A stretch of DNA of 64,000 bases from Pseudomonadota bacterium (lineage in GTDB: Bacteria > Pseudomonadota > Gammaproteobacteria > Steroidobacterales > SZUA-146), in assembly GCA_039028935.1 (NCBI GenBank), contig JBCCHD010000009.1, positions 1-64,000 of the forward strand, given 5' to 3'. Shown here piece by piece: positions 1 to 64,000 of the stretch; within the stretch, counting starts at the first letter, position 1; every line of letters starts with the position of its first letter. Both the position numbers and the translations under genes were made by a program. The notes beneath the pieces are model-generated. The model was not told the DNA's origin. It did no database searches and was given only the letters and a program-made list of their open reading frames with translations.

Positions 1-81
1 GGTCGACATATAGCGCCGGTGATACAGCGGGCAGGACAGTGAGACAGATCGCCAGGTGTAAGCCGTTTTTGAGGATAACTA
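1..81 (+). other. Upstream edge with ribosome binding site
   Basis: The window opens in what may be the tail of an upstream gene; in frame 1 a stop (TGA) falls at 40-42, but 13 codons are too few to assign it. GAGG at 71-74, six to seven bases before the ATG at 82, is a good ribosome binding site for the first complete gene. The cassette that follows may therefore have further members to the left. Confidence 0.4.
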
Positions 82-879
82 ATGAACAGAAAATTTCCGG
101 TTGAGTTTGCCTTTCAGGTGTTTGCGCTAATCACTGCGATTATTGTGGTGCATGGTATGTACACGCTCGTGATTCGGCCGAAGGCTGAGGCCATTCGCGT
201 ACAGCAACTCGAACAGTTAGAAGCCGATGAAAACTACGTGCCGGAACGTTCGCCCTATATTTTGATCAAAGACCTCGAGCAGGAGATGTGTTTTATTTTA
301 ATGCTCTGGGCGATGGCGATTATGGCTTACAAGGCAGTGATGGCCTCCCGCGAAGGAAAACTGCTTGAGCAAAACCTCATTCCGCTCGCGGAGGGCGTGA
401 GTATCTTGCCCGAGGATACACGCGCGTATTCGCGCACGGTGCAAGAGTTACCGTTACCACAACGCAATTTGCTGTTGCCGAGGGTTTTAAGAAGCGCGCT
501 GCATCGATTTCGAACCACGCGGAATATTCAAGATGTCTCGACCGTGGTACGAGATTTGTGTGAGGGTGAATCAGAACGGCTCGATTCGGAATTGTCACTC
601 GTGCGCTACATTGCCTGGGCCATACCTTCCATTGGTTTTATTGGTACGGTGCGCGGTATCGGTGAGGCACTCGGCCAGGCGCATCAGGCGGTGGAGGGTG
701 ACATCACCGGTGTGACCGCCAGCCTCGGTGTTGCATTTAATTCGACGTTTATCGCGTTATTGTTGAGTATTGTGTTGATGTTTTTGCTGCACCAGCTGCA
801 GCTCGTGCTAGAGCGTTTGGTGCTCGATACAGAGTCATACTGCGACGAGCGTCTGGTCAGTCAATTACAGGTGCGTTAA
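82..879 (+). CDS. MotA/TolQ/ExbB-family proton channel protein
   Basis: A 265-residue inner-membrane protein. Hydrophobic segments lie at about residues 9-31, 68-88, 174-196 and 213-240. The last two carry the family hallmark: AIPSIGFIGTVRGI (residues 180-193), then GVTASLGVAFNSTFIALL (210-227), the small-residue and Thr/Ser-rich pair that lines the ion path in TolQ, ExbB and MotA. The loop between segments 2 and 3 (about 90-173) is cytoplasmic by family topology. Such proteins form a pentamer around two copies of an ExbD/TolR/MotB-like partner and couple proton flow to movement. No ExbD or MotB follows; the two VWA proteins downstream have an ExbD-like membrane segment and are the likely partners. 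The next gene starts only two bases after the stop, so they are co-translated. Fold assignment is firm; the role is unknown. Confidence 0.93.
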   Translation: MNRKFPVEFAFQVFALITAIIVVHGMYTLVIRPKAEAIRVQQLEQLEADENYVPERSPYILIKDLEQEMCFILMLWAMAIMAYKAVMASREGKLLEQNLIPLAEGVSILPEDTRAYSRTVQELPLPQRNLLLPRVLRSALHRFRTTRNIQDVSTVVRDLCEGESERLDSELSLVRYIAWAIPSIGFIGTVRGIGEALGQAHQAVEGDITGVTASLGVAFNSTFIALLLSIVLMFLLHQLQLVLERLVLDTESYCDERLVSQLQVR

Positions 880-881
880 TT

Positions 882-2249
882 GTGTCTGTTCTGGCAATCG
901 AACTAAACGACGCGGGCGTTTTGCCAGCCTCGGCAACGCTGGTCGGGGAGAAGGCCGACGGCTGCGCGCGCTACACTGACGCGCTCATTGAAACCGGTCA
1001 GGCGGCGCGGGCGGTTGCACGTTTGTTACCGCATGAGGTCGAAAATGCCTACTGGCACCAGCTGTCACTCGAGCCGATGAGCCGACAAACCACTGTTGCG
1101 CAGTCGTTTGCGGATCTTGCGCACGCTCAGCTGGTCGATGTGTTTGCGCCGTATAAAGCGACGACTGAGCGTGTGGTGATGGCCATACCCTCGAGTTTTT
1201 CAGCGCGCCAATTAGGCTTGCTGCTCGGCATTTGTCAGCGTGCTGACATACCGGTAACCGGTCTTGTCGACGCCTCCGTGGCCGCTGTGTGTCACCCGGT
1301 CCCGGGACGTCGCATGTTGCACATCGACGCCACCAACCATTGCGTGCTCATCAATGAATTGCGCGTTGAGCAAGGGCTGCATCGCGGCGATGTGACACGA
1401 CTCGATAATGTCGGACTACTGGATTTTACGGATCGTTGGGCGACCGTTCTAGGCGATATCTTTGTGAAACAAACCCGTTTCGACCCGCTGCACTCTGCGC
1501 AGTCGGAACAATACCTCTATAACCAGATTCCAGCCGCGATCGATGCCTGGCATGCGGGTGACGAAAACACGACGATGGTCAGCGAAGGCAATGAACATAT
1601 CGCGGAAATTAACACCGCCGATATGGTTGCGTCAGTGGCGGGTCTCTATCAACCGATGGTCAACGCGATCCACGCGCAAACCGATTCCGCATCGGTAACG
1701 ACGGTGCTCTTGTCGCATCGGGTTGCCAGGCTGCCGGGGTTTGAGGCGTTGGTAGCCGATAATGAGCGCGTACGTGTTGTCACGCTCGATGAATACGCGG
1801 TCACCCGTTCTGTGCTGCAGCAGCCCGAGCAGTTTGAGAGCGAGGCCGGTCAGTTCGCGTTGGTGAAAGCCAAGCCGTGGCAGGAAACGCCAAGCGTGGT
1901 GCCAGATCGACAGCAGCCGACCGAATCGCGCTCGCGTGATTTGGCCACACACGTTCTTATTGAGAATCAGATATACGCGTTGGGGGACGAGCCATTCGTG
2001 ATCGGCACGTCACCAGCCAGCAATCAGCGCGCTTACCAGGTAACAGGCGCTGTCAAAGGCGTGTCACGTCAGCATTGCTCGCTCACGCGGCGATCCGGGC
2101 AGGTGGTGTTGGACGATATGAGTACGTACGGCACGCACATCAATGGGAAGCCCGCTGCGTCATCGCAACCCTTAGCTGTGGGTGACCGCATTTCACTTGG
2201 CAACCCTGGCATAGAGATACGTTTGGTGCGAGAGGCTGACCATGGCTAA
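882..2249 (+). CDS. Hsp70/actin-like protein with C-terminal FHA domain
   Basis: A 455-residue soluble protein read from a GTG start that lies immediately after the previous stop. The first 330 residues look like an Hsp70/actin-type ATPase fold: VVMAIPSSFSARQ (around residue 97) followed by a GLVDASVAAV stretch corresponds to the DnaK region with VPAYF and INEPTAAAL. I cannot confirm the phosphate loops by eye, so it could be a degenerate ATPase. The C-terminal 95 residues form an FHA phosphothreonine-binding domain, with VSRQHCSL and STYGTHING matching the SRxH and GTxxNG motifs. The stop overlaps the next ATG by 8 bases, implying translational coupling. FHA domains bind phosphothreonine, so a Ser/Thr kinase elsewhere may control this cassette. 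Function unknown. Confidence 0.85.
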   Translation: MSVLAIELNDAGVLPASATLVGEKADGCARYTDALIETGQAARAVARLLPHEVENAYWHQLSLEPMSRQTTVAQSFADLAHAQLVDVFAPYKATTERVVMAIPSSFSARQLGLLLGICQRADIPVTGLVDASVAAVCHPVPGRRMLHIDATNHCVLINELRVEQGLHRGDVTRLDNVGLLDFTDRWATVLGDIFVKQTRFDPLHSAQSEQYLYNQIPAAIDAWHAGDENTTMVSEGNEHIAEINTADMVASVAGLYQPMVNAIHAQTDSASVTTVLLSHRVARLPGFEALVADNERVRVVTLDEYAVTRSVLQQPEQFESEAGQFALVKAKPWQETPSVVPDRQQPTESRSRDLATHVLIENQIYALGDEPFVIGTSPASNQRAYQVTGAVKGVSRQHCSLTRRSGQVVLDDMSTYGTHINGKPAASSQPLAVGDRISLGNPGIEIRLVREADHG

Positions 2250-3339
2250 AGCTCGTCGCCGTACAACGGTTTTCAGTCTCTCGTTTCTGGACATCATGTC
2301 GTGCGGTTTTGGCGCGGTTGTGTTGCTGTTCATGATTATTAATCACGCGACCAAAGAGACGAATGACGAAGTTAACGTCGATATGATCTCAGAGGTCAAC
2401 CTGATGGAAAAGCGTCTCGAACTGGCGCAACGTAATTTGTTCGAATTGCAGAACACGGTGCAGAAATTTGATGAGCGGCGTGACGAGCTCACCGGGCAGG
2501 TGCAGAAAGTCATTCAAGTGCTGGATGAAAAAGAGCAGGAGTTAGCCGAACTCGATGAGCTCACGCTGGCCCAAAAAGAGGCGATTGAGGCACTTAAAGC
2601 CGACGTGCAGAGTCTCGACGAGGAGGCCCGTCGGCTCGAAGGCAGTCAGGCTAACCAGGACGAAACGGGCGATAATCTGCGCTCGATCACCGGCGATGGG
2701 GATCGACTCTATTTAACCGGCTTGAAACTCGGTGGCGAGCGCGTACTCATATTGGTCGATGCGTCCGCCAGCATGCTCGACGAGACAATCGTAAATGTGA
2801 TTAGGCGGCGCAACATGGCCGATGAGGACAAGCGACGCTCAGAGAAATGGCGCCGCGCGTTAGGCAGCGTTGATTGGCTCATTTCCAAGCTGCCCAAGGA
2901 CATCGAATTTCAAATCTACACGTTTAATCAGCGGGCAACCGCTACGTCCGATGGCACCGATGGGCAGTGGTTGTCTACAGCGGATCCGGCGCACGTTGAG
3001 ACCGCAATGGTTGGGCTGAATCAGGTGGTGCCGTCGAATGGCACGAGTTTGCATCGGGCTTTCGATGTGGTCAGAGCGATGAAGCCGGCCCCCGACAACG
3101 TCTATTTGCTGACGGATGGACTGCCGACCATGGGTGAGAATGCCCCGATTCGAAAAACCGCATCGGGCGCCGTACGTCAACGTCATTTCGATCGTGCGGT
3201 CAACAATCTGATCCCCGGTATTCCGGTCAACACTATTTTGTTTCCAATGGAAGGCGATCCCCAAGCCGCACCCAGCTATTGGCGCTTGGCTCAAGTGACG
3301 GCGGGCTCATTTATTAGCCCGGCACGCGACTGGCCGTAG
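2242..3339 (+). CDS. VWA protein with ExbD/MotB-like membrane anchor (1)
   Basis: A 365-residue protein. After a basic N-terminus, residues 11-33 form one membrane segment beginning SLSFLDIMSCGFGAVV; Asp17 at its start sits where ExbD, TolR and MotB carry their proton-accepting aspartate. Residues about 45-140 are charged and heptad-like (coiled coil). A von Willebrand A domain follows from about 165: LILVDASASM contains the metal site DxSxS (Asp173, Ser175, Ser177), and a TDG motif lies downstream. Topology by analogy is N-terminus in, VWA domain in the periplasm. It has the layout of a stator partner in which the peptidoglycan-binding domain is replaced by a VWA domain. It overlaps the FHA gene by 8 bases and has a paralogue just downstream. 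The pairing with the proton channel is inferred from context. Confidence 0.88.
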   Translation: MAKARRRTTVFSLSFLDIMSCGFGAVVLLFMIINHATKETNDEVNVDMISEVNLMEKRLELAQRNLFELQNTVQKFDERRDELTGQVQKVIQVLDEKEQELAELDELTLAQKEAIEALKADVQSLDEEARRLEGSQANQDETGDNLRSITGDGDRLYLTGLKLGGERVLILVDASASMLDETIVNVIRRRNMADEDKRRSEKWRRALGSVDWLISKLPKDIEFQIYTFNQRATATSDGTDGQWLSTADPAHVETAMVGLNQVVPSNGTSLHRAFDVVRAMKPAPDNVYLLTDGLPTMGENAPIRKTASGAVRQRHFDRAVNNLIPGIPVNTILFPMEGDPQAAPSYWRLAQVTAGSFISPARDWP

Positions 3340-3392
3340 GCGGGCTAGATTGACGCTCAGTTGATCGATGAGCAAACAGTAAGAGAGCGAAC

Positions 3393-4394
3393 ATGAAACA
3401 ACGGCGCGACATTGAAGGCATTAGCCTGAGTTTTCTCGACACCATTGCGTGTGGTTTCGGTGCGATTATCTTATTACTTGTGATCGTCAAGGTGACAGAA
3501 CCGATTGTGTTGGAAGAATCAACGATCGACTATGAAGGCAAAGTGCGACAGCTCCAGGCTGAGCTGTTTGAAATTCGTGGCGAAGTTAAGACGGTCACGC
3601 GCACCCTGTCAGACAAGAAAAATCAGGTTTCAAAAGAAGAGCTTCGTCTCGCCCGGCTCCAGGGTGATCTGTCTCGAATCGAAGGCGCATTTAATGCATC
3701 AACGCAGGATTCTTCGGTCGCCAATATTATCGCGGGTCGACTGGCCAGTGCCCAGCAGACCCTCACCGAAGAGATGCAGCGTCTGCAGGTGACGCAAATC
3801 GCCAAAGCGAATAATTCGGATCTCGTGGCCGGTATACCCGTCGACAGTGAGTACGTGATCTTCATCATCGATACATCGGGCAGTATGTACAACTACGCCT
3901 GGACGATGGCGGTGCAAAAAATGGAAGAGACGCTCGAAGTGTATCCGGAGGTGAAGGGAATCCAGGTGATGAACGATATGGGTAACTATATGTTTAGCCG
4001 CTACGCCGGCGAGTGGATTCCGGACACGCCTGCGCGCCGCAAAGCCATCGTTCAGCGCATGCGAAGCTGGAATGCGTTTAGCAACAGTAGTCCTGTCGAG
4101 GGCATCACGAAAGCCATCAATACGTTTTATTCTCCGGATAAAAAAATCAGCCTGTATGTGTTTGGCGATGAGTTTACGGGTGGCTCGATTCAGTCGGTGG
4201 TTGATAAGGTCGATGCGATCAACCGTCGCGATTCGTCGGGGCGCCGGCGTGTTCGCATTCACGGCGTGGGTTTTCCTGTGTTGTTTGCACAAGACCCCCG
4301 TATTCAGCGCACGGGTGTGCGTTTTGCCGTGCTCATGCGCGCGCTATGTGAGCGCAATGAGGGCACGTTCGTCGGCTTGGAGAGCTTCCGTTAA
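3393..4394 (+). CDS. VWA protein with ExbD/MotB-like membrane anchor (2)
   Basis: A 333-residue paralogue of the preceding protein. Residues 10-33 form the membrane segment SLSFLDTIACGFGAIILL with Asp15 or Asp16 in the same place, then a coiled coil to about 135, then the VWA domain with FIIDTSGSMY (metal site DxSGS from Asp160). Sequence outside the membrane segment and metal site has diverged strongly, so the two probably form a heterodimer rather than being a recent duplication. A 53-base gap with AAGAGAG ahead of the ATG separates it from the first copy. It ends the four-gene cassette; the next gene is convergent. Confidence 0.88.
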   Translation: MKQRRDIEGISLSFLDTIACGFGAIILLLVIVKVTEPIVLEESTIDYEGKVRQLQAELFEIRGEVKTVTRTLSDKKNQVSKEELRLARLQGDLSRIEGAFNASTQDSSVANIIAGRLASAQQTLTEEMQRLQVTQIAKANNSDLVAGIPVDSEYVIFIIDTSGSMYNYAWTMAVQKMEETLEVYPEVKGIQVMNDMGNYMFSRYAGEWIPDTPARRKAIVQRMRSWNAFSNSSPVEGITKAINTFYSPDKKISLYVFGDEFTGGSIQSVVDKVDAINRRDSSGRRRVRIHGVGFPVLFAQDPRIQRTGVRFAVLMRALCERNEGTFVGLESFR

Positions 4395-4408
4395 TTCTGG
4401 CGCGTAGA

Positions 4409-4427
4409 GCACCCTCGAAAAGGGTGT
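4409..4427. terminator. Hairpin between convergent genes
   Basis: CACCCT (4410-4415) pairs with AGGGTG (4421-4426) across a five-base CGAAA loop, with a G-U pair outside. It lies 15 bases after the stop of the second VWA gene and ahead of the convergent glycosyltransferase stop. There is no T tract, so it is at best a weak or Rho-assisted terminator. Confidence 0.35.
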
Positions 4428-4474
4428 CGAGACCGGAGACGAACGCTATACCTACGCGCATGAATGGCGCGTCA

Positions 4475-5542
4475 TTATCCGCGTTTGGCAAGATCCTGCT
4501 CGGAACTGAGCTGCCGATACAGCTGCATGAGCTGCGTACCGACCCGACTCAAACTGAATTCGAGATTGGAGCGCGCGGCTTGGTCACTCATTTCTTGGTA
4601 TGAATCCGAGTTCATTCGGATCGCCGCGACAAGCGTGCGACTCAATTGCTCGGCCGTGTTCGGTTTGAACGTGATACCGGTTTGCTGATGCACCACCTGT
4701 TCGGCTGCGCCGCTTTCGGCATTCACAATGGCGGGCACACCACAGTACATGGCCTCGGTAACGACCAGGCCAAAACTCTCTCCGCGCGCTGGAAAGACCA
4801 AAAATCGAGACGCGGCATAGAGTTGACGAAGTCGCGTTTGCGGGACATCCACGAACACGTCGATATCCAGATGATGACCGGCGCGTTTGAGCGCATCTTT
4901 GAGCTCGCCGCTGCCAACAAAGCAGGCTTTAATGGCTTGGTCCTCGAGCATGTTCAGCGCCGATAGCAGAATATCCGCCCCTTTATGCTCGCTGAATGAG
5001 CCAACAAAAATAAAATCATATTCCTTCGTGATTTTGTCGTTCCGATGGAAACGAAGATCGTCGGCCCCCGCGCAGATTACTTGTGCAGTCTTAACGCCAA
5101 GCTGACGTTCGATGACGGGTCGCAGGCTCTCGCCCGCAATGATGATGGCATCGTAGCGTTGAGCCGCTTTGGCAAAGCGGCGTTGCGTGCGTACCGAGTG
5201 TTGATCGAACTGTCGAATGCTGCCGCCATGAATAGAGAGGATGAGGCGAACGCGCGGATGCAGCAATCGATAAAAGCGCGCGGCATGAAGCAAAGTGGTC
5301 ACTGAGTGCACATGAACAATGTCATAGCGTCGAAAATACTTTGGGATGAACTTAATGGATGACCAAAGACGATGCCAGAAAGAAAACCGTTTGCCGCGCG
5401 AATGTGTACGGACTTTAAACAAGTCAAAAGCTTCATCGTCCGTGGCGTGACGCGTAAAGAAGCGAAACTGATGGCGCACGAAAATGCCGGCGGAAGGCCG
5501 ATCAGGAGTGGGATAGGTGTCGGTGACCAAAAGTACTTTCAT
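4475..5542 (-). CDS. GT-B fold glycosyltransferase (GT4 type)
   Basis: A 355-residue retaining glycosyltransferase starting MKVLLVTDTYPTP; an in-frame extension upstream to 5611 is possible but begins before the typical N-terminal strand, so I prefer the ATG at 5542. The nucleotide-sugar half shows FIFVGSFSEHKGADILL and the family EX7E-type motif in GESFGLVVTEAM, followed by the GVPAIV turn. It would transfer a sugar from a nucleotide donor to a lipid- or saccharide-linked acceptor at the cytoplasmic face of the membrane. It stands alone, convergent to the VWA cassette and divergent from the ABC importer, and 19 kb from the exopolysaccharide locus. Donor and acceptor are not readable from the sequence. 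Confidence 0.9.
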   Translation of the reverse strand: MKVLLVTDTYPTPDRPSAGIFVRHQFRFFTRHATDDEAFDLFKVRTHSRGKRFSFWHRLWSSIKFIPKYFRRYDIVHVHSVTTLLHAARFYRLLHPRVRLILSIHGGSIRQFDQHSVRTQRRFAKAAQRYDAIIIAGESLRPVIERQLGVKTAQVICAGADDLRFHRNDKITKEYDFIFVGSFSEHKGADILLSALNMLEDQAIKACFVGSGELKDALKRAGHHLDIDVFVDVPQTRLRQLYAASRFLVFPARGESFGLVVTEAMYCGVPAIVNAESGAAEQVVHQQTGITFKPNTAEQLSRTLVAAIRMNSDSYQEMSDQAARSNLEFSLSRVGTQLMQLYRQLSSEQDLAKRG

Positions 5543-5838
5543 GGAATCGCATGCCGCCAGACAGAATCGCGACGATACCAAATTATTGACCGTTCTGTAG
5601 CCACAGTGCATGACTTTATTCGGTTTTTGTTGGGCCTTGCCGCGCGACCACGCCCGAGCGAATCGGCGATATTGATACCACCGTGAAAGTTGTTGCGCGA
5701 GTGGGCTTGAGTTACTCTAACCGATCGAAATCGCTGAAAAAATCGGACCGCCGAGGCAGTGGCCGTATATCGCGCTGTCAGACGAGTTGCGGGCCGTCAG
5801 AGGGTTGGTTAATGATGTCAATACAAAAGCGAGGTGCC

Positions 5839-7644
5839 ATGGGCTCACGTTTCTTGGCGGTTTTTGCCATCGTGATACTTGCGCAGATGCTAGGAGCGTG
5901 CAGCTGCAGTGACAACACTGCTCCGACCGAGCAGGCAGGGCTAAAAGTGTATCGAGTTGCTCTGGACCAGACGCCGCGCGATCTTGACCCAGCGCATTCT
6001 TCGACACTGTATCAAAACCATATCGTGCTGAATCTGTACGACACGCTGTACAGCTATGAATACCTTGCGAGGCCTTACAAGCTCAAACCGCGACTGGCGG
6101 TAGAATTGCCCGAAGTGTCGGCCGACGGGCTCACCTACACCATCCGTCTGCGCAAGGGCGTACGGTTTATGGATGATCCGGCGTTTGAAGAGGGCAAAGG
6201 TCGCGAAGTGACCGCCGCCGACGTGGTGTACTCGCTAAAACGCCACTTTGATCCAGAGACGTTGTCCAGCGGCGACTGGTTTTGGAAGAACCGCATCAAA
6301 GGTCTCGATGCCTGGAAAGAAGCGGGTGCCGACTATGCGCAGCCGGTCGAAGGATTACAGGCGCCGGATTCCCATACGCTCGTTATTCGCCTTACCAAAC
6401 CCTACCCGCAGCTTGTGCACACACTGGCACAAGGCTATGCAGGCGTCGTGCCGCGCGAGGCTGTTGCGCGATACGGGCGAGAACTGGCGACGCACCCAGT
6501 GGGCTCCGGCCCGTATAAACTCGAGAAGTTTGATAGCACGCAGGTCGTGCTGGTGCGCAATCCTGGCTATCGTGAAGACCGTGTCGATCTTGCGGCCGAA
6601 GGATTTGATCCGGCCCTGCACGGTGGTCTCGGCCTCGAGCGCATCGATGGTCTAGCACTGCCGATCAGTGATCGTGTACACGTCTATTTTATTGCCGAAG
6701 ACACCGCGCGCGTCACGTCGCTCACCAAGGGTGGAGAGCTGCACACCGCGCGATTGCCGGCCTTGATGTACGAGCAGTTTCTGGCATCGACCGAGCCAGC
6801 TGCGCTTAAGTCGCAATACGCTGAGCAGTTTAATATGGTCGCTGGTCTTGAATCCGGCTTCGTTTATATGAATTTTAATCTGGATGATCCAGATTTTGGT
6901 GTGACGGACGACCCGGCACAAAGCGCGCGCAATAAAGCACTTCGCTGCGCGATCTTCAAAGGGTTTGACTGGCAGTTGCGCAACAGCGCGTACTATTCCA
7001 ACCTCGGCGAGATCTTTCCAGGCATCATTACGCCAACGGTACCTGAGTTCGATCCCAATCTACCCCGCGATACGGTGACACGCGATGTGCCGGGCGCTAA
7101 AAAACTGCTTACCGAAGCGGGTTGGAATGCCGATAACTTGCCAGAGTTGGTTTATGGTATTCCGTCTTCGGTGCTCCAGACGCAATATTTTGAGCAATTT
7201 CGAGGCTTCATGGGCGATATTGGTTATCCACGCGATAAAATTGTGCTCAAACGGTACGCAACCTTTGGCGATATCGCTAAGGCCTGGCGAAATTCAGAGT
7301 TGCCGCTGATCTATAAAGGCTGGACACTCGATTATCCCGACGCGGAAAACACGCTTCAGTTGTTTTATGGCCCGAATGCGGCACCGGGTTCAAACGACTC
7401 TAATTATCGAAACCCGGCCTATGACCGGCTATTTGAGGAAGCGTCGGTGATGCAGCCCGGTACGAATCGCACTGCGATTTATCGGCGCATGAATCAAATG
7501 GTCATCGACGACTGCGTGTCGACGACAGGGTTGTCGCGTACGCAAGTATTGCTCTGGGATAAACGCGTGGCGGCCTACCCCGATCGCGGGTTTGTCGGCG
7601 GTTTCTACTTTCCGTACGTCGATGTACCGGCGCAGGAGCGGTAG
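5839..7644 (+). CDS. Peptide-type ABC importer solute-binding lipoprotein (SBP family 5)
   Basis: A 601-residue lipoprotein. I choose the ATG at 5839 because GAGG lies five bases upstream and because it gives a short signal peptide ending in the lipobox LGAC, with Cys about residue 21; the reading frame stays open back to 5683. The mature part is a family 5 extracellular binding protein (OppA/DppA type): LDPAHSSTLYQNHI near the start, an ADVVYSLKR segment and HPVGSGPYKLEKF in the middle. It would capture oligopeptides or similar ligands in the periplasm and hand them to the permeases encoded next. The 58-base gap to the permease gene contains no clear terminator. Ligand unknown. Confidence 0.94.
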   Translation: MGSRFLAVFAIVILAQMLGACSCSDNTAPTEQAGLKVYRVALDQTPRDLDPAHSSTLYQNHIVLNLYDTLYSYEYLARPYKLKPRLAVELPEVSADGLTYTIRLRKGVRFMDDPAFEEGKGREVTAADVVYSLKRHFDPETLSSGDWFWKNRIKGLDAWKEAGADYAQPVEGLQAPDSHTLVIRLTKPYPQLVHTLAQGYAGVVPREAVARYGRELATHPVGSGPYKLEKFDSTQVVLVRNPGYREDRVDLAAEGFDPALHGGLGLERIDGLALPISDRVHVYFIAEDTARVTSLTKGGELHTARLPALMYEQFLASTEPAALKSQYAEQFNMVAGLESGFVYMNFNLDDPDFGVTDDPAQSARNKALRCAIFKGFDWQLRNSAYYSNLGEIFPGIITPTVPEFDPNLPRDTVTRDVPGAKKLLTEAGWNADNLPELVYGIPSSVLQTQYFEQFRGFMGDIGYPRDKIVLKRYATFGDIAKAWRNSELPLIYKGWTLDYPDAENTLQLFYGPNAAPGSNDSNYRNPAYDRLFEEASVMQPGTNRTAIYRRMNQMVIDDCVSTTGLSRTQVLLWDKRVAAYPDRGFVGGFYFPYVDVPAQER

Positions 7645-7702
7645 TTGCTTGAGCCGTTCTGCCGCGTCCATCTATTCTTCGCGGTAACGCCCGACTAGCG
7701 CG

Positions 7703-8656
7703 ATGGGTCTGATCCCCTTTATTGTGCGTAAGCTACTGGGCGGCATCCCACTTGTTCTGGGTGTCACCTTCATCAGTTTCTTGCTCATGGTGTACTTCGG
7801 CCCCGATCGCACCAATGAAATAGTCGGTAAGAACCCGACAGCGGAGCAAATTGCAGAAGTGCGGGCGCAGCTTGGCTACGACAAACCGTTCTTCGCGCGG
7901 TATGTCGACTATCTGACTGAGCTTGTGACGCTTGATTTTGGTTTGTCGGCCTCCAGCGGTCAGCGCGTGTCGACGGTGCTCGCCACGGCCGTGCCCATTA
8001 CGCTCGCGCTGATGGCACCGGGCTTTGTGCTGGGCAATTTGCTCGGTCTGGGGTTTGCGTTGGTTGCGGCCTATCACCGAGGGCGCTGGCTCGACAAAGC
8101 GATCATGGGCGCTTCGGTTGTCGGCATGAGCATCAGCTTTCTGATCGTGGTGATTTTTTTCCAGCTCTTGTTTTGCTCCAGCATGGGGCTCAATTGGTTC
8201 CCGTCACGTGGTTGGGAGGTGGACTCGGTGTCGAGCTATTTGTACTACGTGACAGTACCAACGCTGGCGGTGGTGTTTGTTGCGTTGGGCTACAACACGC
8301 GCTTTTACCGTGCGGTATTGGTTGAGGAGCTCAATCGTGATCACGTGCGCACGGCCCTAGCCTACGGCACGCCACCTGCCCGATTGCTGTGTCGCAACGT
8401 ACTTAAAAACGCACTAATCCCGATTATCACCCGCGTGTTGTTTTCCATCCCGCTTGTTCTGATCAGTGGCAGCCTCATCATCGAAACCTATTTTGGTATT
8501 CCCGGTGCGGGAAAAATGACCTATGACGCCATTACTCAGGGTGATCAGCCCGTACTCAAAGCAGTGGTTGGGCTTACTGCCGTGCTGTTTGTGTTCACGC
8601 TGTTGCTCGCTGATATGTTGTACCGACTTGTCGATCCACGCGTGGAGTTGACATGA
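7703..8656 (+). CDS. ABC transporter permease, DppB/OppB type
   Basis: A 317-residue inner-membrane protein with about six membrane segments. The N-terminus (IPFIVRKLLGGIPLVLGVTFISF) and the stretch NPTAEQIAEVRAQLGYDKP are typical of DppB/OppB. The EAA-type coupling loop is seen at HVRTALAYGTPPARLLCRNVLKNA, split here only to name it: key residues are Ala, Gly and the following Leu-rich turn, which contacts the ATPases. It overlaps the next permease gene by 4 bases (ATGA), so the two are coupled. Pairs with the second permease to form the translocation pore. Confidence 0.94.
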   Translation: MGLIPFIVRKLLGGIPLVLGVTFISFLLMVYFGPDRTNEIVGKNPTAEQIAEVRAQLGYDKPFFARYVDYLTELVTLDFGLSASSGQRVSTVLATAVPITLALMAPGFVLGNLLGLGFALVAAYHRGRWLDKAIMGASVVGMSISFLIVVIFFQLLFCSSMGLNWFPSRGWEVDSVSSYLYYVTVPTLAVVFVALGYNTRFYRAVLVEELNRDHVRTALAYGTPPARLLCRNVLKNALIPIITRVLFSIPLVLISGSLIIETYFGIPGAGKMTYDAITQGDQPVLKAVVGLTAVLFVFTLLLADMLYRLVDPRVELT

Positions 8657-9507
8657 ACGTGAAGACACACACGCTGTGGTCGAGAGCTCGCTCGAGACTA
8701 TGGCGCGACACAGCCGGTATGACGGGTCTGGCGGTCGTGCTGCTGTTTGCGGTGATGGCACTGGGCGTGGTGCTGGGCTTATGGGGTACGAACTGGGCCG
8801 AAATCGAAGGCAACCGCTTTGCACCAATCTCATCGCAGTTTTGGTTTGGCGCCAATATCAATGGGCAAGATATTTTCGCACGCACCGTTTACAGTACGCG
8901 CACCGCGTTTGAAGTGGGATTATCGGTCGCGCTGCTGTCGACGCTACTGGGGGCAGTACTCGGCGCCATATCCGGTTTTTATAGCGGCACGTGGCTGGAT
9001 GCGATCGCGCTGTGGCTGATGGGCGTGCTGGACGCCATCCCGTTTTATTTGTTTGTGGCGGCGGTTGCTTATGCCCTGCAAGGGCACCCCTACGGTATGC
9101 ATGTGGCGATGGTGGCCACGTTTTGGACAACAACCGCGCGGTTGGTGCGTGGGGAGGTTATTAAACTTAAGCAGCTCGAGTTCGTTGAGTCGGCGCGTGC
9201 CATTGGTGTGAGCGATTTGGTGATTACCTTCCGGCATATTCTCCCGAACACGAATCATATTTTACTCGTACAGGCGACTATCGTGTTTGTCGCGGCGATC
9301 AAGTCGGAAGTCATATTGAGTTTTCTCGGGCTTGGTATTCAAGATGGTGTGAGTTGGGGAAGCATGTTGGCCGAAGCCACACTAGAGGTGTCGGCTGGAC
9401 ACTTAAACAATTTTTTGTTTGCGTCACTGTTTATGTTTGTGCTTGTTATGGCCTTTAACCTATTTTCGGATGCGCTTCAGGATGCGCTCGATCCTCGTGT
9501 GGTGTGA
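8653..9507 (+). CDS. ABC transporter permease, DppC/OppC type
   Basis: A 284-residue inner-membrane permease. The N-terminal region (residues about 20-45) is the first membrane segment, followed by a periplasmic stretch with FWFGANINGQDIFARTVY, the DppC/OppC 'G-x-D-x-x-G-R/A-D' type region that precedes the core domain. The cytoplasmic EAA loop is at FVESARAIGVSDLVITFRHI. C-terminal end NLFSDALQDALDPRVV is characteristic of the family. It starts inside the stop of the first permease gene and ends six bases before the first ATPase gene. Confidence 0.94.
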   Translation: MNVKTHTLWSRARSRLWRDTAGMTGLAVVLLFAVMALGVVLGLWGTNWAEIEGNRFAPISSQFWFGANINGQDIFARTVYSTRTAFEVGLSVALLSTLLGAVLGAISGFYSGTWLDAIALWLMGVLDAIPFYLFVAAVAYALQGHPYGMHVAMVATFWTTTARLVRGEVIKLKQLEFVESARAIGVSDLVITFRHILPNTNHILLVQATIVFVAAIKSEVILSFLGLGIQDGVSWGSMLAEATLEVSAGHLNNFLFASLFMFVLVMAFNLFSDALQDALDPRVV

Positions 9508-9513
9508 TCTTCG

Positions 9514-10449
9514 ATGACGACGCAACCGGTTATTGAGGTCGAGGATTTGGTGGTCGAGTTGACCACCGACCAGGGGGTCGTGCGTGCGGTCGATGGCGTG
9601 AGTTTTTCGCTCCAACATGGCGATACCCTCGGTATTGTCGGTGAATCGGGGTGTGGCAAAACCATGACCTGCCTGGCACTGTTAGGCCTTGTGCCATCGC
9701 CGGTTGGCCGTATTGTGCGCGGAGCAATACGCGTCAAGGGTCGCGATATCGTGGGATTGGGTGAGCGCCGTCTGCGGGCAATTCGTGGGCAAGACGTGGC
9801 AATGATTTTTCAAGAGCCCATGACGGCGCTCAATCCGGTGTTCAGTGTCCGCAGTCATTTAGTTGACGTGTTACAGCGACAGGGCCTGCGCGGTCGGACC
9901 GCCAACGCCCGAGCGCTAACCCTGTTGGATCAGGTCGGCATTGCGGCCGCGGCCAAACGTCTCGACGACTACCCTCATCAACTTTCAGGCGGTATGCGTC
10001 AGCGCGTCATGATCGCTATGGCGTTGGCCTGTAAGCCCAGTGTGCTGGTGGCGGACGAGCCGACGACCGCGCTCGACGTCACTACGCAGGCACAGGTGTT
10101 AGACCTCATTGACTCACTGCGAGAAGCGCACAATATGAGTGTGGTATTGGTCAGTCATGATTTTGGTGTGATTGCCAAAGTGTGTCGCAATGTGATGGTC
10201 ATGTACCGCGGTGAAACGCTCGAAGTGGGGCGGACGGCGCAGGTGCTTGCGAAACCCCAGCACATCTACACGCGGGCCCTGCTCAATGCCGTACCACGCA
10301 TTCGCGCAGACCGCGCAGACCGTCTTCCGGTGGTGTCAGACACGGTGCCCGTCGACACGCTGCTGCCGTCCGGTCGGCCGTTTTTTAACAACGATGACCT
10401 GGATAGCGGCGTTGACGATGCTGCGGTCATCGGTGGTGCTTCCCAATGA
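9514..10449 (+). CDS. ABC transporter ATPase, OppD/DppD type
   Basis: A 311-residue ATPase. Walker A is GESGCGKT (about residues 43-50), the ABC signature is LSGGMRQR (about 157-164), and Walker B is VLVADEPTTALD (about 178-189). The C-terminal extension of roughly 50 residues after the H-loop (SHDFGV) contains the oligopeptide-type YTRALLNAVPRI region. It supplies ATP hydrolysis on the cytoplasmic side together with the following ATPase. Its stop overlaps the next ATG by 4 bases. Confidence 0.95.
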   Translation: MTTQPVIEVEDLVVELTTDQGVVRAVDGVSFSLQHGDTLGIVGESGCGKTMTCLALLGLVPSPVGRIVRGAIRVKGRDIVGLGERRLRAIRGQDVAMIFQEPMTALNPVFSVRSHLVDVLQRQGLRGRTANARALTLLDQVGIAAAAKRLDDYPHQLSGGMRQRVMIAMALACKPSVLVADEPTTALDVTTQAQVLDLIDSLREAHNMSVVLVSHDFGVIAKVCRNVMVMYRGETLEVGRTAQVLAKPQHIYTRALLNAVPRIRADRADRLPVVSDTVPVDTLLPSGRPFFNNDDLDSGVDDAAVIGGASQ

Positions 10450-11249
10450 GCGAGACGCTGTCGGTACGAGGCTTAACCAAGCGCTTTGAAACGGGTGGCC
10501 GGTTTTTGCGCCAAGGGCAGATTTTGACGGCCGTCAACAACGTGAGCTTTGACGTTGCCCCCGGCAAAACGTTTGGGCTTGTTGGCGAATCGGGGTGCGG
10601 CAAGTCCACGCTCGCGCGGTGTTTAATGCGGCTTACCGAGCCCGACGCCGGATGCGTGATGCTCGGTGAGACAGACATTACCGCGCTGTCGGCAAGTGAT
10701 CTTTTCGCTGTGCGCCCACGAATGCAGATCGTGTTTCAGGACCCGTATGCCAGCCTCAACCCCCGCCGTACTATCGCTCAGACGCTGCTTGAGCCACTGG
10801 CAACGCACCGCATAGGTCCACCCGGAACCCGACTTGATCGGGTGGTTACATTGCTTGAGCAAGTGGGGCTGAATGCGAGCATGCTCAATCGTTATCCACA
10901 TGAGTTTTCAGGTGGCCAACGTCAGCGCGTGGGCATCGCCCGCGCGCTCACCCTCGACCCTGAGGTCATCGTGGCGGACGAAGCGGTGTCGGCACTCGAC
11001 GTGTCGGTGCAATCAGAAGTGCTGAATCTGCTGGCCGATATTCAGCGCGCGCGCGGCTTATCGTATGTGTTTATTTCGCACGACCTGGCGGTTGTGCAAC
11101 ACGTGAGCGATCAGATTGGGGTAATGCGCCATGGTGAGCTGGTCGAGTTGGGTGCGGCGGCCGATGTATTCTTGCGTCCGCAGCACGCGTATACCCGCCG
11201 TTTGCTGGCGGCCGTGCCCGATATGCCGTCTCTTGCCGTGCGGGACTGA
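10446..11249 (+). CDS. ABC transporter ATPase, OppF/DppF type
   Basis: A 267-residue ATPase, the last gene of the importer operon. Walker A GESGCGKS, signature FSGGQRQR, Walker B VIVADEAVSALD, and the H-loop SHDLAVV are all intact. The segment TKRFETGGRFLRQGQ near the N-terminus is typical of OppF, which carries a longer first loop than OppD. C-terminus HAYTRRLLAAVPDM matches the family. Two different ATPases and two different permeases argue for a classical oligopeptide or dipeptide importer. Confidence 0.95.
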   Translation: MSETLSVRGLTKRFETGGRFLRQGQILTAVNNVSFDVAPGKTFGLVGESGCGKSTLARCLMRLTEPDAGCVMLGETDITALSASDLFAVRPRMQIVFQDPYASLNPRRTIAQTLLEPLATHRIGPPGTRLDRVVTLLEQVGLNASMLNRYPHEFSGGQRQRVGIARALTLDPEVIVADEAVSALDVSVQSEVLNLLADIQRARGLSYVFISHDLAVVQHVSDQIGVMRHGELVELGAAADVFLRPQHAYTRRLLAAVPDMPSLAVRD

Positions 11250-11336
11250 CCGAACACGGCGCTCGAAGACGGTGTGTGTTGTGCGTTGCTGCGAGCATCC
11301 CAATCACACAGTGGTTCAATGGTAACTGGATTTGCG

Positions 11337-11353
11337 AATCGCAGTATGCGATT
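11337..11353. promoter_or_regulatory. Palindrome upstream of the dehydrogenase gene
   Basis: AATCGCA (11337-11343) and TGCGATT (11347-11353) form a perfect 7+7 inverted repeat with a three-base centre (GTA). It lies 32 bases before the ATG at 11386, a usual place for a repressor operator. No regulator gene is adjacent that obviously matches it. Confidence 0.4.
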
Positions 11354-11385
11354 TCCGCTCAAACGAACAGGCAGGAGAGTCAACA

Positions 11386-12258
11386 ATGGCGAAGGTCGCG
11401 TTTATCGGATTAGGCGTTATGGGGTACCCCATGGCGGGGCACCTATCGCGGGCAGGCCATGTCGTCACCGTCTATAACCGCACGACCGCTACGGCAGAGC
11501 GCTGGATCGCCGAATACGATGGTGATCTGGCCGTCACACCCAAAGATGCCGCGCTCGGCGCAGAAATCGTCATGAGCTGTGTGGGTAATGACGACGATGT
11601 CCGCGCGGTCTTGCTTGGCGACAACGGCGCGCTCAGTGGGATGCGTCCCTCGTCGGTTCTGATCGATCACACCACGGCGTCCGCGCATTTGGCCGAATCG
11701 CTCTATGTCGATGCACAACGGGTTGGGGTGCGATTTCTCGATGCGCCTGTCTCTGGCGGTGAGGCGGGCGCAGTCAAGGGTCAGCTGACGATCATGGTAG
11801 GGGGCGATGTTGATGATTACGCGCAGACGCAGCCTGTGCTCGACGCTTATGCCAAGGCCTGTCAGCACATCGGACCGGTCGGCCATGGGCAAAAAGCGAA
11901 AATGGTCAACCAGCTGTGTATCGCTGGATTGGTACAGGGCCTAGCAGAAGGTTTGCACTTTGCCGCATGCAGCGGTTTGGATACCGATAAGGTGATCGCC
12001 GCCATCAGCAAAGGCGCTGCTCAATCCTGGCAAATGGACAATCGCGCAACGACAATGATCAACGGTGACTTCGACTTTGGCTTTGCGGTCGACTGGATGA
12101 GGAAGGATTTGTCCATTGCGCTGGAGGCCGCCCGTACTCTGGGGCTCGACTTACCGGTGAGTCAGCTGGTCGATACGTTTTATGCCGACGTACAGCGCAT
12201 GGGTGGTGGTCGATGGGATACCTCGAGTCTTATTGCGCGGTATCAGCGCGATACCTGA
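11386..12258 (+). CDS. Beta-hydroxyacid dehydrogenase (3-hydroxyisobutyrate dehydrogenase family)
   Basis: A 290-residue NAD(P)-dependent oxidoreductase. I choose the ATG at 11386 because AGGAGAG precedes it and the protein then begins at once with the Rossmann strand VAFIGLGVMGYPMAGHL. The substrate-binding signature APVSGGEAGAVKGQL follows at about residue 120, and the catalytic lysine region is HGQKAKMVNQL (about 166-176). Members oxidise 3-hydroxyisobutyrate, tartronate semialdehyde, succinic semialdehyde or similar short hydroxyacids; the sequence does not separate these. It is a single gene ending 40 bases before the convergent alkB. Confidence 0.92.
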   Translation: MAKVAFIGLGVMGYPMAGHLSRAGHVVTVYNRTTATAERWIAEYDGDLAVTPKDAALGAEIVMSCVGNDDDVRAVLLGDNGALSGMRPSSVLIDHTTASAHLAESLYVDAQRVGVRFLDAPVSGGEAGAVKGQLTIMVGGDVDDYAQTQPVLDAYAKACQHIGPVGHGQKAKMVNQLCIAGLVQGLAEGLHFAACSGLDTDKVIAAISKGAAQSWQMDNRATTMINGDFDFGFAVDWMRKDLSIALEAARTLGLDLPVSQLVDTFYADVQRMGGGRWDTSSLIARYQRDT

Positions 12259-12274
12259 ACGAATCGAACGGTCA

Positions 12275-12299
12275 ACCGCCGGCGTGTTGCGACGGCGGT
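12275..12299. terminator. Stem-loop between convergent dehydrogenase and alkB genes
   Basis: ACCGCCG (12275-12281) pairs perfectly with CGGCGGT (12293-12299) around an 11-base loop, and the right arm touches the alkB stop codon. It could serve both genes. There is no T run on either side, so termination is a suggestion from position and stem strength. Confidence 0.4.
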
Positions 12300-13435
12300 C
12301 ACTCGTTGTGCCGATAATAGCGCTCAACGCGCGGATTCATTACGCGCATCCACAGCGGCGGCACCATCGCCAGCAAGATCATAAGCGGATATCCCGCCGG
12401 CAATTGCGGACTGTCGTCGAAGTGGCGCAGCACTTGATAGTGTCGTTGCGGATGGGCGTGATGGTCCGAATGACGTTGAAGTTGAAACGTAATGAGGTTG
12501 CTCAACAGATAGTTGCTGTTCCAGGAGTGATGGTGATCGGTACGCTCATAGCGGCCATTCGGCAGTTTTTGGCGCTCCAGGCCGTAGTGCTCTAAATAGT
12601 TCACGGTTTCCAGTACACCGATCGACACCAGGGCTTGTGCCATGAAAAACACAAGTCCCGGTAGGCCGAACACGAGCGTGCACGCCACCATGACGATCAC
12701 GGACAGCGCGTACCATCGCAATAACTCGTTATGGCGACTCAATACTGGCAGGCCGCGGCGTGCTAGCAGCTTGGCTTCTAAGCGCCAGGCCGCGGTGACG
12801 TTTCGATACGGGGCGCGCGCGAGAAAATGATAGAGCGTTTGGCCATAGCGTGACGTACTGGCGTCTTCGGGCGTGGCAACATTGACGTGATGGCCGCGCA
12901 CATGTTCGATCTTGAAGCTAGGGTAGAGCACGAGTGACAGTAGTATGCCGCCTAAACGCTGTTCGAAGGCGCTGCGTCGGTGGATCAACTCGTGTGCGGC
13001 GTTGATCATGATACCGGCGTGCACCACGCCAAACGACAGGATCAAGCCGATCTGGCCTAGCAGGCTGAGGTCGCGCCAGTAGATAAATAGTAGAAGCCCG
13101 AATGCGAGACTGGCAAAAGCAATGGGGACATTGGCGTAGAGCAGCACTTTGTAAAAGGGTTGGTCGCTTAACATGGCGACTTCGTCATCGTCTGGATTGT
13201 GCGGGTCTTTTCCGATGACGAAATCGGCCAGCGGAATGACACCGTACAGCATCACCAGAGGCAGCCAGGCATACAGATCGGCGGACGCCAAAACGGCGAA
13301 TTCGCTGTGCCGTAAGAGAGACCAGAGGGCGAAAAAGCTCGCCGGCAGCAACGCCGGAACGAGATAAAGCATGAAACCGACTTTTTTAAGCACGATCAGT
13401 GGGTGATCTTTGGTAGTCTCTGGGATGTGCAGCAC
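12299..13435 (-). CDS. alkB: Alkane 1-monooxygenase (AlkB family)
   Basis: A 378-residue membrane di-iron hydroxylase read from a GTG start with AGAGG nine bases upstream. Histidine boxes are all present: HELIH (148-152), HVRGHH (178-183), and HSDHHAHP (322-329), with the AlkB-specific NYLEHYGL at 279-286, which separates AlkB from desaturases. About six membrane segments flank them. It hydroxylates the terminal carbon of medium-chain n-alkanes using O2 and electrons from rubredoxin. No rubredoxin or rubredoxin reductase gene is in the window. It is divergent from a GntR-type regulator 53 bases away, with an operator-like array between them, so that regulator probably controls it. Confidence 0.93.
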   Translation of the reverse strand: MLHIPETTKDHPLIVLKKVGFMLYLVPALLPASFFALWSLLRHSEFAVLASADLYAWLPLVMLYGVIPLADFVIGKDPHNPDDDEVAMLSDQPFYKVLLYANVPIAFASLAFGLLLFIYWRDLSLLGQIGLILSFGVVHAGIMINAAHELIHRRSAFEQRLGGILLSLVLYPSFKIEHVRGHHVNVATPEDASTSRYGQTLYHFLARAPYRNVTAAWRLEAKLLARRGLPVLSRHNELLRWYALSVIVMVACTLVFGLPGLVFFMAQALVSIGVLETVNYLEHYGLERQKLPNGRYERTDHHHSWNSNYLLSNLITFQLQRHSDHHAHPQRHYQVLRHFDDSPQLPAGYPLMILLAMVPPLWMRVMNPRVERYYRHNE

Positions 13436-13451
13436 GACGTATGGCCTCTAA

Positions 13452-13488
13452 ATTGTAATATTGTAGAAATGTAAGATTGTAGGACAAT
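13452..13488. promoter_or_regulatory. Tandem 8-bp repeats and FadR-type operator between alkB and gntR
   Basis: Four units in exact 8-base register, ATTGTAAT, ATTGTAGA, AATGTAAG and ATTGTAGG (13452-13483), are followed by ACAAT. The last unit and this tail make the palindrome ATTGT-AGG-ACAAT (13476-13488); its core TTGTAGGACAA (13477-13487) fits the FadR-subfamily GntR consensus TNGTNNNACNA exactly. It abuts the gntR start codon and contains the only ribosome-binding-like AGGA, so binding would block its own translation start and transcription. The other units reach towards the alkB start. Confidence 0.65.
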
Positions 13489-14172
13489 ATGACGACGAGC
13501 GTTGAAAAGCAAACCGGCGCCTTTGAGCGCGCTCCTGGACTCGCCGATCAAGTGGCTGATTACGTTCAGGAACAGATAGTTAGCGGAAATCTAAATCCCG
13601 GGGACCGAATCGCAGAGGCGCGCATTACGCGCGAACTCGGTGTCAGCCGCGGGCCTGTGCGCGAGGCCATGCGCGTTCTCTCACGGCGTCATTTAGTGGA
13701 TTTGCTGCCGCGCAAAGGTGCGCGAGTGAGTGCGTTTGGCGCCGACGACGTCAATTCGCTTTATGATCTGCAGCAGGCGCTGATGCTGTTGCTGGTGCGT
13801 AAAATAAGTGGGGCGTGGCGCGCCGATGATCTGACTCGATTCAGCGATCTTCAGGGTGACCTTGCCGAGGCGGCCGATCAAGGTGATGCACTAGGCATGA
13901 TCAGCGGCTCTTTTCGTTTTCAGCGCGCGGCCTGCGATGTGGTGGGTAACAACTACCTCACGTCTGCTTTTGTTGATCTTCAACCAAGTTTCAGTCGAGC
14001 GTATTATCGCGCGCTCACGGTGAGCCGTCAGGAAATGAAAAGCCTGGCCGATTTTACGTTCAAGCTCATCACGCACATTGTGGATGGCAAGCTCGCGGCC
14101 TGTGAGCGACTCATCGGTCAGTTTTCAGAGCGACAGCGGCGACTGGTGCTCGATACGTTTGCGGCGCGATGA
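13489..14172 (+). CDS. GntR-family transcriptional regulator, FadR subfamily (FCD domain)
   Basis: A 227-residue regulator. Residues about 20-85 are the winged helix; the recognition helix is in GVSRGPVREAMRVLSRR. The C-terminal 130 residues are all-helical with the spacing of an FCD ligand-binding domain, which normally binds a carboxylic acid, often through a metal held by Asp and His residues. Length is normal for the FadR subfamily. It is divergent from alkB and sits on the repeat array described above, which suggests autoregulation and control of alkB. Ligand unknown; a fatty acid or hydroxyacid would fit the neighbours. Confidence 0.92.
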   Translation: MTTSVEKQTGAFERAPGLADQVADYVQEQIVSGNLNPGDRIAEARITRELGVSRGPVREAMRVLSRRHLVDLLPRKGARVSAFGADDVNSLYDLQQALMLLLVRKISGAWRADDLTRFSDLQGDLAEAADQGDALGMISGSFRFQRAACDVVGNNYLTSAFVDLQPSFSRAYYRALTVSRQEMKSLADFTFKLITHIVDGKLAACERLIGQFSERQRRLVLDTFAAR

Positions 14173-14203
14173 CGACAGCTCGGCGTGGCCCATGCTATAC
14201 AAG

Positions 14204-14218
14204 CCCCGATGGTCGGGG
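14204..14218. terminator. Hairpin after gntR
   Basis: CCCCGA and TCGGGG are separated by TGG, giving a compact GC-rich stem 31 bases after the gntR stop. No T tract follows. With the next hairpin it fills the gap before the cyclic-nucleotide-binding gene. Confidence 0.4.
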
Positions 14219-14225
14219 TACAGTT

Positions 14226-14245
14226 CCCAAGCCTGTCGACTTGGG
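14226..14245. terminator. Second hairpin in the gntR downstream gap
   Basis: CCCAAG (14226-14231) pairs with CTTGGG (14240-14245) around an eight-base loop, eight bases after the first hairpin. It may be part of a tandem terminator or of the 5' leader of the next gene; a T run is absent. Confidence 0.3.
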
Positions 14246-14333
14246 CGAGTCGCTGACCTGGGTTTCTCAATGTAGGCCCTGCGCGAGTCGTTCGAGGGCA
14301 GATCGTGACCACCAGACCGCCGGGTAACACTTC

Positions 14334-14849
14334 ATGGCCGACGTTGATTCTTTGAGCCTGCCTCTGCGAGACGCAGCGGGTGCGATAACCGAAAAACACG
14401 TGATGGGCTGGCTTGAGGAAAGTCAGGTCTTTAGCAGTTTGTCTGTGGCGGACCTAAAACCGCTGCTGCAAAATCTCCAGATCTTGAATTTCAAACCCAT
14501 GGATGAGGTGATCGTAAAAGATCACTTCTCGGCGGCGCTCTATATTGTGATCGCCGGTCGTTTCTTAGTTTTACGTCCTGAGAACACCCACGTTCACTCG
14601 GCGGCCGATCCGGACGATCTGGCAGAACTCGATACGTTCATCAAAGGCCAATGCTTTGGTGAATACTCGTTAATCGATCGCAAACCGGCCTCTGCATCGG
14701 TTGTCGCCGCCGAGCGTTCCCAGGCCATTCAGATACCGCGTCGAGCATTTGAGTCTCTGATGATGTCCGACTACCGCATTGCCAAAACGGTTTATCACAA
14801 TCTACTTTTGTTGCTGACCGCGCGCTTGCGCCGCGGCCTCAAAGTTTAA
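14334..14849 (+). CDS. Stand-alone cyclic-nucleotide-binding domain protein
   Basis: A 171-residue protein consisting almost only of a CRP-type cyclic-nucleotide-binding beta roll: VFSSLSVADLKPLL at the start, then the phosphate-binding cassette GQCFGEYSLIDRKPASASVV (about residues 104-123), in which the invariant Gly-Glu and the small residues before Ala-Ser are seen. The usual arginine of the cassette (RxA) is replaced by Pro-Ala-Ser-Ala, so binding of cAMP is uncertain. There is no helix-turn-helix, membrane segment or catalytic domain; a C-terminal helix (LLLLLTARLRRGL) may contact a partner. It ends convergent to the large coiled-coil gene. Role unknown. Confidence 0.85.
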   Translation: MADVDSLSLPLRDAAGAITEKHVMGWLEESQVFSSLSVADLKPLLQNLQILNFKPMDEVIVKDHFSAALYIVIAGRFLVLRPENTHVHSAADPDDLAELDTFIKGQCFGEYSLIDRKPASASVVAAERSQAIQIPRRAFESLMMSDYRIAKTVYHNLLLLLTARLRRGLKV

Positions 14850-14960
14850 ATCGCCTCCGCGGTTTTATTAGTTTGAGCGCGTCGTCAAAACGTCAACCGC
14901 GCGGCCGCAGGGTGAGCGGTCTTGACGGAGTGTTCTGCCAAAATGCCGATTGGAGTACGG

Positions 14961-17900
14961 TCAGCTTTCTTCTGTGCTCACCGGTTGTTTCAGCACAGGA
15001 ATATCGTCTTTGCGGGTGGCGTGCTTATCGCGGGATCCGGTTTGGACCGGTTTGCCCAACGTAGGAATATCGCGACGCGAAGCGCGCGGTGTAACGGTCG
15101 TAGATAGAACGGGTATCACGCCGGTCGACGCCAGTGCTTCTTTTTGCTTTGCCAGTGCGTCACGTAAGTCTTGGTTGCGCTGTTGCTGTGATTGAAGCGC
15201 TTGTGTAAAGGTCGTTTCGGCATCAGCGAATTGCAAGGACAAGGTCTCTAATCGTGTGCGGGTATCGTCGAGCTCAGTGGTCAATGACGCTTCGTTTGAG
15301 CGACGTCGCTCTTCGGCTAAGCGCAGCGCGGTTAATTCCGCGGTCTTAGTAGCCAGTTCATCCTGTAGCTCATTATGCGCTTGACGAATATTGCGATCCG
15401 TTTCATCAACGGTTGTCATTAGCTCCTTGAGCTCTTCTACTTCATATTCAAGCTGTTTTTTACTGGTCTCTGAGGCCGCTAAGGCGGTATCCAGATCGAG
15501 TTTGTGTTGCTCGATTTGCGCAACGCGCTGATCGGCCGTAACGACGGCTTGAGCTTTGCGCTCGACTTCATCGGCTAAGGTGGACGCCCATTCTTTGGCG
15601 CTGTCGGCTTCCGCGCGCCACGCGTCAACATCGCTTTGAAGTTCACGCAACTGAGTGGTTAGCGTCTGGGTGTGCCGCGCTGATGCGTCTTTGAGCGTGC
15701 CTAACTCTTCGAGCAGGGTGTCCTTATCCGCACCGAGCGTTAAGAGCTCGTCGTCGCGCGAGGCAAGGTCCAGCGTTGTGGCGCGCAAACTGTTTTCCGC
15801 TTCATTTTTGGCGGCGATGAGCACATTTAGTTCGGCTTGTCGTGCGCCATCAAGCTGCGCCTCTTGTTCCCGTAGCGCACGCTCGTGTTCCTGCTGTGTG
15901 GCGTCGAGTCGAGATTGGAGCGTGTGTTCGGTTCGTTCAATTTCTTCATGATGCGAGCGCTGCAGTTGGTCGATTTGAGCTGCGTACTCCGCGACTTCCT
16001 CCGCAGCGGCCTCACGAGCGTCTTTTAGTGTTAATACTTCTGATTCGAGCGCTTCCTTTTCTTGTGTAGCGGTATTCAGTCGGTCATGCAGGAGCCGTTC
16101 CTTGTACGCAAACATGTCGGCCTGTTGATCTCCTGCGCGTTGCAGATCGCCGACCAGTTTTTCAGCATCCCGCACTTCGCGTTTCGTTGCTTCGAGCGTG
16201 GTGGTAAGCGTGCTATTTGAGCGATTCGCCGTATCGAGGGCGTGCAGAAGACGCTGACCTTTATTGAGAAGCGATGAGGTAGGTTGATCGTCGGGCGTTG
16301 GCGCAACCGGGCTCTCCTCGTCAGCGTTTGACGCGTGGTTAGCGGCGTGCGGCGGGGCATTAAGCATCTCCCGATGCACCAGGGCGCCGTCAATAAGTTC
16401 TTCGAATGCCTGTGTAAGTTCGTGCTGTTCGAGTAACTCGGTTTCGAGTCGATCAATTACGCGAGACTGTCGCGTCATTTCATCGAGCCACATTTGCCGA
16501 TCGGTGTCGGCCTGTTCGAGCAGCTTGTCTTGTTCGACAATGGCGTCGGCATGCGCTGTCAGTTGCGATGTCATGAGCGCTAGCGTCTCGTTTTGTTTCG
16601 TCAGCTCGGCGTCGAGGTCAACCTGGGCGGCGGCCGCCGATTCAAGCCCCTGGCGCATTTCACCATATTCGGCTAGCTGGCCGGCTAATGCCTCGCGCTG
16701 TTCGGTCAATTCACGGATGGACTGCTCACGTTCGCGAATCGTATCGTGCAGCGAATCAAGTGCTCGATTTTTCGCGGCAATGTCGTCGCGGTAGGTGCTT
16801 AGGCTGTTGTCCCAAGCGGCCAGTTTTTGTTCGACCTGTTGGGTTTCCTCACGCTGTTGATCCAGGCGATGATGGAGTGATTCGTTCTGCGTGTGTTCGG
16901 TGTCGAGTGCTTCGCTGACCACGTCAAGTTCGCTCTGTTTTGCGGAACTGAGTTTCTGTTCATCAATAATCTGGCGCTTGAGTTGCTCGTTTTCGCTGTT
17001 TCTTTCGCCTTGCTGCTGCACTAGATCTGACAGGTCTTCGCGCAATACGCCGATGCTTTCCGACAGGGCTTCATTGTCTGACTGCAGATCGATGGTCTCT
17101 TGTTTTTGCTGATCAAGCGCATCGCTCAACGCGCGAGATTGAAAGGTCAGCGCATCATGCGCTTCATTTAGCGCATTTAACGCCTCCGTCTTCTCGTCGA
17201 GCGCGAGTTGTGTCGCGGACAGTGAGGTATTCGACTGATCTAACTCGTCTCGCGTCGAGGCCAAATCAGCGCTAAGTGTTTCGGCCGATTTCTTGGTTTC
17301 AGCTAGCTGCTCGCCCAGCGTTTCGACATGTTGTGCACGTGCGTCGAGTGAGGATTTGGCTGATTGCAATTCCGCGGAAAGCGCCATTTGCTGTTCGTCC
17401 AGCGCATCACGCTCCGAGCTCATCGTGGCGAAGTCGAGTTTCAGGTGGCCCAACGCTTCCTCGAGTGTATCCGCTTCGACCGCGCGCGCCTCGAGCGTTT
17501 CTATTTGCGAGCGTGCAGTGGCTAGGTGGTCACTCAATGCGTCATGTTCAGCCCGGCGCTGCGCCAGTTCGCGTTCAAGTGTGGCCACTTGCTCATCGAG
17601 CGTGTCCGCATCCGTCGCGCGCTCAAGCGTTTGTTCAAACTCGTTGACCAGCGTGTCAAAACGTCTATGGAGCTCGGCGTGCGCCGCCTTTATCGGCACC
17701 AGCTCATCGCGTTGTTTTTCCGCGGCGGATAACGCGTCAAGCAACTCATTATGGCGCGACTGCCACGACGCATTGTCTTGCTCCAATTCGAGATAACACT
17801 CGTTCTGGGACTCAAACTGCGCGTGGAGCGCATCGAGGTCAGCGCGCAGCGCATGGCGATCTTGATCCGCCTGTTGTGTCTGCGTGTCGAGCGATGTTCT

Positions 17901-18683
17901 GACCGTTTCGATGTCTTCATTCAGCGTGCCGATTTGCTCGTCACGTGCGAGTATCGCGTCCGTACTCTGTGCAAGGTCATGTTGCAGTGTATCGATCGTC
18001 TCTTGAAGTGATGCGTTGTCGTGTTCGAGCTGCTGAATGTAGACCGACTCCTCGTTTCGTTTGGCTTGCTGATCAATCAGACTGGCGTCGAGCTGCTGTC
18101 GCTGCGCGTCCATTTCCTCCAGTTCGCCGCGCAAATCGTTGAGCGTCGAGTCGAGTGTAGACAGGCGTTCATGTGCGTCCGTCAATTCGGTTTCTTGACT
18201 TGCTAAACGAAGCTGCATTGCCTGGTTTTGTTCGTCGTGTTGTTCGCGAAGGGACTGCAGCGCGTCGTCCACTGCCTGCTGCGTTGGGGTGTCGCTCGCA
18301 GTGAGTGTGTCCAGTGCGGGCGCGGTCGTGTGCGAGTGAGGACTCTCGGTGGTAGACCGGTGGCGCTCCGTATACTGTGGTGCGGACGCTCGTGCGGTGA
18401 GCCAACCTAGCGCGAGTGTGGCCAAGAGAATACCCAACAGCCGAAGATTGGTTGGCGTAACGTAGTCGGAGAAGGGCGCGCGTTGAACCGGCACCGCGGC
18501 GTTCGGCGACGAACCCAAAGTACGGTCGAGTTTTAGCGCGAAGGTGGTGTCTTGGCTGGGCGGCGGGTCGGAATCCGTGGTCGTGACCCTAGGCGTATCA
18601 CCGGGAGTCGGGGTCGCAACGAGGCCTGTGTAGAGCAGGCCAAAGAGCGCGATGCAAAGGCCGAATACGACCAGTTTTTTCAT
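14961..18683 (-). CDS. Giant membrane-anchored coiled-coil protein
   Basis: A 1240-residue protein; I take the ATG at 18683 (MKKLVVFGLCIALFG) because GGGGAG precedes it, rather than the ATG 14 codons upstream. One hydrophobic segment at 3-20 and a second at about 78-96 (LLGILLATLALGWL) place a short loop outside and the rest in the cytoplasm, or make the first a signal. From about residue 140 to 1180 nearly everything is Glu, Gln, Asp, Leu, Ala and Thr in heptad-like order, a very long coiled coil of the SMC/tropomyosin look but with no ATPase heads. The last 55 residues repeat a short motif three times: VIPVLSTTV, DIPTLGKPV and DIPVLKQPV. No function can be named; it could be a scaffold or tether. 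Convergent to the cyclic-nucleotide-binding gene and divergent from the helicase gene. Confidence 0.9.
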   Translation of the reverse strand: MKKLVVFGLCIALFGLLYTGLVATPTPGDTPRVTTTDSDPPPSQDTTFALKLDRTLGSSPNAAVPVQRAPFSDYVTPTNLRLLGILLATLALGWLTARASAPQYTERHRSTTESPHSHTTAPALDTLTASDTPTQQAVDDALQSLREQHDEQNQAMQLRLASQETELTDAHERLSTLDSTLNDLRGELEEMDAQRQQLDASLIDQQAKRNEESVYIQQLEHDNASLQETIDTLQHDLAQSTDAILARDEQIGTLNEDIETVRTSLDTQTQQADQDRHALRADLDALHAQFESQNECYLELEQDNASWQSRHNELLDALSAAEKQRDELVPIKAAHAELHRRFDTLVNEFEQTLERATDADTLDEQVATLERELAQRRAEHDALSDHLATARSQIETLEARAVEADTLEEALGHLKLDFATMSSERDALDEQQMALSAELQSAKSSLDARAQHVETLGEQLAETKKSAETLSADLASTRDELDQSNTSLSATQLALDEKTEALNALNEAHDALTFQSRALSDALDQQKQETIDLQSDNEALSESIGVLREDLSDLVQQQGERNSENEQLKRQIIDEQKLSSAKQSELDVVSEALDTEHTQNESLHHRLDQQREETQQVEQKLAAWDNSLSTYRDDIAAKNRALDSLHDTIREREQSIRELTEQREALAGQLAEYGEMRQGLESAAAAQVDLDAELTKQNETLALMTSQLTAHADAIVEQDKLLEQADTDRQMWLDEMTRQSRVIDRLETELLEQHELTQAFEELIDGALVHREMLNAPPHAANHASNADEESPVAPTPDDQPTSSLLNKGQRLLHALDTANRSNSTLTTTLEATKREVRDAEKLVGDLQRAGDQQADMFAYKERLLHDRLNTATQEKEALESEVLTLKDAREAAAEEVAEYAAQIDQLQRSHHEEIERTEHTLQSRLDATQQEHERALREQEAQLDGARQAELNVLIAAKNEAENSLRATTLDLASRDDELLTLGADKDTLLEELGTLKDASARHTQTLTTQLRELQSDVDAWRAEADSAKEWASTLADEVERKAQAVVTADQRVAQIEQHKLDLDTALAASETSKKQLEYEVEELKELMTTVDETDRNIRQAHNELQDELATKTAELTALRLAEERRRSNEASLTTELDDTRTRLETLSLQFADAETTFTQALQSQQQRNQDLRDALAKQKEALASTGVIPVLSTTVTPRASRRDIPTLGKPVQTGSRDKHATRKDDIPVLKQPVSTEES

Positions 18684-18796
18684 AGCTCCCCGCACGTTAG
18701 TAGCGGACGCGAGTGACGCGACCAAGCGTTGTACTCGTGTTTGTTGTCGCGATGGATTATGACATTGCCTAGGGGATATGACTAATCGGCAACATA

Positions 18797-18826
18797 CTGG
18801 ATAAACATACAGTCATTCGCTATAGT
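18797..18826 (+). promoter_or_regulatory. LexA (SOS) box overlapping the helicase promoter
   Basis: CTGGATAAACATACAG at 18797-18812 fits the LexA rule CTG-N10-CAG and resembles the E. coli consensus, including TA before and T after it. A promoter can be read through it: TGGATA at 18798-18803 as -35, 17 bases, then TATAGT at 18821-18826 as -10. LexA bound here would cover the -35. Transcription would begin at about 18833, which is the first possible start codon of the gene, so the message may be leaderless or use the ATG at 18923. Confidence 0.7.
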
Positions 18827-18832
18827 TTTGCG

Positions 18833-20971
18833 ATGTCCGACGTTCTTGACACCGCATGTGACGCCGTCAAAGAGGCGCTTGAAACCGCTGCGCCGCCCGA
18901 TGCAACCGGTATCAATGGCGCCATGTCCTTGAATCCGCAGCAGACCAAAGCCGTCCGGTATGGCGTGCCTCAATCGACGGTCGATTCTCCATCAGGCGTC
19001 GACACGAGCGATACTCCCGGCGGACCATTGCTGATAATGGCCGGTGCCGGCACCGGCAAAACCACCACAATCGCCCATCGCGTTGCCTGGCTGCTGGCGA
19101 ATAATGTGTCGCCGGCGAGCATTCTGTTGATGACATTCAGCCGTCGCGCGGCGCGCGAAATGACGCAGCGTGCTGTGCATGTGCTCAATCATCGAGGCGG
19201 GCACACCCGCTTTCCGTGGGCCGGCACCTTTCATGGCATTGCGCACAAGCTATTGCGCCAATACGCTCGACATATTTCGCTGGCGCCCGAGTTCTCTATT
19301 CTCGATCGGAGTGACGCCGCCGATTTAATGGATGTGTGCCGACAGGAACTGAACTTGTCGTCGTTGGATAAACGCTTTCCGCGTAAGTCGGCGTGCCTTG
19401 AAATTTACTCCTTGTGCACCAATCGCCAACAGTCGTTGGAGGACATCCTCACTGAGGAGTATCCCTGGTGCCGTGATTGGGAAGATGAGCTCGGCCGGTT
19501 GTTTAAGCGCTACGTGTCGCTCAAGCAACACACCGCGTCACTCGATTACGACGATCTGTTGCTTTATTGGTACTACATGATGCAGGAACCTTGGCTGGCC
19601 AAAGAGATCGGCGAGCTATTTTCTCATGTGCTGGTGGATGAGTATCAGGACACCAATCTACTGCAGGCCTCGATACTCAAAGCGCTCAAACCAAGCGGCG
19701 CGGGCGTGACGGTAGTGGGAGATGATGCACAATCGATCTATCGGTTCCGCGCGGCAGATGTCAATAACATACGAGAGTTTGCTGCACAGTACGACCAGCC
19801 GGCTGCCGTGATCGATCTCGAGCAAAATTATCGCTCTCACCAACGTATTCTGGATTTCGCCAACACACTCATGCATGGCGACGCCCAGTCGCATCGCAAG
19901 CGGCTGCGTTCGGCACGTGAAGAGGGGGAGCAACCATTCTATGTGACCGTCGAGGATGACGCTTGTCAGGCTCGATATATCGCCGAACAGATACTCAGGC
20001 AGCGCGAGGATGGGATTGCGCTCAAGCAACAGGCCGTTTTGTTTCGAAACAGTCACCACAGCGATCGGCTTGAAGTGGAGTTAGCGCGGCGAAATATTCC
20101 GTTCGTCAAATACGGTGGGCTGAAGTTTCTCGAGGCTTCGCATGTCAAAGACCTGCTGTGCTTATTGCGATGGGGCGTAAATCCTAAGGACCAGCTGGCC
20201 GGTTTTCGGAGTATGCAGTTATTGAGCGGAATCGGTCCGAAGCTTGCTCAGAAAGCCTGGGACTACTTCACACTTCACGCCTGTCGATTCGATGCGTTGG
20301 CGCGTTTCAATGTGCCTGAAAGCGCGAAGTCCGCGTGGCGCGAACTCACAAGCGAACTCGGGCGCTGTGCGTCCGAGGGACTTGATGTGGTCTTGCCGGC
20401 GTTGGCGCACTGGTATCAACCTCAGTTGGACCGGCTTTACGATGACGCCGGCGTACGCTGGCAGGATGTTAACCAATTGATGAGCTTGGCTTCCCAAGCG
20501 ACGGATGCGGAGCATTTCTTAGCGGATCTGACCCTCGATCCGCCCAGCAAAAGCGGCGATTTGGCCGGGGCACCGCTCAAAGACGAAGACTATTTGATTT
20601 TGTCTACCGTTCACTCGGCGAAAGGGCAAGAATGGCACAGCGTGTTTGTTCTGAATGTGGTGGATGGCAGCTTTCCATCCGAATTTGCCACAGGCAAGGA
20701 CGAACTGATCGAAGAAGAACGGCGGCTGTTGTATGTCGCCGCGACGCGCGCCAAAGATCGGCTCCATCTACTGGTGCCACTTCGGTTTTACGTGCCGCAG
20801 CAGCCTCGTCACGGCGATAATCATGTTTACGGTGCGCAAAGTCGCTTCATGACCCACGCGCTCCTTACGCATTGTCAGCGAACGTTTTACGGCCAGCAGC
20901 AGGCGACGAGTGAACTGGGCAAAGCGATCGCGCATCTGGATTTGCCGTCGCGGATTAGCGATTTGTGGTAG
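18833..20971 (+). CDS. UvrD/Rep-type superfamily 1 DNA helicase
   Basis: A 712-residue ATP-dependent 3'-5' helicase. Motifs in order: Q motif LNPQQTKAVRYG (33-44), Walker A GAGTGKTT (71-78), motif Ia TFSRRAAREM, motif II DEYQDTN (269-275), motif III GDDAQSIYRFR (297-307), motif IV near EQNYRSH, motif V STVHSAKGQEW and motif VI YVAATRAKDRLHL. About 20 extra residues sit between the Q motif and Walker A (residues 45-65), which is unusual. Length is normal for UvrD/PcrA. The first ATG is at 18833; the ATG at 18923 starts just before the Q motif and is an alternative. With the LexA box it is probably induced by DNA damage. Confidence 0.94.
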   Translation: MSDVLDTACDAVKEALETAAPPDATGINGAMSLNPQQTKAVRYGVPQSTVDSPSGVDTSDTPGGPLLIMAGAGTGKTTTIAHRVAWLLANNVSPASILLMTFSRRAAREMTQRAVHVLNHRGGHTRFPWAGTFHGIAHKLLRQYARHISLAPEFSILDRSDAADLMDVCRQELNLSSLDKRFPRKSACLEIYSLCTNRQQSLEDILTEEYPWCRDWEDELGRLFKRYVSLKQHTASLDYDDLLLYWYYMMQEPWLAKEIGELFSHVLVDEYQDTNLLQASILKALKPSGAGVTVVGDDAQSIYRFRAADVNNIREFAAQYDQPAAVIDLEQNYRSHQRILDFANTLMHGDAQSHRKRLRSAREEGEQPFYVTVEDDACQARYIAEQILRQREDGIALKQQAVLFRNSHHSDRLEVELARRNIPFVKYGGLKFLEASHVKDLLCLLRWGVNPKDQLAGFRSMQLLSGIGPKLAQKAWDYFTLHACRFDALARFNVPESAKSAWRELTSELGRCASEGLDVVLPALAHWYQPQLDRLYDDAGVRWQDVNQLMSLASQATDAEHFLADLTLDPPSKSGDLAGAPLKDEDYLILSTVHSAKGQEWHSVFVLNVVDGSFPSEFATGKDELIEEERRLLYVAATRAKDRLHLLVPLRFYVPQQPRHGDNHVYGAQSRFMTHALLTHCQRTFYGQQQATSELGKAIAHLDLPSRISDLW

Positions 20972-21024
20972 ACGCTGCGACAACACCCAATGAACTGTAA
21001 GCATGAGCGTGGGCCGGCACCGCA

Positions 21025-21041
21025 CGAACCTGTTTGGTTCG
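21025..21041. terminator. Hairpin between convergent helicase and nucleoside transporter genes
   Basis: CGAACC (21025-21030) pairs with GGTTCG (21036-21041) around TGTTT. It lies 54 bases after the helicase stop in a 146-base convergent gap. No T run, so only moderately likely as a terminator. Confidence 0.4.
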
Positions 21042-21117
21042 CTGGAAGACGATATCCATTGCTGCATAACGGGCGACCGAGCGCGTCCGGCTCGCGGTGG
21101 GCGCGAACGACGATGGG

Positions 21118-22431
21118 TTAGAGCAGAATCGCGGCGACGCAGCCGGTCAGCTGTGTGGCAAGCGTACCGGCCACGATGGCGCGAATGCCCAAGCGCGCGA
21201 CATCCTGTTTACGATCCGGCGCCATGCCGCCAATGCCGCCGATGAGTATGGCGACCGAGCTGAAGTTGGCGAAGCCGCACAGTGCATAGGAGGTGATGGC
21301 CGCTGAACGCGCGGAAATCCCCTCGTTTGCCATCAGCACGCCTAAGTCTTGGTACGCCAGAAACTCATTCACGACCGTTTTCATGCCGATCAGAGAGCCG
21401 ACCGCGCGCGCTTCTTCCCATGGAATGCCCATACACCAGGCGAGCGGCGCCAGTATCCAGCCGAGAATGCCTTGCAGTGTGAGTCCCTCGACCCCAAACA
21501 GGCCGCCAGCACTGCCAATCAATGCATTAATGATTTCGATGAGGGCAACGAACGCAATAAGCAATACTAGAATGTTGGCGGCCAGTCGCATGGCGGCAAG
21601 TGCGCCATCGGCCGCCGCATCGATCACGTTAACGGAGGTGCGCGGGATGTCGGCGTGATCGGTGCCAAAGGTGTCGGGCGTGCGGGTTTCCGGCACCATG
21701 ATTTTGGCGATGACCAATGCCGCAGGGGCGGACATGAGACTGGCTGTGACCAAGTGCCCCGCGTAGTCGGCACCGATAAACTGCGTGTAGGCGATCATCA
21801 CCGAGCCCGCTACCGTCGCCATGCCGGTGGCCATAAGGGCAAACAACTCGGATTCAGTCATGCGCGAAATATAGGGCTTTACCATCAGCGGAGCCTCGGT
21901 TTGCCCAACAAAAATGTTGGCCACGGCAGCCAGGCTTTCTGCGGCCGAGAGCCCCATGGCGCGCGACATAAGGCGAGCCACTGCACGGACGATAATCTGG
22001 GCGATGCCCAGGTGATAAAATATCTGAAACAACGCGCCCATCACGATGATGCCCGGCAGCACGTTAAGCGCAAACGAAAAGCCGGTTTCCATCAACGAGC
22101 CGAATACAAACGCCGACCCTTTATCGATAAACCCTTGAAGACCAGTGACGCCACTTTCGAGTCCATCGAAAAAGCGTTGACCCATCGATGTGCCGAGAAA
22201 CACCAGCCCGAGCGCAAACTGAATGGCGAGACCCCACAACGCGATACGCCAAGGAAAGCGGTTGCGTGCAGAAGACAGTAACCAGGCAATGCCGAGCATA
22301 ACGACAATGCCAAAAACAGCGGTGATGCGTTGAGTGAGATGGTCCAAGTCGGCGTCCCCAATTTTTCCCCAGGCCAGATTAACAGTGATCCAGCGGAACG
22401 TCATCGACAAGTTGCGCTCAGAATGACTCAC
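21118..22431 (-). CDS. Concentrative nucleoside transporter (CNT/NupC family)
   Basis: A 437-residue inner-membrane symporter that brings nucleosides in with H+ or Na+. The gating and core domains are seen: FVFGSLMETGFSFALNVLP, then FVGQTEAPLMVKPYI, in which Gly-Gln-Thr-Glu-Ala-Pro is the nucleoside-binding loop, and MATVAGSVMIAYTQFIGA. The C-terminal half holds NEFLAYQDLG and YALCGFANFSSVAI, again family motifs. Start is a GTG at 22431; the ATG at 22404 is an alternative. It is a single gene, divergent from the exported protein gene and convergent to the helicase. Confidence 0.94.
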   Translation of the reverse strand: MSHSERNLSMTFRWITVNLAWGKIGDADLDHLTQRITAVFGIVVMLGIAWLLSSARNRFPWRIALWGLAIQFALGLVFLGTSMGQRFFDGLESGVTGLQGFIDKGSAFVFGSLMETGFSFALNVLPGIIVMGALFQIFYHLGIAQIIVRAVARLMSRAMGLSAAESLAAVANIFVGQTEAPLMVKPYISRMTESELFALMATGMATVAGSVMIAYTQFIGADYAGHLVTASLMSAPAALVIAKIMVPETRTPDTFGTDHADIPRTSVNVIDAAADGALAAMRLAANILVLLIAFVALIEIINALIGSAGGLFGVEGLTLQGILGWILAPLAWCMGIPWEEARAVGSLIGMKTVVNEFLAYQDLGVLMANEGISARSAAITSYALCGFANFSSVAILIGGIGGMAPDRKQDVARLGIRAIVAGTLATQLTGCVAAILL

Positions 22432-22459
22432 TCAGGCCACCGCGCCGGGATATCCGCGC

Positions 22460-22465
22460 TATAAT
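22460..22465 (+). promoter_or_regulatory. -10 element upstream of the exported protein gene
   Basis: A perfect TATAAT lies 39 bases ahead of the ATG at 22505, but the matching -35 region (about 22437-22442) is poor. It is in the divergent gap between the nucleoside transporter and the exported protein. Confidence 0.4.
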
Positions 22466-22504
22466 TGCGGTCAGAACACTACAATGGATGGTCTGGAGCC
22501 GAGC

Positions 22505-23500
22505 ATGAAGCCCTATTCACTTTTCTGCGGATTGGTCGCGACCGGCCTGCTGGCGGGCGTCATGGCGCCGCCGGTCGGTGCCGAATTGTCATCGCGCCCC
22601 GAATCGGCTGAATCCGCCGCAAAAGACCAACCCATTGCGTCGACGTATCGAATCGAGTTTATGGGCAATATCCAAAACGCCGCGCTGCGTGAGGCCAGCG
22701 GTTTGGCTGTTTCGACCCGTTCTGAAAACGTGTTCTGGTCGCACAATGATTCCGGATACGGTCCGTCATTGTTCGCGTTCGGCGAAGACGGCGAACCGCG
22801 CGGTCGCTTTTTGGTTGAACGGGCGGTATCCAAGGACTGGGAGGATATGGCGTCGTTTCGATGGCGAGGCGAGTCCTGGCTGCTCATTGCCGATGTGGGT
22901 GACAACAGTTCACGCAAGCCGTTTTATACGCTGTATCTGGCCAAAGAGCCGCCGCTACCAAAAAAACGGTCAAATCGTCTATTGCCACTGCGCAATGTCC
23001 AAATGGCGAGACTGACCTATCCGACGGGGGCCGCTGATACCGAAGCGGTGGCGGTCGACAGTCGCACCGAAACGGTCTATCTCGTGTCGAAGCGCGAGCG
23101 GCCCGCTCGGGTATTCAGTGTGCCACTCAGTGCGTTTGGCTCTGAAGACATTGTGACCGCGCAGCTCGAAACCGAGCTTTACGCGCTGCCCGCACCCACA
23201 TTGCAGGATATCTTGGATCATCCTAATCTGGGCTTTTGGTTCGCTCAGCCGAGCGCCATGGATATCGCGCCCGACGGCACGTTTGCCGTGATTCACACCT
23301 ACGGCCACTCGTATCGGTTCGATCGAGCGGAAACCGAAAGCTGGGCTGAGGCATTGGCCAAAGCGCCTCGGCAGATTGAGGTGCCAGCGATGAAGCAATC
23401 CGAGGCGGTTGCCATCGGCCTCGACAGTCGCAATCTGTATTACACCAGTGAGGGGCGCAATCCGCCCTTGTACCGGCTGGTGCCTGATGGAGCGGACTAG
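22505..23500 (+). CDS. Exported conserved protein, beta-propeller-like
   Basis: A 331-residue protein; I start at the ATG at 22505 because it gives a clean signal peptide (MKPYSLFCGLVATGLLAGVM, cleavage probably after PVGA). The mature protein has the features of a group of uncharacterised secreted proteins of propeller type: ASGLAVSTRSENVFWSHNDS, then KDWEDMASFR and LLIADVGDNSSRKPFYTLYL, each with small residues between strands, and repeated 'DTEAVAVD' and 'MKQSEAVAI' turns. The acidic DWED and VGDN motifs could bind calcium. No enzyme motif is recognised. It ends 70 bases before the following lipoprotein gene on the same strand, so the two may form an operon. Confidence 0.8.
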   Translation: MKPYSLFCGLVATGLLAGVMAPPVGAELSSRPESAESAAKDQPIASTYRIEFMGNIQNAALREASGLAVSTRSENVFWSHNDSGYGPSLFAFGEDGEPRGRFLVERAVSKDWEDMASFRWRGESWLLIADVGDNSSRKPFYTLYLAKEPPLPKKRSNRLLPLRNVQMARLTYPTGAADTEAVAVDSRTETVYLVSKRERPARVFSVPLSAFGSEDIVTAQLETELYALPAPTLQDILDHPNLGFWFAQPSAMDIAPDGTFAVIHTYGHSYRFDRAETESWAEALAKAPRQIEVPAMKQSEAVAIGLDSRNLYYTSEGRNPPLYRLVPDGAD

Positions 23501-23570
23501 CATTTCGTCACGCCTGTGTTCTGATGCTGTCGCTGCTACACTCACGGTCGGCTTACCTGTTGGAAACGTT

Positions 23571-24647
23571 ATGCGTGTAGTTTTATCGATTGGCCTGTTC
23601 ATACTGCTGGCGAGCTGTTCGACGGTTGCGCCTCAAACCACGCCTCGGCTGGGAGATGCTGAAACCGTCACCATCATGGCGTTCAATGTCGAAAACCTGT
23701 TCGATACTGAGCATGATGTCGGCAAGAATGATTACACCTTTTTACCCCGAGTCAAAAAAGACAACGACGCCCATCGGGCGCGTTGCAACGAGATTAGCGT
23801 GCGTAAGTGGCGCGAGCAGTGTCTGTATTGGGATTGGAGCGAGCAGGCGCTTACATTCAAGCTCAAAACGTTGGCGGACGTGATTACGCAAGAAGGACGT
23901 GGACCGGACATCATTGCTCTGCAAGAAGTCGAAAACGTACACGTATTAGAGCGTCTCCGTCGAGGTTATTTGTCGGACCAAGGGTATGGCGAGCCGATTC
24001 TAATCGAAGGAAACGATGATCGTGGCATTGATGTCGCGTTTTTATCTCGCTTGCCGATGGTGGGCACACCCACGCTTCATCCGATCACGTTTACGCAAAT
24101 TAGTGAGCGGCGCCAAAAAGACACTCGCGGCATTTTGCAGGCCAATTTCAAACTCCCTGACGGTGCCGTGCTCACGGGTTATTCTGTGCACTTTCCGGCG
24201 CCGTATCACCCTTATTCGTTACGCATTGACGCCTACCGATCGCTCAATGCGCTGCTCGCCCAGTTACCGGCTGATCGCCTCGCGTTTGCCGCTGGCGATT
24301 TCAACACGCCATCGCTGGAAGAAAACGAACAGCGTATTATCGAGCGCATTGCGAAGCCCAAGTGGCTCATCGGTCACGAATCGGGCTGCCGTGCTTGTCC
24401 AGGCACCAGCTATTATCCGCCGAAAGACGATTGGTCGTTTCTCGACATGATTCTGGTGCGCAAGTCGACAAACGAGATTGGCGAATGGCGCCTTAATGAC
24501 GCCACGCGTTTGGTCAACCGTCACCCAGAACAGCAACGCGACGGCTACCCATTGTCGTTCAGCGTGGCCCCGCTCAGCGGTGTGTCAGACCACTGGCCGT
24601 TGCTCGTGGAGCTCGAACGATCACCCGCCCAGGATACGGCGCGCTAA
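23571..24647 (+). CDS. Lipoprotein of the endonuclease/exonuclease/phosphatase fold
   Basis: A 358-residue protein starting MRVVLSIGLFILLASC, in which LASC is a lipobox with Cys16; the frame is open upstream into the previous gene but this ATG gives the signal. Catalytic motifs of the metal-dependent EEP superfamily are complete: MAFNVENLFD (Asn and Glu), IIALQEVEN (Glu), DRGIDVAFLSR, AAGDFNTPS (Asp-Asn) and VSDHWPLLVEL (Asp-His). Such enzymes cut DNA, RNA or phosphodiester headgroups. A lipidated, envelope-anchored member might degrade extracellular DNA; the substrate is not determined. Confidence 0.9.
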   Translation: MRVVLSIGLFILLASCSTVAPQTTPRLGDAETVTIMAFNVENLFDTEHDVGKNDYTFLPRVKKDNDAHRARCNEISVRKWREQCLYWDWSEQALTFKLKTLADVITQEGRGPDIIALQEVENVHVLERLRRGYLSDQGYGEPILIEGNDDRGIDVAFLSRLPMVGTPTLHPITFTQISERRQKDTRGILQANFKLPDGAVLTGYSVHFPAPYHPYSLRIDAYRSLNALLAQLPADRLAFAAGDFNTPSLEENEQRIIERIAKPKWLIGHESGCRACPGTSYYPPKDDWSFLDMILVRKSTNEIGEWRLNDATRLVNRHPEQQRDGYPLSFSVAPLSGVSDHWPLLVELERSPAQDTAR

Positions 24648-24670
24648 ATCCGGGCAAACACTGGGGATGC

Positions 24671-24695
24671 CGGCTGGTTAAAAAATCGCCAGCCG
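24671..24695. terminator. Stem-loop after the EEP lipoprotein gene
   Basis: CGGCTGG and CCAGCCG pair perfectly across an 11-base AT-rich loop, 23 bases after the stop. There is no T tract after the stem. Confidence 0.4.
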
Positions 24696-24715
24696 AGGGC
24701 GGTAAATGGCAGCAA

Positions 24716-24744
24716 TTGGCCAATAAGTGTTTGTTATATATAAT
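24716..24744 (+). promoter_or_regulatory. Sigma-70-type promoter of the exopolysaccharide locus
   Basis: TTGGCC (24716-24721) and TATAAT (24739-24744) are separated by exactly 17 bases; the -10 is perfect and the -35 matches four of six positions. Predicted start near 24751 gives a leader of roughly 240 bases before the sugar transferase gene. Confidence 0.6.
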
Positions 24745-24860
24745 AAACTTCCGTCAAACGCTTGCCAATCACGACCGACCTGTGTATGTTCTCCGCTCCC
24801 GAATTCGATGCGAAATTGCGAGAAAACGCACGCTTTTTAACTAAATTCTGAATTACATTT

Positions 24861-24961
24861 GCTGCGCGGTGGGCGTTTCGTCCGTGCGCAGCCTTCATTG
24901 TCTGACGCTCGCTGAAGGCCACAACACGATAGGAACGACGAGCAGGGTTAGCTCGGCGTTC
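24861..24961 (+). promoter_or_regulatory. Structured 5' leader of the exopolysaccharide operon
   Basis: Three stable stem-loops can be drawn. GCTGCGC/GCGCAGC (24861-24867 with 24886-24892) encloses GGGCG-TTT-CGTCC. GCCTTCA/TGAAGGC (24891-24897 with 24913-24919) shares two bases with the first, so these may compete. GAACG/CGTTC with CGAGC/GCTCG inside (24933-24961) is a ten-pair hairpin with one mismatch. The last ends 31 bases before the ATG. I do not recognise a known riboswitch class. Confidence 0.45.
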
Positions 24962-24992
24962 TCCATTGCGATACAGGGTTTGCAGATCACAC

Positions 24993-26396
24993 ATGCCGAT
25001 ACGGATATTCAATAATTACATTCACCGCCAAGTGTTTTATCTCGCCGTTGTCGAGACGCTTATGATGATCGGAGCGGTGTACCTTGGCGCTCGGCTTCGT
25101 TTCGGGGGCCGCCTTGATGCTATTTTCGACTCGATCGGCGCGGTATGGCCGCGCGCTTTGCTTATCGCTTTAGTTGTTCTGGCCAGCATGGTGGCCATGG
25201 GGCTCTATCACGGTCGCCTACGCACCCGAATGAGCGGCATTGCCGTACGGGTGGTGGCCAGCTGCGTCGCCGCGGGAGCGGCCCTCGCGCTGTTGTTCTA
25301 TATCTTTCCAGGGTTGTATCTCGGTCGCGGTGCGCTGGCGATCACCATGCTTCTGATCTTGATTGGGTTGCTGCTCACTCGCGTTATGTTTCACAACTTA
25401 GTGGATGGCAGCGTCTTTCGTCGCCGTGTACTGGTCTATGGCGCAGGCGAAAAAGCGGCCAATATAGTGGGGCTGCGACGGCGATCCGACCAGCGTGGCT
25501 TCAAGGTGATCGGATTCTTGCCCGCGGAGAACAACGAACGGCACTCGGTAGATCAAGATAAACTGCTCAAGCCTTCGGGTACCATAGCGGAGTTGGCACA
25601 CGAGCATCGGATCGATGAAATCGTGGTCGCCATTGATGACCGTCGGCGTGGGTTTTTGGTTCAAGAGCTTCTCGAGTGCAAGCTCAACGGAATTGGCGTG
25701 ATCGACGCCATGTCGTTCTTCGAGCGAGAGACCGGCAAAGTCAAACTCGATCTTCTGTATCCGAGCTGGATGATTTTCTCAGAAGGCTTTTCACGGAATC
25801 CGCTTCGAGTATTAACCAGTCGCGTGTTCGATGTGCTGGCGGCGTTGTTTTTACTGTTTCTCACTTGGCCGGTGATGCTCATCGTGGTGTTGGCCATCTG
25901 GTGGGAAGACGGCCTGGATGCGCCCATTATTTATCGTCAACAGCGGGTAGGCCTGCGCAACTCCGTGTTCGATGTCATGAAGTTTCGCAGCATGATCGCC
26001 GATGCTGAAAAAGATGGTGTCGCGAAATGGGCGGAAAAAAATGATAGTCGCATAACGCGTGTCGGCTCTGTGATTCGCAAGTATCGAATCGATGAGCTAC
26101 CGCAGATTTTTAATGTATTGCGTGGCGACATGCGTTTTGTCGGTCCCCGCCCTGAGAGACCAAGCTTTGTGGAAGAGCTGAGTCACGCCATCCCGTACTA
26201 CAAAGAACGGCACACCGTGAAACCGGGGATTACCGGTTGGGCACAACTGTGTTACGACTACGGTGCATCCAGCGAAGATGCGCTGGAGAAGCTTCAATAC
26301 GATCTGTACTACGTTAAGAATCACAATATGTTGTTTGATTTGCTCATTCTTCTGCAGACCGCCGAAGTGGTCTTGTGGAAATCCGGCGCGCGCTAA
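24993..26396 (+). CDS. XrtA-associated polyprenyl-phosphate sugar-1-phosphate transferase
   Basis: A 467-residue membrane enzyme that starts the exopolysaccharide repeat by moving a sugar phosphate from a nucleotide sugar to undecaprenyl phosphate. The ATG at 24993 (MPIRIFNNYIHRQ) matches the usual start of the PEP-CTERM-associated subfamily. Four N-terminal membrane segments (about 15-130) are followed by a nucleotide-binding-like domain (VLVYGAGEKAANIVGL) and the C-terminal catalytic domain with one membrane segment, KFRSMIADAEKDG, DELPQIFNVLRGDM and VGPRPERPSFV (the PRPERP hallmark). It is the first gene of the locus and is followed 36 bases later by prsK. Confidence 0.95.
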   Translation: MPIRIFNNYIHRQVFYLAVVETLMMIGAVYLGARLRFGGRLDAIFDSIGAVWPRALLIALVVLASMVAMGLYHGRLRTRMSGIAVRVVASCVAAGAALALLFYIFPGLYLGRGALAITMLLILIGLLLTRVMFHNLVDGSVFRRRVLVYGAGEKAANIVGLRRRSDQRGFKVIGFLPAENNERHSVDQDKLLKPSGTIAELAHEHRIDEIVVAIDDRRRGFLVQELLECKLNGIGVIDAMSFFERETGKVKLDLLYPSWMIFSEGFSRNPLRVLTSRVFDVLAALFLLFLTWPVMLIVVLAIWWEDGLDAPIIYRQQRVGLRNSVFDVMKFRSMIADAEKDGVAKWAEKNDSRITRVGSVIRKYRIDELPQIFNVLRGDMRFVGPRPERPSFVEELSHAIPYYKERHTVKPGITGWAQLCYDYGASSEDALEKLQYDLYYVKNHNMLFDLLILLQTAEVVLWKSGAR

Positions 26397-26432
26397 TCGT
26401 CTAGCGCGCGGTGTCCAGCCCAGGAGTGTGGC

Positions 26433-28478
26433 GTGATTAACCTCGGTTTTGGCAGCTACCTGCTCGGCGCGGTATTCCATCTGGCGCTCGCCGTGTTTGT
26501 GCTTGCGCGTTGGGGCAATCGACCTGGCAGCCGCCAATTTCTCATAACCGTACTGCTCAATGCAGTGTGGGCGGGCGTACTCACCCAATTTACCGGCCCG
26601 AATCGACTCGAAGACCTGCTGTTGGTGGTCATCGCCGAGCTGGTGCGGATGGTGTTGTGGCTGCTGCTCGTGTGGCGATTTTTGTTTGGCGACGACCGGC
26701 GTCAATGGCCTCGACAAACCGCCTATTACGTTCATGGCACGTGGGTGCTGGTTGTGCTGTTGAATGTGGTCGTCTTAATCACCGCGGCCACCGGTACGCC
26801 GTTCATGACGGGCGCGACTAGCTACTTGATGAGCATGTTCGTGCTGTCGATCGTTGGCTACCTCCTTGTGTATCAGTTTTATCGCAACAGCACGGTCGAT
26901 GAGCGTTGGCAAGTTAAGTTCTTCTGTCTCGGCGTCGGTAGTCTGTTTGTCTACGATCTGTTTGTCTTTTCCCTGGGCGTACTGTTTCGAGGTCTGGCGC
27001 AGGACTTGTGGGATGCCCGTGGTGTGGTTAATGCGGTGGTTGCCGGACTACTCGCCGTGGCCGTTGTGCGCATGCAGGCCCCCAGCAAGGAGGTGACCCT
27101 GTCGCGCAAGGTCGTGTTTTATTCGACCGGCATGCTCGGGGTCGGCCTCTATCTGGTCGCGATTGCGGTAGGCGGCTATTTCATTCAGGTCGTTGGTGGC
27201 GACTGGGGCACCTTTGCACTCATTGTCTTCCTATTTATTGCACTCATGCTGCTGGCCATTGTGTTGTTTTCGGGCCAAGCGCGGGCGCGACTTCGGGTGT
27301 TTCTCGAAAAGAACTTTTTCCACTATCGCTACGACTACCGACGGGAATGGCTCAATCTCACGCGCTCGCTGTCGGCGAATAACAACGAAGAGGGTTTGCC
27401 GCTTCGCGCACTTCGTGCGGTGAGCAACATCGTGCAAAGTCCTGGCGCTACCTTGTGGCAGCTTGGGCCCAACGGCTACAGCGTGCGGGAAGCGTGGAAC
27501 ATGAGTGATTACGCGGGTATCGTCGAGGCAACGAATTCGTCTTTTTGTGCTCGAATCGGCCAGCGCGAGTGGATAGTTGACAAGCATGAGCAGGAGCGAG
27601 AGGTTGACCAGATGGGGCTGCCCGCGTGGTTCGCCGACGACCCAAAAGCATGGCTGACCATTCCGCTGATTCACAATGAGGAGCTGATCGGCTTTATGGT
27701 GTTGGCGCGCTCCATGGCGGTGAACGAGCTCACCTGGGAAGACCGCGATCTGTTAAAATCAGTGGGTCGGCAGGTTGCCAGTCACCTGGCGCTGCATGAG
27801 TCAGCTCAGGAACTGGCACAAACCCGGCAGTTTGAAGCCTACAATCGATTGGTTGCCTTTTTAATGCACGATCTCAAAAACCTGATCGCGCAGCAGTCGC
27901 TGGTGGTTCGCAATGCGGCGAAGCATAAGGGTAACCCCGAGTTCATTGATGACGCCATTGCGACGGTCGATAATTCGGTCAATCGGATGAATCGAATTCT
28001 TGACCAACTTCGCCGCGGCGAACAGGGCGGGGATGTGCGGGTGGTCGAGGTGGCGCGCCTGTGTCACGCGGTGATTGACGCGACCCATGAGCGTCAGCCG
28101 ATCCCGGTGCTGGTTGATGCTCCGGAATTACGGGTGCGCGTAGACCGCGAGCGGCTGCTGATGGTGATGGTGCATTTGGTTCGAAATGCCCAAGATGCCA
28201 CGTCGGCTGACGGATCTGTGACGTTGGTCGCCCGTAAGGAGGGCATAAACGCTATCATTGAGGTCAGTGATAATGGGAGCGGCATGAGCCCCGATTTTAT
28301 CCGCGAGCGTCTGTTTGTACCGTTTGATACGACCAAAGGTGTTAAGGGCATGGGCATTGGCGTGTATCAGGCGCGAGAGTTTGTGCAGTCGGTCGGCGGC
28401 GAGCTACAAGTGGATAGCGAAGTCGGTGCCGGTTCCACGTTTCGACTTGTCATGCCGCTCGCCGAACACTCGGATTAA
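26433..28478 (+). CDS. prsK: XrtA/PEP-CTERM system histidine kinase PrsK
   Basis: A 681-residue membrane kinase with a GTG start and CAGGAG seven bases upstream. The first 280 residues hold about eight to ten membrane segments; a GAF-like domain follows at about 300-460 (LPAWFADDPKAWLTIPL is typical of PrsK). The phospho-acceptor helix is AFLMHDLKNLIAQQ with the histidine before Asp-Leu-Lys-Asn. ATP-binding boxes are LVRNAQDAT (N), VSDNGSGMS (G1) and GMGIGVYQAREF (G2). It should phosphorylate PrsR, encoded 29 bases downstream, in response to an unknown envelope signal. Confidence 0.95.
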   Translation: MINLGFGSYLLGAVFHLALAVFVLARWGNRPGSRQFLITVLLNAVWAGVLTQFTGPNRLEDLLLVVIAELVRMVLWLLLVWRFLFGDDRRQWPRQTAYYVHGTWVLVVLLNVVVLITAATGTPFMTGATSYLMSMFVLSIVGYLLVYQFYRNSTVDERWQVKFFCLGVGSLFVYDLFVFSLGVLFRGLAQDLWDARGVVNAVVAGLLAVAVVRMQAPSKEVTLSRKVVFYSTGMLGVGLYLVAIAVGGYFIQVVGGDWGTFALIVFLFIALMLLAIVLFSGQARARLRVFLEKNFFHYRYDYRREWLNLTRSLSANNNEEGLPLRALRAVSNIVQSPGATLWQLGPNGYSVREAWNMSDYAGIVEATNSSFCARIGQREWIVDKHEQEREVDQMGLPAWFADDPKAWLTIPLIHNEELIGFMVLARSMAVNELTWEDRDLLKSVGRQVASHLALHESAQELAQTRQFEAYNRLVAFLMHDLKNLIAQQSLVVRNAAKHKGNPEFIDDAIATVDNSVNRMNRILDQLRRGEQGGDVRVVEVARLCHAVIDATHERQPIPVLVDAPELRVRVDRERLLMVMVHLVRNAQDATSADGSVTLVARKEGINAIIEVSDNGSGMSPDFIRERLFVPFDTTKGVKGMGIGVYQAREFVQSVGGELQVDSEVGAGSTFRLVMPLAEHSD

Positions 28479-28507
28479 CGTCGTTCTGAAATTGCAGGAG
28501 CAATGCA

Positions 28508-29875
28508 TTGACAGCTAATCGTAAATTACTTGTGGTGGAAGACGACCCCGGTATTCAAAGCCAGCTTAAGTGGTGTTTTGAAGATTACGAGGTGATCTTT
28601 GCGGCCGACCGCGAGTCGGCGATTAACGAAATACGGCGCCATGAACCGCCCGTTATTCTTCAGGACCTCGGGTTGCCGCCCGACGCCGAGGGTGTGAGCG
28701 AAGGCTTGGCGACACTGGATGAAACGCTGAGGATTGCGCCACACACCAAGGTCATCGTGGTGACCGGTAACGGCGATACCAACAATGCGGTTAACGCTGT
28801 TGCGGCGGGGGCCTACGATTTTTACAGCAAACCCATTGATACCGATGTGCTGTTGCTGTTAGTGCAGCGCGCTTTTCATATTTACGAGCTCGAGCAGCAG
28901 CATCGCAATTTGATGAACACGACGGATTACTACGCGCTCGAGGGCATTATTGCCACAAGCGATACGATGTTGAAAGTGTGTCGTCTTATCGAAAAAGTGG
29001 CGCCGACCAACGTCACGACGCTGCTGCTTGGCGAAAGCGGCACCGGTAAGGAGCTGCTAGCGCGCGCGGTGCACAGTTTGAGTCCCCGTAAGAAAGAGCC
29101 GTTTGTGGCGATCAACTGCGCGGCAATCCCAGAAAACTTGCTTGAGAGTGAGTTGTTCGGCTACGAGAAGGGTGCCTTTACCGGCGCCGCCAAACGCACG
29201 GAAGGCAAGATCGAATTCGCTAATGGCGGCACGCTGTTTCTTGATGAAATTGGCGATATGCCGATGCAACTGCAAGCCAAACTACTGCGATTCCTACAGG
29301 AGCGTGTGGTCGAGCGAATCGGCGGGCGCACGGAGATTCCGGTTGACGTGCGGGTGGTGTGCGCCACTAACCAAAATTTGCAAACGTGCATTAGCGACGG
29401 ACGGTTCCGTGAGGATTTGTTCTATCGTATCTCAGAAGTCACCTGCAATATTCCGCCGCTGAGGGAGCGCGAAGGTGATCCGGTCATTCTTGCGCGCGTG
29501 TTTTTGCAAAAATTCGCTGAGCGCCACGGCCGGCCGATTCGTGGTTTTACACAAGACGCGAACAATGCCATTGAGGCGTACGATTGGCCGGGCAACGTTC
29601 GCGAGCTTGAGAACAAAATTAATGGCGCGGTAATCATGGCCGACGGTAAGCAGGTAGACGCAGACGATCTCGGTCTACTCGTACAAGAAGCCGGGCCGGA
29701 TCAGCCGCTGAACTTGCGCGCGGTTAGACAAGCCGCCGAGCTTAAAGCACTGCGACAATCGCTCGCGCGCACCGATGGGAACATTTCGAAAGCAGCCGAA
29801 CTGCTGGGCATCACACGCCCGACCTTCTATGACCTCATGCAGCGTCATGGCATGGGCGACAATAACTCTTCCTAA
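28508..29875 (+). CDS. prsR: PEP-CTERM-box response regulator PrsR (sigma-54 activator)
   Basis: A 455-residue response regulator read from a TTG start (AGGAG seven bases upstream). Receiver: acidic Glu-Asp-Asp at 11-13, phospho-acceptor Asp53 in ILQDLGLPP, and a KPID lysine near 107. Central sigma-54 AAA+ domain: GESGTGKE (Walker A), EKGAFTGA (the loop that touches sigma-54) and GGTLFLDEIGDMP (Walker B). C-terminal Fis-type helix-turn-helix: NISKAAELLGITRPTFYDLM. In other organisms it activates genes with PEP-CTERM boxes and -24/-12 promoters. I did not find a convincing -24/-12 promoter within this window. Confidence 0.95.
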   Translation: MTANRKLLVVEDDPGIQSQLKWCFEDYEVIFAADRESAINEIRRHEPPVILQDLGLPPDAEGVSEGLATLDETLRIAPHTKVIVVTGNGDTNNAVNAVAAGAYDFYSKPIDTDVLLLLVQRAFHIYELEQQHRNLMNTTDYYALEGIIATSDTMLKVCRLIEKVAPTNVTTLLLGESGTGKELLARAVHSLSPRKKEPFVAINCAAIPENLLESELFGYEKGAFTGAAKRTEGKIEFANGGTLFLDEIGDMPMQLQAKLLRFLQERVVERIGGRTEIPVDVRVVCATNQNLQTCISDGRFREDLFYRISEVTCNIPPLREREGDPVILARVFLQKFAERHGRPIRGFTQDANNAIEAYDWPGNVRELENKINGAVIMADGKQVDADDLGLLVQEAGPDQPLNLRAVRQAAELKALRQSLARTDGNISKAAELLGITRPTFYDLMQRHGMGDNNSS

Positions 29876-29887
29876 AGGCAAACAACT

Positions 29888-32713
29888 ATGAACAGGGTAC
29901 GTAAACTGATTTCCGGCGCGGTGTTGCTGATGCTCATCGGCGTAGCGAGCGGCTGTGGTGAAAGTAAAACGGAAGAGCAGCGCATGGCGGATGCCGCTGT
30001 GGCCTATGAAAATGGCCAATACCGAGCGGCACTGATCGAGCTGAAGAACGTTCTTCAGGAAAACCCGAACAACAAAGACGCGCGTGTATTGCTGGCCAAC
30101 ACGTCGATCAAAATTGGCGACGCGGATTCAGCAGCAAAGGAACTTGAGCGCGCGGCGCGACTTGGCGCAACACCTCAGGAAATCTACGCACTGCAACAGC
30201 GCACTTGGCTCAAGCTCGGCAGCTTTCAAGAGCTCATTGATAATTTTTCCGATGTAAAAGCCAGTGGTGATGAAGAGCGGGCAGAAATGCAGCTGCTCTT
30301 TGCGAAGGCGCAGAATGGACTCGGCAACACCGACATCGCGCAACAACGCTATCGAGCCCTTGCCGATAGCGACGCAAATCCGCGGTGGCGATCGGAGGCG
30401 CTGATCGGTCTGTCATTGTTAGCCCGTACCGAGGGGAACGTGGAGCAGGCCATCGCGCTTGGCGAGCAGGCGTTGGCACTGTATCCAGAGTCGGCGTCAG
30501 CCCCAATTGCGCTAGGCCAAATCGCCATTTCACAAGCGCGTTTTGACGACGCATATGCCTTTTTTAAACAGGGTCAAGAGGCCGCGGGGTTGACCGAGGA
30601 AGAGCGTTTCCTAATGTTGTCCGGCGAGTTGGAGGCATCGATTGGTACGGGCGATATTGAAACCTCGAAGGAGGTCGCGAATCGTCTGTTTGCGTTCGCA
30701 CCAGAGCACCCGATTACCTCGTACTTGTTGGCGCGTGTCGCCTATATCGCCGGTGATAAAGAACTCGCCTTTGAAAGTACGCAAAAGGTATTGTCCAAGT
30801 ATCCCAACTTTATTCCCGCCCAATTCTTGCAAGGTGCGCTGTCGCTCGAACGCGGAGAAAACCCTCAGGCTGAGATGTTTTTATCCAACGTAGTCGCCGC
30901 GCAGCCGAATAACTTCGAGGCGCGCAAACTCCTTGCGGAGTCGAACATTCGCCTGGGCAACGCCAGTCAGGCTGCACAAATTTTGCGCGACGGGATCGCC
31001 TTAGGGCCGGGAGCCGAGGAGCTCATGAGTATGCTTGGGCGCGTGAATATCCGGCTGGATAATTCCAGTGACAACATCGCCCAATTGGAACAATCGCTAG
31101 AGCGCAATCCAGACAATGAGCAAACCCGACTGACCTTGATTGCTGCGTACATCGCCGCAGGCAGGGCGGATGAAGCGCTGGCTTTAAGCGAGTCAAGCAC
31201 GTCGGAGGCGGTCACGCCCGAGCGTCAAGCGACGATCAAATTCATTGCCGCCCTTCAGGCCAAAGACCGACAGGCGGCGAACGCGCAGGCCGATATAATT
31301 TTGTCGACCTGGCCGGACAACCCGCGCACACACAACATGATCGCCAGCTGGTATTTATCAGAGGGCATGATTGTCAAAGCGCGTTCGACGTTGGAAAACG
31401 CGTTTGCGCGCAACCCAGATTTCACAGGATTGTTGACCAACCTGGCCAAGCTGGATGCGCAAGAAGGCAAAATTGCCGACACGAAAACACGTTATGAAGA
31501 CTTTTTGTCCAGGAACCCCGACAACGTTGACGCATGGGTGTCGTTTGCGTCCATTTACATGGTCGAAGGCGACGAACAGGGCGCGCTTGATGTGTTGAAA
31601 CGAGCGCGTGCTGCGGCACCCAATGAGTACATGCCGTTGGCTGTCCAAACACGTGTCCTATTGACCTTCAATCGGGTGCAGGAAGCGCTGGAGGTCGCCG
31701 AGCAGGCCGCCACACAGTTTGAGAGTGTTGCCGTTACTCAGTTTATTTATGGGCGCGCGTTGTTCGAAGCCCAACAGTATGATCTCGCGCTCGAGTTCAT
31801 TAAGAAGGCCGATAGTTTGCGGCCGGGCGATCCGGAGATTGTGACGTACCGCGCGCGTACCCAGGCGCGAATGCAGCGGTTTGCCCAGGCGAAAAAATCG
31901 TACGAGGAGTTATGGGCGCTGGTGCCAGGAACGATCGAAGCCGCGCAGAGTATCGCGCTGTTAGAACTTCGCAGTGGCAACACGGCTGCCGCCAACGAGA
32001 TGCTCGATGCGCTCAAAGAAGCTCGTCCAGATGATGTGCGCGTGATGATTGTGGAAGGGGACATCAAGGCCGAGTCTGGCAACTTTCGAGACGCCTATCG
32101 CCTTTACGATCAGGCCTATGCGAAGCGACCCTCGCTGGATCTGACGCTCAAGTTGGATCGAGCTGCCGCGCGAATGGGGCAAGACGGCTTGCCGGTCATC
32201 GAGCGCTGGCTTAATCAAGCTCCCGAGGATGTCGCTGCGCGGTTGGTTTACGCACAGCGTTTGCAGCAACTGGGTCGAAGCAACGATTCGATCCGTCAAT
32301 ACGAGGCCGTGATTCAGCAGCGATCCGACGATGCCATCGCGCTCAACAATCTGGCCTGGCTCTACTTTGAAAGCGGTGCCAGCGACACGCAGGGGCGAGC
32401 GATCGAATTGGCTGAGAGAGCCTATAACTTGCTACCCAACAATCCGCAGATAGCGGATACGTACGGTTGGATTCTGTTTCGCTCAGGTGAAGTCGCTGAG
32501 AGTCTTCGCGTGTTGGGTCTTGCGGAGTCGGCCGCGCGCGACCAGGGCGTGCCCGACGCCCGGGACATCGCCTATCATTACGCGGCGGCACTGAATGAGT
32601 CGGGTGATCGCAGTCGAGCCCGTCAAACGCTGCGCACCATATTGAGTGATGAGTCGCCGTTTCAGAGTCGCGAGAGCGCGCAGCAGTTGTTTGACAGCCT
32701 AGCGCGTCCTTGA
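29888..32713 (+). CDS. prsT: PEP-CTERM system TPR-repeat lipoprotein PrsT
   Basis: A 941-residue lipoprotein. Signal MNRVRKLISGAVLLMLIGV ends at SGC (lipobox, Cys about 23). The rest is about 20 tetratricopeptide repeats, with family features such as YENGQYRAALIELKNVLQ at the start and ALNNLAWLYFESGA near the end. It probably lies at the inner leaflet of the outer membrane or outer face of the inner membrane and helps export or assembly. It starts 12 bases after prsR with AAAGGCAAAC upstream and is followed by a convergent TPR gene. Confidence 0.95.
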   Translation: MNRVRKLISGAVLLMLIGVASGCGESKTEEQRMADAAVAYENGQYRAALIELKNVLQENPNNKDARVLLANTSIKIGDADSAAKELERAARLGATPQEIYALQQRTWLKLGSFQELIDNFSDVKASGDEERAEMQLLFAKAQNGLGNTDIAQQRYRALADSDANPRWRSEALIGLSLLARTEGNVEQAIALGEQALALYPESASAPIALGQIAISQARFDDAYAFFKQGQEAAGLTEEERFLMLSGELEASIGTGDIETSKEVANRLFAFAPEHPITSYLLARVAYIAGDKELAFESTQKVLSKYPNFIPAQFLQGALSLERGENPQAEMFLSNVVAAQPNNFEARKLLAESNIRLGNASQAAQILRDGIALGPGAEELMSMLGRVNIRLDNSSDNIAQLEQSLERNPDNEQTRLTLIAAYIAAGRADEALALSESSTSEAVTPERQATIKFIAALQAKDRQAANAQADIILSTWPDNPRTHNMIASWYLSEGMIVKARSTLENAFARNPDFTGLLTNLAKLDAQEGKIADTKTRYEDFLSRNPDNVDAWVSFASIYMVEGDEQGALDVLKRARAAAPNEYMPLAVQTRVLLTFNRVQEALEVAEQAATQFESVAVTQFIYGRALFEAQQYDLALEFIKKADSLRPGDPEIVTYRARTQARMQRFAQAKKSYEELWALVPGTIEAAQSIALLELRSGNTAAANEMLDALKEARPDDVRVMIVEGDIKAESGNFRDAYRLYDQAYAKRPSLDLTLKLDRAAARMGQDGLPVIERWLNQAPEDVAARLVYAQRLQQLGRSNDSIRQYEAVIQQRSDDAIALNNLAWLYFESGASDTQGRAIELAERAYNLLPNNPQIADTYGWILFRSGEVAESLRVLGLAESAARDQGVPDARDIAYHYAAALNESGDRSRARQTLRTILSDESPFQSRESAQQLFDSLARP

Positions 32714-32796
32714 CACATCGTGGGCGGGCCAAACCGCCTTACTGCGTCATGTTATCGCGTTCAACGTGTCGGTTTCGAGGCGGTGTGTTGGGATGG

Positions 32797-32818
32797 GGTC
32801 GCGGTGTCGGTTGCGACC
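32797..32818. terminator. Hairpin between convergent TPR lipoprotein genes
   Basis: GGTCGC (32797-32802) pairs with GCGACC (32813-32818) around a ten-base loop, just before the stop of the reverse-strand TPR gene. No T run is present. Confidence 0.3.
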
Positions 32819-32824
32819 TGATAC

Positions 32825-34942
32825 CTAGCGCGGCACCAGCTGGCTTGTCGCGCGTTGATCGCCCGGCGCGAGTTGCAACTTGAGCGCTCTGATCGGACTT
32901 GGACCCAGTTCGTGTGCTTTTTTATACGCGGACTGAGCCAGCGCCGTTTCGTCTTCTAACAGATACAAATCGCCTTCGATCTCGGCGATGAGATCGGCGC
33001 CCACATCCACCTCAGCGAGCAATTTGACGGCATCGTGCGCTTTTCGATCAAAGCCCCGTTTGTGTAGTTCGATAATCATCGGCTGCAGACTGTTGATCGC
33101 GTCGCCATGCTCATCGATCAGCGCTTCGATTAGCGCCTGCGCTTTTGGGTAGTCGTTGACCAACAGATTGGCGTGGATTAACGCCAGTGCGTTATGCGGC
33201 TCTGTGGGTGCCAGTCGGCGTGCCTCCGCCGCCGCCGTTAGTGCTTCGCTGTTTTGCCCGGTATTGATCAAGGCATAGGCCAGCATACGCAGCACGTCAG
33301 CGTGGTAAGGGTGTGCCGATGCGGCCTCTTGTGTTACGCGCACCGCTTCGTGGTAGCGCTGTTTGTTCAAATGACGGCTCGCGAGAATAATGCGCGGTTC
33401 AACAGCCTCCGGATTGCGTCCGCGTGCCAGCTCCAGCCACGCCATTTCTTCTTCGGTTTCGCCGCGAAGATACGCGATTTCAGCCAGTGCCAACAGTGCG
33501 TGGAGATTCGCCGGGTTTTCACGCCGGAGCTTTTTGGCGTATTCCACCGCGCGATCAAGTTGACCGGAGCGCAAAAAACGCTCCAAACGCAGCACCTGGC
33601 GCGAGCTTTCCGTGATTTGGCCTGGTGGATTCCACGTTTTCATTAAATCGTCCGCCGCTGTCAGATCGCTGCGATTGAGATACGCGGCCGCCAAACGGGT
33701 TTGTCGACGCAGGTTGGAGGGGTCTGCGAGCACGGCTCGGCGCAGGTACGCTTCACCATCGGTGCAGGAGCGAGCATAGCGGCAGGCCGTTCCGTAGAGA
33801 TCAAGATGGGCGGGGTTAAGGCTGTCTTCGATAATCGGTTTGAGTGTTGACACCGATTCCTCGGCGTTACCCATTTGTAGGTACGTTTCCGCCAACAGGG
33901 CGACCATTTGCGGGTCGTTGTCGTTGAGTTCGAAATACTGATCGAGATACAACTGGGCACGACCAAATTTGCCTTGCGAGGAGTTGATTGCGGCGAGCAG
34001 TTTTAGCGATGGCTCATGATCGGGAATGATCGCGATCACGCGGTATAGAAAATCGCCAGCCGTGCCATATTCGCCGGCTTGGAATGCCAAAAGTCCTCGA
34101 ACATATTTGGGCAATGGGTGCCAAGGATAGCTGTCGATAAGCGCCTTCATGTTTTGCGTTGCCAATGAGCGCTTGTCGAGGTACCACTGCGTTTCGATTA
34201 AGCCGACCTGCGCAAGCATAAACTCGTAAGGTCGGTCGACACCGTCCTGCCCATCGATGGCATTCACAAAGGCACGTTCGGCGTCCACGAGTCTGCCTTG
34301 GTCGTAGTGAAGCGCGCCTAACGCCTGCCATGCAGCGATCGATAAAGGGTGCGTGCGCGTTGCGTTTTCTAAGTAGACGCTCGCCGCGCTGAAGTCCCCT
34401 TCGGCCTTTTGCACAGCCGCCAATCCCAGTTTGCCGTCGAGGCTCTCTTTGTCCAGCCGCATGACTTCGGTGAAAAAGAGTTCCGCGCGCCCCGGCAGAT
34501 TCAGTTGCAGTGCGCCCAAGCCGTTAGCGGATAGCCAGGCGATAAGATCGGCATCGCCCGGCGGTCGTGGGCCGAGCACCGATTCGATTCGCTCCGGTTG
34601 ACCCTGAGCAAGCAGTGACTGGGCGAGGGGTCGATAGACGAGTCGGCCCGGTGCACCCAGGCCTCGCGCGTATTTGAGCTGCGCTTCAGCGGCCTCGGCG
34701 CGACCGGCCGCGAGCGACACCTTGCCCTGCATGAGGCGCGCTTCCAAATTGTCGGGAAACGTCTGGATCAGATTGGCCAGCTCCAGCGACGCGGCGCCGT
34801 AGTCGGCGCGCTGCATGTTTTCGCGGACCAAATCGAGGCGTCCATCCACGGATTCCGGCTCCGAACAGCCGCTCAGCAGCCCCAGAACAATCACCAGCCA
34901 CAGGCCGATGGTGCGCCAAAATCGTGGTTGTGCGTGGTCCAT
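32825..34942 (-). CDS. TPR-repeat lipoprotein (second copy, reverse strand)
   Basis: A 705-residue protein; the ATG at 34942 (MDHAQPRFWRTIGLWLVIVL) leads into a signal with the lipobox LLSGC, so I prefer it to the ATG 19 codons upstream. It has about 15 TPR units (DYGAASLELANLIQTFPDN, then GRAEAAEAQLKYARGLGA) and resembles PrsT in its first 130 residues but diverges after that. It splits the locus by sitting on the other strand between prsT and the export lipoprotein. Likely an assembly or export scaffold in the periplasm. Its own promoter is proposed at 35038-35065. Confidence 0.9.
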   Translation of the reverse strand: MDHAQPRFWRTIGLWLVIVLGLLSGCSEPESVDGRLDLVRENMQRADYGAASLELANLIQTFPDNLEARLMQGKVSLAAGRAEAAEAQLKYARGLGAPGRLVYRPLAQSLLAQGQPERIESVLGPRPPGDADLIAWLSANGLGALQLNLPGRAELFFTEVMRLDKESLDGKLGLAAVQKAEGDFSAASVYLENATRTHPLSIAAWQALGALHYDQGRLVDAERAFVNAIDGQDGVDRPYEFMLAQVGLIETQWYLDKRSLATQNMKALIDSYPWHPLPKYVRGLLAFQAGEYGTAGDFLYRVIAIIPDHEPSLKLLAAINSSQGKFGRAQLYLDQYFELNDNDPQMVALLAETYLQMGNAEESVSTLKPIIEDSLNPAHLDLYGTACRYARSCTDGEAYLRRAVLADPSNLRRQTRLAAAYLNRSDLTAADDLMKTWNPPGQITESSRQVLRLERFLRSGQLDRAVEYAKKLRRENPANLHALLALAEIAYLRGETEEEMAWLELARGRNPEAVEPRIILASRHLNKQRYHEAVRVTQEAASAHPYHADVLRMLAYALINTGQNSEALTAAAEARRLAPTEPHNALALIHANLLVNDYPKAQALIEALIDEHGDAINSLQPMIIELHKRGFDRKAHDAVKLLAEVDVGADLIAEIEGDLYLLEDETALAQSAYKKAHELGPSPIRALKLQLAPGDQRATSQLVPR

Positions 34943-35266
34943 GCTGGAATTTCCGTTGCGTTGCCGCTTTATTGTTGTATGGGAACAAACACCGATCATT
35001 GGAATCTATACTTTTTTCTCATAAGTTACTAGAAAACATTATATTTATGTAACACGATGAGTAAAAAGGCGAGTGCGTCGTGCGGCTCGGTCCACCGGCA
35101 ATCCAGCAGCGCCTGTTCAGCCATGATCCCTTGAAATCGGCACGCGGTTGGGGGCCATCGAATCAACCCCCAAATTCGTGAACCGCACCCTGTTCGCGGA
35201 CGCGAGCTGTGGTAAACTCGCTCGCGCTAGTTATTGATTGATCAATGTTTTTGGAGAATTTTCACC
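34943..35266. other. Divergent intergenic region
   Basis: A 324-base gap without a gene. AT-rich DNA at 35005-35065 holds a reverse-strand promoter. A hairpin TTGGGGG/CCCCCAA lies at 35148-35154 and 35167-35173 with a 12-base loop. A TAAACT hexamer preceded by TGG (around 35212) may be an extended -10 for the export gene, and the perfect palindrome ATTGATCAAT is at 35237-35246, just before the ribosome binding site GGAG (35253-35256). Confidence 0.5.
35038..35065 (-). promoter_or_regulatory. Reverse-strand promoter for the TPR lipoprotein
   Basis: Read on the minus strand, TTTACT (35065-35060) and a perfect TATAAT (35043-35038) are 16 bases apart. The start would be near 35031, about 90 bases ahead of the ATG at 34942. 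Confidence 0.45.
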
Positions 35267-35890
35267 ATGTTGCAGCGGCCCAATATTTTCGTCCTCCTAA
35301 TTTCGCTTCTGGCGCTTTCCGCGTGCGCAGGCAGCGCACCTAGAGTGGATACATCGACGGCGGAGCCAGTTGCCACCCAGTCTGTTGAAAATTATGCGAT
35401 CGGACCGGGAGACAACCTGGACGTACACGTGTGGCGACATGAGGATTTGTCCCGCGTGGTGCCGGTTCGCCCGGACGGGAAGATCTCCACGCCGCTGGTT
35501 GAAGACATGCGTGCGGCCGGCAAGACCGCCAGCGAACTCGCCCGGGACATCGAGGCGCAGCTCTCCGAATACATCAAAACCCCGAAGGTTACGGTTATCG
35601 TGACCGGCTTTGTGGGTCAAACCAACGACCAAATACGCGTGATTGGCATGGGCGGCCAACCTCGGGCCATTTCTTACACGGCCAATATGTCGCTCCTCGA
35701 CGTCATGATCGCAGTCGGTGGATTGTCTGAATTTGCTGCGCCGCGTCGATCCAAAATCCTGCGTCGAGTGAATGGGGAGGGCACGGAGATTCCGGTACGG
35801 CCTGATCTGCTGCTCGAGCGTGGGGATATTCGTTATGACATTCCGATGCGACCGGGCGATGTACTGATCATCCCTGAATCGCGATTTTAA
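35267..35890 (+). CDS. XrtA-associated polysaccharide export lipoprotein (Wza/EpsD-like)
   Basis: A 207-residue lipoprotein. The ATG at 35267 gives MLQRPNIFVLLISLLALSAC, with Cys20 as the lipidated residue. The polysaccharide-export domain begins at YAIGPGDNLDVHVWRHEDL and an SLBB-like domain follows (RVIGMGGQPRAISY, then RPGDVLIIPESRF at the end). It is short, as expected for the PEP-CTERM-associated subfamily, and lacks the long C-terminal helix of E. coli Wza. It would form the periplasmic and outer-membrane exit for the polysaccharide with the downstream chain-length protein and barrel. Confidence 0.94.
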   Translation: MLQRPNIFVLLISLLALSACAGSAPRVDTSTAEPVATQSVENYAIGPGDNLDVHVWRHEDLSRVVPVRPDGKISTPLVEDMRAAGKTASELARDIEAQLSEYIKTPKVTVIVTGFVGQTNDQIRVIGMGGQPRAISYTANMSLLDVMIAVGGLSEFAAPRRSKILRRVNGEGTEIPVRPDLLLERGDIRYDIPMRPGDVLIIPESRF

Positions 35891-35911
35891 ATTTAACAAA
35901 ATACGACGTTA

Positions 35912-35954
35912 CGTGATCTACATCACGGATACTTTTAGCTATCTCATTGATACT
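35912..35954 (+). promoter_or_regulatory. CRP-type site and promoter ahead of the chain-length gene
   Basis: CGTGATCTACATCACG (35912-35927) is a near-perfect CRP/Vfr-type palindrome: GTGA-N6-TCAC with TCTACA in the centre. A possible -10, GATACT (35949-35954, four of six), would place the start near 35961 and the palindrome centre at about -41.5, the class II activator position. Located in the 92-base gap between the export and chain-length genes. Confidence 0.55.
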
Positions 35955-35982
35955 TCGTTAACGGAAATACCAAGATAAGGTC

Positions 35983-37578
35983 ATGGCTGAAATAATTGCT
36001 CAAATTATGGCGCACTTGCGGGGCATGTGGCGCTTTCGCTGGTGGGCGCTACTGGGTAGCTGGGTGTTGTGTATGCTCGGCTTCATCTGGGTGTACACGC
36101 TGCCAAACATGTATGAATCGAGTACGCGTGTGTACGTCGACATGCAGTCGGCGCTCGGCGATGCGATTCGCGGGCTGGGTAGCAGCAGCGACGTGCGTGA
36201 AGAAGTGCAGATGAAACTTAGCGAGATGGTGTCGATTCCCAATCTCAAAAAAGTGGCGCGTGACACCGATATGGATTTGCGAGCCACCACGCCGCTGGCG
36301 ATGGAAAAGCTCGTCGAGCGATTGCGCAACACCATCGAGCTGCGCAGCCTCCAAAACGGATCGCTTTATTCGATTACCTATCACGATCGTGATCCCGAGA
36401 TGGCGCAGCGTGTCGTGCAAACCATGCTAAGCGACTTCGTTGGCGGCAGTTTGCGCGAGAACAACCGCGATACCACCGAAGCGATGCGGTTTCTTGAAGA
36501 GCAGATTGCCATCTACGAAAAGCGACTGCTCGATGCGGAAAAAGGCCTGGCCGACTTCAAGAAAGAGAACGTTGGTTTAATGCCAGGTTCACAGGGCGAT
36601 TACTACACCCGACTGGAAACCGCACAAAGCAATCTGCAGGGATTGGAGTTGCAGTATCGCCTCAAGCTCAACACGCGGGATGAATTGATCGCTCAACTCG
36701 AGGGCGAAGAACCCACCTTCGGTCTGGACCCGACGAGCACCGCCGCACCGTCGGCCGGTCCGGGCGGTTCCACGGTGGACGCCCAAATCGCCGAACTCGA
36801 GCTCTCTTTGGCACAGTTGAAACTCAGTCTTACGGATCGTCATCCGGATGTGATTTCCACACGCGAGACCATTGAGACCCTTAAAGCGCAACGGGAGCAG
36901 GAGCTTTCTCAGCGCGCCACCGTGCTTCCCGATCGTCCGGCCTTTAATCCGCTTGACCAGAATCCGGTGTATCAGTCGATGAAAATTCAGCTGAGCAACA
37001 CCGAAATCGAGTTGGGCGAATTGCGCATTAACTTGCAGCAGGCTCGCTCTGAAGTGGCCAACTTGCGGCGCTTGGTCGACACCATTCCGGAGGTTGAGGC
37101 GCAGCTCAGTCGACTCAACCGCGATTATGATGTGACCCGCACCTATCACGACGATTTGCTAAATCGACTTGAGGCGGCGCGCCTTGGAGAAGATGCCAAT
37201 GCGCAAAGCGACGACATTAAATTCCAGGTGCTGGATCCACCGGTGTTGCCACTCGACCCAACCGGCCCAAATCGTCCGCTGTTTTTGACCGCGGTGTTGA
37301 TGGCCAGTTTGGTTTTTGGTCTTGCCATTTCATTTTTACTCGATCAGCTCAGGCCCGTATTTAGCACTCGCAGCGAACTGCGACGTAAAACCGGGTTGCC
37401 TGTGCTTGGCACGATCGGCGTGGTGCTCATGCCGCATCAGCGAATATCGACGCGACTGCAGACCGTGGCGTTTGCGGTGGGTTTGTTGGCGCTCATCGGC
37501 GCGTTTTTCGGAGTGTTGGTGATGGAGGACAGACTGGTGGAATTAGCCAGCGGCTTGCAGGGACGTGAAAGCGCATGA
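35983..37578 (+). CDS. XrtA-associated chain-length determinant (Wzz/GumC-like)
   Basis: A 531-residue inner-membrane protein. N-terminal membrane segment about 18-40, a long periplasmic Wzz domain with coiled coils (LEEQIAIYEKRLLDAEKGL, then QLSRLNRDYDVTRTYHDDLL), and two C-terminal membrane segments (about 427-447 and 491-513). The conserved proline-rich LDPPVLPLDPTGPNRP precedes the last part. It sets polymer length and passes the chain to the export lipoprotein; the tyrosine kinase that controls it is encoded next, overlapping by 4 bases. Confidence 0.95.
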   Translation: MAEIIAQIMAHLRGMWRFRWWALLGSWVLCMLGFIWVYTLPNMYESSTRVYVDMQSALGDAIRGLGSSSDVREEVQMKLSEMVSIPNLKKVARDTDMDLRATTPLAMEKLVERLRNTIELRSLQNGSLYSITYHDRDPEMAQRVVQTMLSDFVGGSLRENNRDTTEAMRFLEEQIAIYEKRLLDAEKGLADFKKENVGLMPGSQGDYYTRLETAQSNLQGLELQYRLKLNTRDELIAQLEGEEPTFGLDPTSTAAPSAGPGGSTVDAQIAELELSLAQLKLSLTDRHPDVISTRETIETLKAQREQELSQRATVLPDRPAFNPLDQNPVYQSMKIQLSNTEIELGELRINLQQARSEVANLRRLVDTIPEVEAQLSRLNRDYDVTRTYHDDLLNRLEAARLGEDANAQSDDIKFQVLDPPVLPLDPTGPNRPLFLTAVLMASLVFGLAISFLLDQLRPVFSTRSELRRKTGLPVLGTIGVVLMPHQRISTRLQTVAFAVGLLALIGAFFGVLVMEDRLVELASGLQGRESA

Positions 37579-38546
37579 GTATTGTAGAGAAGGCGGTTAA
37601 GAAACATCGTAAGGACGGCAAGAAGCCCTCCGGCGATGCGAGTCAGAAGGCGCAGGAAACCGTGCGGCTGCAACCACACGAAGAAGCGACGCTTATTCCG
37701 GCAGAGGAATCGCTGGAGCAAACTACCGAGGAAGCGACGCACGACAAGCACGGTCGCACCATCGTGCCCAGCGGTGATGACAATAACAATGGATTGCCCG
37801 CGCTCCATAAGCAGCGCGTGCTGCATCTGGATTTTGATGCGCTGCGAGAAGCCAGTATTGTGCCGGCCGAAGACCTTGCGCCGCACATGGCTGACGAGTT
37901 TCGGCGTATTAAGCGGCCGCTGATCGCGAATGCATTCGGTAAGGGTGTGGTGCCGGTTGAGAACGGTAATCTGCTGATGTTATGCAGCGCGTTTTCAGGA
38001 GAAGGCAAAACCTTTACGTCAGTGAATCTCGCTATGAGTCTGGCCCTTGAGCGTGAGCGTACCGTGTTGCTTATTGATGCGGACGTGGCCAAACCCCATA
38101 TCAGCCGCGCACTGGGCATCGATCAGCAGCGTGGATTGATGGATCTGTTGACTGACGACTCACTCGACATCGGTGACGTGCTTGTTCAAACGGACATGCC
38201 GGGCTTGCGCATTTTACCGGCGGGCACCCGCCACCAGTATTCAACCGAGTACCTTGCCAGCGACAAGATGCAAGAGCTGATGGATGAACTGGCGGGCCGT
38301 TATCCTAATCGCATGATCATTTTCGATTCGCCACCGTTGTTGCAAACATCGGAGGCGCAGGTGCTCGCCAGTTTGGTGGGGCAGGTCGTTATGGTGATCC
38401 AGGCGGGCAAAACCCCTCAGGCCGCAGTCAATGCAGCGCTGGAAATGATTGATTCGAATAAAGCAATAAATCTAATCCTCAATAAATGTCGTGTGCAGTC
38501 CTCAAACGACTATTACGGTGGGTACTATGGCCAGGAATACAGCTAA
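37575..38546 (+). CDS. XrtA-associated tyrosine autokinase (BY-kinase)
   Basis: A 323-residue cytoplasmic kinase. Walker A is AFSGEGKT (about 143-150), Walker A' is VLLIDADVAKP and Walker B is MIIFDSPPLL. The C-terminus has the tyrosine cluster YYGGYYGQEYS, the autophosphorylation tail of BY-kinases. The first 90 residues are charged and poorly conserved. It works on the adjacent chain-length protein, whose stop overlaps its ATG; its own end overlaps the barrel gene start by 20 bases. Confidence 0.95.
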   Translation: MSIVEKAVKKHRKDGKKPSGDASQKAQETVRLQPHEEATLIPAEESLEQTTEEATHDKHGRTIVPSGDDNNNGLPALHKQRVLHLDFDALREASIVPAEDLAPHMADEFRRIKRPLIANAFGKGVVPVENGNLLMLCSAFSGEGKTFTSVNLAMSLALERERTVLLIDADVAKPHISRALGIDQQRGLMDLLTDDSLDIGDVLVQTDMPGLRILPAGTRHQYSTEYLASDKMQELMDELAGRYPNRMIIFDSPPLLQTSEAQVLASLVGQVVMVIQAGKTPQAAVNAALEMIDSNKAINLILNKCRVQSSNDYYGGYYGQEYS

Positions 38547-40011
38547 CCCGAGAGGCGACGCCAATAGCCGCTCATTCACATCGAAACGTCTGTTGGCTCT
38601 GACCGCTGCCGGCCTAGTTGCGAATGGCGCGTCCGTTTCTGCCGCCGAGTGGGAATTTGCCGCGGATTTGTTTACCGGCATCACCTATACGGACAACTTT
38701 ATCCTGTCGCCACCACCGGGCGAGGACGAAGAGTATGTCTGGGAATTGAGCCCGACGATAATTGCGTCGCGAGACGGCAAGCGTGTCGACATTGAGTTCG
38801 ACTATCGGTTGCAAAGCTTGTTTTACGCTCGGGAAGATCGTCTCAACGAAGCGTATAACTATCTGCAATCGACGCTGCAGGCATTGGTGATTCCTGATTT
38901 TCTATTTTTCGATGCGGACGCCAGTATCAGTCAAACCGTTATTGATCCTCGTGTGGCATCCGGTAACAGTTCGATCAGCGTTAGCGGAAATACCGCCGAA
39001 ACCATGACAATCAATGCGTCGCCTTATATTTTGCGACGTCTCGCCCCGTCCACATTTTTGCGTCTGGGTGCCTCCGCTGGTTTGGTCGAGTACGATGAGC
39101 CTCGCCTGATCGATAACAATCAGCTGGACTACTTTGGTTCGATCACGAACTCAGGCGGAGGAGGGCCGCTCGATTGGTCCTTGGGGTTTACCTCTAAACG
39201 GGTGGAATACGATGTCGATCGCGAGATCGAGCTGGCCCGCTATTCGGCTGAGGTGGGCATTAGAATCAGCCCGCGTACCGAGTTTGTCATGTCCGGGGGC
39301 GAAGACATTAACGATTTTGGTGCCCTGCCTGGCACACGCGTCGCCGAAGGCACGTTTTGGAACGTAGGGTTTCGAGGTGGTTTTGGCGATACGGTGGAAT
39401 TTGACCTGCGCGTTGGCGAGCAGTTTTTTGGTGATTCTTATGGCGTGCAGTTCACGCGTTCGTCCCGCGCACTGACGACCTCACTGAACTATTCGGAAGA
39501 GGCCACGACCATCGGCGCCCAGCAGCTGGATTTTTCCAATGGACTGTCGCTGCTCAATTTGGCTGGCAATTTTGCTAACGAAATCGAAGTGGACGGATTC
39601 GAACTGCCCACACGTGATCCGGAATTGTATATCCGCCGCCGATTGGATTTTAGCAATACGCTTGAATCGGGCCGCAGCTCCATCCGTGCAGGCATCTACT
39701 ACGAAGATCGCAGTTTTATCCGAACTGAGCTGGACGGTGCGCGTGAGAATGTGCGAGGCGCGTCGTTTGAATGGTCTTGGGAATTGGATGGGGCAACCAG
39801 TGTGGCAACCCGCGCAACCTATCAGTTGCTCGATTCAAGAGACGAAGTCAGTCGCCCCGAAGATTTGCGGATCAGCGTACAAATGCGTCGTGAAATTTTG
39901 AATCAAAGCTACATTACCGCGAGCATCGGTCGCAATGAGCGCAATGCGCCACAGGCTAACCAAGAGTATGAAGAGTTGGCTATTCGAATTGGATTCGGTC
40001 GTAGGTTCTAG
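38527..40011 (+). CDS. XrtA-associated outer-membrane beta-barrel protein
   Basis: A 494-residue exported protein. I choose the ATG at 38527 (MARNTANPRGDANSR), inside the end of the kinase gene, because it gives a signal peptide that ends at SVSAAEWEF; cleavage after Ala is likely. The mature part has alternating aromatic strands from ADLFTGITYTDNFILSP to the C-terminal LAIRIGFGRRF, which ends in Phe as outer-membrane barrels do. It belongs to the hypothetical protein family that always accompanies this export set, and probably forms the outer-membrane channel for the polysaccharide. Confidence 0.88.
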   Translation: MARNTANPRGDANSRSFTSKRLLALTAAGLVANGASVSAAEWEFAADLFTGITYTDNFILSPPPGEDEEYVWELSPTIIASRDGKRVDIEFDYRLQSLFYAREDRLNEAYNYLQSTLQALVIPDFLFFDADASISQTVIDPRVASGNSSISVSGNTAETMTINASPYILRRLAPSTFLRLGASAGLVEYDEPRLIDNNQLDYFGSITNSGGGGPLDWSLGFTSKRVEYDVDREIELARYSAEVGIRISPRTEFVMSGGEDINDFGALPGTRVAEGTFWNVGFRGGFGDTVEFDLRVGEQFFGDSYGVQFTRSSRALTTSLNYSEEATTIGAQQLDFSNGLSLLNLAGNFANEIEVDGFELPTRDPELYIRRRLDFSNTLESGRSSIRAGIYYEDRSFIRTELDGARENVRGASFEWSWELDGATSVATRATYQLLDSRDEVSRPEDLRISVQMRREILNQSYITASIGRNERNAPQANQEYEELAIRIGFGRRF

Positions 40012-40019
40012 GACGGACA

Positions 40020-41093
40020 GTGTATTCAGATTTTTATAACTTCAATGGGAAGCCGTTTGCGTTAACGCCCGATTTGCGATTTTTGTTTCGCAGCGAAAGC
40101 CATAAGCGAGCGCTTTCTTACCTGCATTACGGACTGGAGCAAGCCGAGGGATTTGTCGTTATTACTGGCGATATTGGAACCGGTAAAACGCTGCTGATTC
40201 AAGCGCTGCTCGAGGACCTCAAGACGCAGGAGATCGCGACGGCACGAGTAGCGGCTGCAAACCTAACCAAAGAAGAAATAATTCCGATGGTCGCGGCGGC
40301 TTTGAAACAGCCTTATGAAGGTAAAAGCAAAACCGCTTTAATACGTGATCTCGAGCTGTCATTGCGTCGCGCTCGTGAGTATCTAAAGGGTGTGTTGCTG
40401 ATTGTGGATGAAGCCCAAACACTCACACCGGATGCACTCGAGGAGCTGCGCATTCTCTCCAATCTGGAGAGCAACGGCCGAGCCCTCATGCAGATCTTTT
40501 TAGTCGGTCAAAGCGACTTTCGTGAAACGCTGTTGCTCACAGAGATGGAGCCACTGCGTCAGCGCACGGTTGCCTCGTATCACATGGCGCATCTGACGCG
40601 CGCCGAGCTCAAACGCTATATCGGTTTTCGATTGTTGGCCGTCGGCTGGGATGGCAATCCAACGATTGATAATGATGTCTATGATGTTGTCCTCGACTTT
40701 ACCGATGGCATTCCACGGCGCATCAATATTTTTATGGACCGTTTTCTCGTCTATGGGTTTTTGGAAGAGATCAATGAGTTTACCCGTGACCACGCTGAGA
40801 AAGTGGCCGAAGAGTTTTCGAATGAGCTAGCGGGCGATTTTCTGCGCCCGGTATTGCGCGAGCGCGCACTGGCCAAATCAAATGCACAGAAAGAAATGGC
40901 GTTTGATGAGGAGGAAGAGCCAGAAGAGCCGGCGACCAAGGTTAACGGCAGTAACGGTTCCAATGGTCATCGTCAAGCCGATGCCGATCCATCACCGGAT
41001 GACACGTTAAGCTCGCCACTTGAAAAACGACTTCGCGGTTTGGATCGCAAGCTGAAAAAGCTTAGTGAAAAATCCCGCCAACAACGCCGTTAG
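40020..41093 (+). CDS. XrtA-associated ATPase (ExeA-like AAA)
   Basis: A 357-residue protein from a GTG start eight bases after the barrel gene. Starts YSDFYNFNGKPFALTPD, the ExeA/GspA opening. Walker A is GDIGTGKT, Walker B is LLIVDEAQTL, followed by the sensor NGRALMQIFLVGQSD. The last 70 residues are low in order (EEEEPEEPATK, then KRLRGLDRKLKKLSEK). ExeA relatives power assembly of envelope machines; its part in exosortase loci is undetermined. Confidence 0.94.
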   Translation: MYSDFYNFNGKPFALTPDLRFLFRSESHKRALSYLHYGLEQAEGFVVITGDIGTGKTLLIQALLEDLKTQEIATARVAAANLTKEEIIPMVAAALKQPYEGKSKTALIRDLELSLRRAREYLKGVLLIVDEAQTLTPDALEELRILSNLESNGRALMQIFLVGQSDFRETLLLTEMEPLRQRTVASYHMAHLTRAELKRYIGFRLLAVGWDGNPTIDNDVYDVVLDFTDGIPRRINIFMDRFLVYGFLEEINEFTRDHAEKVAEEFSNELAGDFLRPVLRERALAKSNAQKEMAFDEEEEPEEPATKVNGSNGSNGHRQADADPSPDDTLSSPLEKRLRGLDRKLKKLSEKSRQQRR

Positions 41094-41108
41094 TTCCGAG
41101 GTTTGATC

Positions 41109-42005
41109 ATGTCTTCGTATCCCTCTCACTGGATTGAGCAGGCTGACAGGCTGCGCTCTGAACGACCTGTCAACGCGATGAGCGTCGATGTTGAGGACTA
41201 CTTTCAAGTGTCGGCATTTGAAAAGACGATCAAACGCAACGACTGGGATAACTGGGAGCTGCGGGTCGAACGCAGCACCCATCGTGTGCTGGATATCTTC
41301 GACGAGGCTGGTATTAAGTCGACATTTTTTATGCTCGGTTGGGTCGCTGAACGCTGTCCCTCCCTCATCCAGCGTATCGTGAAAGAAGGACATGAGCTTG
41401 CCAGCCACGGCTATGAACACGTGCGCGTCATTCATCAAGATCGGGCGCAATTTGGCGCGGATATCCGTAAAACCAAAGCGCTGCTCGAAGACATGTCAGG
41501 TGTCGCGATAACCGGTTATCGTGCGGCGAGCTATTCGATCGGTCGCGATAATTTATGGGCGCTCGATGAGCTTCACGCAGCGGGGCATGAATACTCATCC
41601 AGTTTGTATCCCATCCGTCACGATTTGTACGGCATGCCCGAGGCGCCTCGGTTTGCGTTTCTTACCGGTGAAAATGGTCTGTTGGAAGTGCCGGTGACGA
41701 CGGCATCATTCGGCGGGCGGAATTTTCCATGCGGCGGCGGCGGGTATTTTCGATTGTTGCCTTATCCGATGTATCGCAAAGCACTACAGAGGGTCAACGC
41801 CGTGGATCAGCAACCTGGTGTGTTTTATTTTCACCCGTGGGAAATCGATCCGGATCAGCCGCGAGTCCCGGGCGCGACTGCTAAAACACGATTTCGTCAC
41901 TATCTTAATCTCAATAGAATGGAAGCGCGCTTGAAGCGTCTGGTACGGGATTTTGCCTGGGACCGGATGGATCGCGTGTTTGCACCAGCAAGGAAGGCAG
42001 CGTAA
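41109..42005 (+). CDS. XrtA-associated polysaccharide deacetylase (DUF3473 type)
   Basis: A 298-residue NodB-family deacetylase. I take the ATG at 41109, seven bases after GAGG. Motif 1 is MSVDVEDYFQVSAFE (Asp pair), motif 2 is HELASHGYEHVRVIH with the two zinc histidines, and RAASYSIGRDN follows. The C-terminal domain of this subfamily is seen from FPCGGGGYFRLLPY to FYFHPWEIDPDQPR. It removes acetyl groups from sugars of the polysaccharide; no signal peptide, so it may act on lipid-linked repeat units in the cytoplasm. It overlaps the next gene by one base (TAATG). Confidence 0.94.
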   Translation: MSSYPSHWIEQADRLRSERPVNAMSVDVEDYFQVSAFEKTIKRNDWDNWELRVERSTHRVLDIFDEAGIKSTFFMLGWVAERCPSLIQRIVKEGHELASHGYEHVRVIHQDRAQFGADIRKTKALLEDMSGVAITGYRAASYSIGRDNLWALDELHAAGHEYSSSLYPIRHDLYGMPEAPRFAFLTGENGLLEVPVTTASFGGRNFPCGGGGYFRLLPYPMYRKALQRVNAVDQQPGVFYFHPWEIDPDQPRVPGATAKTRFRHYLNLNRMEARLKRLVRDFAWDRMDRVFAPARKAA

Positions 42006-43054
42006 TGGCGGCAGCGATTGATCAGCTAGCGGTTGAGGTAAAACAGTTAACGCCCAATGAGTTTGCGCAGTGGAATCAGTGTGTAGATCGCTGTGATGAC
42101 GCAACGTTTTTCCATCGGGCAGAGTGGTTTGACGTTATCTCGCGCGCGTTTCGTCATACGCCGTACTACCTCTATACGGAGCGCGATGGGGAAGTGTCGG
42201 CCATACTCCCGCTCTTTCATACAAAAAGTGTTTTGTTTGGCAATGCCCTGACGTCTGTGCCCTTTTGCGTATATGGCGGCGCGGTTGGGACAAATGAAAT
42301 CGACCGCCAAGCGCTGATTCATGAGGCCTGCCAGATTGCAGCCGGTCTGAATGTGGATGTCTTGGAGCTGCGGAATCGATGTACGCCCGAACAGGGTTGG
42401 CCGGGTAAAGAGTTGTACGTCACTTTCCGGCGTGAGATTGATCCAGATCCCGATGTCAACATGAAGAATATTCCGCGCAAGCAACGGGCAATGGTGCGAA
42501 AGGGCATCAAGCTCGGGCTTACCGCACGCGAGGATCAACACGTAGACGACATGTACGCGTGCTATGCCGAAAGCGTACGGAATCTTGGAACGCCAGTTTT
42601 TCCAAAGCGTTATTTTGCCATTCTCAAAGAAGTTTTTGGTGATGACTGCGAAGTGTTGTCTATCACCCATGACGGTACGCCAGTTGCCGGTGTGATGAGC
42701 TTTTATTTCAAGAACGAAGTACTGCCTTATTACGGTGGTGGTGTGTTTGCGGCACGCAAGCTTTATGCGAATGACTTCATGTACTGGCAGGTCATGGAGA
42801 ACGCGCGGGAAAAAGGTATCACACTGTTTGACTACGGACGGAGCAAAGTCGATTCAGGCTCCTATCGATTTAAGAAGCACTGGGGGTTTGAGCCAGTGCC
42901 TCTTGCGTACTCGTATCATTTGGTTAAAGCGGATGCGGTGCCCAACATCAGCCCGAATAATCCAAAGTACAGAATTTTTGTTGATACCTGGCGCAAGCTG
43001 CCGGTGGGCATCGCCAATCGCGTTGGCCCGTGGCTTGCTCGCCAACTTGGCTGA
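42005..43054 (+). CDS. XrtA-associated FemAB-like N-acyltransferase
   Basis: A 349-residue protein of the FemAB/GNAT-fold group named for exosortase A loci. Family motifs: FHRAEWFDVISRAFRHTPYY, then KNIPRKQRAMVRKGIKLGL and FDYGRSKVDSGSYRFKKHWG near the end. FemAB enzymes add amino acids from aminoacyl-tRNA to cell-wall precursors; here it may acylate an amino sugar. Cytoplasmic. ATG overlaps the stop of the deacetylase gene. A 133-base gap with no clear terminator separates it from the amidotransferase. Confidence 0.94.
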   Translation: MAAAIDQLAVEVKQLTPNEFAQWNQCVDRCDDATFFHRAEWFDVISRAFRHTPYYLYTERDGEVSAILPLFHTKSVLFGNALTSVPFCVYGGAVGTNEIDRQALIHEACQIAAGLNVDVLELRNRCTPEQGWPGKELYVTFRREIDPDPDVNMKNIPRKQRAMVRKGIKLGLTAREDQHVDDMYACYAESVRNLGTPVFPKRYFAILKEVFGDDCEVLSITHDGTPVAGVMSFYFKNEVLPYYGGGVFAARKLYANDFMYWQVMENAREKGITLFDYGRSKVDSGSYRFKKHWGFEPVPLAYSYHLVKADAVPNISPNNPKYRIFVDTWRKLPVGIANRVGPWLARQLG

Positions 43055-43187
43055 TATAGCGATAACCCATTGAGCAGCGTTTTCTGAGCATGGTGCTATT
43101 CACAACACATTCGTTTCACACAGAGCGAGCCGTGTCACCCAATCGTGAAGCGTGCGTCCGTCGCGTCCAATGGCGAGGGTGTCGATA

Positions 43188-45113
43188 ATGTGCGGCATCC
43201 ATGGTGTCGCGTCGATTAATCGACCGCTGCGGTTTTCGCGTGAAGATGTTGAGCGCATGGGTGACATCACCACCCACCGTGGTCCGGATGACGCGGGTTT
43301 ATACGCTGCGTCAGAGGCGATTATCGCGATGCGACGACTGTCGATTATCGATGTCGAGGGCGGTCATCAGCCAATTTCCAATGCGGACGATTCGATTTGG
43401 GTCGTATGTAACGGAGAGATCTATAATTTTCAGGCGTTGCGAGAAGAATGCCTGGCCGCGGGTGCGGTGTTTAAAACCCACAGCGATACGGAAGTGGTTC
43501 TCCATCTCTACGAGCGTTTAGGGCTCGATTTCGTTTCCAAGCTGGAAGGCATGTTTGGCTTTGCGATTTGGGACGGCCGTCAACAACGCTTGGTGATCGG
43601 GCGCGATCGCCTGGGTATCAAGCCCGTCTACTTTTCGGTGGTTGATGGCAACATCCTGTTTGCCTCCGAGCTCAAGTCCATTCTGGCCCTGCCGGGCGTG
43701 AGCGCGCAGCTGGACGAGCAGGCGCTCACTGAGTATCTCAAGCTTGGCTACGTGCCGGCGCCTCACTCGATGGTGAAGGGCATACGCAAGCTACCTCCGG
43801 CCACCTTGCTGGTGGTTGAACGCGGCGAATTGCGTGAACACACCTATTGGGCACTCGAGCAACAGATCGAGACGATGACGGACGAGCAGTGGTGCGAACG
43901 ATTCCGTCACGATCTCGAGTCCTCGGTAACGGGCCAGATGATCAGTGATGTGCCGCTCGGCGCGTTTTTGTCAGGCGGTATTGATTCGAGCGCCGTCGTA
44001 GCCTATATGGCACGCAACAGTGCCCACCCGGTTAAGACTTTCTCGATTGGCTTTGGCAACGCGTCCGGTGGTCAGTATTACAATGAACTACCTTATGCTC
44101 AGCAAGTCGCCGTGCTGTTTAAGACCGATCACCAAGAAATCGTGGTTGAGCCGCAAGCGGTAGACCTGATGCCACGCTTGTTGTGGCATATGGACGAGCC
44201 CATTGCCGATACAGCATTTGTCACGACGTACCTGGTCTCGGAGTTTGCGCGTCGAGACGTCACGGTGATTTTGTCCGGTGTCGGCGGCGATGAGTTGTTC
44301 GGGGGTTATCGTCGTTATTTAGGCGACTACTACCTTAAAGCGGTGAATTGGATGCCGCGTGGACTGCGCCGCGGGTTGCTCAAGCAGGTGGTCAATCGAC
44401 TGCCAGCCGATCGTCATTCGCCATTGATGAATTTGAGTCGATACGCCAAGGCCGTACTCGAGTCGAGTGAGCTGTCCTTTGAACAGCGCTACAAAGGGTA
44501 TGTTAGTGCTATGCAAGACTCGGCGGTCGCCGACTTGCTGCAAGACTCGACACAGAAGGGTGAGGATGCACTGGAAAACGCCTTTGCGCGTTTTACGACG
44601 GGCGATGGCGTGAATCGCATGATGCAACTCGATCTGGTGACGCAAATGCCGGACGACCTACTCATGCTCACCGACAAAATGTCAATGGCTGCGTCGCTGG
44701 AGTGCCGCGTACCATTGCTCGATGAGCGCATGGTTTCGCTGGCGATGGCTATGCCTGGCAAACAAAAAATACGTGGTCGCGAGCTTAAGAGCATCATGAA
44801 GCGAGCGCTCGAGCCGGTCTTGCCCAAGAACATTCTGTTTCGAAAAAAACGCGGTTTTGGCGCGCCGATGGGTGCGTGGTTCAAGCATGAGCTCAAGCCG
44901 ATGATGGAGCATTTGCTTGCGGCGGATCGTATTGAGCGACGCGGTTGGTTTAAACCGCAAATCGTGGCCAATATGATCGATGAGCACAGCCATAACAAAG
45001 CCGACCGAACCGATGAACTGATGGCGCTGATTAACCTTGAGATCTGGTCGCAAATGTATCTTGACGGTCGCAGCCATGACGACGTGAACAGCGAACTCAA
45101 GCAGGTAATGTAG
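43188..45113 (+). CDS. Asparagine-synthase-like amidotransferase 1 (XrtA type)
   Basis: A 641-residue enzyme. The true start is ATG at 43188 because Cys2 (MCGIHGVA) is the glutaminase nucleophile and must be terminal after Met removal. Glutamine-binding HRGPDDAG and CNGEIYN are intact. The synthetase half has the PP-loop SGGIDSSAVV and LSGVGGDELFGGYRR. It would use glutamine to amidate a carboxylate, in this setting probably a uronic acid of the polysaccharide. Followed two bases later by the glycosyltransferase gene. Confidence 0.94.
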   Translation: MCGIHGVASINRPLRFSREDVERMGDITTHRGPDDAGLYAASEAIIAMRRLSIIDVEGGHQPISNADDSIWVVCNGEIYNFQALREECLAAGAVFKTHSDTEVVLHLYERLGLDFVSKLEGMFGFAIWDGRQQRLVIGRDRLGIKPVYFSVVDGNILFASELKSILALPGVSAQLDEQALTEYLKLGYVPAPHSMVKGIRKLPPATLLVVERGELREHTYWALEQQIETMTDEQWCERFRHDLESSVTGQMISDVPLGAFLSGGIDSSAVVAYMARNSAHPVKTFSIGFGNASGGQYYNELPYAQQVAVLFKTDHQEIVVEPQAVDLMPRLLWHMDEPIADTAFVTTYLVSEFARRDVTVILSGVGGDELFGGYRRYLGDYYLKAVNWMPRGLRRGLLKQVVNRLPADRHSPLMNLSRYAKAVLESSELSFEQRYKGYVSAMQDSAVADLLQDSTQKGEDALENAFARFTTGDGVNRMMQLDLVTQMPDDLLMLTDKMSMAASLECRVPLLDERMVSLAMAMPGKQKIRGRELKSIMKRALEPVLPKNILFRKKRGFGAPMGAWFKHELKPMMEHLLAADRIERRGWFKPQIVANMIDEHSHNKADRTDELMALINLEIWSQMYLDGRSHDDVNSELKQVM

Positions 45114-45115
45114 TT

Positions 45116-46306
45116 ATGCGTGTCTTATTTGTCTGTCATCGATTCCCTTTTCCGCCCAAACGCGGAGGCAAGATTCGGCCGTTTAATATCATTAGTCATT
45201 TGACGCGATCGGGCCACGATGTAACGGTTTGCTCTCTCGCCCGAGACAAGGACGAGGCACAGGCTGGAGACGGCATCAAGGAGCACTGCCACGCCTACCA
45301 TGTGTCGGTGACAGGAAAGTGGTTGCCGATTGCGCGCATGGTGTTGCGATTGCCAACGCCGGTACCTGCCAGCATGGGCTATTTTTACACAACTGAACTA
45401 AAAGGCGTGATTGATGGCCTGCTGCAAGAGAATCAGTACGATCTGATTTTCGTGCATTGTTCATCCGTTGCGCAGTTTGTTCGTCATGTCCAGCACGTGC
45501 CAAAAATTATCGACTTTGGCGATATGGATTCGCAGAAATGGCAGATCTATTCTTCCTTCAAGCCCTTTCCTCTGTCGGTTGGGTATTGGTATGAAGGTGT
45601 GCGACTTGAGCGCGAGGAAAAGCGGCTGGCGCGCCAGTTTAATCTGAGCACCTGCACGACCAAAGCCGAGCTCGATACCCTAAACGAGTATGGGGCTGCA
45701 CACGCTACGGGCTGGTTTCCAAATGGCGTGGACGCGACGTTCTTCAAGCCGCTTGGTATCGAACCGGAGACCGATGCGATCGGGTTTGTTGGGCGGATGG
45801 ATTATTATCCGAATCAATTGGCGATGTTCGACTTTTGCGAGGAGGTTCTGCCGTTACTCAGGCCGGCGAAGCCAGGTCTCAAGCTCTATATTATCGGCGC
45901 GGAACCCAGTGCCAAAGTGCGTGCCTTAGGTGAGTTGGACGGGGTGACCGTTACCGGTACCGTCGATGATATCCGTGCCTACGTGCAAAACTGCCAGCTG
46001 ACGGTTGCGCCATTGGAAATCGCACGTGGCACACAAAATAAGATTCTGGAATCCATGGCTCAGGAAGTGCCGGTGGTGTGTAGTGCACAGGCCGCAGGCG
46101 GTGTTGACGCCGTGCCAGCTGAGCATCTATTGGTGGCGACCTCGCCACAAGAGTATGCGGACCACATTCTGTCTCTACTCAATGATCCTGATTATCGCGG
46201 TCGCCTTGCAAAGGCCAGCCGCGCACGTGTCTTGAGCAATCATGATTGGCAACAGTCAATGATTCGCCTCGATGCGCTGATCAAATCGGTTGTGCAGACG
46301 GGCTGA
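45116..46306 (+). CDS. XrtA-associated glycosyltransferase (family near the exosortase, stp1 type)
   Basis: A 396-residue GT-B glycosyltransferase starting MRVLFVCHRFPFPPKRGGKI, the usual start of this exosortase-linked family. Further motifs: IIDFGDMDSQKW, TGWFPNGVDATFF and IGFVGRMDYYPN. The EX7E-like part is APLEIARGTQNKILESMAQ. It adds a sugar to the growing lipid-linked repeat. Its stop TGA overlaps the xrtA ATG (TGATG). Confidence 0.94.
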   Translation: MRVLFVCHRFPFPPKRGGKIRPFNIISHLTRSGHDVTVCSLARDKDEAQAGDGIKEHCHAYHVSVTGKWLPIARMVLRLPTPVPASMGYFYTTELKGVIDGLLQENQYDLIFVHCSSVAQFVRHVQHVPKIIDFGDMDSQKWQIYSSFKPFPLSVGYWYEGVRLEREEKRLARQFNLSTCTTKAELDTLNEYGAAHATGWFPNGVDATFFKPLGIEPETDAIGFVGRMDYYPNQLAMFDFCEEVLPLLRPAKPGLKLYIIGAEPSAKVRALGELDGVTVTGTVDDIRAYVQNCQLTVAPLEIARGTQNKILESMAQEVPVVCSAQAAGGVDAVPAEHLLVATSPQEYADHILSLLNDPDYRGRLAKASRARVLSNHDWQQSMIRLDALIKSVVQTG

Positions 46307-47856
46307 TGGACAGCGCCGCCGATTCCCTGCATCGCGCCGCACTTGTGGGCGGCGGTGTATTGCTTGTGTTACTCGGCGTGCTCTATTTTCCGTCGCTGCA
46401 AACCATGTGGCACACATGGGGTGATTCGAACACCTATCAGCATGGCTTCATTGTTTTTCCTATGTCTGCCTATCTCATTTACACACAATGGTCGCGCTTT
46501 GCCGCTGCGCCACAACAGCCTGTTCTGTTGGGCGCTTTGGTACTGATTGGCTGCGGATTGCTGTGGATAGTGGCCGAACTACTCAACGTGCATGTGATTG
46601 GTCAACTCATGTTCGTTTCGATGATTTTAGTATTGGCCGCCAGTTATTTTGGTTTGAGTAAGGTCGCCACCCTATTATTTCCTTTGGCCTACCTCTATTT
46701 TGCCGTACCCATGGGTGAGAGCCTAGTGCCGGTGCTTATGGATTTTACCGCGGACTTTACCATTTGGGCCCTCAAGGCAACCGGACTGCCCGTCTATCGC
46801 GATGGGATGTTTTTTAGTATTCCGGCCGGCGATTTCGAAGTGGCAAAAGCCTGCAGTGGCATCCGCTATCTGATGGCGTCCTTTGCCTTGGGCACGCTCT
46901 ATGCCTATCTGAGTTTCCGCAGTTTTCGTAAGCAGCTGGTGTTTTCGATTATCTCTCTGATCGTTCCGATTATTGCCAATGGTATCCGAGCCTATGGCAT
47001 CGTCATGATCGCGCATTTTTCGGATATGCGTTATGCGGTTGGTGTCGATCACCTTGTCTACGGCTGGATGTTTTTCGGTTTTGTGATGCTACTTTTGTTC
47101 TATATTGGGGGGCGCTTTCGCTCCGCGGACGATTTAGCGCCACAGGGTGAGAAACCGGTGATGTCGCCCCATTTCATTAACGGTAAACAGCTCATAACGG
47201 CGGTACTCGTACTGGGCGTGGCGTTGGTGATCCCGCATGGACTCGGCGTATACGCACGGTCGACCAACGCGGCAACGGCGCTGCCGGTGGCATTACCAAA
47301 AGCCGGTTCAGCCTGGCGCGGACCGGAGACGGTCACCACCTCGTTTGCACCAGATTTTAGCGGTGCTATCGCGTCAACACGGGGGCGCTTTGAGCCTCAG
47401 CGTGGCGCACGTGCGGATGCCGGATACCAACCGGTGTTTGTCTGGGTGTTTCGATACCCAGCCTTCAGCGCCGAACACGAGATGGTGACTGCGACCAATG
47501 TCTTGGCAGATCTTGATCGTTGGGCTGTGTTCGATCAGCGAGCCCGCGAAACCGATGTTCATGCTGTGATCGAAACCAACTTGGGTGATCGCTTTGACGA
47601 ATACACGATCTGGCATTGGTATCAATTAAATGAACAGACTAAGAGCGGCCTTGTCCAGGCAAAGCTTGCTGAGGCTGTGTCACTCTTGACCGGCAGCATC
47701 AACTTAGACCAGGCGCTCGTTGTGCTGGCGACACCGGAACGCGGCGTTGCGGCGGAGCAGCGGCTCGGTGACTTCCTTGCCACCCATGCCGCTGCGCTCA
47801 AGCGCTGTGCGATCGAGATGGGTAACGAGTGTGAACGAGGCGAAGTGAATGACTAA
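46306..47856 (+). CDS. xrtA: Exosortase A fused to EpsI domain
   Basis: A 516-residue membrane transpeptidase-like enzyme. The ATG at 46306 overlaps the previous stop; an open extension upstream is not needed. Eight membrane segments cover residues 12-267. Catalytic residues are Cys183 in ACSGIRYL, Arg228 in ANGIRAYG and His249 in VDHLVYGW. It cleaves the PEP-CTERM tail of surface proteins at the membrane. From about residue 320 a periplasmic EpsI-type domain follows (WRGPETVTTSF, then VFVWVFRYPAFS), as usual for exosortase A. No substrate with a PEP-CTERM tail is completed in the window. Confidence 0.96.
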   Translation: MDSAADSLHRAALVGGGVLLVLLGVLYFPSLQTMWHTWGDSNTYQHGFIVFPMSAYLIYTQWSRFAAAPQQPVLLGALVLIGCGLLWIVAELLNVHVIGQLMFVSMILVLAASYFGLSKVATLLFPLAYLYFAVPMGESLVPVLMDFTADFTIWALKATGLPVYRDGMFFSIPAGDFEVAKACSGIRYLMASFALGTLYAYLSFRSFRKQLVFSIISLIVPIIANGIRAYGIVMIAHFSDMRYAVGVDHLVYGWMFFGFVMLLLFYIGGRFRSADDLAPQGEKPVMSPHFINGKQLITAVLVLGVALVIPHGLGVYARSTNAATALPVALPKAGSAWRGPETVTTSFAPDFSGAIASTRGRFEPQRGARADAGYQPVFVWVFRYPAFSAEHEMVTATNVLADLDRWAVFDQRARETDVHAVIETNLGDRFDEYTIWHWYQLNEQTKSGLVQAKLAEAVSLLTGSINLDQALVVLATPERGVAAEQRLGDFLATHAAALKRCAIEMGNECERGEVND

Positions 47857-48988
47857 GCCTATCCGCATCGTGCATATCATCTATCGATTGGCTACCGGTG
47901 GCATGGAAAACGGGCTAGTCAATCTTGTCAACCGAATGGACGCTCGGTTTGAGCATCATATCGTGTCGTTGACCGACGTCACCGACTTCGCTGAGCGCAT
48001 TAGCAATTCCGCGGTTAGAGTCAGCGCATTAGACAAACAACCTGGCAAAGACTTCGGTGTGTATTGGCGTTTGTTCAAGCTCTTGCGGCGCATCCGTCCG
48101 ACAATCGTGCATACGCGGAATTTTGGAACGGTGGATTGCGGTCTTGTCGCGCGACTGGCGGGGGTGCGCACGTTGATTCACAGCGAACACGGTTGGGACA
48201 TGAGCGATTTGGCAGGCGGCAATCCGAAGTACATTCGATTGCGCCGCTGGCTCGCGCCGCTGGCGGTGGGCTGGTTGGCGGTGTCAGCCAATATTCGCGA
48301 CTGGCTCGAGCATACGGTGCGTATTGACGCGAGAAAACTGGAACATATTTATAACGGCGTCGACGCCGATACGTTTTGTCCTGAGTCGCGCGATGCCAAT
48401 ACCACGCTGCGAGTCGGTTTCGTCGGTCGGCTCGAAGAAGTTAAGAATCCGCAATCGATGGTAAGAGCAATGAAACGCCTGGCAGATCGGCCCGCCAAAC
48501 GTCCCGTGCAACTCGACGTGATTGGCGGCGGCTCGCAAACCGATGTGATGCAAGCCGCAATCGATCGTGGTGGACTGCATGAACAGGTGAGGCTGTTAGG
48601 CGCGCAATCGGACATACCGCAGCGGATGCGCAACATGGATGTGTTTGTCTTACCTTCGTACAACGAGGGCATATCCAATACGATTCTGGAGGCCATGGCG
48701 TCCGGCGTACCGGTCGTGGCGACGCGCGTAGGCGGTAATCCGGAGCTCGTTGTCGACGATCACTGCGGGTACTTGTATGACAGCGATAGTGATGAGCAAA
48801 TGGCCGAATGTCTTAGACGCTATGCCGACGATGAGGCATTGCGGCGACAACATGGCGCGGCTGCACGCGAACGCGTCGATCAACAGTTTACGCTGGGTGC
48901 CATGGTGCACCGCTATGAACAGTTTTATCAGCAGTGCTTGAACTCCGGCACCGCTTCCGAGCGCTACTCCCTAAATGACGGAATCTGA
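47849..48988 (+). CDS. XrtA-associated glycosyltransferase (stp2 type)
   Basis: A 379-residue GT4-type glycosyltransferase. Starts KPIRIVHIIYRLATGGMENG, typical of the second exosortase-linked family; HSEHGWDMSDL and ANIRDWLEHTV follow, then VGFVGRLEEVKNPQ and the donor motif PSYNEGISNTILEAMASG. It overlaps the end of xrtA by 8 bases, so its translation is coupled. Adds a sugar to the lipid-linked oligosaccharide. Confidence 0.95.
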   Translation: MTKPIRIVHIIYRLATGGMENGLVNLVNRMDARFEHHIVSLTDVTDFAERISNSAVRVSALDKQPGKDFGVYWRLFKLLRRIRPTIVHTRNFGTVDCGLVARLAGVRTLIHSEHGWDMSDLAGGNPKYIRLRRWLAPLAVGWLAVSANIRDWLEHTVRIDARKLEHIYNGVDADTFCPESRDANTTLRVGFVGRLEEVKNPQSMVRAMKRLADRPAKRPVQLDVIGGGSQTDVMQAAIDRGGLHEQVRLLGAQSDIPQRMRNMDVFVLPSYNEGISNTILEAMASGVPVVATRVGGNPELVVDDHCGYLYDSDSDEQMAECLRRYADDEALRRQHGAAARERVDQQFTLGAMVHRYEQFYQQCLNSGTASERYSLNDGI

Positions 48989-48991
48989 ACG

Positions 48992-50908
48992 ATGTGTGGA
49001 ATATCAGGAATTTTTGATTATCAGCAGCGTCGCCCTATCGACCAAGGCTTACTCACGCGCATGAACGACACCGTGAGTCATCGGGGTCCCGATGACTTTG
49101 GTCTGCATATTGAGCCGGGCGTTGGGCTCGGACATCGACGCTTATCAATTATCGATCTTGCCGGCGGCAAGCAACCCATATTCAATGCGGATGGCACGGT
49201 CGCCGTGACGTTTAACGGCGAAATCTACAATTACCAACCGCTGCGTGACGAGTTGCGACAGCTTGGATTTGCCTTTAAGACCGACAGCGATACCGAGGTA
49301 ATCGTTCACGCCTGGGAGGCGTGGGGCGAGCGATGTGTTGAGCGATTTAACGGTATGTTTGCCTTTGTGATTTGGGATCGAAATCGTGAGGCCGTTTTTG
49401 CTGCGCGTGATCGCATCGGGATCAAACCGTTTTTCTACGCGTTAACGCCCGATCAGCATTTTGTCTTCGGCTCCGAGCTAAAAGTGGTGCTTGAATATCC
49501 AGGCATACCGCGCGAGATATTACCGACTGCTGTAGAAGACTATTTTACCTTCGGTTACGTGCCAGAACCGCACACGATCTTGCAGCACGTATTCAAGCTA
49601 CCGCCGGGTCACACACTGTTGATTGAGCGCGGCAAAAAACCGGCTGCGCCCAAGCAATACTGGGACGTCTCGTTCTCAATGCATTCACCGATAATGACCG
49701 CGGAGGATATCGAGCGCGAGATTATTGAGCGCCTTCAGGCTTCGGTAAAACTGCGTATGATTGCTGATGTGCCGTTGGGCGCGTTCTTGTCTGGCGGCGT
49801 TGATTCGAGCGCAATTGTGGGTCTCATGTCGCGTCTTTCCGACGCGCCAGTGCAAACCTGTTCAATCTCATTTGGTGATCCACAGTTCAACGAGGCCAAA
49901 TATGCCGACCAGGTCGCTAAGCACCTGGGCACTGCGCACCATGTGGAACAGGTGGACCCAGAAGACTTCGACCTTATTGATCATCTGAGCTATCTCTACG
50001 ACGAGCCCTATGCGGACAGTTCTGCCATGCCCACATATCGCGTATGCGAGTTAGCGCGCAAACACGTGAAAGTGGCGCTGTCGGGAGACGGTGGCGATGA
50101 GAACTTCGCTGGGTATCGCCGATACCGTTGGCATATGTACGAAGAGAAAGTGCGTAGCCGTCTACCGCAAGCGATACGTGGCCCATTGTTTGGCGGTTTG
50201 GGTCGTCTTTATCCAAAGATGGATTGGGCGCCACAGATGTTCCGTGCCAAATCAACGTTTGAGGCGTTGGGACGAGACAGCTTGGCGGCGTATCTTCACA
50301 GCGTATCGATTTTTCCAACGGGATTGAGGCAGAAGTTGTTCTCGGCGGAACTCAAACGTGACCTGGCGGGCTACGAGTCGATCGAGCATTTTCGCCGTTA
50401 TGCCGGGCAAGCCCCGACCGATGATCCGCTCTCGTTGGTACAATATTTGGACTTTAAAACGTACTTGCCCGGCGATATTCTCACCAAAGTGGATCGCACG
50501 AGCATGGCGCAGGGTTTAGAAGTTCGGGTTCCGCTTCTGGATCACAACTTTGTTGATTGGGTTTCTGGGCTGCAGCCTAATGTCAAACTCAATGGCCGTG
50601 AAGGAAAGTACGCGTTCAAAAAGGCGCTGGAACCGATGTTGCCGCATGATATTTTGTACCGGCCTAAAATGGGTTTTGCGGTGCCGATTGGCAGCTGGTT
50701 CAGAGGGCCGCTCAAGCACAAAGTTGAGCAATGCCTCGAAGGTGGCGCGCTGGCGGACAGCGGTTTTTTTGATGCCGACCGTTTGCGTGCAATCGGTCAG
50801 ACGCACTTTAGTGGCAAAAGCGATCACACTGCCATTATTTGGGCGCTGCTTATGTTCGAGGGTTTTTACAAGCGCGTCATGTTATCCGAATCAAAGGCTG
50901 CTGCCTGA
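48992..50908 (+). CDS. Asparagine-synthase-like amidotransferase 2 (XrtA type)
   Basis: A 638-residue paralogue of amidotransferase 1 with all key parts: Cys2 in MCGISGIF, HRGPDDFG, FNGEIYN and the PP-loop SGGVDSSAIV. Starts three bases after the glycosyltransferase stop. This copy most resembles the standard exosortase amidotransferase. Having two apparently active copies in one locus suggests two amidation sites or two substrates. Confidence 0.95.
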   Translation: MCGISGIFDYQQRRPIDQGLLTRMNDTVSHRGPDDFGLHIEPGVGLGHRRLSIIDLAGGKQPIFNADGTVAVTFNGEIYNYQPLRDELRQLGFAFKTDSDTEVIVHAWEAWGERCVERFNGMFAFVIWDRNREAVFAARDRIGIKPFFYALTPDQHFVFGSELKVVLEYPGIPREILPTAVEDYFTFGYVPEPHTILQHVFKLPPGHTLLIERGKKPAAPKQYWDVSFSMHSPIMTAEDIEREIIERLQASVKLRMIADVPLGAFLSGGVDSSAIVGLMSRLSDAPVQTCSISFGDPQFNEAKYADQVAKHLGTAHHVEQVDPEDFDLIDHLSYLYDEPYADSSAMPTYRVCELARKHVKVALSGDGGDENFAGYRRYRWHMYEEKVRSRLPQAIRGPLFGGLGRLYPKMDWAPQMFRAKSTFEALGRDSLAAYLHSVSIFPTGLRQKLFSAELKRDLAGYESIEHFRRYAGQAPTDDPLSLVQYLDFKTYLPGDILTKVDRTSMAQGLEVRVPLLDHNFVDWVSGLQPNVKLNGREGKYAFKKALEPMLPHDILYRPKMGFAVPIGSWFRGPLKHKVEQCLEGGALADSGFFDADRLRAIGQTHFSGKSDHTAIIWALLMFEGFYKRVMLSESKAAA

Positions 50909-50917
50909 TCGTGTGCC

Positions 50918-52093
50918 ATGACAACCTCTCTGCTGACGTTCAGTAATCTTTACCCGAACGAGACGCAACCCGGACTTGGGTTGTTTGTCGAAACGCGCTT
51001 GCTTCAGCTTATGCGCGGACGCGACTACGCCGCCCGCGTGGTCGCGCCTGTGCCTTGGTTTCCGTTTACGCATCCACGTTTTGGCAAGTTCAGTGCGTTT
51101 GCCGGTGTGCCTCATTCAGGCACCCGACACGGTATTCAGATCGACCATCCGCGCTATTTGCATGTGCCTAAAATCGGCATGCATACCGCACCGGCGGCAA
51201 TGGGACGAGCGGGCGTACGATTGGCGCGAGCGTTTGCAAAGCAGGGTTTTATACCCAATCTTATCGACGCACATTATTTTTATCCTGATGCTGTGGCCGC
51301 CGCGCGCGTTGCGCGCTCCCTTGACCGACCATTAATGGTTACGGCGCGCGGTAGCGATATCAATTTGATCACGCAATACGCGCGGCCGTTGCGGCTCATG
51401 CGCGAAACGGCGGCGCAGGCTGATGCGATTGTGGCTGTCTCGTCCGCACTGGCCAATCGTATGGCCGATCTTGGCTTTGGCAGCGACAAAATTCATGTGT
51501 TGCGCAACGGTGTCGATCTGGAATATTTCGGATTGCGCGCGCAAGATGCGGCGCGCGAGCAACTGGGTGTGCAGGGTCGCGTGTTGCTGAGTGTGGGTAA
51601 CCTGATTGAGCTAAAAGGTCATCACTTGATTATCGACGCCATCCGATCGCATGAGGATGTCACGTTGCTGATCGCGGGAGAGGGGCCGTTTCGCGCTCAG
51701 CTTGAAGACCGCATTTTGCAGTTCGGTCTCGCCCACCGAGTGCGTCTGCTGGGGCAGCAGAGTCGTAACGCGCTGCGCACGCTGTATGCGGCGGCTGACA
51801 TGTTGGTTCTTGCATCGAGTCGTGAGGGGCTGGCTAATGTCCTGTTGGAATCAGTCGCCAGCGGTCTGCCCGTGGTTGCCACCGACGTGGGGGGGAATGC
51901 CGAGGTGGTCTCGGACGCCGCCGCCGGCCGGCTGGTCACCACGCGCACGCCAGAGGCCATTTGGTCGGAAATTGAGCAACTCTATGCCCAGTATCCCGGT
52001 CGCCAGCGAACTCGGCAATTTGCGCAAAAATTCGGTTGGGGCGACACATGTCACAGGTTGGACGGACTGATTCAACGTATAATGGCGCATTAA
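50918..52093 (+). CDS. Glycosyltransferase, GT4 type
   Basis: A 391-residue glycosyltransferase. LLTFSNLYPNETQPGLGLFV at the start and the 'HAHYFYPDA' type acceptor motif (here DAHYFYPDAVAAA) and ARGSDINL mark a family seen in exosortase A clusters. Donor site: SREGLANVLLESVASGLPV. It begins nine bases after amidotransferase 2. Acceptor and sugar unknown. Confidence 0.94.
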   Translation: MTTSLLTFSNLYPNETQPGLGLFVETRLLQLMRGRDYAARVVAPVPWFPFTHPRFGKFSAFAGVPHSGTRHGIQIDHPRYLHVPKIGMHTAPAAMGRAGVRLARAFAKQGFIPNLIDAHYFYPDAVAAARVARSLDRPLMVTARGSDINLITQYARPLRLMRETAAQADAIVAVSSALANRMADLGFGSDKIHVLRNGVDLEYFGLRAQDAAREQLGVQGRVLLSVGNLIELKGHHLIIDAIRSHEDVTLLIAGEGPFRAQLEDRILQFGLAHRVRLLGQQSRNALRTLYAAADMLVLASSREGLANVLLESVASGLPVVATDVGGNAEVVSDAAAGRLVTTRTPEAIWSEIEQLYAQYPGRQRTRQFAQKFGWGDTCHRLDGLIQRIMAH

Positions 52094-52135
52094 ATCGGGC
52101 CCAGACGACCCATCGACAATAGAAAGGAATGCATT

Positions 52136-53452
52136 GTGAACATTAGTATTTTTGGTCTTGGTTACGTGGGTGCAGTATCCCTCGCCTGTCTCGCGCGGGA
52201 CGGGCACATCGTGTATGGCGTCGATATCGATCAGACCAAGCTGGACTTGATCGCCAGCGGTAAGCCACCGATCATTGAAGAGGGTATTCAGGAAACCATG
52301 GCGGAAGCGGTCGGCAGCGGTCGCGTGCACGTTACGAAAGAGTGCGACGAGGCGATGAATGCGACTGAGCTGTCGTTTGTCTGCGTCGGCACGCCGTCAA
52401 AAAAGAACGGTGATCAAGACATGACGGCCATTTTGCGACTGTCCGAACAAATGGGTGAAGCGCTGCGCAAAAAAGACGCGTTTCACACGATTGTTATTCG
52501 CTCGACGGTGCGGCCCGGCACGGTTTTGCAGAAAATCGAACCCCTGCTTGAGAAGCACTCCGGTAAGAAAAGCGGTGAGGATTTTGGATTGTGTTTCCAG
52601 CCAGAGTTTCTTCGTGAGGGTACGTCCATACGCGACTACGACAATCCGCCAATGACCATCGTTGGCTGCAATCATCCTGATTCGACGACTCAGCTTGAGT
52701 CGCTATTTGGTCACTTACCCGGCAAGTTCATCAGTACCGACGTCGGCACGGCTGAGTGTGTGAAATACGCCTGTAATGCCTTTCACGCTCTGAAGGTAAC
52801 GTTTGCGAACGAAATTGGTCGGGTGTCTCAATCACTGGGCGTGGATTCAAAGAAAGTGATGGGTCTTGTTTGTGAAGATAAGCAACTCAATATTTCCACG
52901 GCGTATATGCGGCCCGGTTTCGCCTTCGGCGGCTCGTGTTTGCCCAAAGATCTGCGGGCGCTGTTGCATGTTGCTCGCGAGAATGACGTGGACATACCGA
53001 TGTTGGCAGGCTTGTTACCCAGCAATGATGAACACGTCAATCTCGCGGTGGAGACCATCTTGGCTCGCGGCACACGCCAAATTGGCATGATCGGCTTGAG
53101 TTTTAAAAGCGGAACGGACGATTTGCGAGAAAGTCCTTTATTAACGCTCGCAGAACGACTGATCGGCAAGGGTATGAACATTAAAATCTACGATCCCGAA
53201 GTCAATCTGGCGCGGTTGATGGGGGCGAATAAACGCTATCTTGAAGAGAGCATTCCTCATGTCGCTGAACTCATGTGTGATTCGTGTGACGAAGTGATGA
53301 ACCACGGCGAGGTCATTGTGCTTGGTCTGGGTGACAACGATATCGTGTCGCAGGTACGCGATAAGCTCACCAGCGCGCACTATCTTTTCGATCTGGTGGG
53401 TATTGCGGATGTGGAGGCGCTGCCCAGTGACTATCGGGGTGCCTGCTGGTAA
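52136..53452 (+). CDS. UDP/GDP-sugar dehydrogenase, AlgD-like (GDP-mannose 6-dehydrogenase)
   Basis: A 438-residue NAD-dependent enzyme from a GTG start with AAAGGA upstream. Rossmann motif ISIFGLGYVGAVSLACLA, then NAFHALKVTFANEIGR and the catalytic-cysteine motif FGGSCLPKDLRAL. The stretch before the cysteine, including VCEDKQLNIS, is closer to AlgD of alginate synthesis than to UDP-glucose dehydrogenase. Product would be GDP-mannuronic acid, a building block of the polymer. The gap of 42 bases before it holds no clear promoter. Confidence 0.93.
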   Translation: MNISIFGLGYVGAVSLACLARDGHIVYGVDIDQTKLDLIASGKPPIIEEGIQETMAEAVGSGRVHVTKECDEAMNATELSFVCVGTPSKKNGDQDMTAILRLSEQMGEALRKKDAFHTIVIRSTVRPGTVLQKIEPLLEKHSGKKSGEDFGLCFQPEFLREGTSIRDYDNPPMTIVGCNHPDSTTQLESLFGHLPGKFISTDVGTAECVKYACNAFHALKVTFANEIGRVSQSLGVDSKKVMGLVCEDKQLNISTAYMRPGFAFGGSCLPKDLRALLHVARENDVDIPMLAGLLPSNDEHVNLAVETILARGTRQIGMIGLSFKSGTDDLRESPLLTLAERLIGKGMNIKIYDPEVNLARLMGANKRYLEESIPHVAELMCDSCDEVMNHGEVIVLGLGDNDIVSQVRDKLTSAHYLFDLVGIADVEALPSDYRGACW

Positions 53453-53468
53453 CCCAACGTAGAGGACG

Positions 53469-54797
53469 ATGAGAGACGCACTAGTATTCATGCTTGTGGC
53501 AGGTTCGCTGCCACTGATCCTGTCCCGACCATGGATAGGTATCCTCGTATGGTCCTGGTTGGGGTATATGAACCCTCATCGTCTGACTTGGGGGTTTGCG
53601 TACAACTTCCCATTCGCCATGCTGGTCGCGCTCACGACCCTTGTGGCACTCATTTTTTACAAAGGTCCCAAAAAGTTTCCCATCACGCCGCTTGTGGTGT
53701 TTTGGTTTACGTTTATTCTCTGGATGAACGTGAGCACAATGACCGCACTCGATCGGCCCTATTCGATGATCGAATGGGACCGCACAATGAAGATCATGCT
53801 GTTCACGATTTTGATGATGGTGCTGATCCGCACTAAACATCAACTCAATATTCTCATCTGGGTGATTGTGGGCTCGCTCGGCTTTTTCGGCGTTAAGGGC
53901 GGGCTATTTTCGATTCTGACCGGCGGCAACTATTTGGTTTGGGGGCCGCCAGGTAGCTTTATCGAGGGCAATAATGAACTTGGGCTGGCGATGGTGATGA
54001 CAATGCCGCTCATTTTTTACTTGTTCGGCCAAGCCGAAGATAAGCGCGTACGTTGGGCGTTGTTAGGCATTATGGCGCTCACATCGCTGTCTATTTTAAC
54101 CACGCATTCCCGTGGTGCCTTTTTGGCGTGCGGCACCATGGGCGTCGTGTTGTGGTACTACAGTTCGCGTAAAGTGCTGATCGGCTGTGCGTTGGTGGTG
54201 GCGGCGATCGTCATGTGGAACTTTATGCCGGAACACTGGCACGAGCGCATTTATTCAATCGGTAGTTACAAAGAAGATGGCTCAGCGCTGGGGCGGATTA
54301 ATGCCTGGTATTTTGCCTACCATTTTGCCAATGACCATCCCTGGACAGGGGGTGGGTTTGGTACGTTCACGCCTGAGCTATTCATGCAGTACGCGCCGGA
54401 ACCTGAAGATTTCCACGATGCGCACAGCATCTACTTTGAAGTGCTCGCCGAGCACGGCTACGTCGGCTTAGTGCTCTTTTTGTTGATCGGCGCGGGCGCG
54501 CTGATCACCAGCGCGCGAAATATTTCGCTTGCGAAAAAACGACCGGATTTAAAGTGGGCTGAAAACCTCTCCCGCATGATCATCGTGAGCCTCTGTTCCT
54601 ATGCGATTGGCGGCGCCTTTTTGGGATTGGCTTACTTCGATTTGTATTGGCATTTTATCGCCATGATCATCATCATTCGCATGATTATCCGCGCACCGCC
54701 TGAAAACGAGGACTTCAGTGAAGTCAGTAGCCAGTTACGAGAGATCGAGGTGCAGCGGGCCATGAGCACCCCGCGCCCAGCGATGCAAAGGAGCTAA
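53469..54797 (+). CDS. O-antigen-ligase/polymerase-like protein, exosortase A-associated
   Basis: A 442-residue protein with about eleven membrane segments. WSWLGYMNPHRLTWGFAYN near the start is diagnostic for the exosortase A-associated ligase family (Wzy/WaaL-type fold). The periplasmic loop TTHSRGAFLACG and HSIYFEVLAEHGYVGLVLF are the conserved ligase/polymerase parts. It either polymerises repeat units or attaches glycan to processed proteins. Starts 16 bases after the dehydrogenase gene. Confidence 0.94.
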   Translation: MRDALVFMLVAGSLPLILSRPWIGILVWSWLGYMNPHRLTWGFAYNFPFAMLVALTTLVALIFYKGPKKFPITPLVVFWFTFILWMNVSTMTALDRPYSMIEWDRTMKIMLFTILMMVLIRTKHQLNILIWVIVGSLGFFGVKGGLFSILTGGNYLVWGPPGSFIEGNNELGLAMVMTMPLIFYLFGQAEDKRVRWALLGIMALTSLSILTTHSRGAFLACGTMGVVLWYYSSRKVLIGCALVVAAIVMWNFMPEHWHERIYSIGSYKEDGSALGRINAWYFAYHFANDHPWTGGGFGTFTPELFMQYAPEPEDFHDAHSIYFEVLAEHGYVGLVLFLLIGAGALITSARNISLAKKRPDLKWAENLSRMIIVSLCSYAIGGAFLGLAYFDLYWHFIAMIIIIRMIIRAPPENEDFSEVSSQLREIEVQRAMSTPRPAMQRS

Positions 54798-54799
54798 GC

Positions 54800-55750
54800 G
54801 TGCGCCAACGTCTTGTTGTGCTGAATTATCACCAGGTGCCGGAGCAGGCAGACTGGATGAAGCCCGATCAGGTCGATCGACAGGTATTTCGCGATCAGCT
54901 TCACGCGTTTAAGCGCTATTTTAATGTCTTGCCGTTGGCGCAAGCGATGGATGCGTTGCGTAATGATGCCTTACCAAGCCGCGCGTTGGCGATTACCTTT
55001 GATGATGGGTATCGCGACAATCACGATGTGGCGTTGGAAGAACTCGATCGTGCAGGATGTGCGGCCACGTTTTTTATCGCCACCGACTTTCTCGATGGCG
55101 GTCGCATGTGGAACGATACGCTCATCGAGGCGGTTCGTACGACGCAGCGGCCGGTACTCGATGCCAATACGGATGGTCTCGAGCCGTTGGGGCTCGACGC
55201 GCCGTTGTCGTTTGCCAGTAATGCCGCCCGCAAGCACGCAATGGAAACACTGATACCCACGGTCAAGTATCTGGCTGCCGATGTGCGACAGCGTGTCGTG
55301 GATCGGCTTGCTCAAGCTCTAGACGTATCGCTGCCTGATGATTTGATGATGAGTGCGGAGCAAATTCGTACGCTACACAGCGCCGGGATGGAAGTTGGTG
55401 GTCATACTTCTAGCCACCCAATACTGCTCACACTGTCATTGGACGAAGCGCGAGCGGACATCGCCCGCGGTCGCGATCGGCTAACCGATATTTTAGGCCA
55501 CCCTCCGCGGTTTTTTGCGTATCCGAACGGTAAGTATCGACAAGACTTTGAGCACGAACACACCCGTCTGCTGCCAGAACTTGGCTTCAACGCCGCATTT
55601 ACGACACAGTGGGGATACGTGGATCGTTCCATGCCGCTGTTTGAATTGCCGCGTGTGGGATTCAGTCGCAACGTGGGGCTCAAGCTAGTGCTCAAGGTGC
55701 TGCGCAGCTACTTTGATACGCCGACGGAGTTTTCGGATCGCGCAGCGTAG
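54800..55750 (+). CDS. Polysaccharide deacetylase (NodB family)
   Basis: A 316-residue deacetylase from a GTG start two bases after the ligase stop (GGAG lies seven to ten bases upstream). Motif 1 is AITFDDGYRDN with the metal and catalytic Asp, motif 2 VGGHTSSHPILL has the two zinc histidines, and motif 3 PRFFAYPNGKYRQ follows. There is no signal peptide. A different subfamily from the DUF3473 deacetylase earlier in the locus, so it probably acts on another sugar or step. Ends the plus-strand run. Confidence 0.93.
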   Translation: MRQRLVVLNYHQVPEQADWMKPDQVDRQVFRDQLHAFKRYFNVLPLAQAMDALRNDALPSRALAITFDDGYRDNHDVALEELDRAGCAATFFIATDFLDGGRMWNDTLIEAVRTTQRPVLDANTDGLEPLGLDAPLSFASNAARKHAMETLIPTVKYLAADVRQRVVDRLAQALDVSLPDDLMMSAEQIRTLHSAGMEVGGHTSSHPILLTLSLDEARADIARGRDRLTDILGHPPRFFAYPNGKYRQDFEHEHTRLLPELGFNAAFTTQWGYVDRSMPLFELPRVGFSRNVGLKLVLKVLRSYFDTPTEFSDRAA

Positions 55751-55771
55751 TAAACGAGTCGACAGGCGAGA

Positions 55772-57586
55772 TTACACGCTAAGCGCGTGCTGTGTCAGCC
55801 ATTCTTCCAGCATCGCCATTACCCAAACCAGATTGCCGTAATAGGCAGCATGCTGATTCTCATGTTTATCCAGTAGGTCGTCGACAAACGCAGGTGAGAA
55901 AACGTGGCGATCCCGTAGGCGCTCAATATTCGAATGAATGTGACGTGAAAGATCCGGATCGAGTTTGAGCCATTCACCAAACGGTAAGCCAAACCCGTGC
56001 TTGCTCTTGTTAATAATGTCGCTCGGCAAGAAGGCGCGCGTTTCGTCTTTGAAATAGCTGCGCAGAACCTGTCCTTTTAATTTGACGTTGCTGGGCACCG
56101 TATTTGAAAACGCCACCATTTCATCATCGAGCATAGGGTATTTCACTTGCACACCGGCGAGCGCGCACATGCGATTGACTTTACGCAGATCGTTGTCGGC
56201 TAGCGTAAATTTATAGTCCATGAACAGCAGGCGTTCTAGCTGGTCTGGAATGCCGTCTTGCCAATATTCGGCGCGCAAGAGTTGTCGTGGCTCATCCGCA
56301 TCCACGTTAGAGAGAAATTCACGCGTAAATACTGTGTCGGCACCGAGCAGGTGAAGCAGATTGTAGTTCTGGGTTCGTTCTGGCATCGCCATGCTGGCTT
56401 GCTCGATGTAACGCCGGACTTTGTGTTGAAACCCGCTGGATCGGCGCTTAACGGCATCGCGAAAGAAAAACGGACGCATGATGGCCCGATCGAGCACGCC
56501 TGGCATATAGTCGTAATAGCTAAACAATTTCTGCGTTGCGTAGCGTTCGTTGCCACCAAACAGCTCATCGCCGCCGTCGCCCGCCAGCAGCGTATCGATG
56601 CCGGCCTTGCGCGCGAGCCTAGCGCAAACGAGTGTTGGTACGGCGGATGAGTTGCCAAACGGCTCATCATAAGCCTTGGCAACTTCCGGTAGCGCACTGA
56701 GCACATCCTCGGGCGTGATGTAGTAGGACGTCAGATTGAGACCAAAATGGTCGGCGGCGAGTCGAGCGTACTCAAGCTCGTCGTAACCTTCCTGCGCAAA
56801 ACCAATGGTGAACACGTTGGCTTTTTCAGCACGTTGTTGTTGAAGCAGGCCGCACACGGTGGAACTGTCGAGCCCGCCGCTTAGGAATGCGCCGGATGCG
56901 TTGCTGCTTGCGGCGCGATCAACCGCTGTGCCGAGTGTGGTCAATAGTCGGCCTTGCAGTGATGAGCGATTCGCACGGGTGTAGTCCGGCATCCAGTAAC
57001 GGGTGAGGGTGATGCGTTTGTTTTCGGCGACGAGCATGTGAGCGGGCGGCAGCTTCTTAACGCTCTCGAATATCGTTCGAGGGCTCGGAATCATGTGAAA
57101 ATAGAGATAGTTGTAGAGGCTCTGATGATCGAGTCCACGCGGTACATCCGGGTGTGCATACACCGCGGTGGACGTGGAGGCGAACACCACGCTCTGACCG
57201 CAGTGATAAGCGAGCGGTTGAGTGCCGGTTCGATCCACCGCCAGGACCGTGCGCTTACGCGTTTGATCGACAATGGCGATGGCGAACGTGCCAGACACAT
57301 GCTGAACAAAGTCCAGATCGTATCGGTCGTACAGCGCGGCCACGGCGGCGGCATTGGACTGATTTGATCCGCTCAGTCGAGGGTTGCCATCGATTAAGAC
57401 CATCACGTCGGCAGCGCGGTGGAGTTGGCCGTGGGCCATGGCCTGCACGCAACCGGCAAACTGGTGCTCGACGACTTCCTCACTGACCGCGTCCATTGGC
57501 GGCAGCTGTCGCCTCATGGCTTGTAGCACGGCAGGATCGGTTTTTGTGGGCGCGCTGGCAAGGTCCCAGCCACAGAGTCCGGTCAT
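55772..57586 (-). CDS. Asparagine-synthase homologue with altered glutaminase domain
   Basis: A 604-residue member of the asparagine synthase family. The synthetase half is intact: PP-loop FLSGGLDSSTV and LLAGDGGDELFGG. The glutaminase half is changed. The protein starts MTGLCGWDL, so the cysteine is fifth, not second, and no start codon lies directly before it; the glutamine-site motifs (RGPD and NGE in the paralogues) are missing. It may use free ammonia or need N-terminal trimming. AGGGAC eight bases upstream supports the start. A perfect TATAAT on this strand lies at 57652-57647. Confidence 0.92.
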   Translation of the reverse strand: MTGLCGWDLASAPTKTDPAVLQAMRRQLPPMDAVSEEVVEHQFAGCVQAMAHGQLHRAADVMVLIDGNPRLSGSNQSNAAAVAALYDRYDLDFVQHVSGTFAIAIVDQTRKRTVLAVDRTGTQPLAYHCGQSVVFASTSTAVYAHPDVPRGLDHQSLYNYLYFHMIPSPRTIFESVKKLPPAHMLVAENKRITLTRYWMPDYTRANRSSLQGRLLTTLGTAVDRAASSNASGAFLSGGLDSSTVCGLLQQQRAEKANVFTIGFAQEGYDELEYARLAADHFGLNLTSYYITPEDVLSALPEVAKAYDEPFGNSSAVPTLVCARLARKAGIDTLLAGDGGDELFGGNERYATQKLFSYYDYMPGVLDRAIMRPFFFRDAVKRRSSGFQHKVRRYIEQASMAMPERTQNYNLLHLLGADTVFTREFLSNVDADEPRQLLRAEYWQDGIPDQLERLLFMDYKFTLADNDLRKVNRMCALAGVQVKYPMLDDEMVAFSNTVPSNVKLKGQVLRSYFKDETRAFLPSDIINKSKHGFGLPFGEWLKLDPDLSRHIHSNIERLRDRHVFSPAFVDDLLDKHENQHAAYYGNLVWVMAMLEEWLTQHALSV

Positions 57587-57615
57587 GTTGTTTGTCCCTT
57601 TTGCTTCACCAGACG

Positions 57616-57632
57616 GACGACAGATGGTCGTC
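57616..57632. promoter_or_regulatory. Inverted repeat in the asparagine-synthase homologue leader
   Basis: GACGAC and GTCGTC (57616-57621 and 57627-57632) flank AGATG, between the proposed -10 (57647-57652, minus strand) and the start codon at 57586. It could be an operator or a leader hairpin. Confidence 0.3.
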
Positions 57633-57691
57633 GCGGCAGGGTGGTAATTATACGCGAGTCGTCCGAAAGGAGGGCGTGAGTCAGGTCGCAG

Positions 57692-58378
57692 TTAATCGGT
57701 TCGCTCCGGTGCGCTCACGGTATAGATCGGCATGGCCTGTCGACTAAGACTAAAGCGCGGTGTTTGACTAGCGAGCGCCAGTTGCCATCGTCCCCAGGTC
57801 CAAAACACGACGCTGCCAGTAAACTGCGCACCGAGTCGCTTGTGCGCGTTTATCGAGGGCAAGTTAAAGGCGTCAATGCGGCTCATTGTCCAGTGAATGT
57901 CACGCTCGCGCATCCACTCAAAGGCGTGATTCCAAAGATGCATAAAGGTACGCCCCAGTCGATGCTCGGGCTGCACGTAAACATCAAAATCCCAAGCCGT
58001 ATGAGCCTGCGGTTCTGGTCGAAAACGACAGCGCACCGTGTCTTCGGTGTAGTCGCCCGCCGTTTTTAGCCACAAACACGCAAGTGGGTGATCGTCACTG
58101 AACGCGACAAAACACTTGGCGTTTTGTTCATACCGTGCGGCGATGAACGGAGCGGGGCGAGGGAACCAGTCGATCTGATAGTCGTCGGCGTCAATCTGCT
58201 CGATTCGAAGTGAGTGAGGACGAATCTTACGAGGGGGTGGTGGCACGGGCTGTGCAACCAAGAAGTACTTCACGGGCACTGGGCTCAGCGGAATGCGCGC
58301 CAAGATTCGCTGACACACATACAGCAGCCCTGTGCGCAGACCAAAGTCTATGAACGGCTGACGCCATTTTTCAATCAC
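57692..58378 (-). CDS. GNAT-family N-acetyltransferase, exosortase locus
   Basis: A 228-residue protein from a GTG start with GGAG seven bases upstream. The GNAT core is at about 100-190: WDFDVYVQPEHRLGRTFMHL has the acetyl-CoA pyrophosphate loop region (Arg-Leu-Gly-Arg), followed by INAHKRLGAQFTG, the C-terminal strand of the fold. Likely acetylates an amino sugar or amino group of the polysaccharide. Its GTG overlaps the stop of a 30-codon reading frame upstream. Confidence 0.85.
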   Translation of the reverse strand: MIEKWRQPFIDFGLRTGLLYVCQRILARIPLSPVPVKYFLVAQPVPPPPRKIRPHSLRIEQIDADDYQIDWFPRPAPFIAARYEQNAKCFVAFSDDHPLACLWLKTAGDYTEDTVRCRFRPEPQAHTAWDFDVYVQPEHRLGRTFMHLWNHAFEWMRERDIHWTMSRIDAFNLPSINAHKRLGAQFTGSVVFWTWGRWQLALASQTPRFSLSRQAMPIYTVSAPERTD

Positions 58379-58467
58379 GCTGATGCTCCATACCGCACAG
58401 GCAAGTTTGCCGCAGAGGCCAACCCAGCGGGCAGGTCGCGCGCGGGAATGGGCAGAAAGTGGGACAT
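58375..58467 (-). CDS. Possible 30-residue small protein coupled to the GNAT gene
   Basis: An in-frame ATG at 58467 (MSHFLPIPARDLPAGLASAA) has GGAG eight bases upstream on the minus strand, and the frame ends with TGA overlapping the GNAT start as GTGA, a typical coupled arrangement. The frame can be extended upstream to an ATG at 58545 (56 residues) without a ribosome binding site. No family is recognised. It could be a real microprotein, a leader peptide, or chance. Confidence 0.35.
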   Translation of the reverse strand: MSHFLPIPARDLPAGLASAANLPVRYGASA

Positions 58468-58823
58468 AGTAGGATCTCCGTGCCGGGCCTTGCGTGGATC
58501 GATCGCCAATGCCGGGTTGAATCGCGCTGATGCTTTTGTATCCATCGAGACGACGTCATTTGTCGATCTCGCAACGATTGATAACATACGTAATAAAAAT
58601 ATAAATATCAATGCTTTATAGCGTAAATCTCGACGAAAATCGGGGAATATTTCGCAGCTTGTGACGCGATTCCGCACAAAATCCGTCACCTTGGCTTAAA
58701 ATAGCGCAAGCATCGGGATATAAACGAGAATGTCTCGGTCTGAACGCACGGCGGCAAGGAGTTTGCCATCGACCATCAGGCCCACGTACCCGTCTTCCAT
58801 GACTTGATGAGAGAAAAAGTTGA
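58379..58823. other. Divergent intergenic region
   Basis: 445 bases between the GNAT gene and the TPR gene. The left part may encode the small protein above. From 58565 to 58690 the DNA turns AT-rich, with GATTGATAACATACGTAATA and TAAAAATATAAATATCAA type runs, the likely promoter zone for one or both directions. From 58690 to 58823 I see no clear element. I looked for and did not find a -24/-12 promoter here. Confidence 0.45.
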
Positions 58824-59498
58824 ATGAGTAACCGTACTACATCCTTTTTGACCAAACGCACAGTCTGGCGTCTCGCCTTGTGTCTGGCGGTGAGCACACC
58901 GTTCGCGGCGCAGGCTCAGATGGATCCAAATTGCGGTTCCCTGAGCAATGCTTACGGCCCATTCGATTATTCTAATCCGGTTGATTTTCGCACCAAACTC
59001 AAAGTGGTCGAAGATCATCACTTCGATGCGGGCGTCGAGAGTTTGCGCGGCCATGCGCGTAAGCCCGATCAGTTGGGTGGTGACCTCGACTATACGCTGC
59101 GCGCCTTTCCCAACCACCACCGGGCGCTGTATGCGGTTGTGAAGTACGCATCGAGCAAAAACCCGAAACATCGTCGGCCCCTTCCGAAGACGCCGGAGTG
59201 CTATTTTCAGCGCGCCATCACATTCCAGCCGCGCGATGGAAAAGTGCGATTGCTCTATGGGTTGTTCAAATCTCGGCAAAAACAATACAGCGAGGCGAAA
59301 ATGCAGTTCGCCGAGGCCGAGCGCTTAATGCCCGAGTCGGCTGAAGTGCAGTACAACATCGGACTGGTACTCGCCAAGAACAAAGAGTACGACGACGCGT
59401 ACCAGTATGCGGTGAGGGCATACGATATGGGTTACCCGCTTCCAGGGCTTCGTAATATACTTCGGCGTGCCGGTAAGTGGCCGAGCTCTTCGGAGTAA
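58824..59498 (+). CDS. Exported TPR protein of the exosortase locus
   Basis: A 224-residue exported protein. The signal peptide (about residues 12-31, WRLALCLAVSTPFAAQAQ) is cleaved probably after AQA. The mature N-terminus MDPNCGSLSNAYGPFDYSNP is a motif I associate with small TPR proteins near exosortase loci, followed by two to three TPR units (DGKVRLLYGLFKSRQKQYSE, then AEVQYNIGLVLAKNKEYDDA). Probably a periplasmic adaptor. 144 bases without clear signals separate it from the acyl carrier protein gene. Confidence 0.85.
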   Translation: MSNRTTSFLTKRTVWRLALCLAVSTPFAAQAQMDPNCGSLSNAYGPFDYSNPVDFRTKLKVVEDHHFDAGVESLRGHARKPDQLGGDLDYTLRAFPNHHRALYAVVKYASSKNPKHRRPLPKTPECYFQRAITFQPRDGKVRLLYGLFKSRQKQYSEAKMQFAEAERLMPESAEVQYNIGLVLAKNKEYDDAYQYAVRAYDMGYPLPGLRNILRRAGKWPSSSE

Positions 59499-59642
59499 CC
59501 GCTTAGATTGTATCGCCTTTTTTCTGGCGCCGAGTCTGAACCAGCGTGCTGTCGCGCGTGACATTCATCGAACTTGTGAGTACGCCGGCGGCCGCGCGAG
59601 ACGCGCTCTCATTCTTTTCTTGTAATACCTGTTGGATAATTT

Positions 59643-59906
59643 ATGACTGATACAACTTCCACAACGCTTTCGACTGTGCACAACATTCTTGTGCAGACTC
59701 TGCAGCTTGCCGATGGTGGTGCGATTACGGAAGACACCGAACTGCTCGGCAATATTCCAGAGATCGACTCTATGGCGGTTGTGACGATCTTGACCGCGCT
59801 TGAGGATCACTACGACTTTTTCATCGACGACAGTGAGGTCAGCGCCGAAACGTTTGAAACGCTCGGCACGTTGGTTTCCTTCGTTGAGAACAAGCTCAGC
59901 GAATAA
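59643..59906 (+). CDS. Acyl carrier protein, exosortase-associated
   Basis: An 87-residue acyl carrier protein. The 4'-phosphopantetheine serine is Ser43 in PEIDSMAVVTIL (Asp-Ser-Met instead of the usual Asp-Ser-Leu). Four-helix size and the acidic second helix fit. It is not near fatty-acid synthesis genes and is followed by the two exosortase-associated hydrolases, so it probably carries an acyl or aminoacyl group used to modify the polysaccharide or a secreted metabolite. The acyl-CoA ligase and PLP decarboxylase often found with it are absent here. Confidence 0.92.
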   Translation: MTDTTSTTLSTVHNILVQTLQLADGGAITEDTELLGNIPEIDSMAVVTILTALEDHYDFFIDDSEVSAETFETLGTLVSFVENKLSE

Positions 59907-59913
59907 CACGCGC

Positions 59914-60759
59914 GTGGCGCCGCATCGCGTAGAGCCTCAGTTTATCAAGGGGCGGTCCGGACACCTGTTCGTGACCCTCCGTGTGCCGTCACAGCACGAC
60001 ACCCGTCACGTCGTAGTGTTACTGGCGCCGTTTGCCGAAGAGATGAACAAATCGCGGCGGCTGTTTACGCTTCAGGCGAATACCCTGTGTGATGCGGGAT
60101 TCGCCGTTGCTGTGTTTGACTACTACGGCACCGGTGATTCCGAAGGGGCGTTTGGTCAGGCCAACCTCGGCCATTGGCAACGCGATGGCGAGGATGTGTT
60201 GGCCTTTCTGGCTAACAAAGGATTCACCCATTGCACCCCGTTGGCGGTGCGCTTTGGTGCATTGATGTTGGACCACTTTGTCAGTGCGTCACCGCTTACG
60301 ATTAATCACGCCATACTTTGGCAACCGGTCACCTCCGGCGCTCAATCGCTCAACCAGTTCCTACGTCTACAAACCGCGGCTCATATGATGAGCGGCGATC
60401 AGGGGCCGAGTGTGGCGGACATGCAAGCCACACTCAAATCAGGTGGAAGCGTTGAAGTGGCCGGTTACGAAGTGTCCGCTGCGTTATTTGAGGACTGCCA
60501 GTCGCGAAAGCTCGAGCAACTGACGCCCGCTTTGGACCGGGTTGATTGGTTTGCCATTGCCACTTCCTCCGATGCGGAGCCGCCGGCGGCGGCTGCTCGT
60601 CACACACAACGCTGGTCCGACGCCGGCATGCGTGCGCGGGTTCGAGTCGTGGAGGGTGCTCAGTTTTGGGCGGCAACCGAATTGGTTGTCGTTCCGGAGC
60701 TCGTAGCACGCACAACGGCGGCGGTGACCAGTGGCGCTCATGAGGCAAGTCAATCATGA
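59914..60759 (+). CDS. Exosortase A system-associated hydrolase 2 (alpha/beta fold)
   Basis: A 281-residue alpha/beta hydrolase-like protein. I start at the GTG at 59914, eight bases after the acyl carrier gene; the open frame upstream overlaps that gene. PFAEEMNKSRRLFTLQANTL and FDYYGTGDSEG are characteristic. Where a nucleophile elbow (GxSxG) should be, the sequence reads LAVRFGALML, with no Ser or Cys, so it may not be a classical hydrolase. Its TGA overlaps the next ATG (ATGA). Confidence 0.88.
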   Translation: MAPHRVEPQFIKGRSGHLFVTLRVPSQHDTRHVVVLLAPFAEEMNKSRRLFTLQANTLCDAGFAVAVFDYYGTGDSEGAFGQANLGHWQRDGEDVLAFLANKGFTHCTPLAVRFGALMLDHFVSASPLTINHAILWQPVTSGAQSLNQFLRLQTAAHMMSGDQGPSVADMQATLKSGGSVEVAGYEVSAALFEDCQSRKLEQLTPALDRVDWFAIATSSDAEPPAAAARHTQRWSDAGMRARVRVVEGAQFWAATELVVVPELVARTTAAVTSGAHEASQS

Positions 60760-61631
60760 GCCCGAACCACGATGTTGAAGCAAGCGACATGACGTGGAAT
60801 GAACAGCCTCTCACGTTTACCGTTGACGGGGTCGACCTCACCGCGATACTGCATCGCGCAGAACCGGCCTCGACCCGTGCCATGTTACTGATTGTGGGTG
60901 GTCCTCAATATCGGGTCGGCAGTCATCGTCAGTTCGTTGAATTTGCGCGCGCGATGGCGGCATCCGGTACGTCGGTGCTGCGCTTTGACTATCGTGGGAT
61001 GGGGGATAGCGCGGGCCCCTACCTTGATTTTGAGCAGGTCGAGGCGGACGTGCTCGCCGCGCTCGATACTCTGCAGAGCGAGTTGCCCAACACCACTCAC
61101 ACGTCGGTGTTTGGGTTGTGTGATGCCGCGTCCACGGCGCTGATGGTGGCGGCATTTGATTCGCGTGTGAGTGAATTGGTGTTGCTCAACCCCTGGGTGA
61201 GAAGCGAAGCGACGGAAGCCAAAGCGGTCGTCAAGCATTACTATGGTAAACGTTTTCTATCCGGTGAATTTTGGAAAAAGCTGCTGCGTGGCCAGGTCAA
61301 CGTGATGGCGTCGTTGGTTGATGTGGTGAAGAAGATTAAACTGAGTCGTCAAGTGTCACCCGTGGCAACCACTTATGTGGATTTTCGTGAGCACATGTTG
61401 CGCGGTGCGCAACACTTTTCAGGTCGAGTGCTGTTGATTTTATCGGGCAACGATTTTACCGCAAACGAATTTGAAGACTGGGTGGCGCAATCAGCGGACT
61501 GGCGTGAGGCCGTCGCAAACTGGACGCACTCTCGAGTTGCTGAGGCGAATCACACGTTTTCGCGAAGTGATTGGAAGCAACAAGTAGTGGAAGACGTGCG
61601 TTCTTGGCTCGCAGTCGACGATGAGGTCTGA
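60756..61631 (+). CDS. Exosortase A system-associated hydrolase 1 (alpha/beta fold)
   Basis: A 291-residue alpha/beta hydrolase. Oxyanion region LLIVGGPQYRVGSHRQF, then FDYRGMGDSAG, and the nucleophile elbow SVFGLCDAASTA in which Cys replaces Ser, as in dienelactone hydrolase. The acid and histidine are in LSGNDFTANEF and EANHTFSRSDW. Probably a thioesterase or acyl-transfer enzyme working with the acyl carrier protein; substrate unknown. Overlaps hydrolase 2 by 4 bases and the glycosyltransferase region at its end. Confidence 0.9.
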   Translation: MSPNHDVEASDMTWNEQPLTFTVDGVDLTAILHRAEPASTRAMLLIVGGPQYRVGSHRQFVEFARAMAASGTSVLRFDYRGMGDSAGPYLDFEQVEADVLAALDTLQSELPNTTHTSVFGLCDAASTALMVAAFDSRVSELVLLNPWVRSEATEAKAVVKHYYGKRFLSGEFWKKLLRGQVNVMASLVDVVKKIKLSRQVSPVATTYVDFREHMLRGAQHFSGRVLLILSGNDFTANEFEDWVAQSADWREAVANWTHSRVAEANHTFSRSDWKQQVVEDVRSWLAVDDEV

Positions 61632-61632
61632 C

Positions 61633-62877
61633 ATGAAGCGAGTTTTACTCATCGCGTTTCACTATCCTCCAGTAAAAGGCAGCAGCGGTTTACAACGCAC
61701 GTTGCGATACTCCGCTTACCTTCAACAGTATGGTTGGCATCCGGAGGTACTCACTGTCCACCCGATGGCCTATGCCGACACCGGTGATGATGAATTGGGT
61801 GATATTCCTGAGCACGTTGCCGTACATCGAGCCTGGGCGCTCAACACCCGTAAGCATCTCTCATTATTCGGTCGTTACCCGGGGTTTTTGGCCAAGCCAG
61901 ATGCTTGGATGAGCTGGCAGTTCGATGGCGTACGCACCGGCCGCAAGCTGTTAAAAAGCGGACGATTCGACGCGATTTGGTCAACCTACCCGATTGTGAC
62001 GGCTCATCGGATCGCCTACACGCTGGCGTCAGAATTTACTATTCCGTGGGTGGCGGACTTTCGTGATCTGATGGCGTGCGAAGACTGGCCGCTTGACGCG
62101 CAAGAGCGCGACGCGCTGTTGGCGTTTCAAAGTAAGGTGGTGGCACGAGCGAACCGATGCGTTCTGACAACACCCGGCGCCACCCGCCACTATGCCGCAC
62201 TTCATCCTGATGAACCTGAGAAGAAGTTTGTGTGCTTACCCAATGGTTACGACGAATCCTCTTTTCGCGATGTCACGGCGGCCAAGGCCGACAAAACGAA
62301 TCGGATTGTGCTGTTGCACGCCGGAATCTTATATCCCTCTGAACGAGACCCGCGGCCGTTTTTTGAAGCGTTGGCGTCGATGAAACAGCAACAGAAAATA
62401 AGTCATGAGAATTTCTGTGTGCGTTTGCGAGCCACTGGGCACGATGCGCACTACACGCCAATGCTCGCGCAATATGGTATCCAGGATCTGGTCGAGCTGG
62501 CGCCGCCACTACCGTACAAGCAGGTGCTCAATGAAATGATCGCGAGCACGGGGCTGTTGATTTTTCAGGCGGCTAATTGCAATGAACAGATCCCAGCGAA
62601 ACTGTATGAGTATTTTCGCGCAGGTCGTCCAATTGTTGCGTTGACTGACGCGCATGGGGATACCGCGGCGACTATTCGCGAAGAAAATGCGGGAGTCATC
62701 GCTCAGATCGACGACGCGCGCGAAATCGAAGCTGCGCTGGACCGTTTTATTGCCGATGCGCAAAACGGCGCATTGAGTGTCATGCCACCCGATCGTGTGA
62801 CGCACTATTCACGTGAGCACCAGGCTGGCGATCTGGCGCGTGTTCTCGACTCGCTGTGTTTAGCGGCATCAACGTAG
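61633..62877 (+). CDS. Glycosyltransferase, GT4 type (end of locus)
   Basis: A 414-residue glycosyltransferase. I choose the ATG at 61633 (MKRVLLIAFHYPPVKGSSGL), six bases after GAGG; the ATG at 61621 lies within the previous gene. The motif PWVADFRDLMACEDWP and FVCLPNGYDESSF are family features; the donor site is less clear than in the other three (IPAKLYEYFRAGRPIVALTD). It is the last gene of the long plus-strand run. Confidence 0.92.
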   Translation: MKRVLLIAFHYPPVKGSSGLQRTLRYSAYLQQYGWHPEVLTVHPMAYADTGDDELGDIPEHVAVHRAWALNTRKHLSLFGRYPGFLAKPDAWMSWQFDGVRTGRKLLKSGRFDAIWSTYPIVTAHRIAYTLASEFTIPWVADFRDLMACEDWPLDAQERDALLAFQSKVVARANRCVLTTPGATRHYAALHPDEPEKKFVCLPNGYDESSFRDVTAAKADKTNRIVLLHAGILYPSERDPRPFFEALASMKQQQKISHENFCVRLRATGHDAHYTPMLAQYGIQDLVELAPPLPYKQVLNEMIASTGLLIFQAANCNEQIPAKLYEYFRAGRPIVALTDAHGDTAATIREENAGVIAQIDDAREIEAALDRFIADAQNGALSVMPPDRVTHYSREHQAGDLARVLDSLCLAAST

Positions 62878-63076
62878 ACCGAAGAATGCGGCAAATTTAC
62901 ACAGAAACAACGCTGTATCTGTGTCACCTATCGCAACACAATCGACTGTCGATCATGCGTGTGCGGCACTTACGCTACGCGCAATAATTGCCACATCCGG
63001 TTACGTGCAAAACCGGGTAGCATTTACTTTGTCAACGCCGTAAACCGTCCTTGATTTTGTTGGTTGGCACCGGTGG

Positions 63077-63103
63077 TTGACAGAGGTTTGTCATAACTTC
63101 AAT
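63077..63103 (+). promoter_or_regulatory. Possible promoter ahead of the riboswitch
   Basis: A perfect TTGACA at 63077-63082 is followed after 15 bases by TTCAAT (four of six positions). The spacing is short, so this is tentative; a start near 63110 would place the riboswitch about 60 bases into the message. Confidence 0.35.
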
Positions 63104-63169
63104 TCGTCGGAGAACGTGATCAATGTCACATACTGACCCCAAACCCGGGCGCATACTCCGACCCGTAGT

Positions 63170-63268
63170 TGACAAAGGCTCACCCGTTGAAAGGCGGGGT
63201 CGCAAAGCCTCCGGTCTAAGGGATTTTATACGTTTGAGTCCTACGATAGCGGGGTTACCAAGGATGAA
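63170..63268 (+). promoter_or_regulatory. Cyclic di-GMP-I (GEMM-I) riboswitch
   Basis: The conserved 3' core CGCAAAGCCTCCGGTCTAA (63201-63219) is present, preceded by GACAAAGGCTCACC (63171-63184), which together reproduce the two halves of the ligand pocket of the Vibrio Vc2 aptamer. The arm CCCGTT-GAAA-GGCGGG (63183-63198) ends in a GNRA tetraloop, as required for docking. The second hairpin contains TAGCGGGGTTACC (63247-63259), as in Vc2, closed by TCCT/AGGA (63239-63242 and 63260-63263). Lies 138 bases ahead of the Kelch gene and should control it in response to c-di-GMP. Confidence 0.88.
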
Positions 63269-63340
63269 CTTACCGCGTTATCGCGCTGTGAGTGTGGTAT
63301 CAAAAGACAAAGAAACACAACAAGATAGGTGCATTGTGTG

Positions 63341-63409
63341 TCATTTGGTCCATCCGCTGCGACAGAGTCATTTGATCAGTTGTTAAACGCTATTACTGAG
63401 ATCAAATGA
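63341..63409 (+). promoter_or_regulatory. Start-codon-masking inverted repeat with competing arm
   Basis: TCATTTGATC (63368-63377) pairs perfectly over ten bases with GATCAAATGA (63400-63409), which contains the ATG at 63406-63408. A second copy, TCATTTGGTC at 63341-63350, can pair with the same arm with one G-U. This looks like an expression platform in which two arms compete for the start region. Confidence 0.55.
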
Positions 63410-64000
63410 TCATGCACCCTTCGAATGTGTTCGCCCGCTTTCTGCTGTTCGCTTCTGCGCTTTTTGCCTGCTTTTCGTACGCTGATCTGGCCAGTGACCT
63501 GACGCCCGGCCAGTGGTACGAAATTCCAAATTCTCGTATGGATTCTGTGGATCCGTGCCCCAGCAATAATTGCAATTACTCCGGTGTTCTGGGCTTTACC
63601 GCTATGATGGACGCGTGGAATGGTGGTGTGTTTGATACCGTTCAAAATCGCCTGATTATTTGGGGCGGTGGCCACCAAGATTATTACGGTAACGACATGT
63701 ACGGCTTTGACCTCGATACCGAATCGTGGGAAATGATCATGCCGCCATCACCGTATTCGGCGACGTCATCGCATGAGTCGGCTGGGCAATATCCAGACGG
63801 ACGCCCGGTTTCGAGGCACACCTATAACGCGTTGGTGTTTGTCGAATCACAAAACATGTTTTTGTCCACCGCATCCTATGCCAAGAGTCCGGGCGGATCG
63901 AGTGGCGACTCAAAAGTGTGGCGCCTCGATTTCGATAACAGCAATCTCGAGTGGACCCGCGGGGCAGACGGCGACAACAATGGCGCGATGGTAGTCGGCT
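63406..64000 (+). CDS. Secreted Kelch/galactose-oxidase-like beta-propeller protein (partial)
   Basis: The gene runs off the right edge after 198 codons. Start is ATG at 63406, or ATG at 63412 two codons later. Signal peptide: basic start then FARFLLFASALFACFSYA, cleaved probably before Asp. Then LTPGQWYEIPNSRM, two Cys close together (DPCPSNNC), and Kelch-type blades: NRLIIWGGGHQDYYGNDMYG followed by FDLDTESWEMI, and RHTYNALVFVESQNMF, with the Gly-Gly and spaced Tyr/Trp of the motif. Such proteins are secreted or surface-bound carbohydrate-related propellers. It has a c-di-GMP riboswitch and may carry a PEP-CTERM tail beyond the window; that cannot be seen. Confidence 0.88.
   Translation, partial: MIMHPSNVFARFLLFASALFACFSYADLASDLTPGQWYEIPNSRMDSVDPCPSNNCNYSGVLGFTAMMDAWNGGVFDTVQNRLIIWGGGHQDYYGNDMYGFDLDTESWEMIMPPSPYSATSSHESAGQYPDGRPVSRHTYNALVFVESQNMFLSTASYAKSPGGSSGDSKVWRLDFDNSNLEWTRGADGDNNGAMVVG

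Follow-up and report, generated by a model that had tools for sequence, protein, structure and literature searches.

A conserved operon of a MotA/TolQ/ExbB-type channel, two VWA proteins and a proposed kinase-FHA switch as a candidate trans-envelope 5:2 proton machine in Steroidobacterales

The stretch of DNA analyzed here (the window, 64,000 nucleotides) is the start of contig C9 of a gammaproteobacterial genome of the order Steroidobacterales. It opens with four genes on the forward strand, at the coordinates that a preliminary description had given them. The first (82 to 879) encodes a MotA/TolQ/ExbB-type channel subunit of 265 amino acids (Pfam MotA_ExbB, PF01618, E value of 2.7e-14), whose third membrane helix contains a GT pair (643 to 648) within a GTVR motif that is invariant in alignment A3 (89/89). 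The second (882 to 2249) encodes a protein with an Hsp70 nucleotide-binding fold (residues 1 to about 335) and a C-terminal FHA domain (approximately 2031 to 2201; PF00498, E value of 2.9e-11) that carries the phosphothreonine motif SRxH...N-G. VWA1 (2242 to 3339) and VWA2 (3393 to 4394) follow; spacing is tight throughout, and VWA1 overlaps the preceding gene (2242 versus 2249). Each VWA protein consists of a short basic N-terminal tail, one membrane helix (2275 to 2340 in VWA1 and 3423 to 3488 in VWA2), a coiled coil (at about 2350 to 2690 in VWA1) and a VWA domain. The DxSxS motif of the MIDAS lies at 2758 to 2772 in VWA1, where the MIDAS is complete, and at 3870 to 3884 in VWA2. Pfam VWA_2 scores both proteins below its gathering cut-off (E values of 8.5e-5 and 1.9e-3), and the assignment is made secure by MIDAS residues that are invariant across about 190 homologues: D173 in 93/94, S175, S177 and D292 each in 94/94 and T/S268 in 93/94 sequences of VWA1, DxSxS in 100/100 sequences of VWA2, and an invariant VWA2 D259 in alignment A1. 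The two VWA proteins form distinct families, and their order is fixed. Downstream (4475 to 8656) lie a glycosyltransferase-like gene and then a peptide-type ABC transporter operon, neighbors that recur in the genus and at L039 and L053 of family f16.

The preliminary description treated the four genes as a cassette. As the first position of the window is a contig end, only the tail of an operon was visible and at least five upstream genes were cut off. A search of the same genome found the missing half at the end of another contig, C35, where a PEGA-FGE gene on the minus strand is adjoined by genes for a kinase-TPR protein and two lipoproteins and, divergently, by two more lipoprotein genes. 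Relatives hold both sets contiguously, in the order Ser/Ala/Gly-rich lipoprotein, lipoprotein of about 410 amino acids, Ser/Thr kinase-TM-TPR protein, TM-PEGA-FGE protein, small secreted protein, channel, Hsp70-FHA protein, VWA1 and VWA2, often accompanied by two further lipoprotein genes. Hence, the cassette is the 3' half of an operon of about nine to eleven genes. Judging from the sequence, positions 2 to 13 of the forward strand are probably the last codons (VDI and a stop) of the small secreted acidic protein that starts at the end of C35, which would join the two contigs; the small protein of the relative locus L055 ends in ...FPIDI. The final two lipoprotein genes lie 3' of VWA2 in many families, but in the genus of the window and a few others they stand 5' of the operon and are divergent from it (compare L108:7891-9293 with L034:11629-12985). 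Open reading frames of about 740 amino acids in L045, L046 and L060, considered as channel-Hsp70 fusions, were rejected as out-of-frame read-through or a frameshift.

VWA2 is present in 50 of the 59 genomes of the order (40 of the 47 of high quality), nearly always with VWA1 directly upstream, in 30 of 370 Gammaproteobacteria from an even draw, and in 13 of 398 genomes drawn across the phylum. The matches named are metagenome-assembled genomes of Gammaproteobacteria (Porticoccaceae, Pseudomonadales), Desulfobacterales and Desulfobulbaceae and one Acidobacteriota bin. Among 95 loci at which VWA1 and VWA2 adjoin each other, some truncated by contig ends and many from fragmentary assemblies, the channel gene lies upstream on the same strand in 89; the channel-VWA1-VWA2 module is kept together far beyond chance. 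The PEGA-FGE gene is present at 83 of these loci, the gene for the TPR protein at 78, that for the 410-residue lipoprotein at 75 and that for the Ser/Ala/Gly-rich lipoprotein at 71. The Hsp70 gene is found at only 67 of the 95, and its absence from so many loci places it outside the core; of the four genes first grouped together, the Hsp70 gene with its FHA domain is thus dispensable.

Could these genes instead belong to an anti-phage or conflict system, resembling Zorya with its ZorAB motor or the vWA ternary systems? VWA, kinase and FHA domains are common in such systems, and the channel has a faint ZorA-type similarity, with an E value of 0.05 (12.5 bits against a cut-off of 500) for ZorA and of 0.02 with PADLOC, which does not make it a member of Zorya. 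The operon is, however, near-core in its order with a fixed gene order, gave no match in searches of 72,556 plasmids and 50,697 phage records, and encodes no nuclease or helicase; no MoxR AAA+ ATPase, the hallmark by which the vWA-MoxR ternary systems were judged, is among its conserved genes. Its variation takes the form of losing regulatory parts, and effectors are not swapped. We therefore regard a role in conflict as very improbable, and envelope maintenance or a surface function as more likely than defense.

No PF02472 (ExbD/TolR) match was found at C9:1-4400, and no VWA locus carried an ExbD-type open reading frame in a search in which a TolQ-type control locus did score; the other ExbB/TolQ-type channels of the same genome adjoin ExbD genes. 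An aspartate in the first helix (Asp17 of VWA1, 2290 to 2292; Asp16 of VWA2, 3438 to 3440) is invariant in 93/93 VWA1 N termini and in 100/100 VWA2 sequences, and it is kept even in the clade in which a neighboring cysteine is replaced by serine. This near-invariant cysteine, four residues past the aspartate (VWA1 C21, 2302 to 2304; VWA2 C20, 3450 to 3452), is present in 87/93 VWA1 sequences, is serine in one clade and was not seen in ExbD. The preliminary description had placed the aspartate where ExbD has its own. The two do share a helix position, number 2 of the most hydrophobic 19-mer in the VWA proteins and in the mere 8 ExbD sequences compared, but the resemblance is positional: profile comparison of the VWA helix with ExbD by hhalign gave a probability of 1.1%, no better than that of control helices, and did not show homology. 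We propose that the VWA helix works like that of ExbD by position. Sequence searches of solved structures returned nothing at an E value of 0.01 for the channel profile, and the matches of VWA1 were confined to coiled coils and comparable helical segments. The earlier suggestion that the VWA pair replaces the usual channel partner is strengthened by the lack of ExbD nearby, the invariant aspartate and the conserved module.

A motor of this kind has been predicted independently, and the system is therefore not wholly undescribed, contrary to the earlier claim. A recent paper (Mol Biol Evol 2025 msaf138; PMC12204202) reports paired VWA proteins, those of Idiomarina loihiensis among them, with an ExbD-like aspartate helix beside tolQ-like genes that lack tolR/exbD and predicts their VWA-TolQ complexes with AlphaFold 3 as 5:2 motors, the helix being placed within a channel pentamer with its aspartate toward a ring of threonines. 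These TPH-vWA/TolQ motors share with our operon the tolQ-like gene without tolR/exbD, the heterologous VWA pair, the aspartate-bearing, putative transpore helix and the occurrence in Proteobacteria; here, the aspartate helix is N-terminal and the tolQ-like gene is adjacent to the pair. The paper also describes a different VWA family, with an SHLS helix motif, in a TolA/TonB-like arrangement. By analogy, the VWA helices of the window could sit outside a complete ExbB-ExbD-type motor and serve only as force transducers, using an ExbD encoded elsewhere, and the genome does encode several ExbD-type proteins that could be borrowed. We consider this quite unlikely, because the family so described has the SHLS motif whereas the VWA proteins of the window have an invariant aspartate at the ExbD position, the channel never has an ExbD at its locus, and the VWA genes form an adjacent pair, which fits a two-helix axle. 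The text of PMC12204202 mentions no kinase-TPR protein, Hsp70-FHA protein, PEGA/FGE protein, lipoproteins or regulatory input. Both the kinase switch and the remaining operon genes appear to be undescribed, and judging from openly available article texts, the kinase-FHA-PEGA set is probably absent from print.

On the periplasmic side, the PEGA-FGE protein looks non-catalytic and closest to GldK. Its FGE domain has a single conserved cysteine column, in CNWLS, and lacks the conserved active-site cysteine pair of FGE (SUMF1) enzymes. The best NCBIfam model is GldK TIGR03525 (E value of 4.7e-25), with 88.7 bits against a cut-off of 350, a score that other non-catalytic FGE proteins could reach as well. 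GldK has been proposed to act with the GldLM 5:2 motor (PMC13104615), and the FGE protein of the operon may represent a parallel use of the dead FGE fold. The operon would share with GldKLMN of type IX secretion and gliding the 5:2 proton motor class and a non-catalytic FGE-fold protein, but it contains no GldL, GldM or GldN and is not from Bacteroidota, and PEGA repeats and a membrane helix set its FGE protein apart from GldK. Some loci, L034 and L042 among them, encode a longer PEGA-FGE protein (about 800 to 840 amino acids) with an extra cytoplasmic domain of about 110 amino acids before the membrane helix, which is FHA-like by eye and lacks the SxxH motif; the genome of the window has the short version. 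The 410-residue lipoprotein was modeled (pLDDT of 81) as an alpha/beta domain followed by two long helices. Almost all top structural matches of the alpha/beta domain are TolB, at E values of 0.014 to 0.1 that are below significance, and a sequence search of solved structures with the lipoprotein returned nothing at an E value of 1. We tentatively call it TolB-like, the model being suggestive only. Compared with ExbBD/TolQR and Tol-Pal, the operon has the channel family, an aspartate at the start of one helix and this putative TolB-like lipoprotein in common; it differs in having VWA domains in place of periplasmic TolR/ExbD, with no ExbD domain, and no Pal-type protein was seen in it.

The Hsp70-FHA protein and the kinase point to regulation. 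The Hsp70/actin-like fold, named correctly in the preliminary description, was not detected by Pfam; it is borne out by an AlphaFold 2 model (mean pLDDT of 89.7) whose best PDB matches in Foldseek are DnaK/BiP (E value of 3e-17), Hsp70 nucleotide-binding domains matching it at target TM scores of 0.67 to 0.69. Neither a DLGTT nor a GGGT motif was seen by eye in alignment A4, which makes ATPase activity doubtful. The protein thus has the nucleotide-binding fold of Hsp70 and lacks its phosphate-binding motifs and its substrate-binding domain, where the FHA domain stands instead. The kinase domain forms the N terminus of the TPR protein, although some families encode it in a gene of its own immediately upstream, and across loci it is intact, decayed or absent, as is the FHA domain.

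An intact kinase always occurs with an FHA domain, and the two tend to be lost together, a new finding of this analysis. On a tree of channel, VWA1 and VWA2 with 72 tips, FHA was present at all 28 tips with an intact kinase, and 38 of the 44 tips without one had no FHA or no Hsp70 at all. Pagel tests favored the dependent over the independent model (LR of 35.2, P of 4e-7; LR of 32.5, P of 1.5e-6 in a second fit), also when loci without Hsp70 were left out (P of 1.8e-5) or the S-R motif of FHA was demanded (P of 4e-8), and tied the presence of the Hsp70 gene only weakly to the kinase (P of 0.08), all P values being approximate because of a simple optimizer and a midpoint-rooted FastTree tree. 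With nine kinase changes and six FHA changes by parsimony, the pattern does not go back to one event. The dependence runs in one direction, in that no tip with an intact kinase lacks FHA. The exceptions, L039, L053 and L140 with an intact FHA and a decayed or missing kinase and L025, L057 and L141 with a degrading FHA and no intact kinase, would fit a decay of the kinase before that of FHA. On the simplest interpretation, the kinase makes the phosphothreonine that FHA recognizes, and the phospho-signal input first proposed from the FHA domain gains from a co-encoded kinase that co-varies with it. The motor genes are also kept where neither is present, hence the switch is optional regulation. 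G009 and G022 each contain two copies of the operon (L066/L067 and L069/L068), the second without Hsp70, kinase and FHA, which suggests a kinase-independent paralogous motor. The conserved PEDTR loop of the channel was dropped as a candidate phosphoacceptor, since by eye it does not follow the kinase from locus to locus. The arrangement resembles PknB/GarA-type signaling in combining a membrane Ser/Thr kinase with a co-occurring FHA reader, but FHA sits on a degenerate Hsp70, and the kinase carries TPR past its membrane helix and not PASTA repeats.

We hypothesize, with a probability of roughly 60%, that the genes of the window encode the inner membrane motor and the cytoplasmic switch of a kinase-gated, trans-envelope 5:2 proton machine. 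The two N-terminal helices, one each from VWA1 and VWA2, would lie within a ring of five channel subunits, and protons passing the invariant aspartate and the invariant threonines of the channel would make the VWA pair turn or tilt. The adhesion-type VWA domains with their MIDAS would be borne across the periplasm on a coiled coil of about 110 residues and might there grip the TolB-like lipoprotein, the other lipoproteins and the GldK-like PEGA/pseudo-FGE protein and so exert force on the outer membrane. The membrane Ser/Thr kinase, with TPR as its periplasmic sensor, would phosphorylate a cytoplasmic threonine, and the FHA domain of the degenerate Hsp70 would read it and then gate the channel or dock on it. 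The idea of a proton-driven envelope machine with phospho-input is in this form partly supported, by the module, the lack of a nearby ExbD, the aspartate and the kinase, without the claim to novelty and without Hsp70 and FHA in its core. Alternatively, the channel fold could be structural, with the VWA, PEGA and FGE parts building a complex in the envelope that serves lipoprotein or polymer assembly as a scaffold or sensor and does not turn. Most of the parts are binding domains, the Hsp70 and FGE portions seem to be without enzymatic activity, and no gene for a translocated substrate or an appendage is evident; yet the invariant aspartate and the invariant GT of the channel are the signature of proton-driven members of the family, and we judge a non-motor complex unlikely. 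More tentatively, and at somewhat less than even odds, the motor may represent a new class of regulated 5:2 rotary motors, with a VWA heterodimer as the axle, a Ser/Thr kinase with a periplasmic sensor controlling it through the pseudo-Hsp70, whose FHA domain would be a phospho-dependent clutch on the channel, and the outer membrane receiving the force by way of TolB-like and GldK-like partners.

Nutrient uptake, envelope constriction, gliding and flagella all draw on 5:2 motors driven by protons. The operon is nearly a core feature of its gammaproteobacterial order, and through a kinase switch co-evolving with the motor it would count as a kinase-gated representative of this class. With the full parts list, a two-gene prediction from the literature becomes a trans-envelope machine that can be tested, and the invariant aspartate, the kinase and the FHA domain provide concrete handles on the role of the motor.
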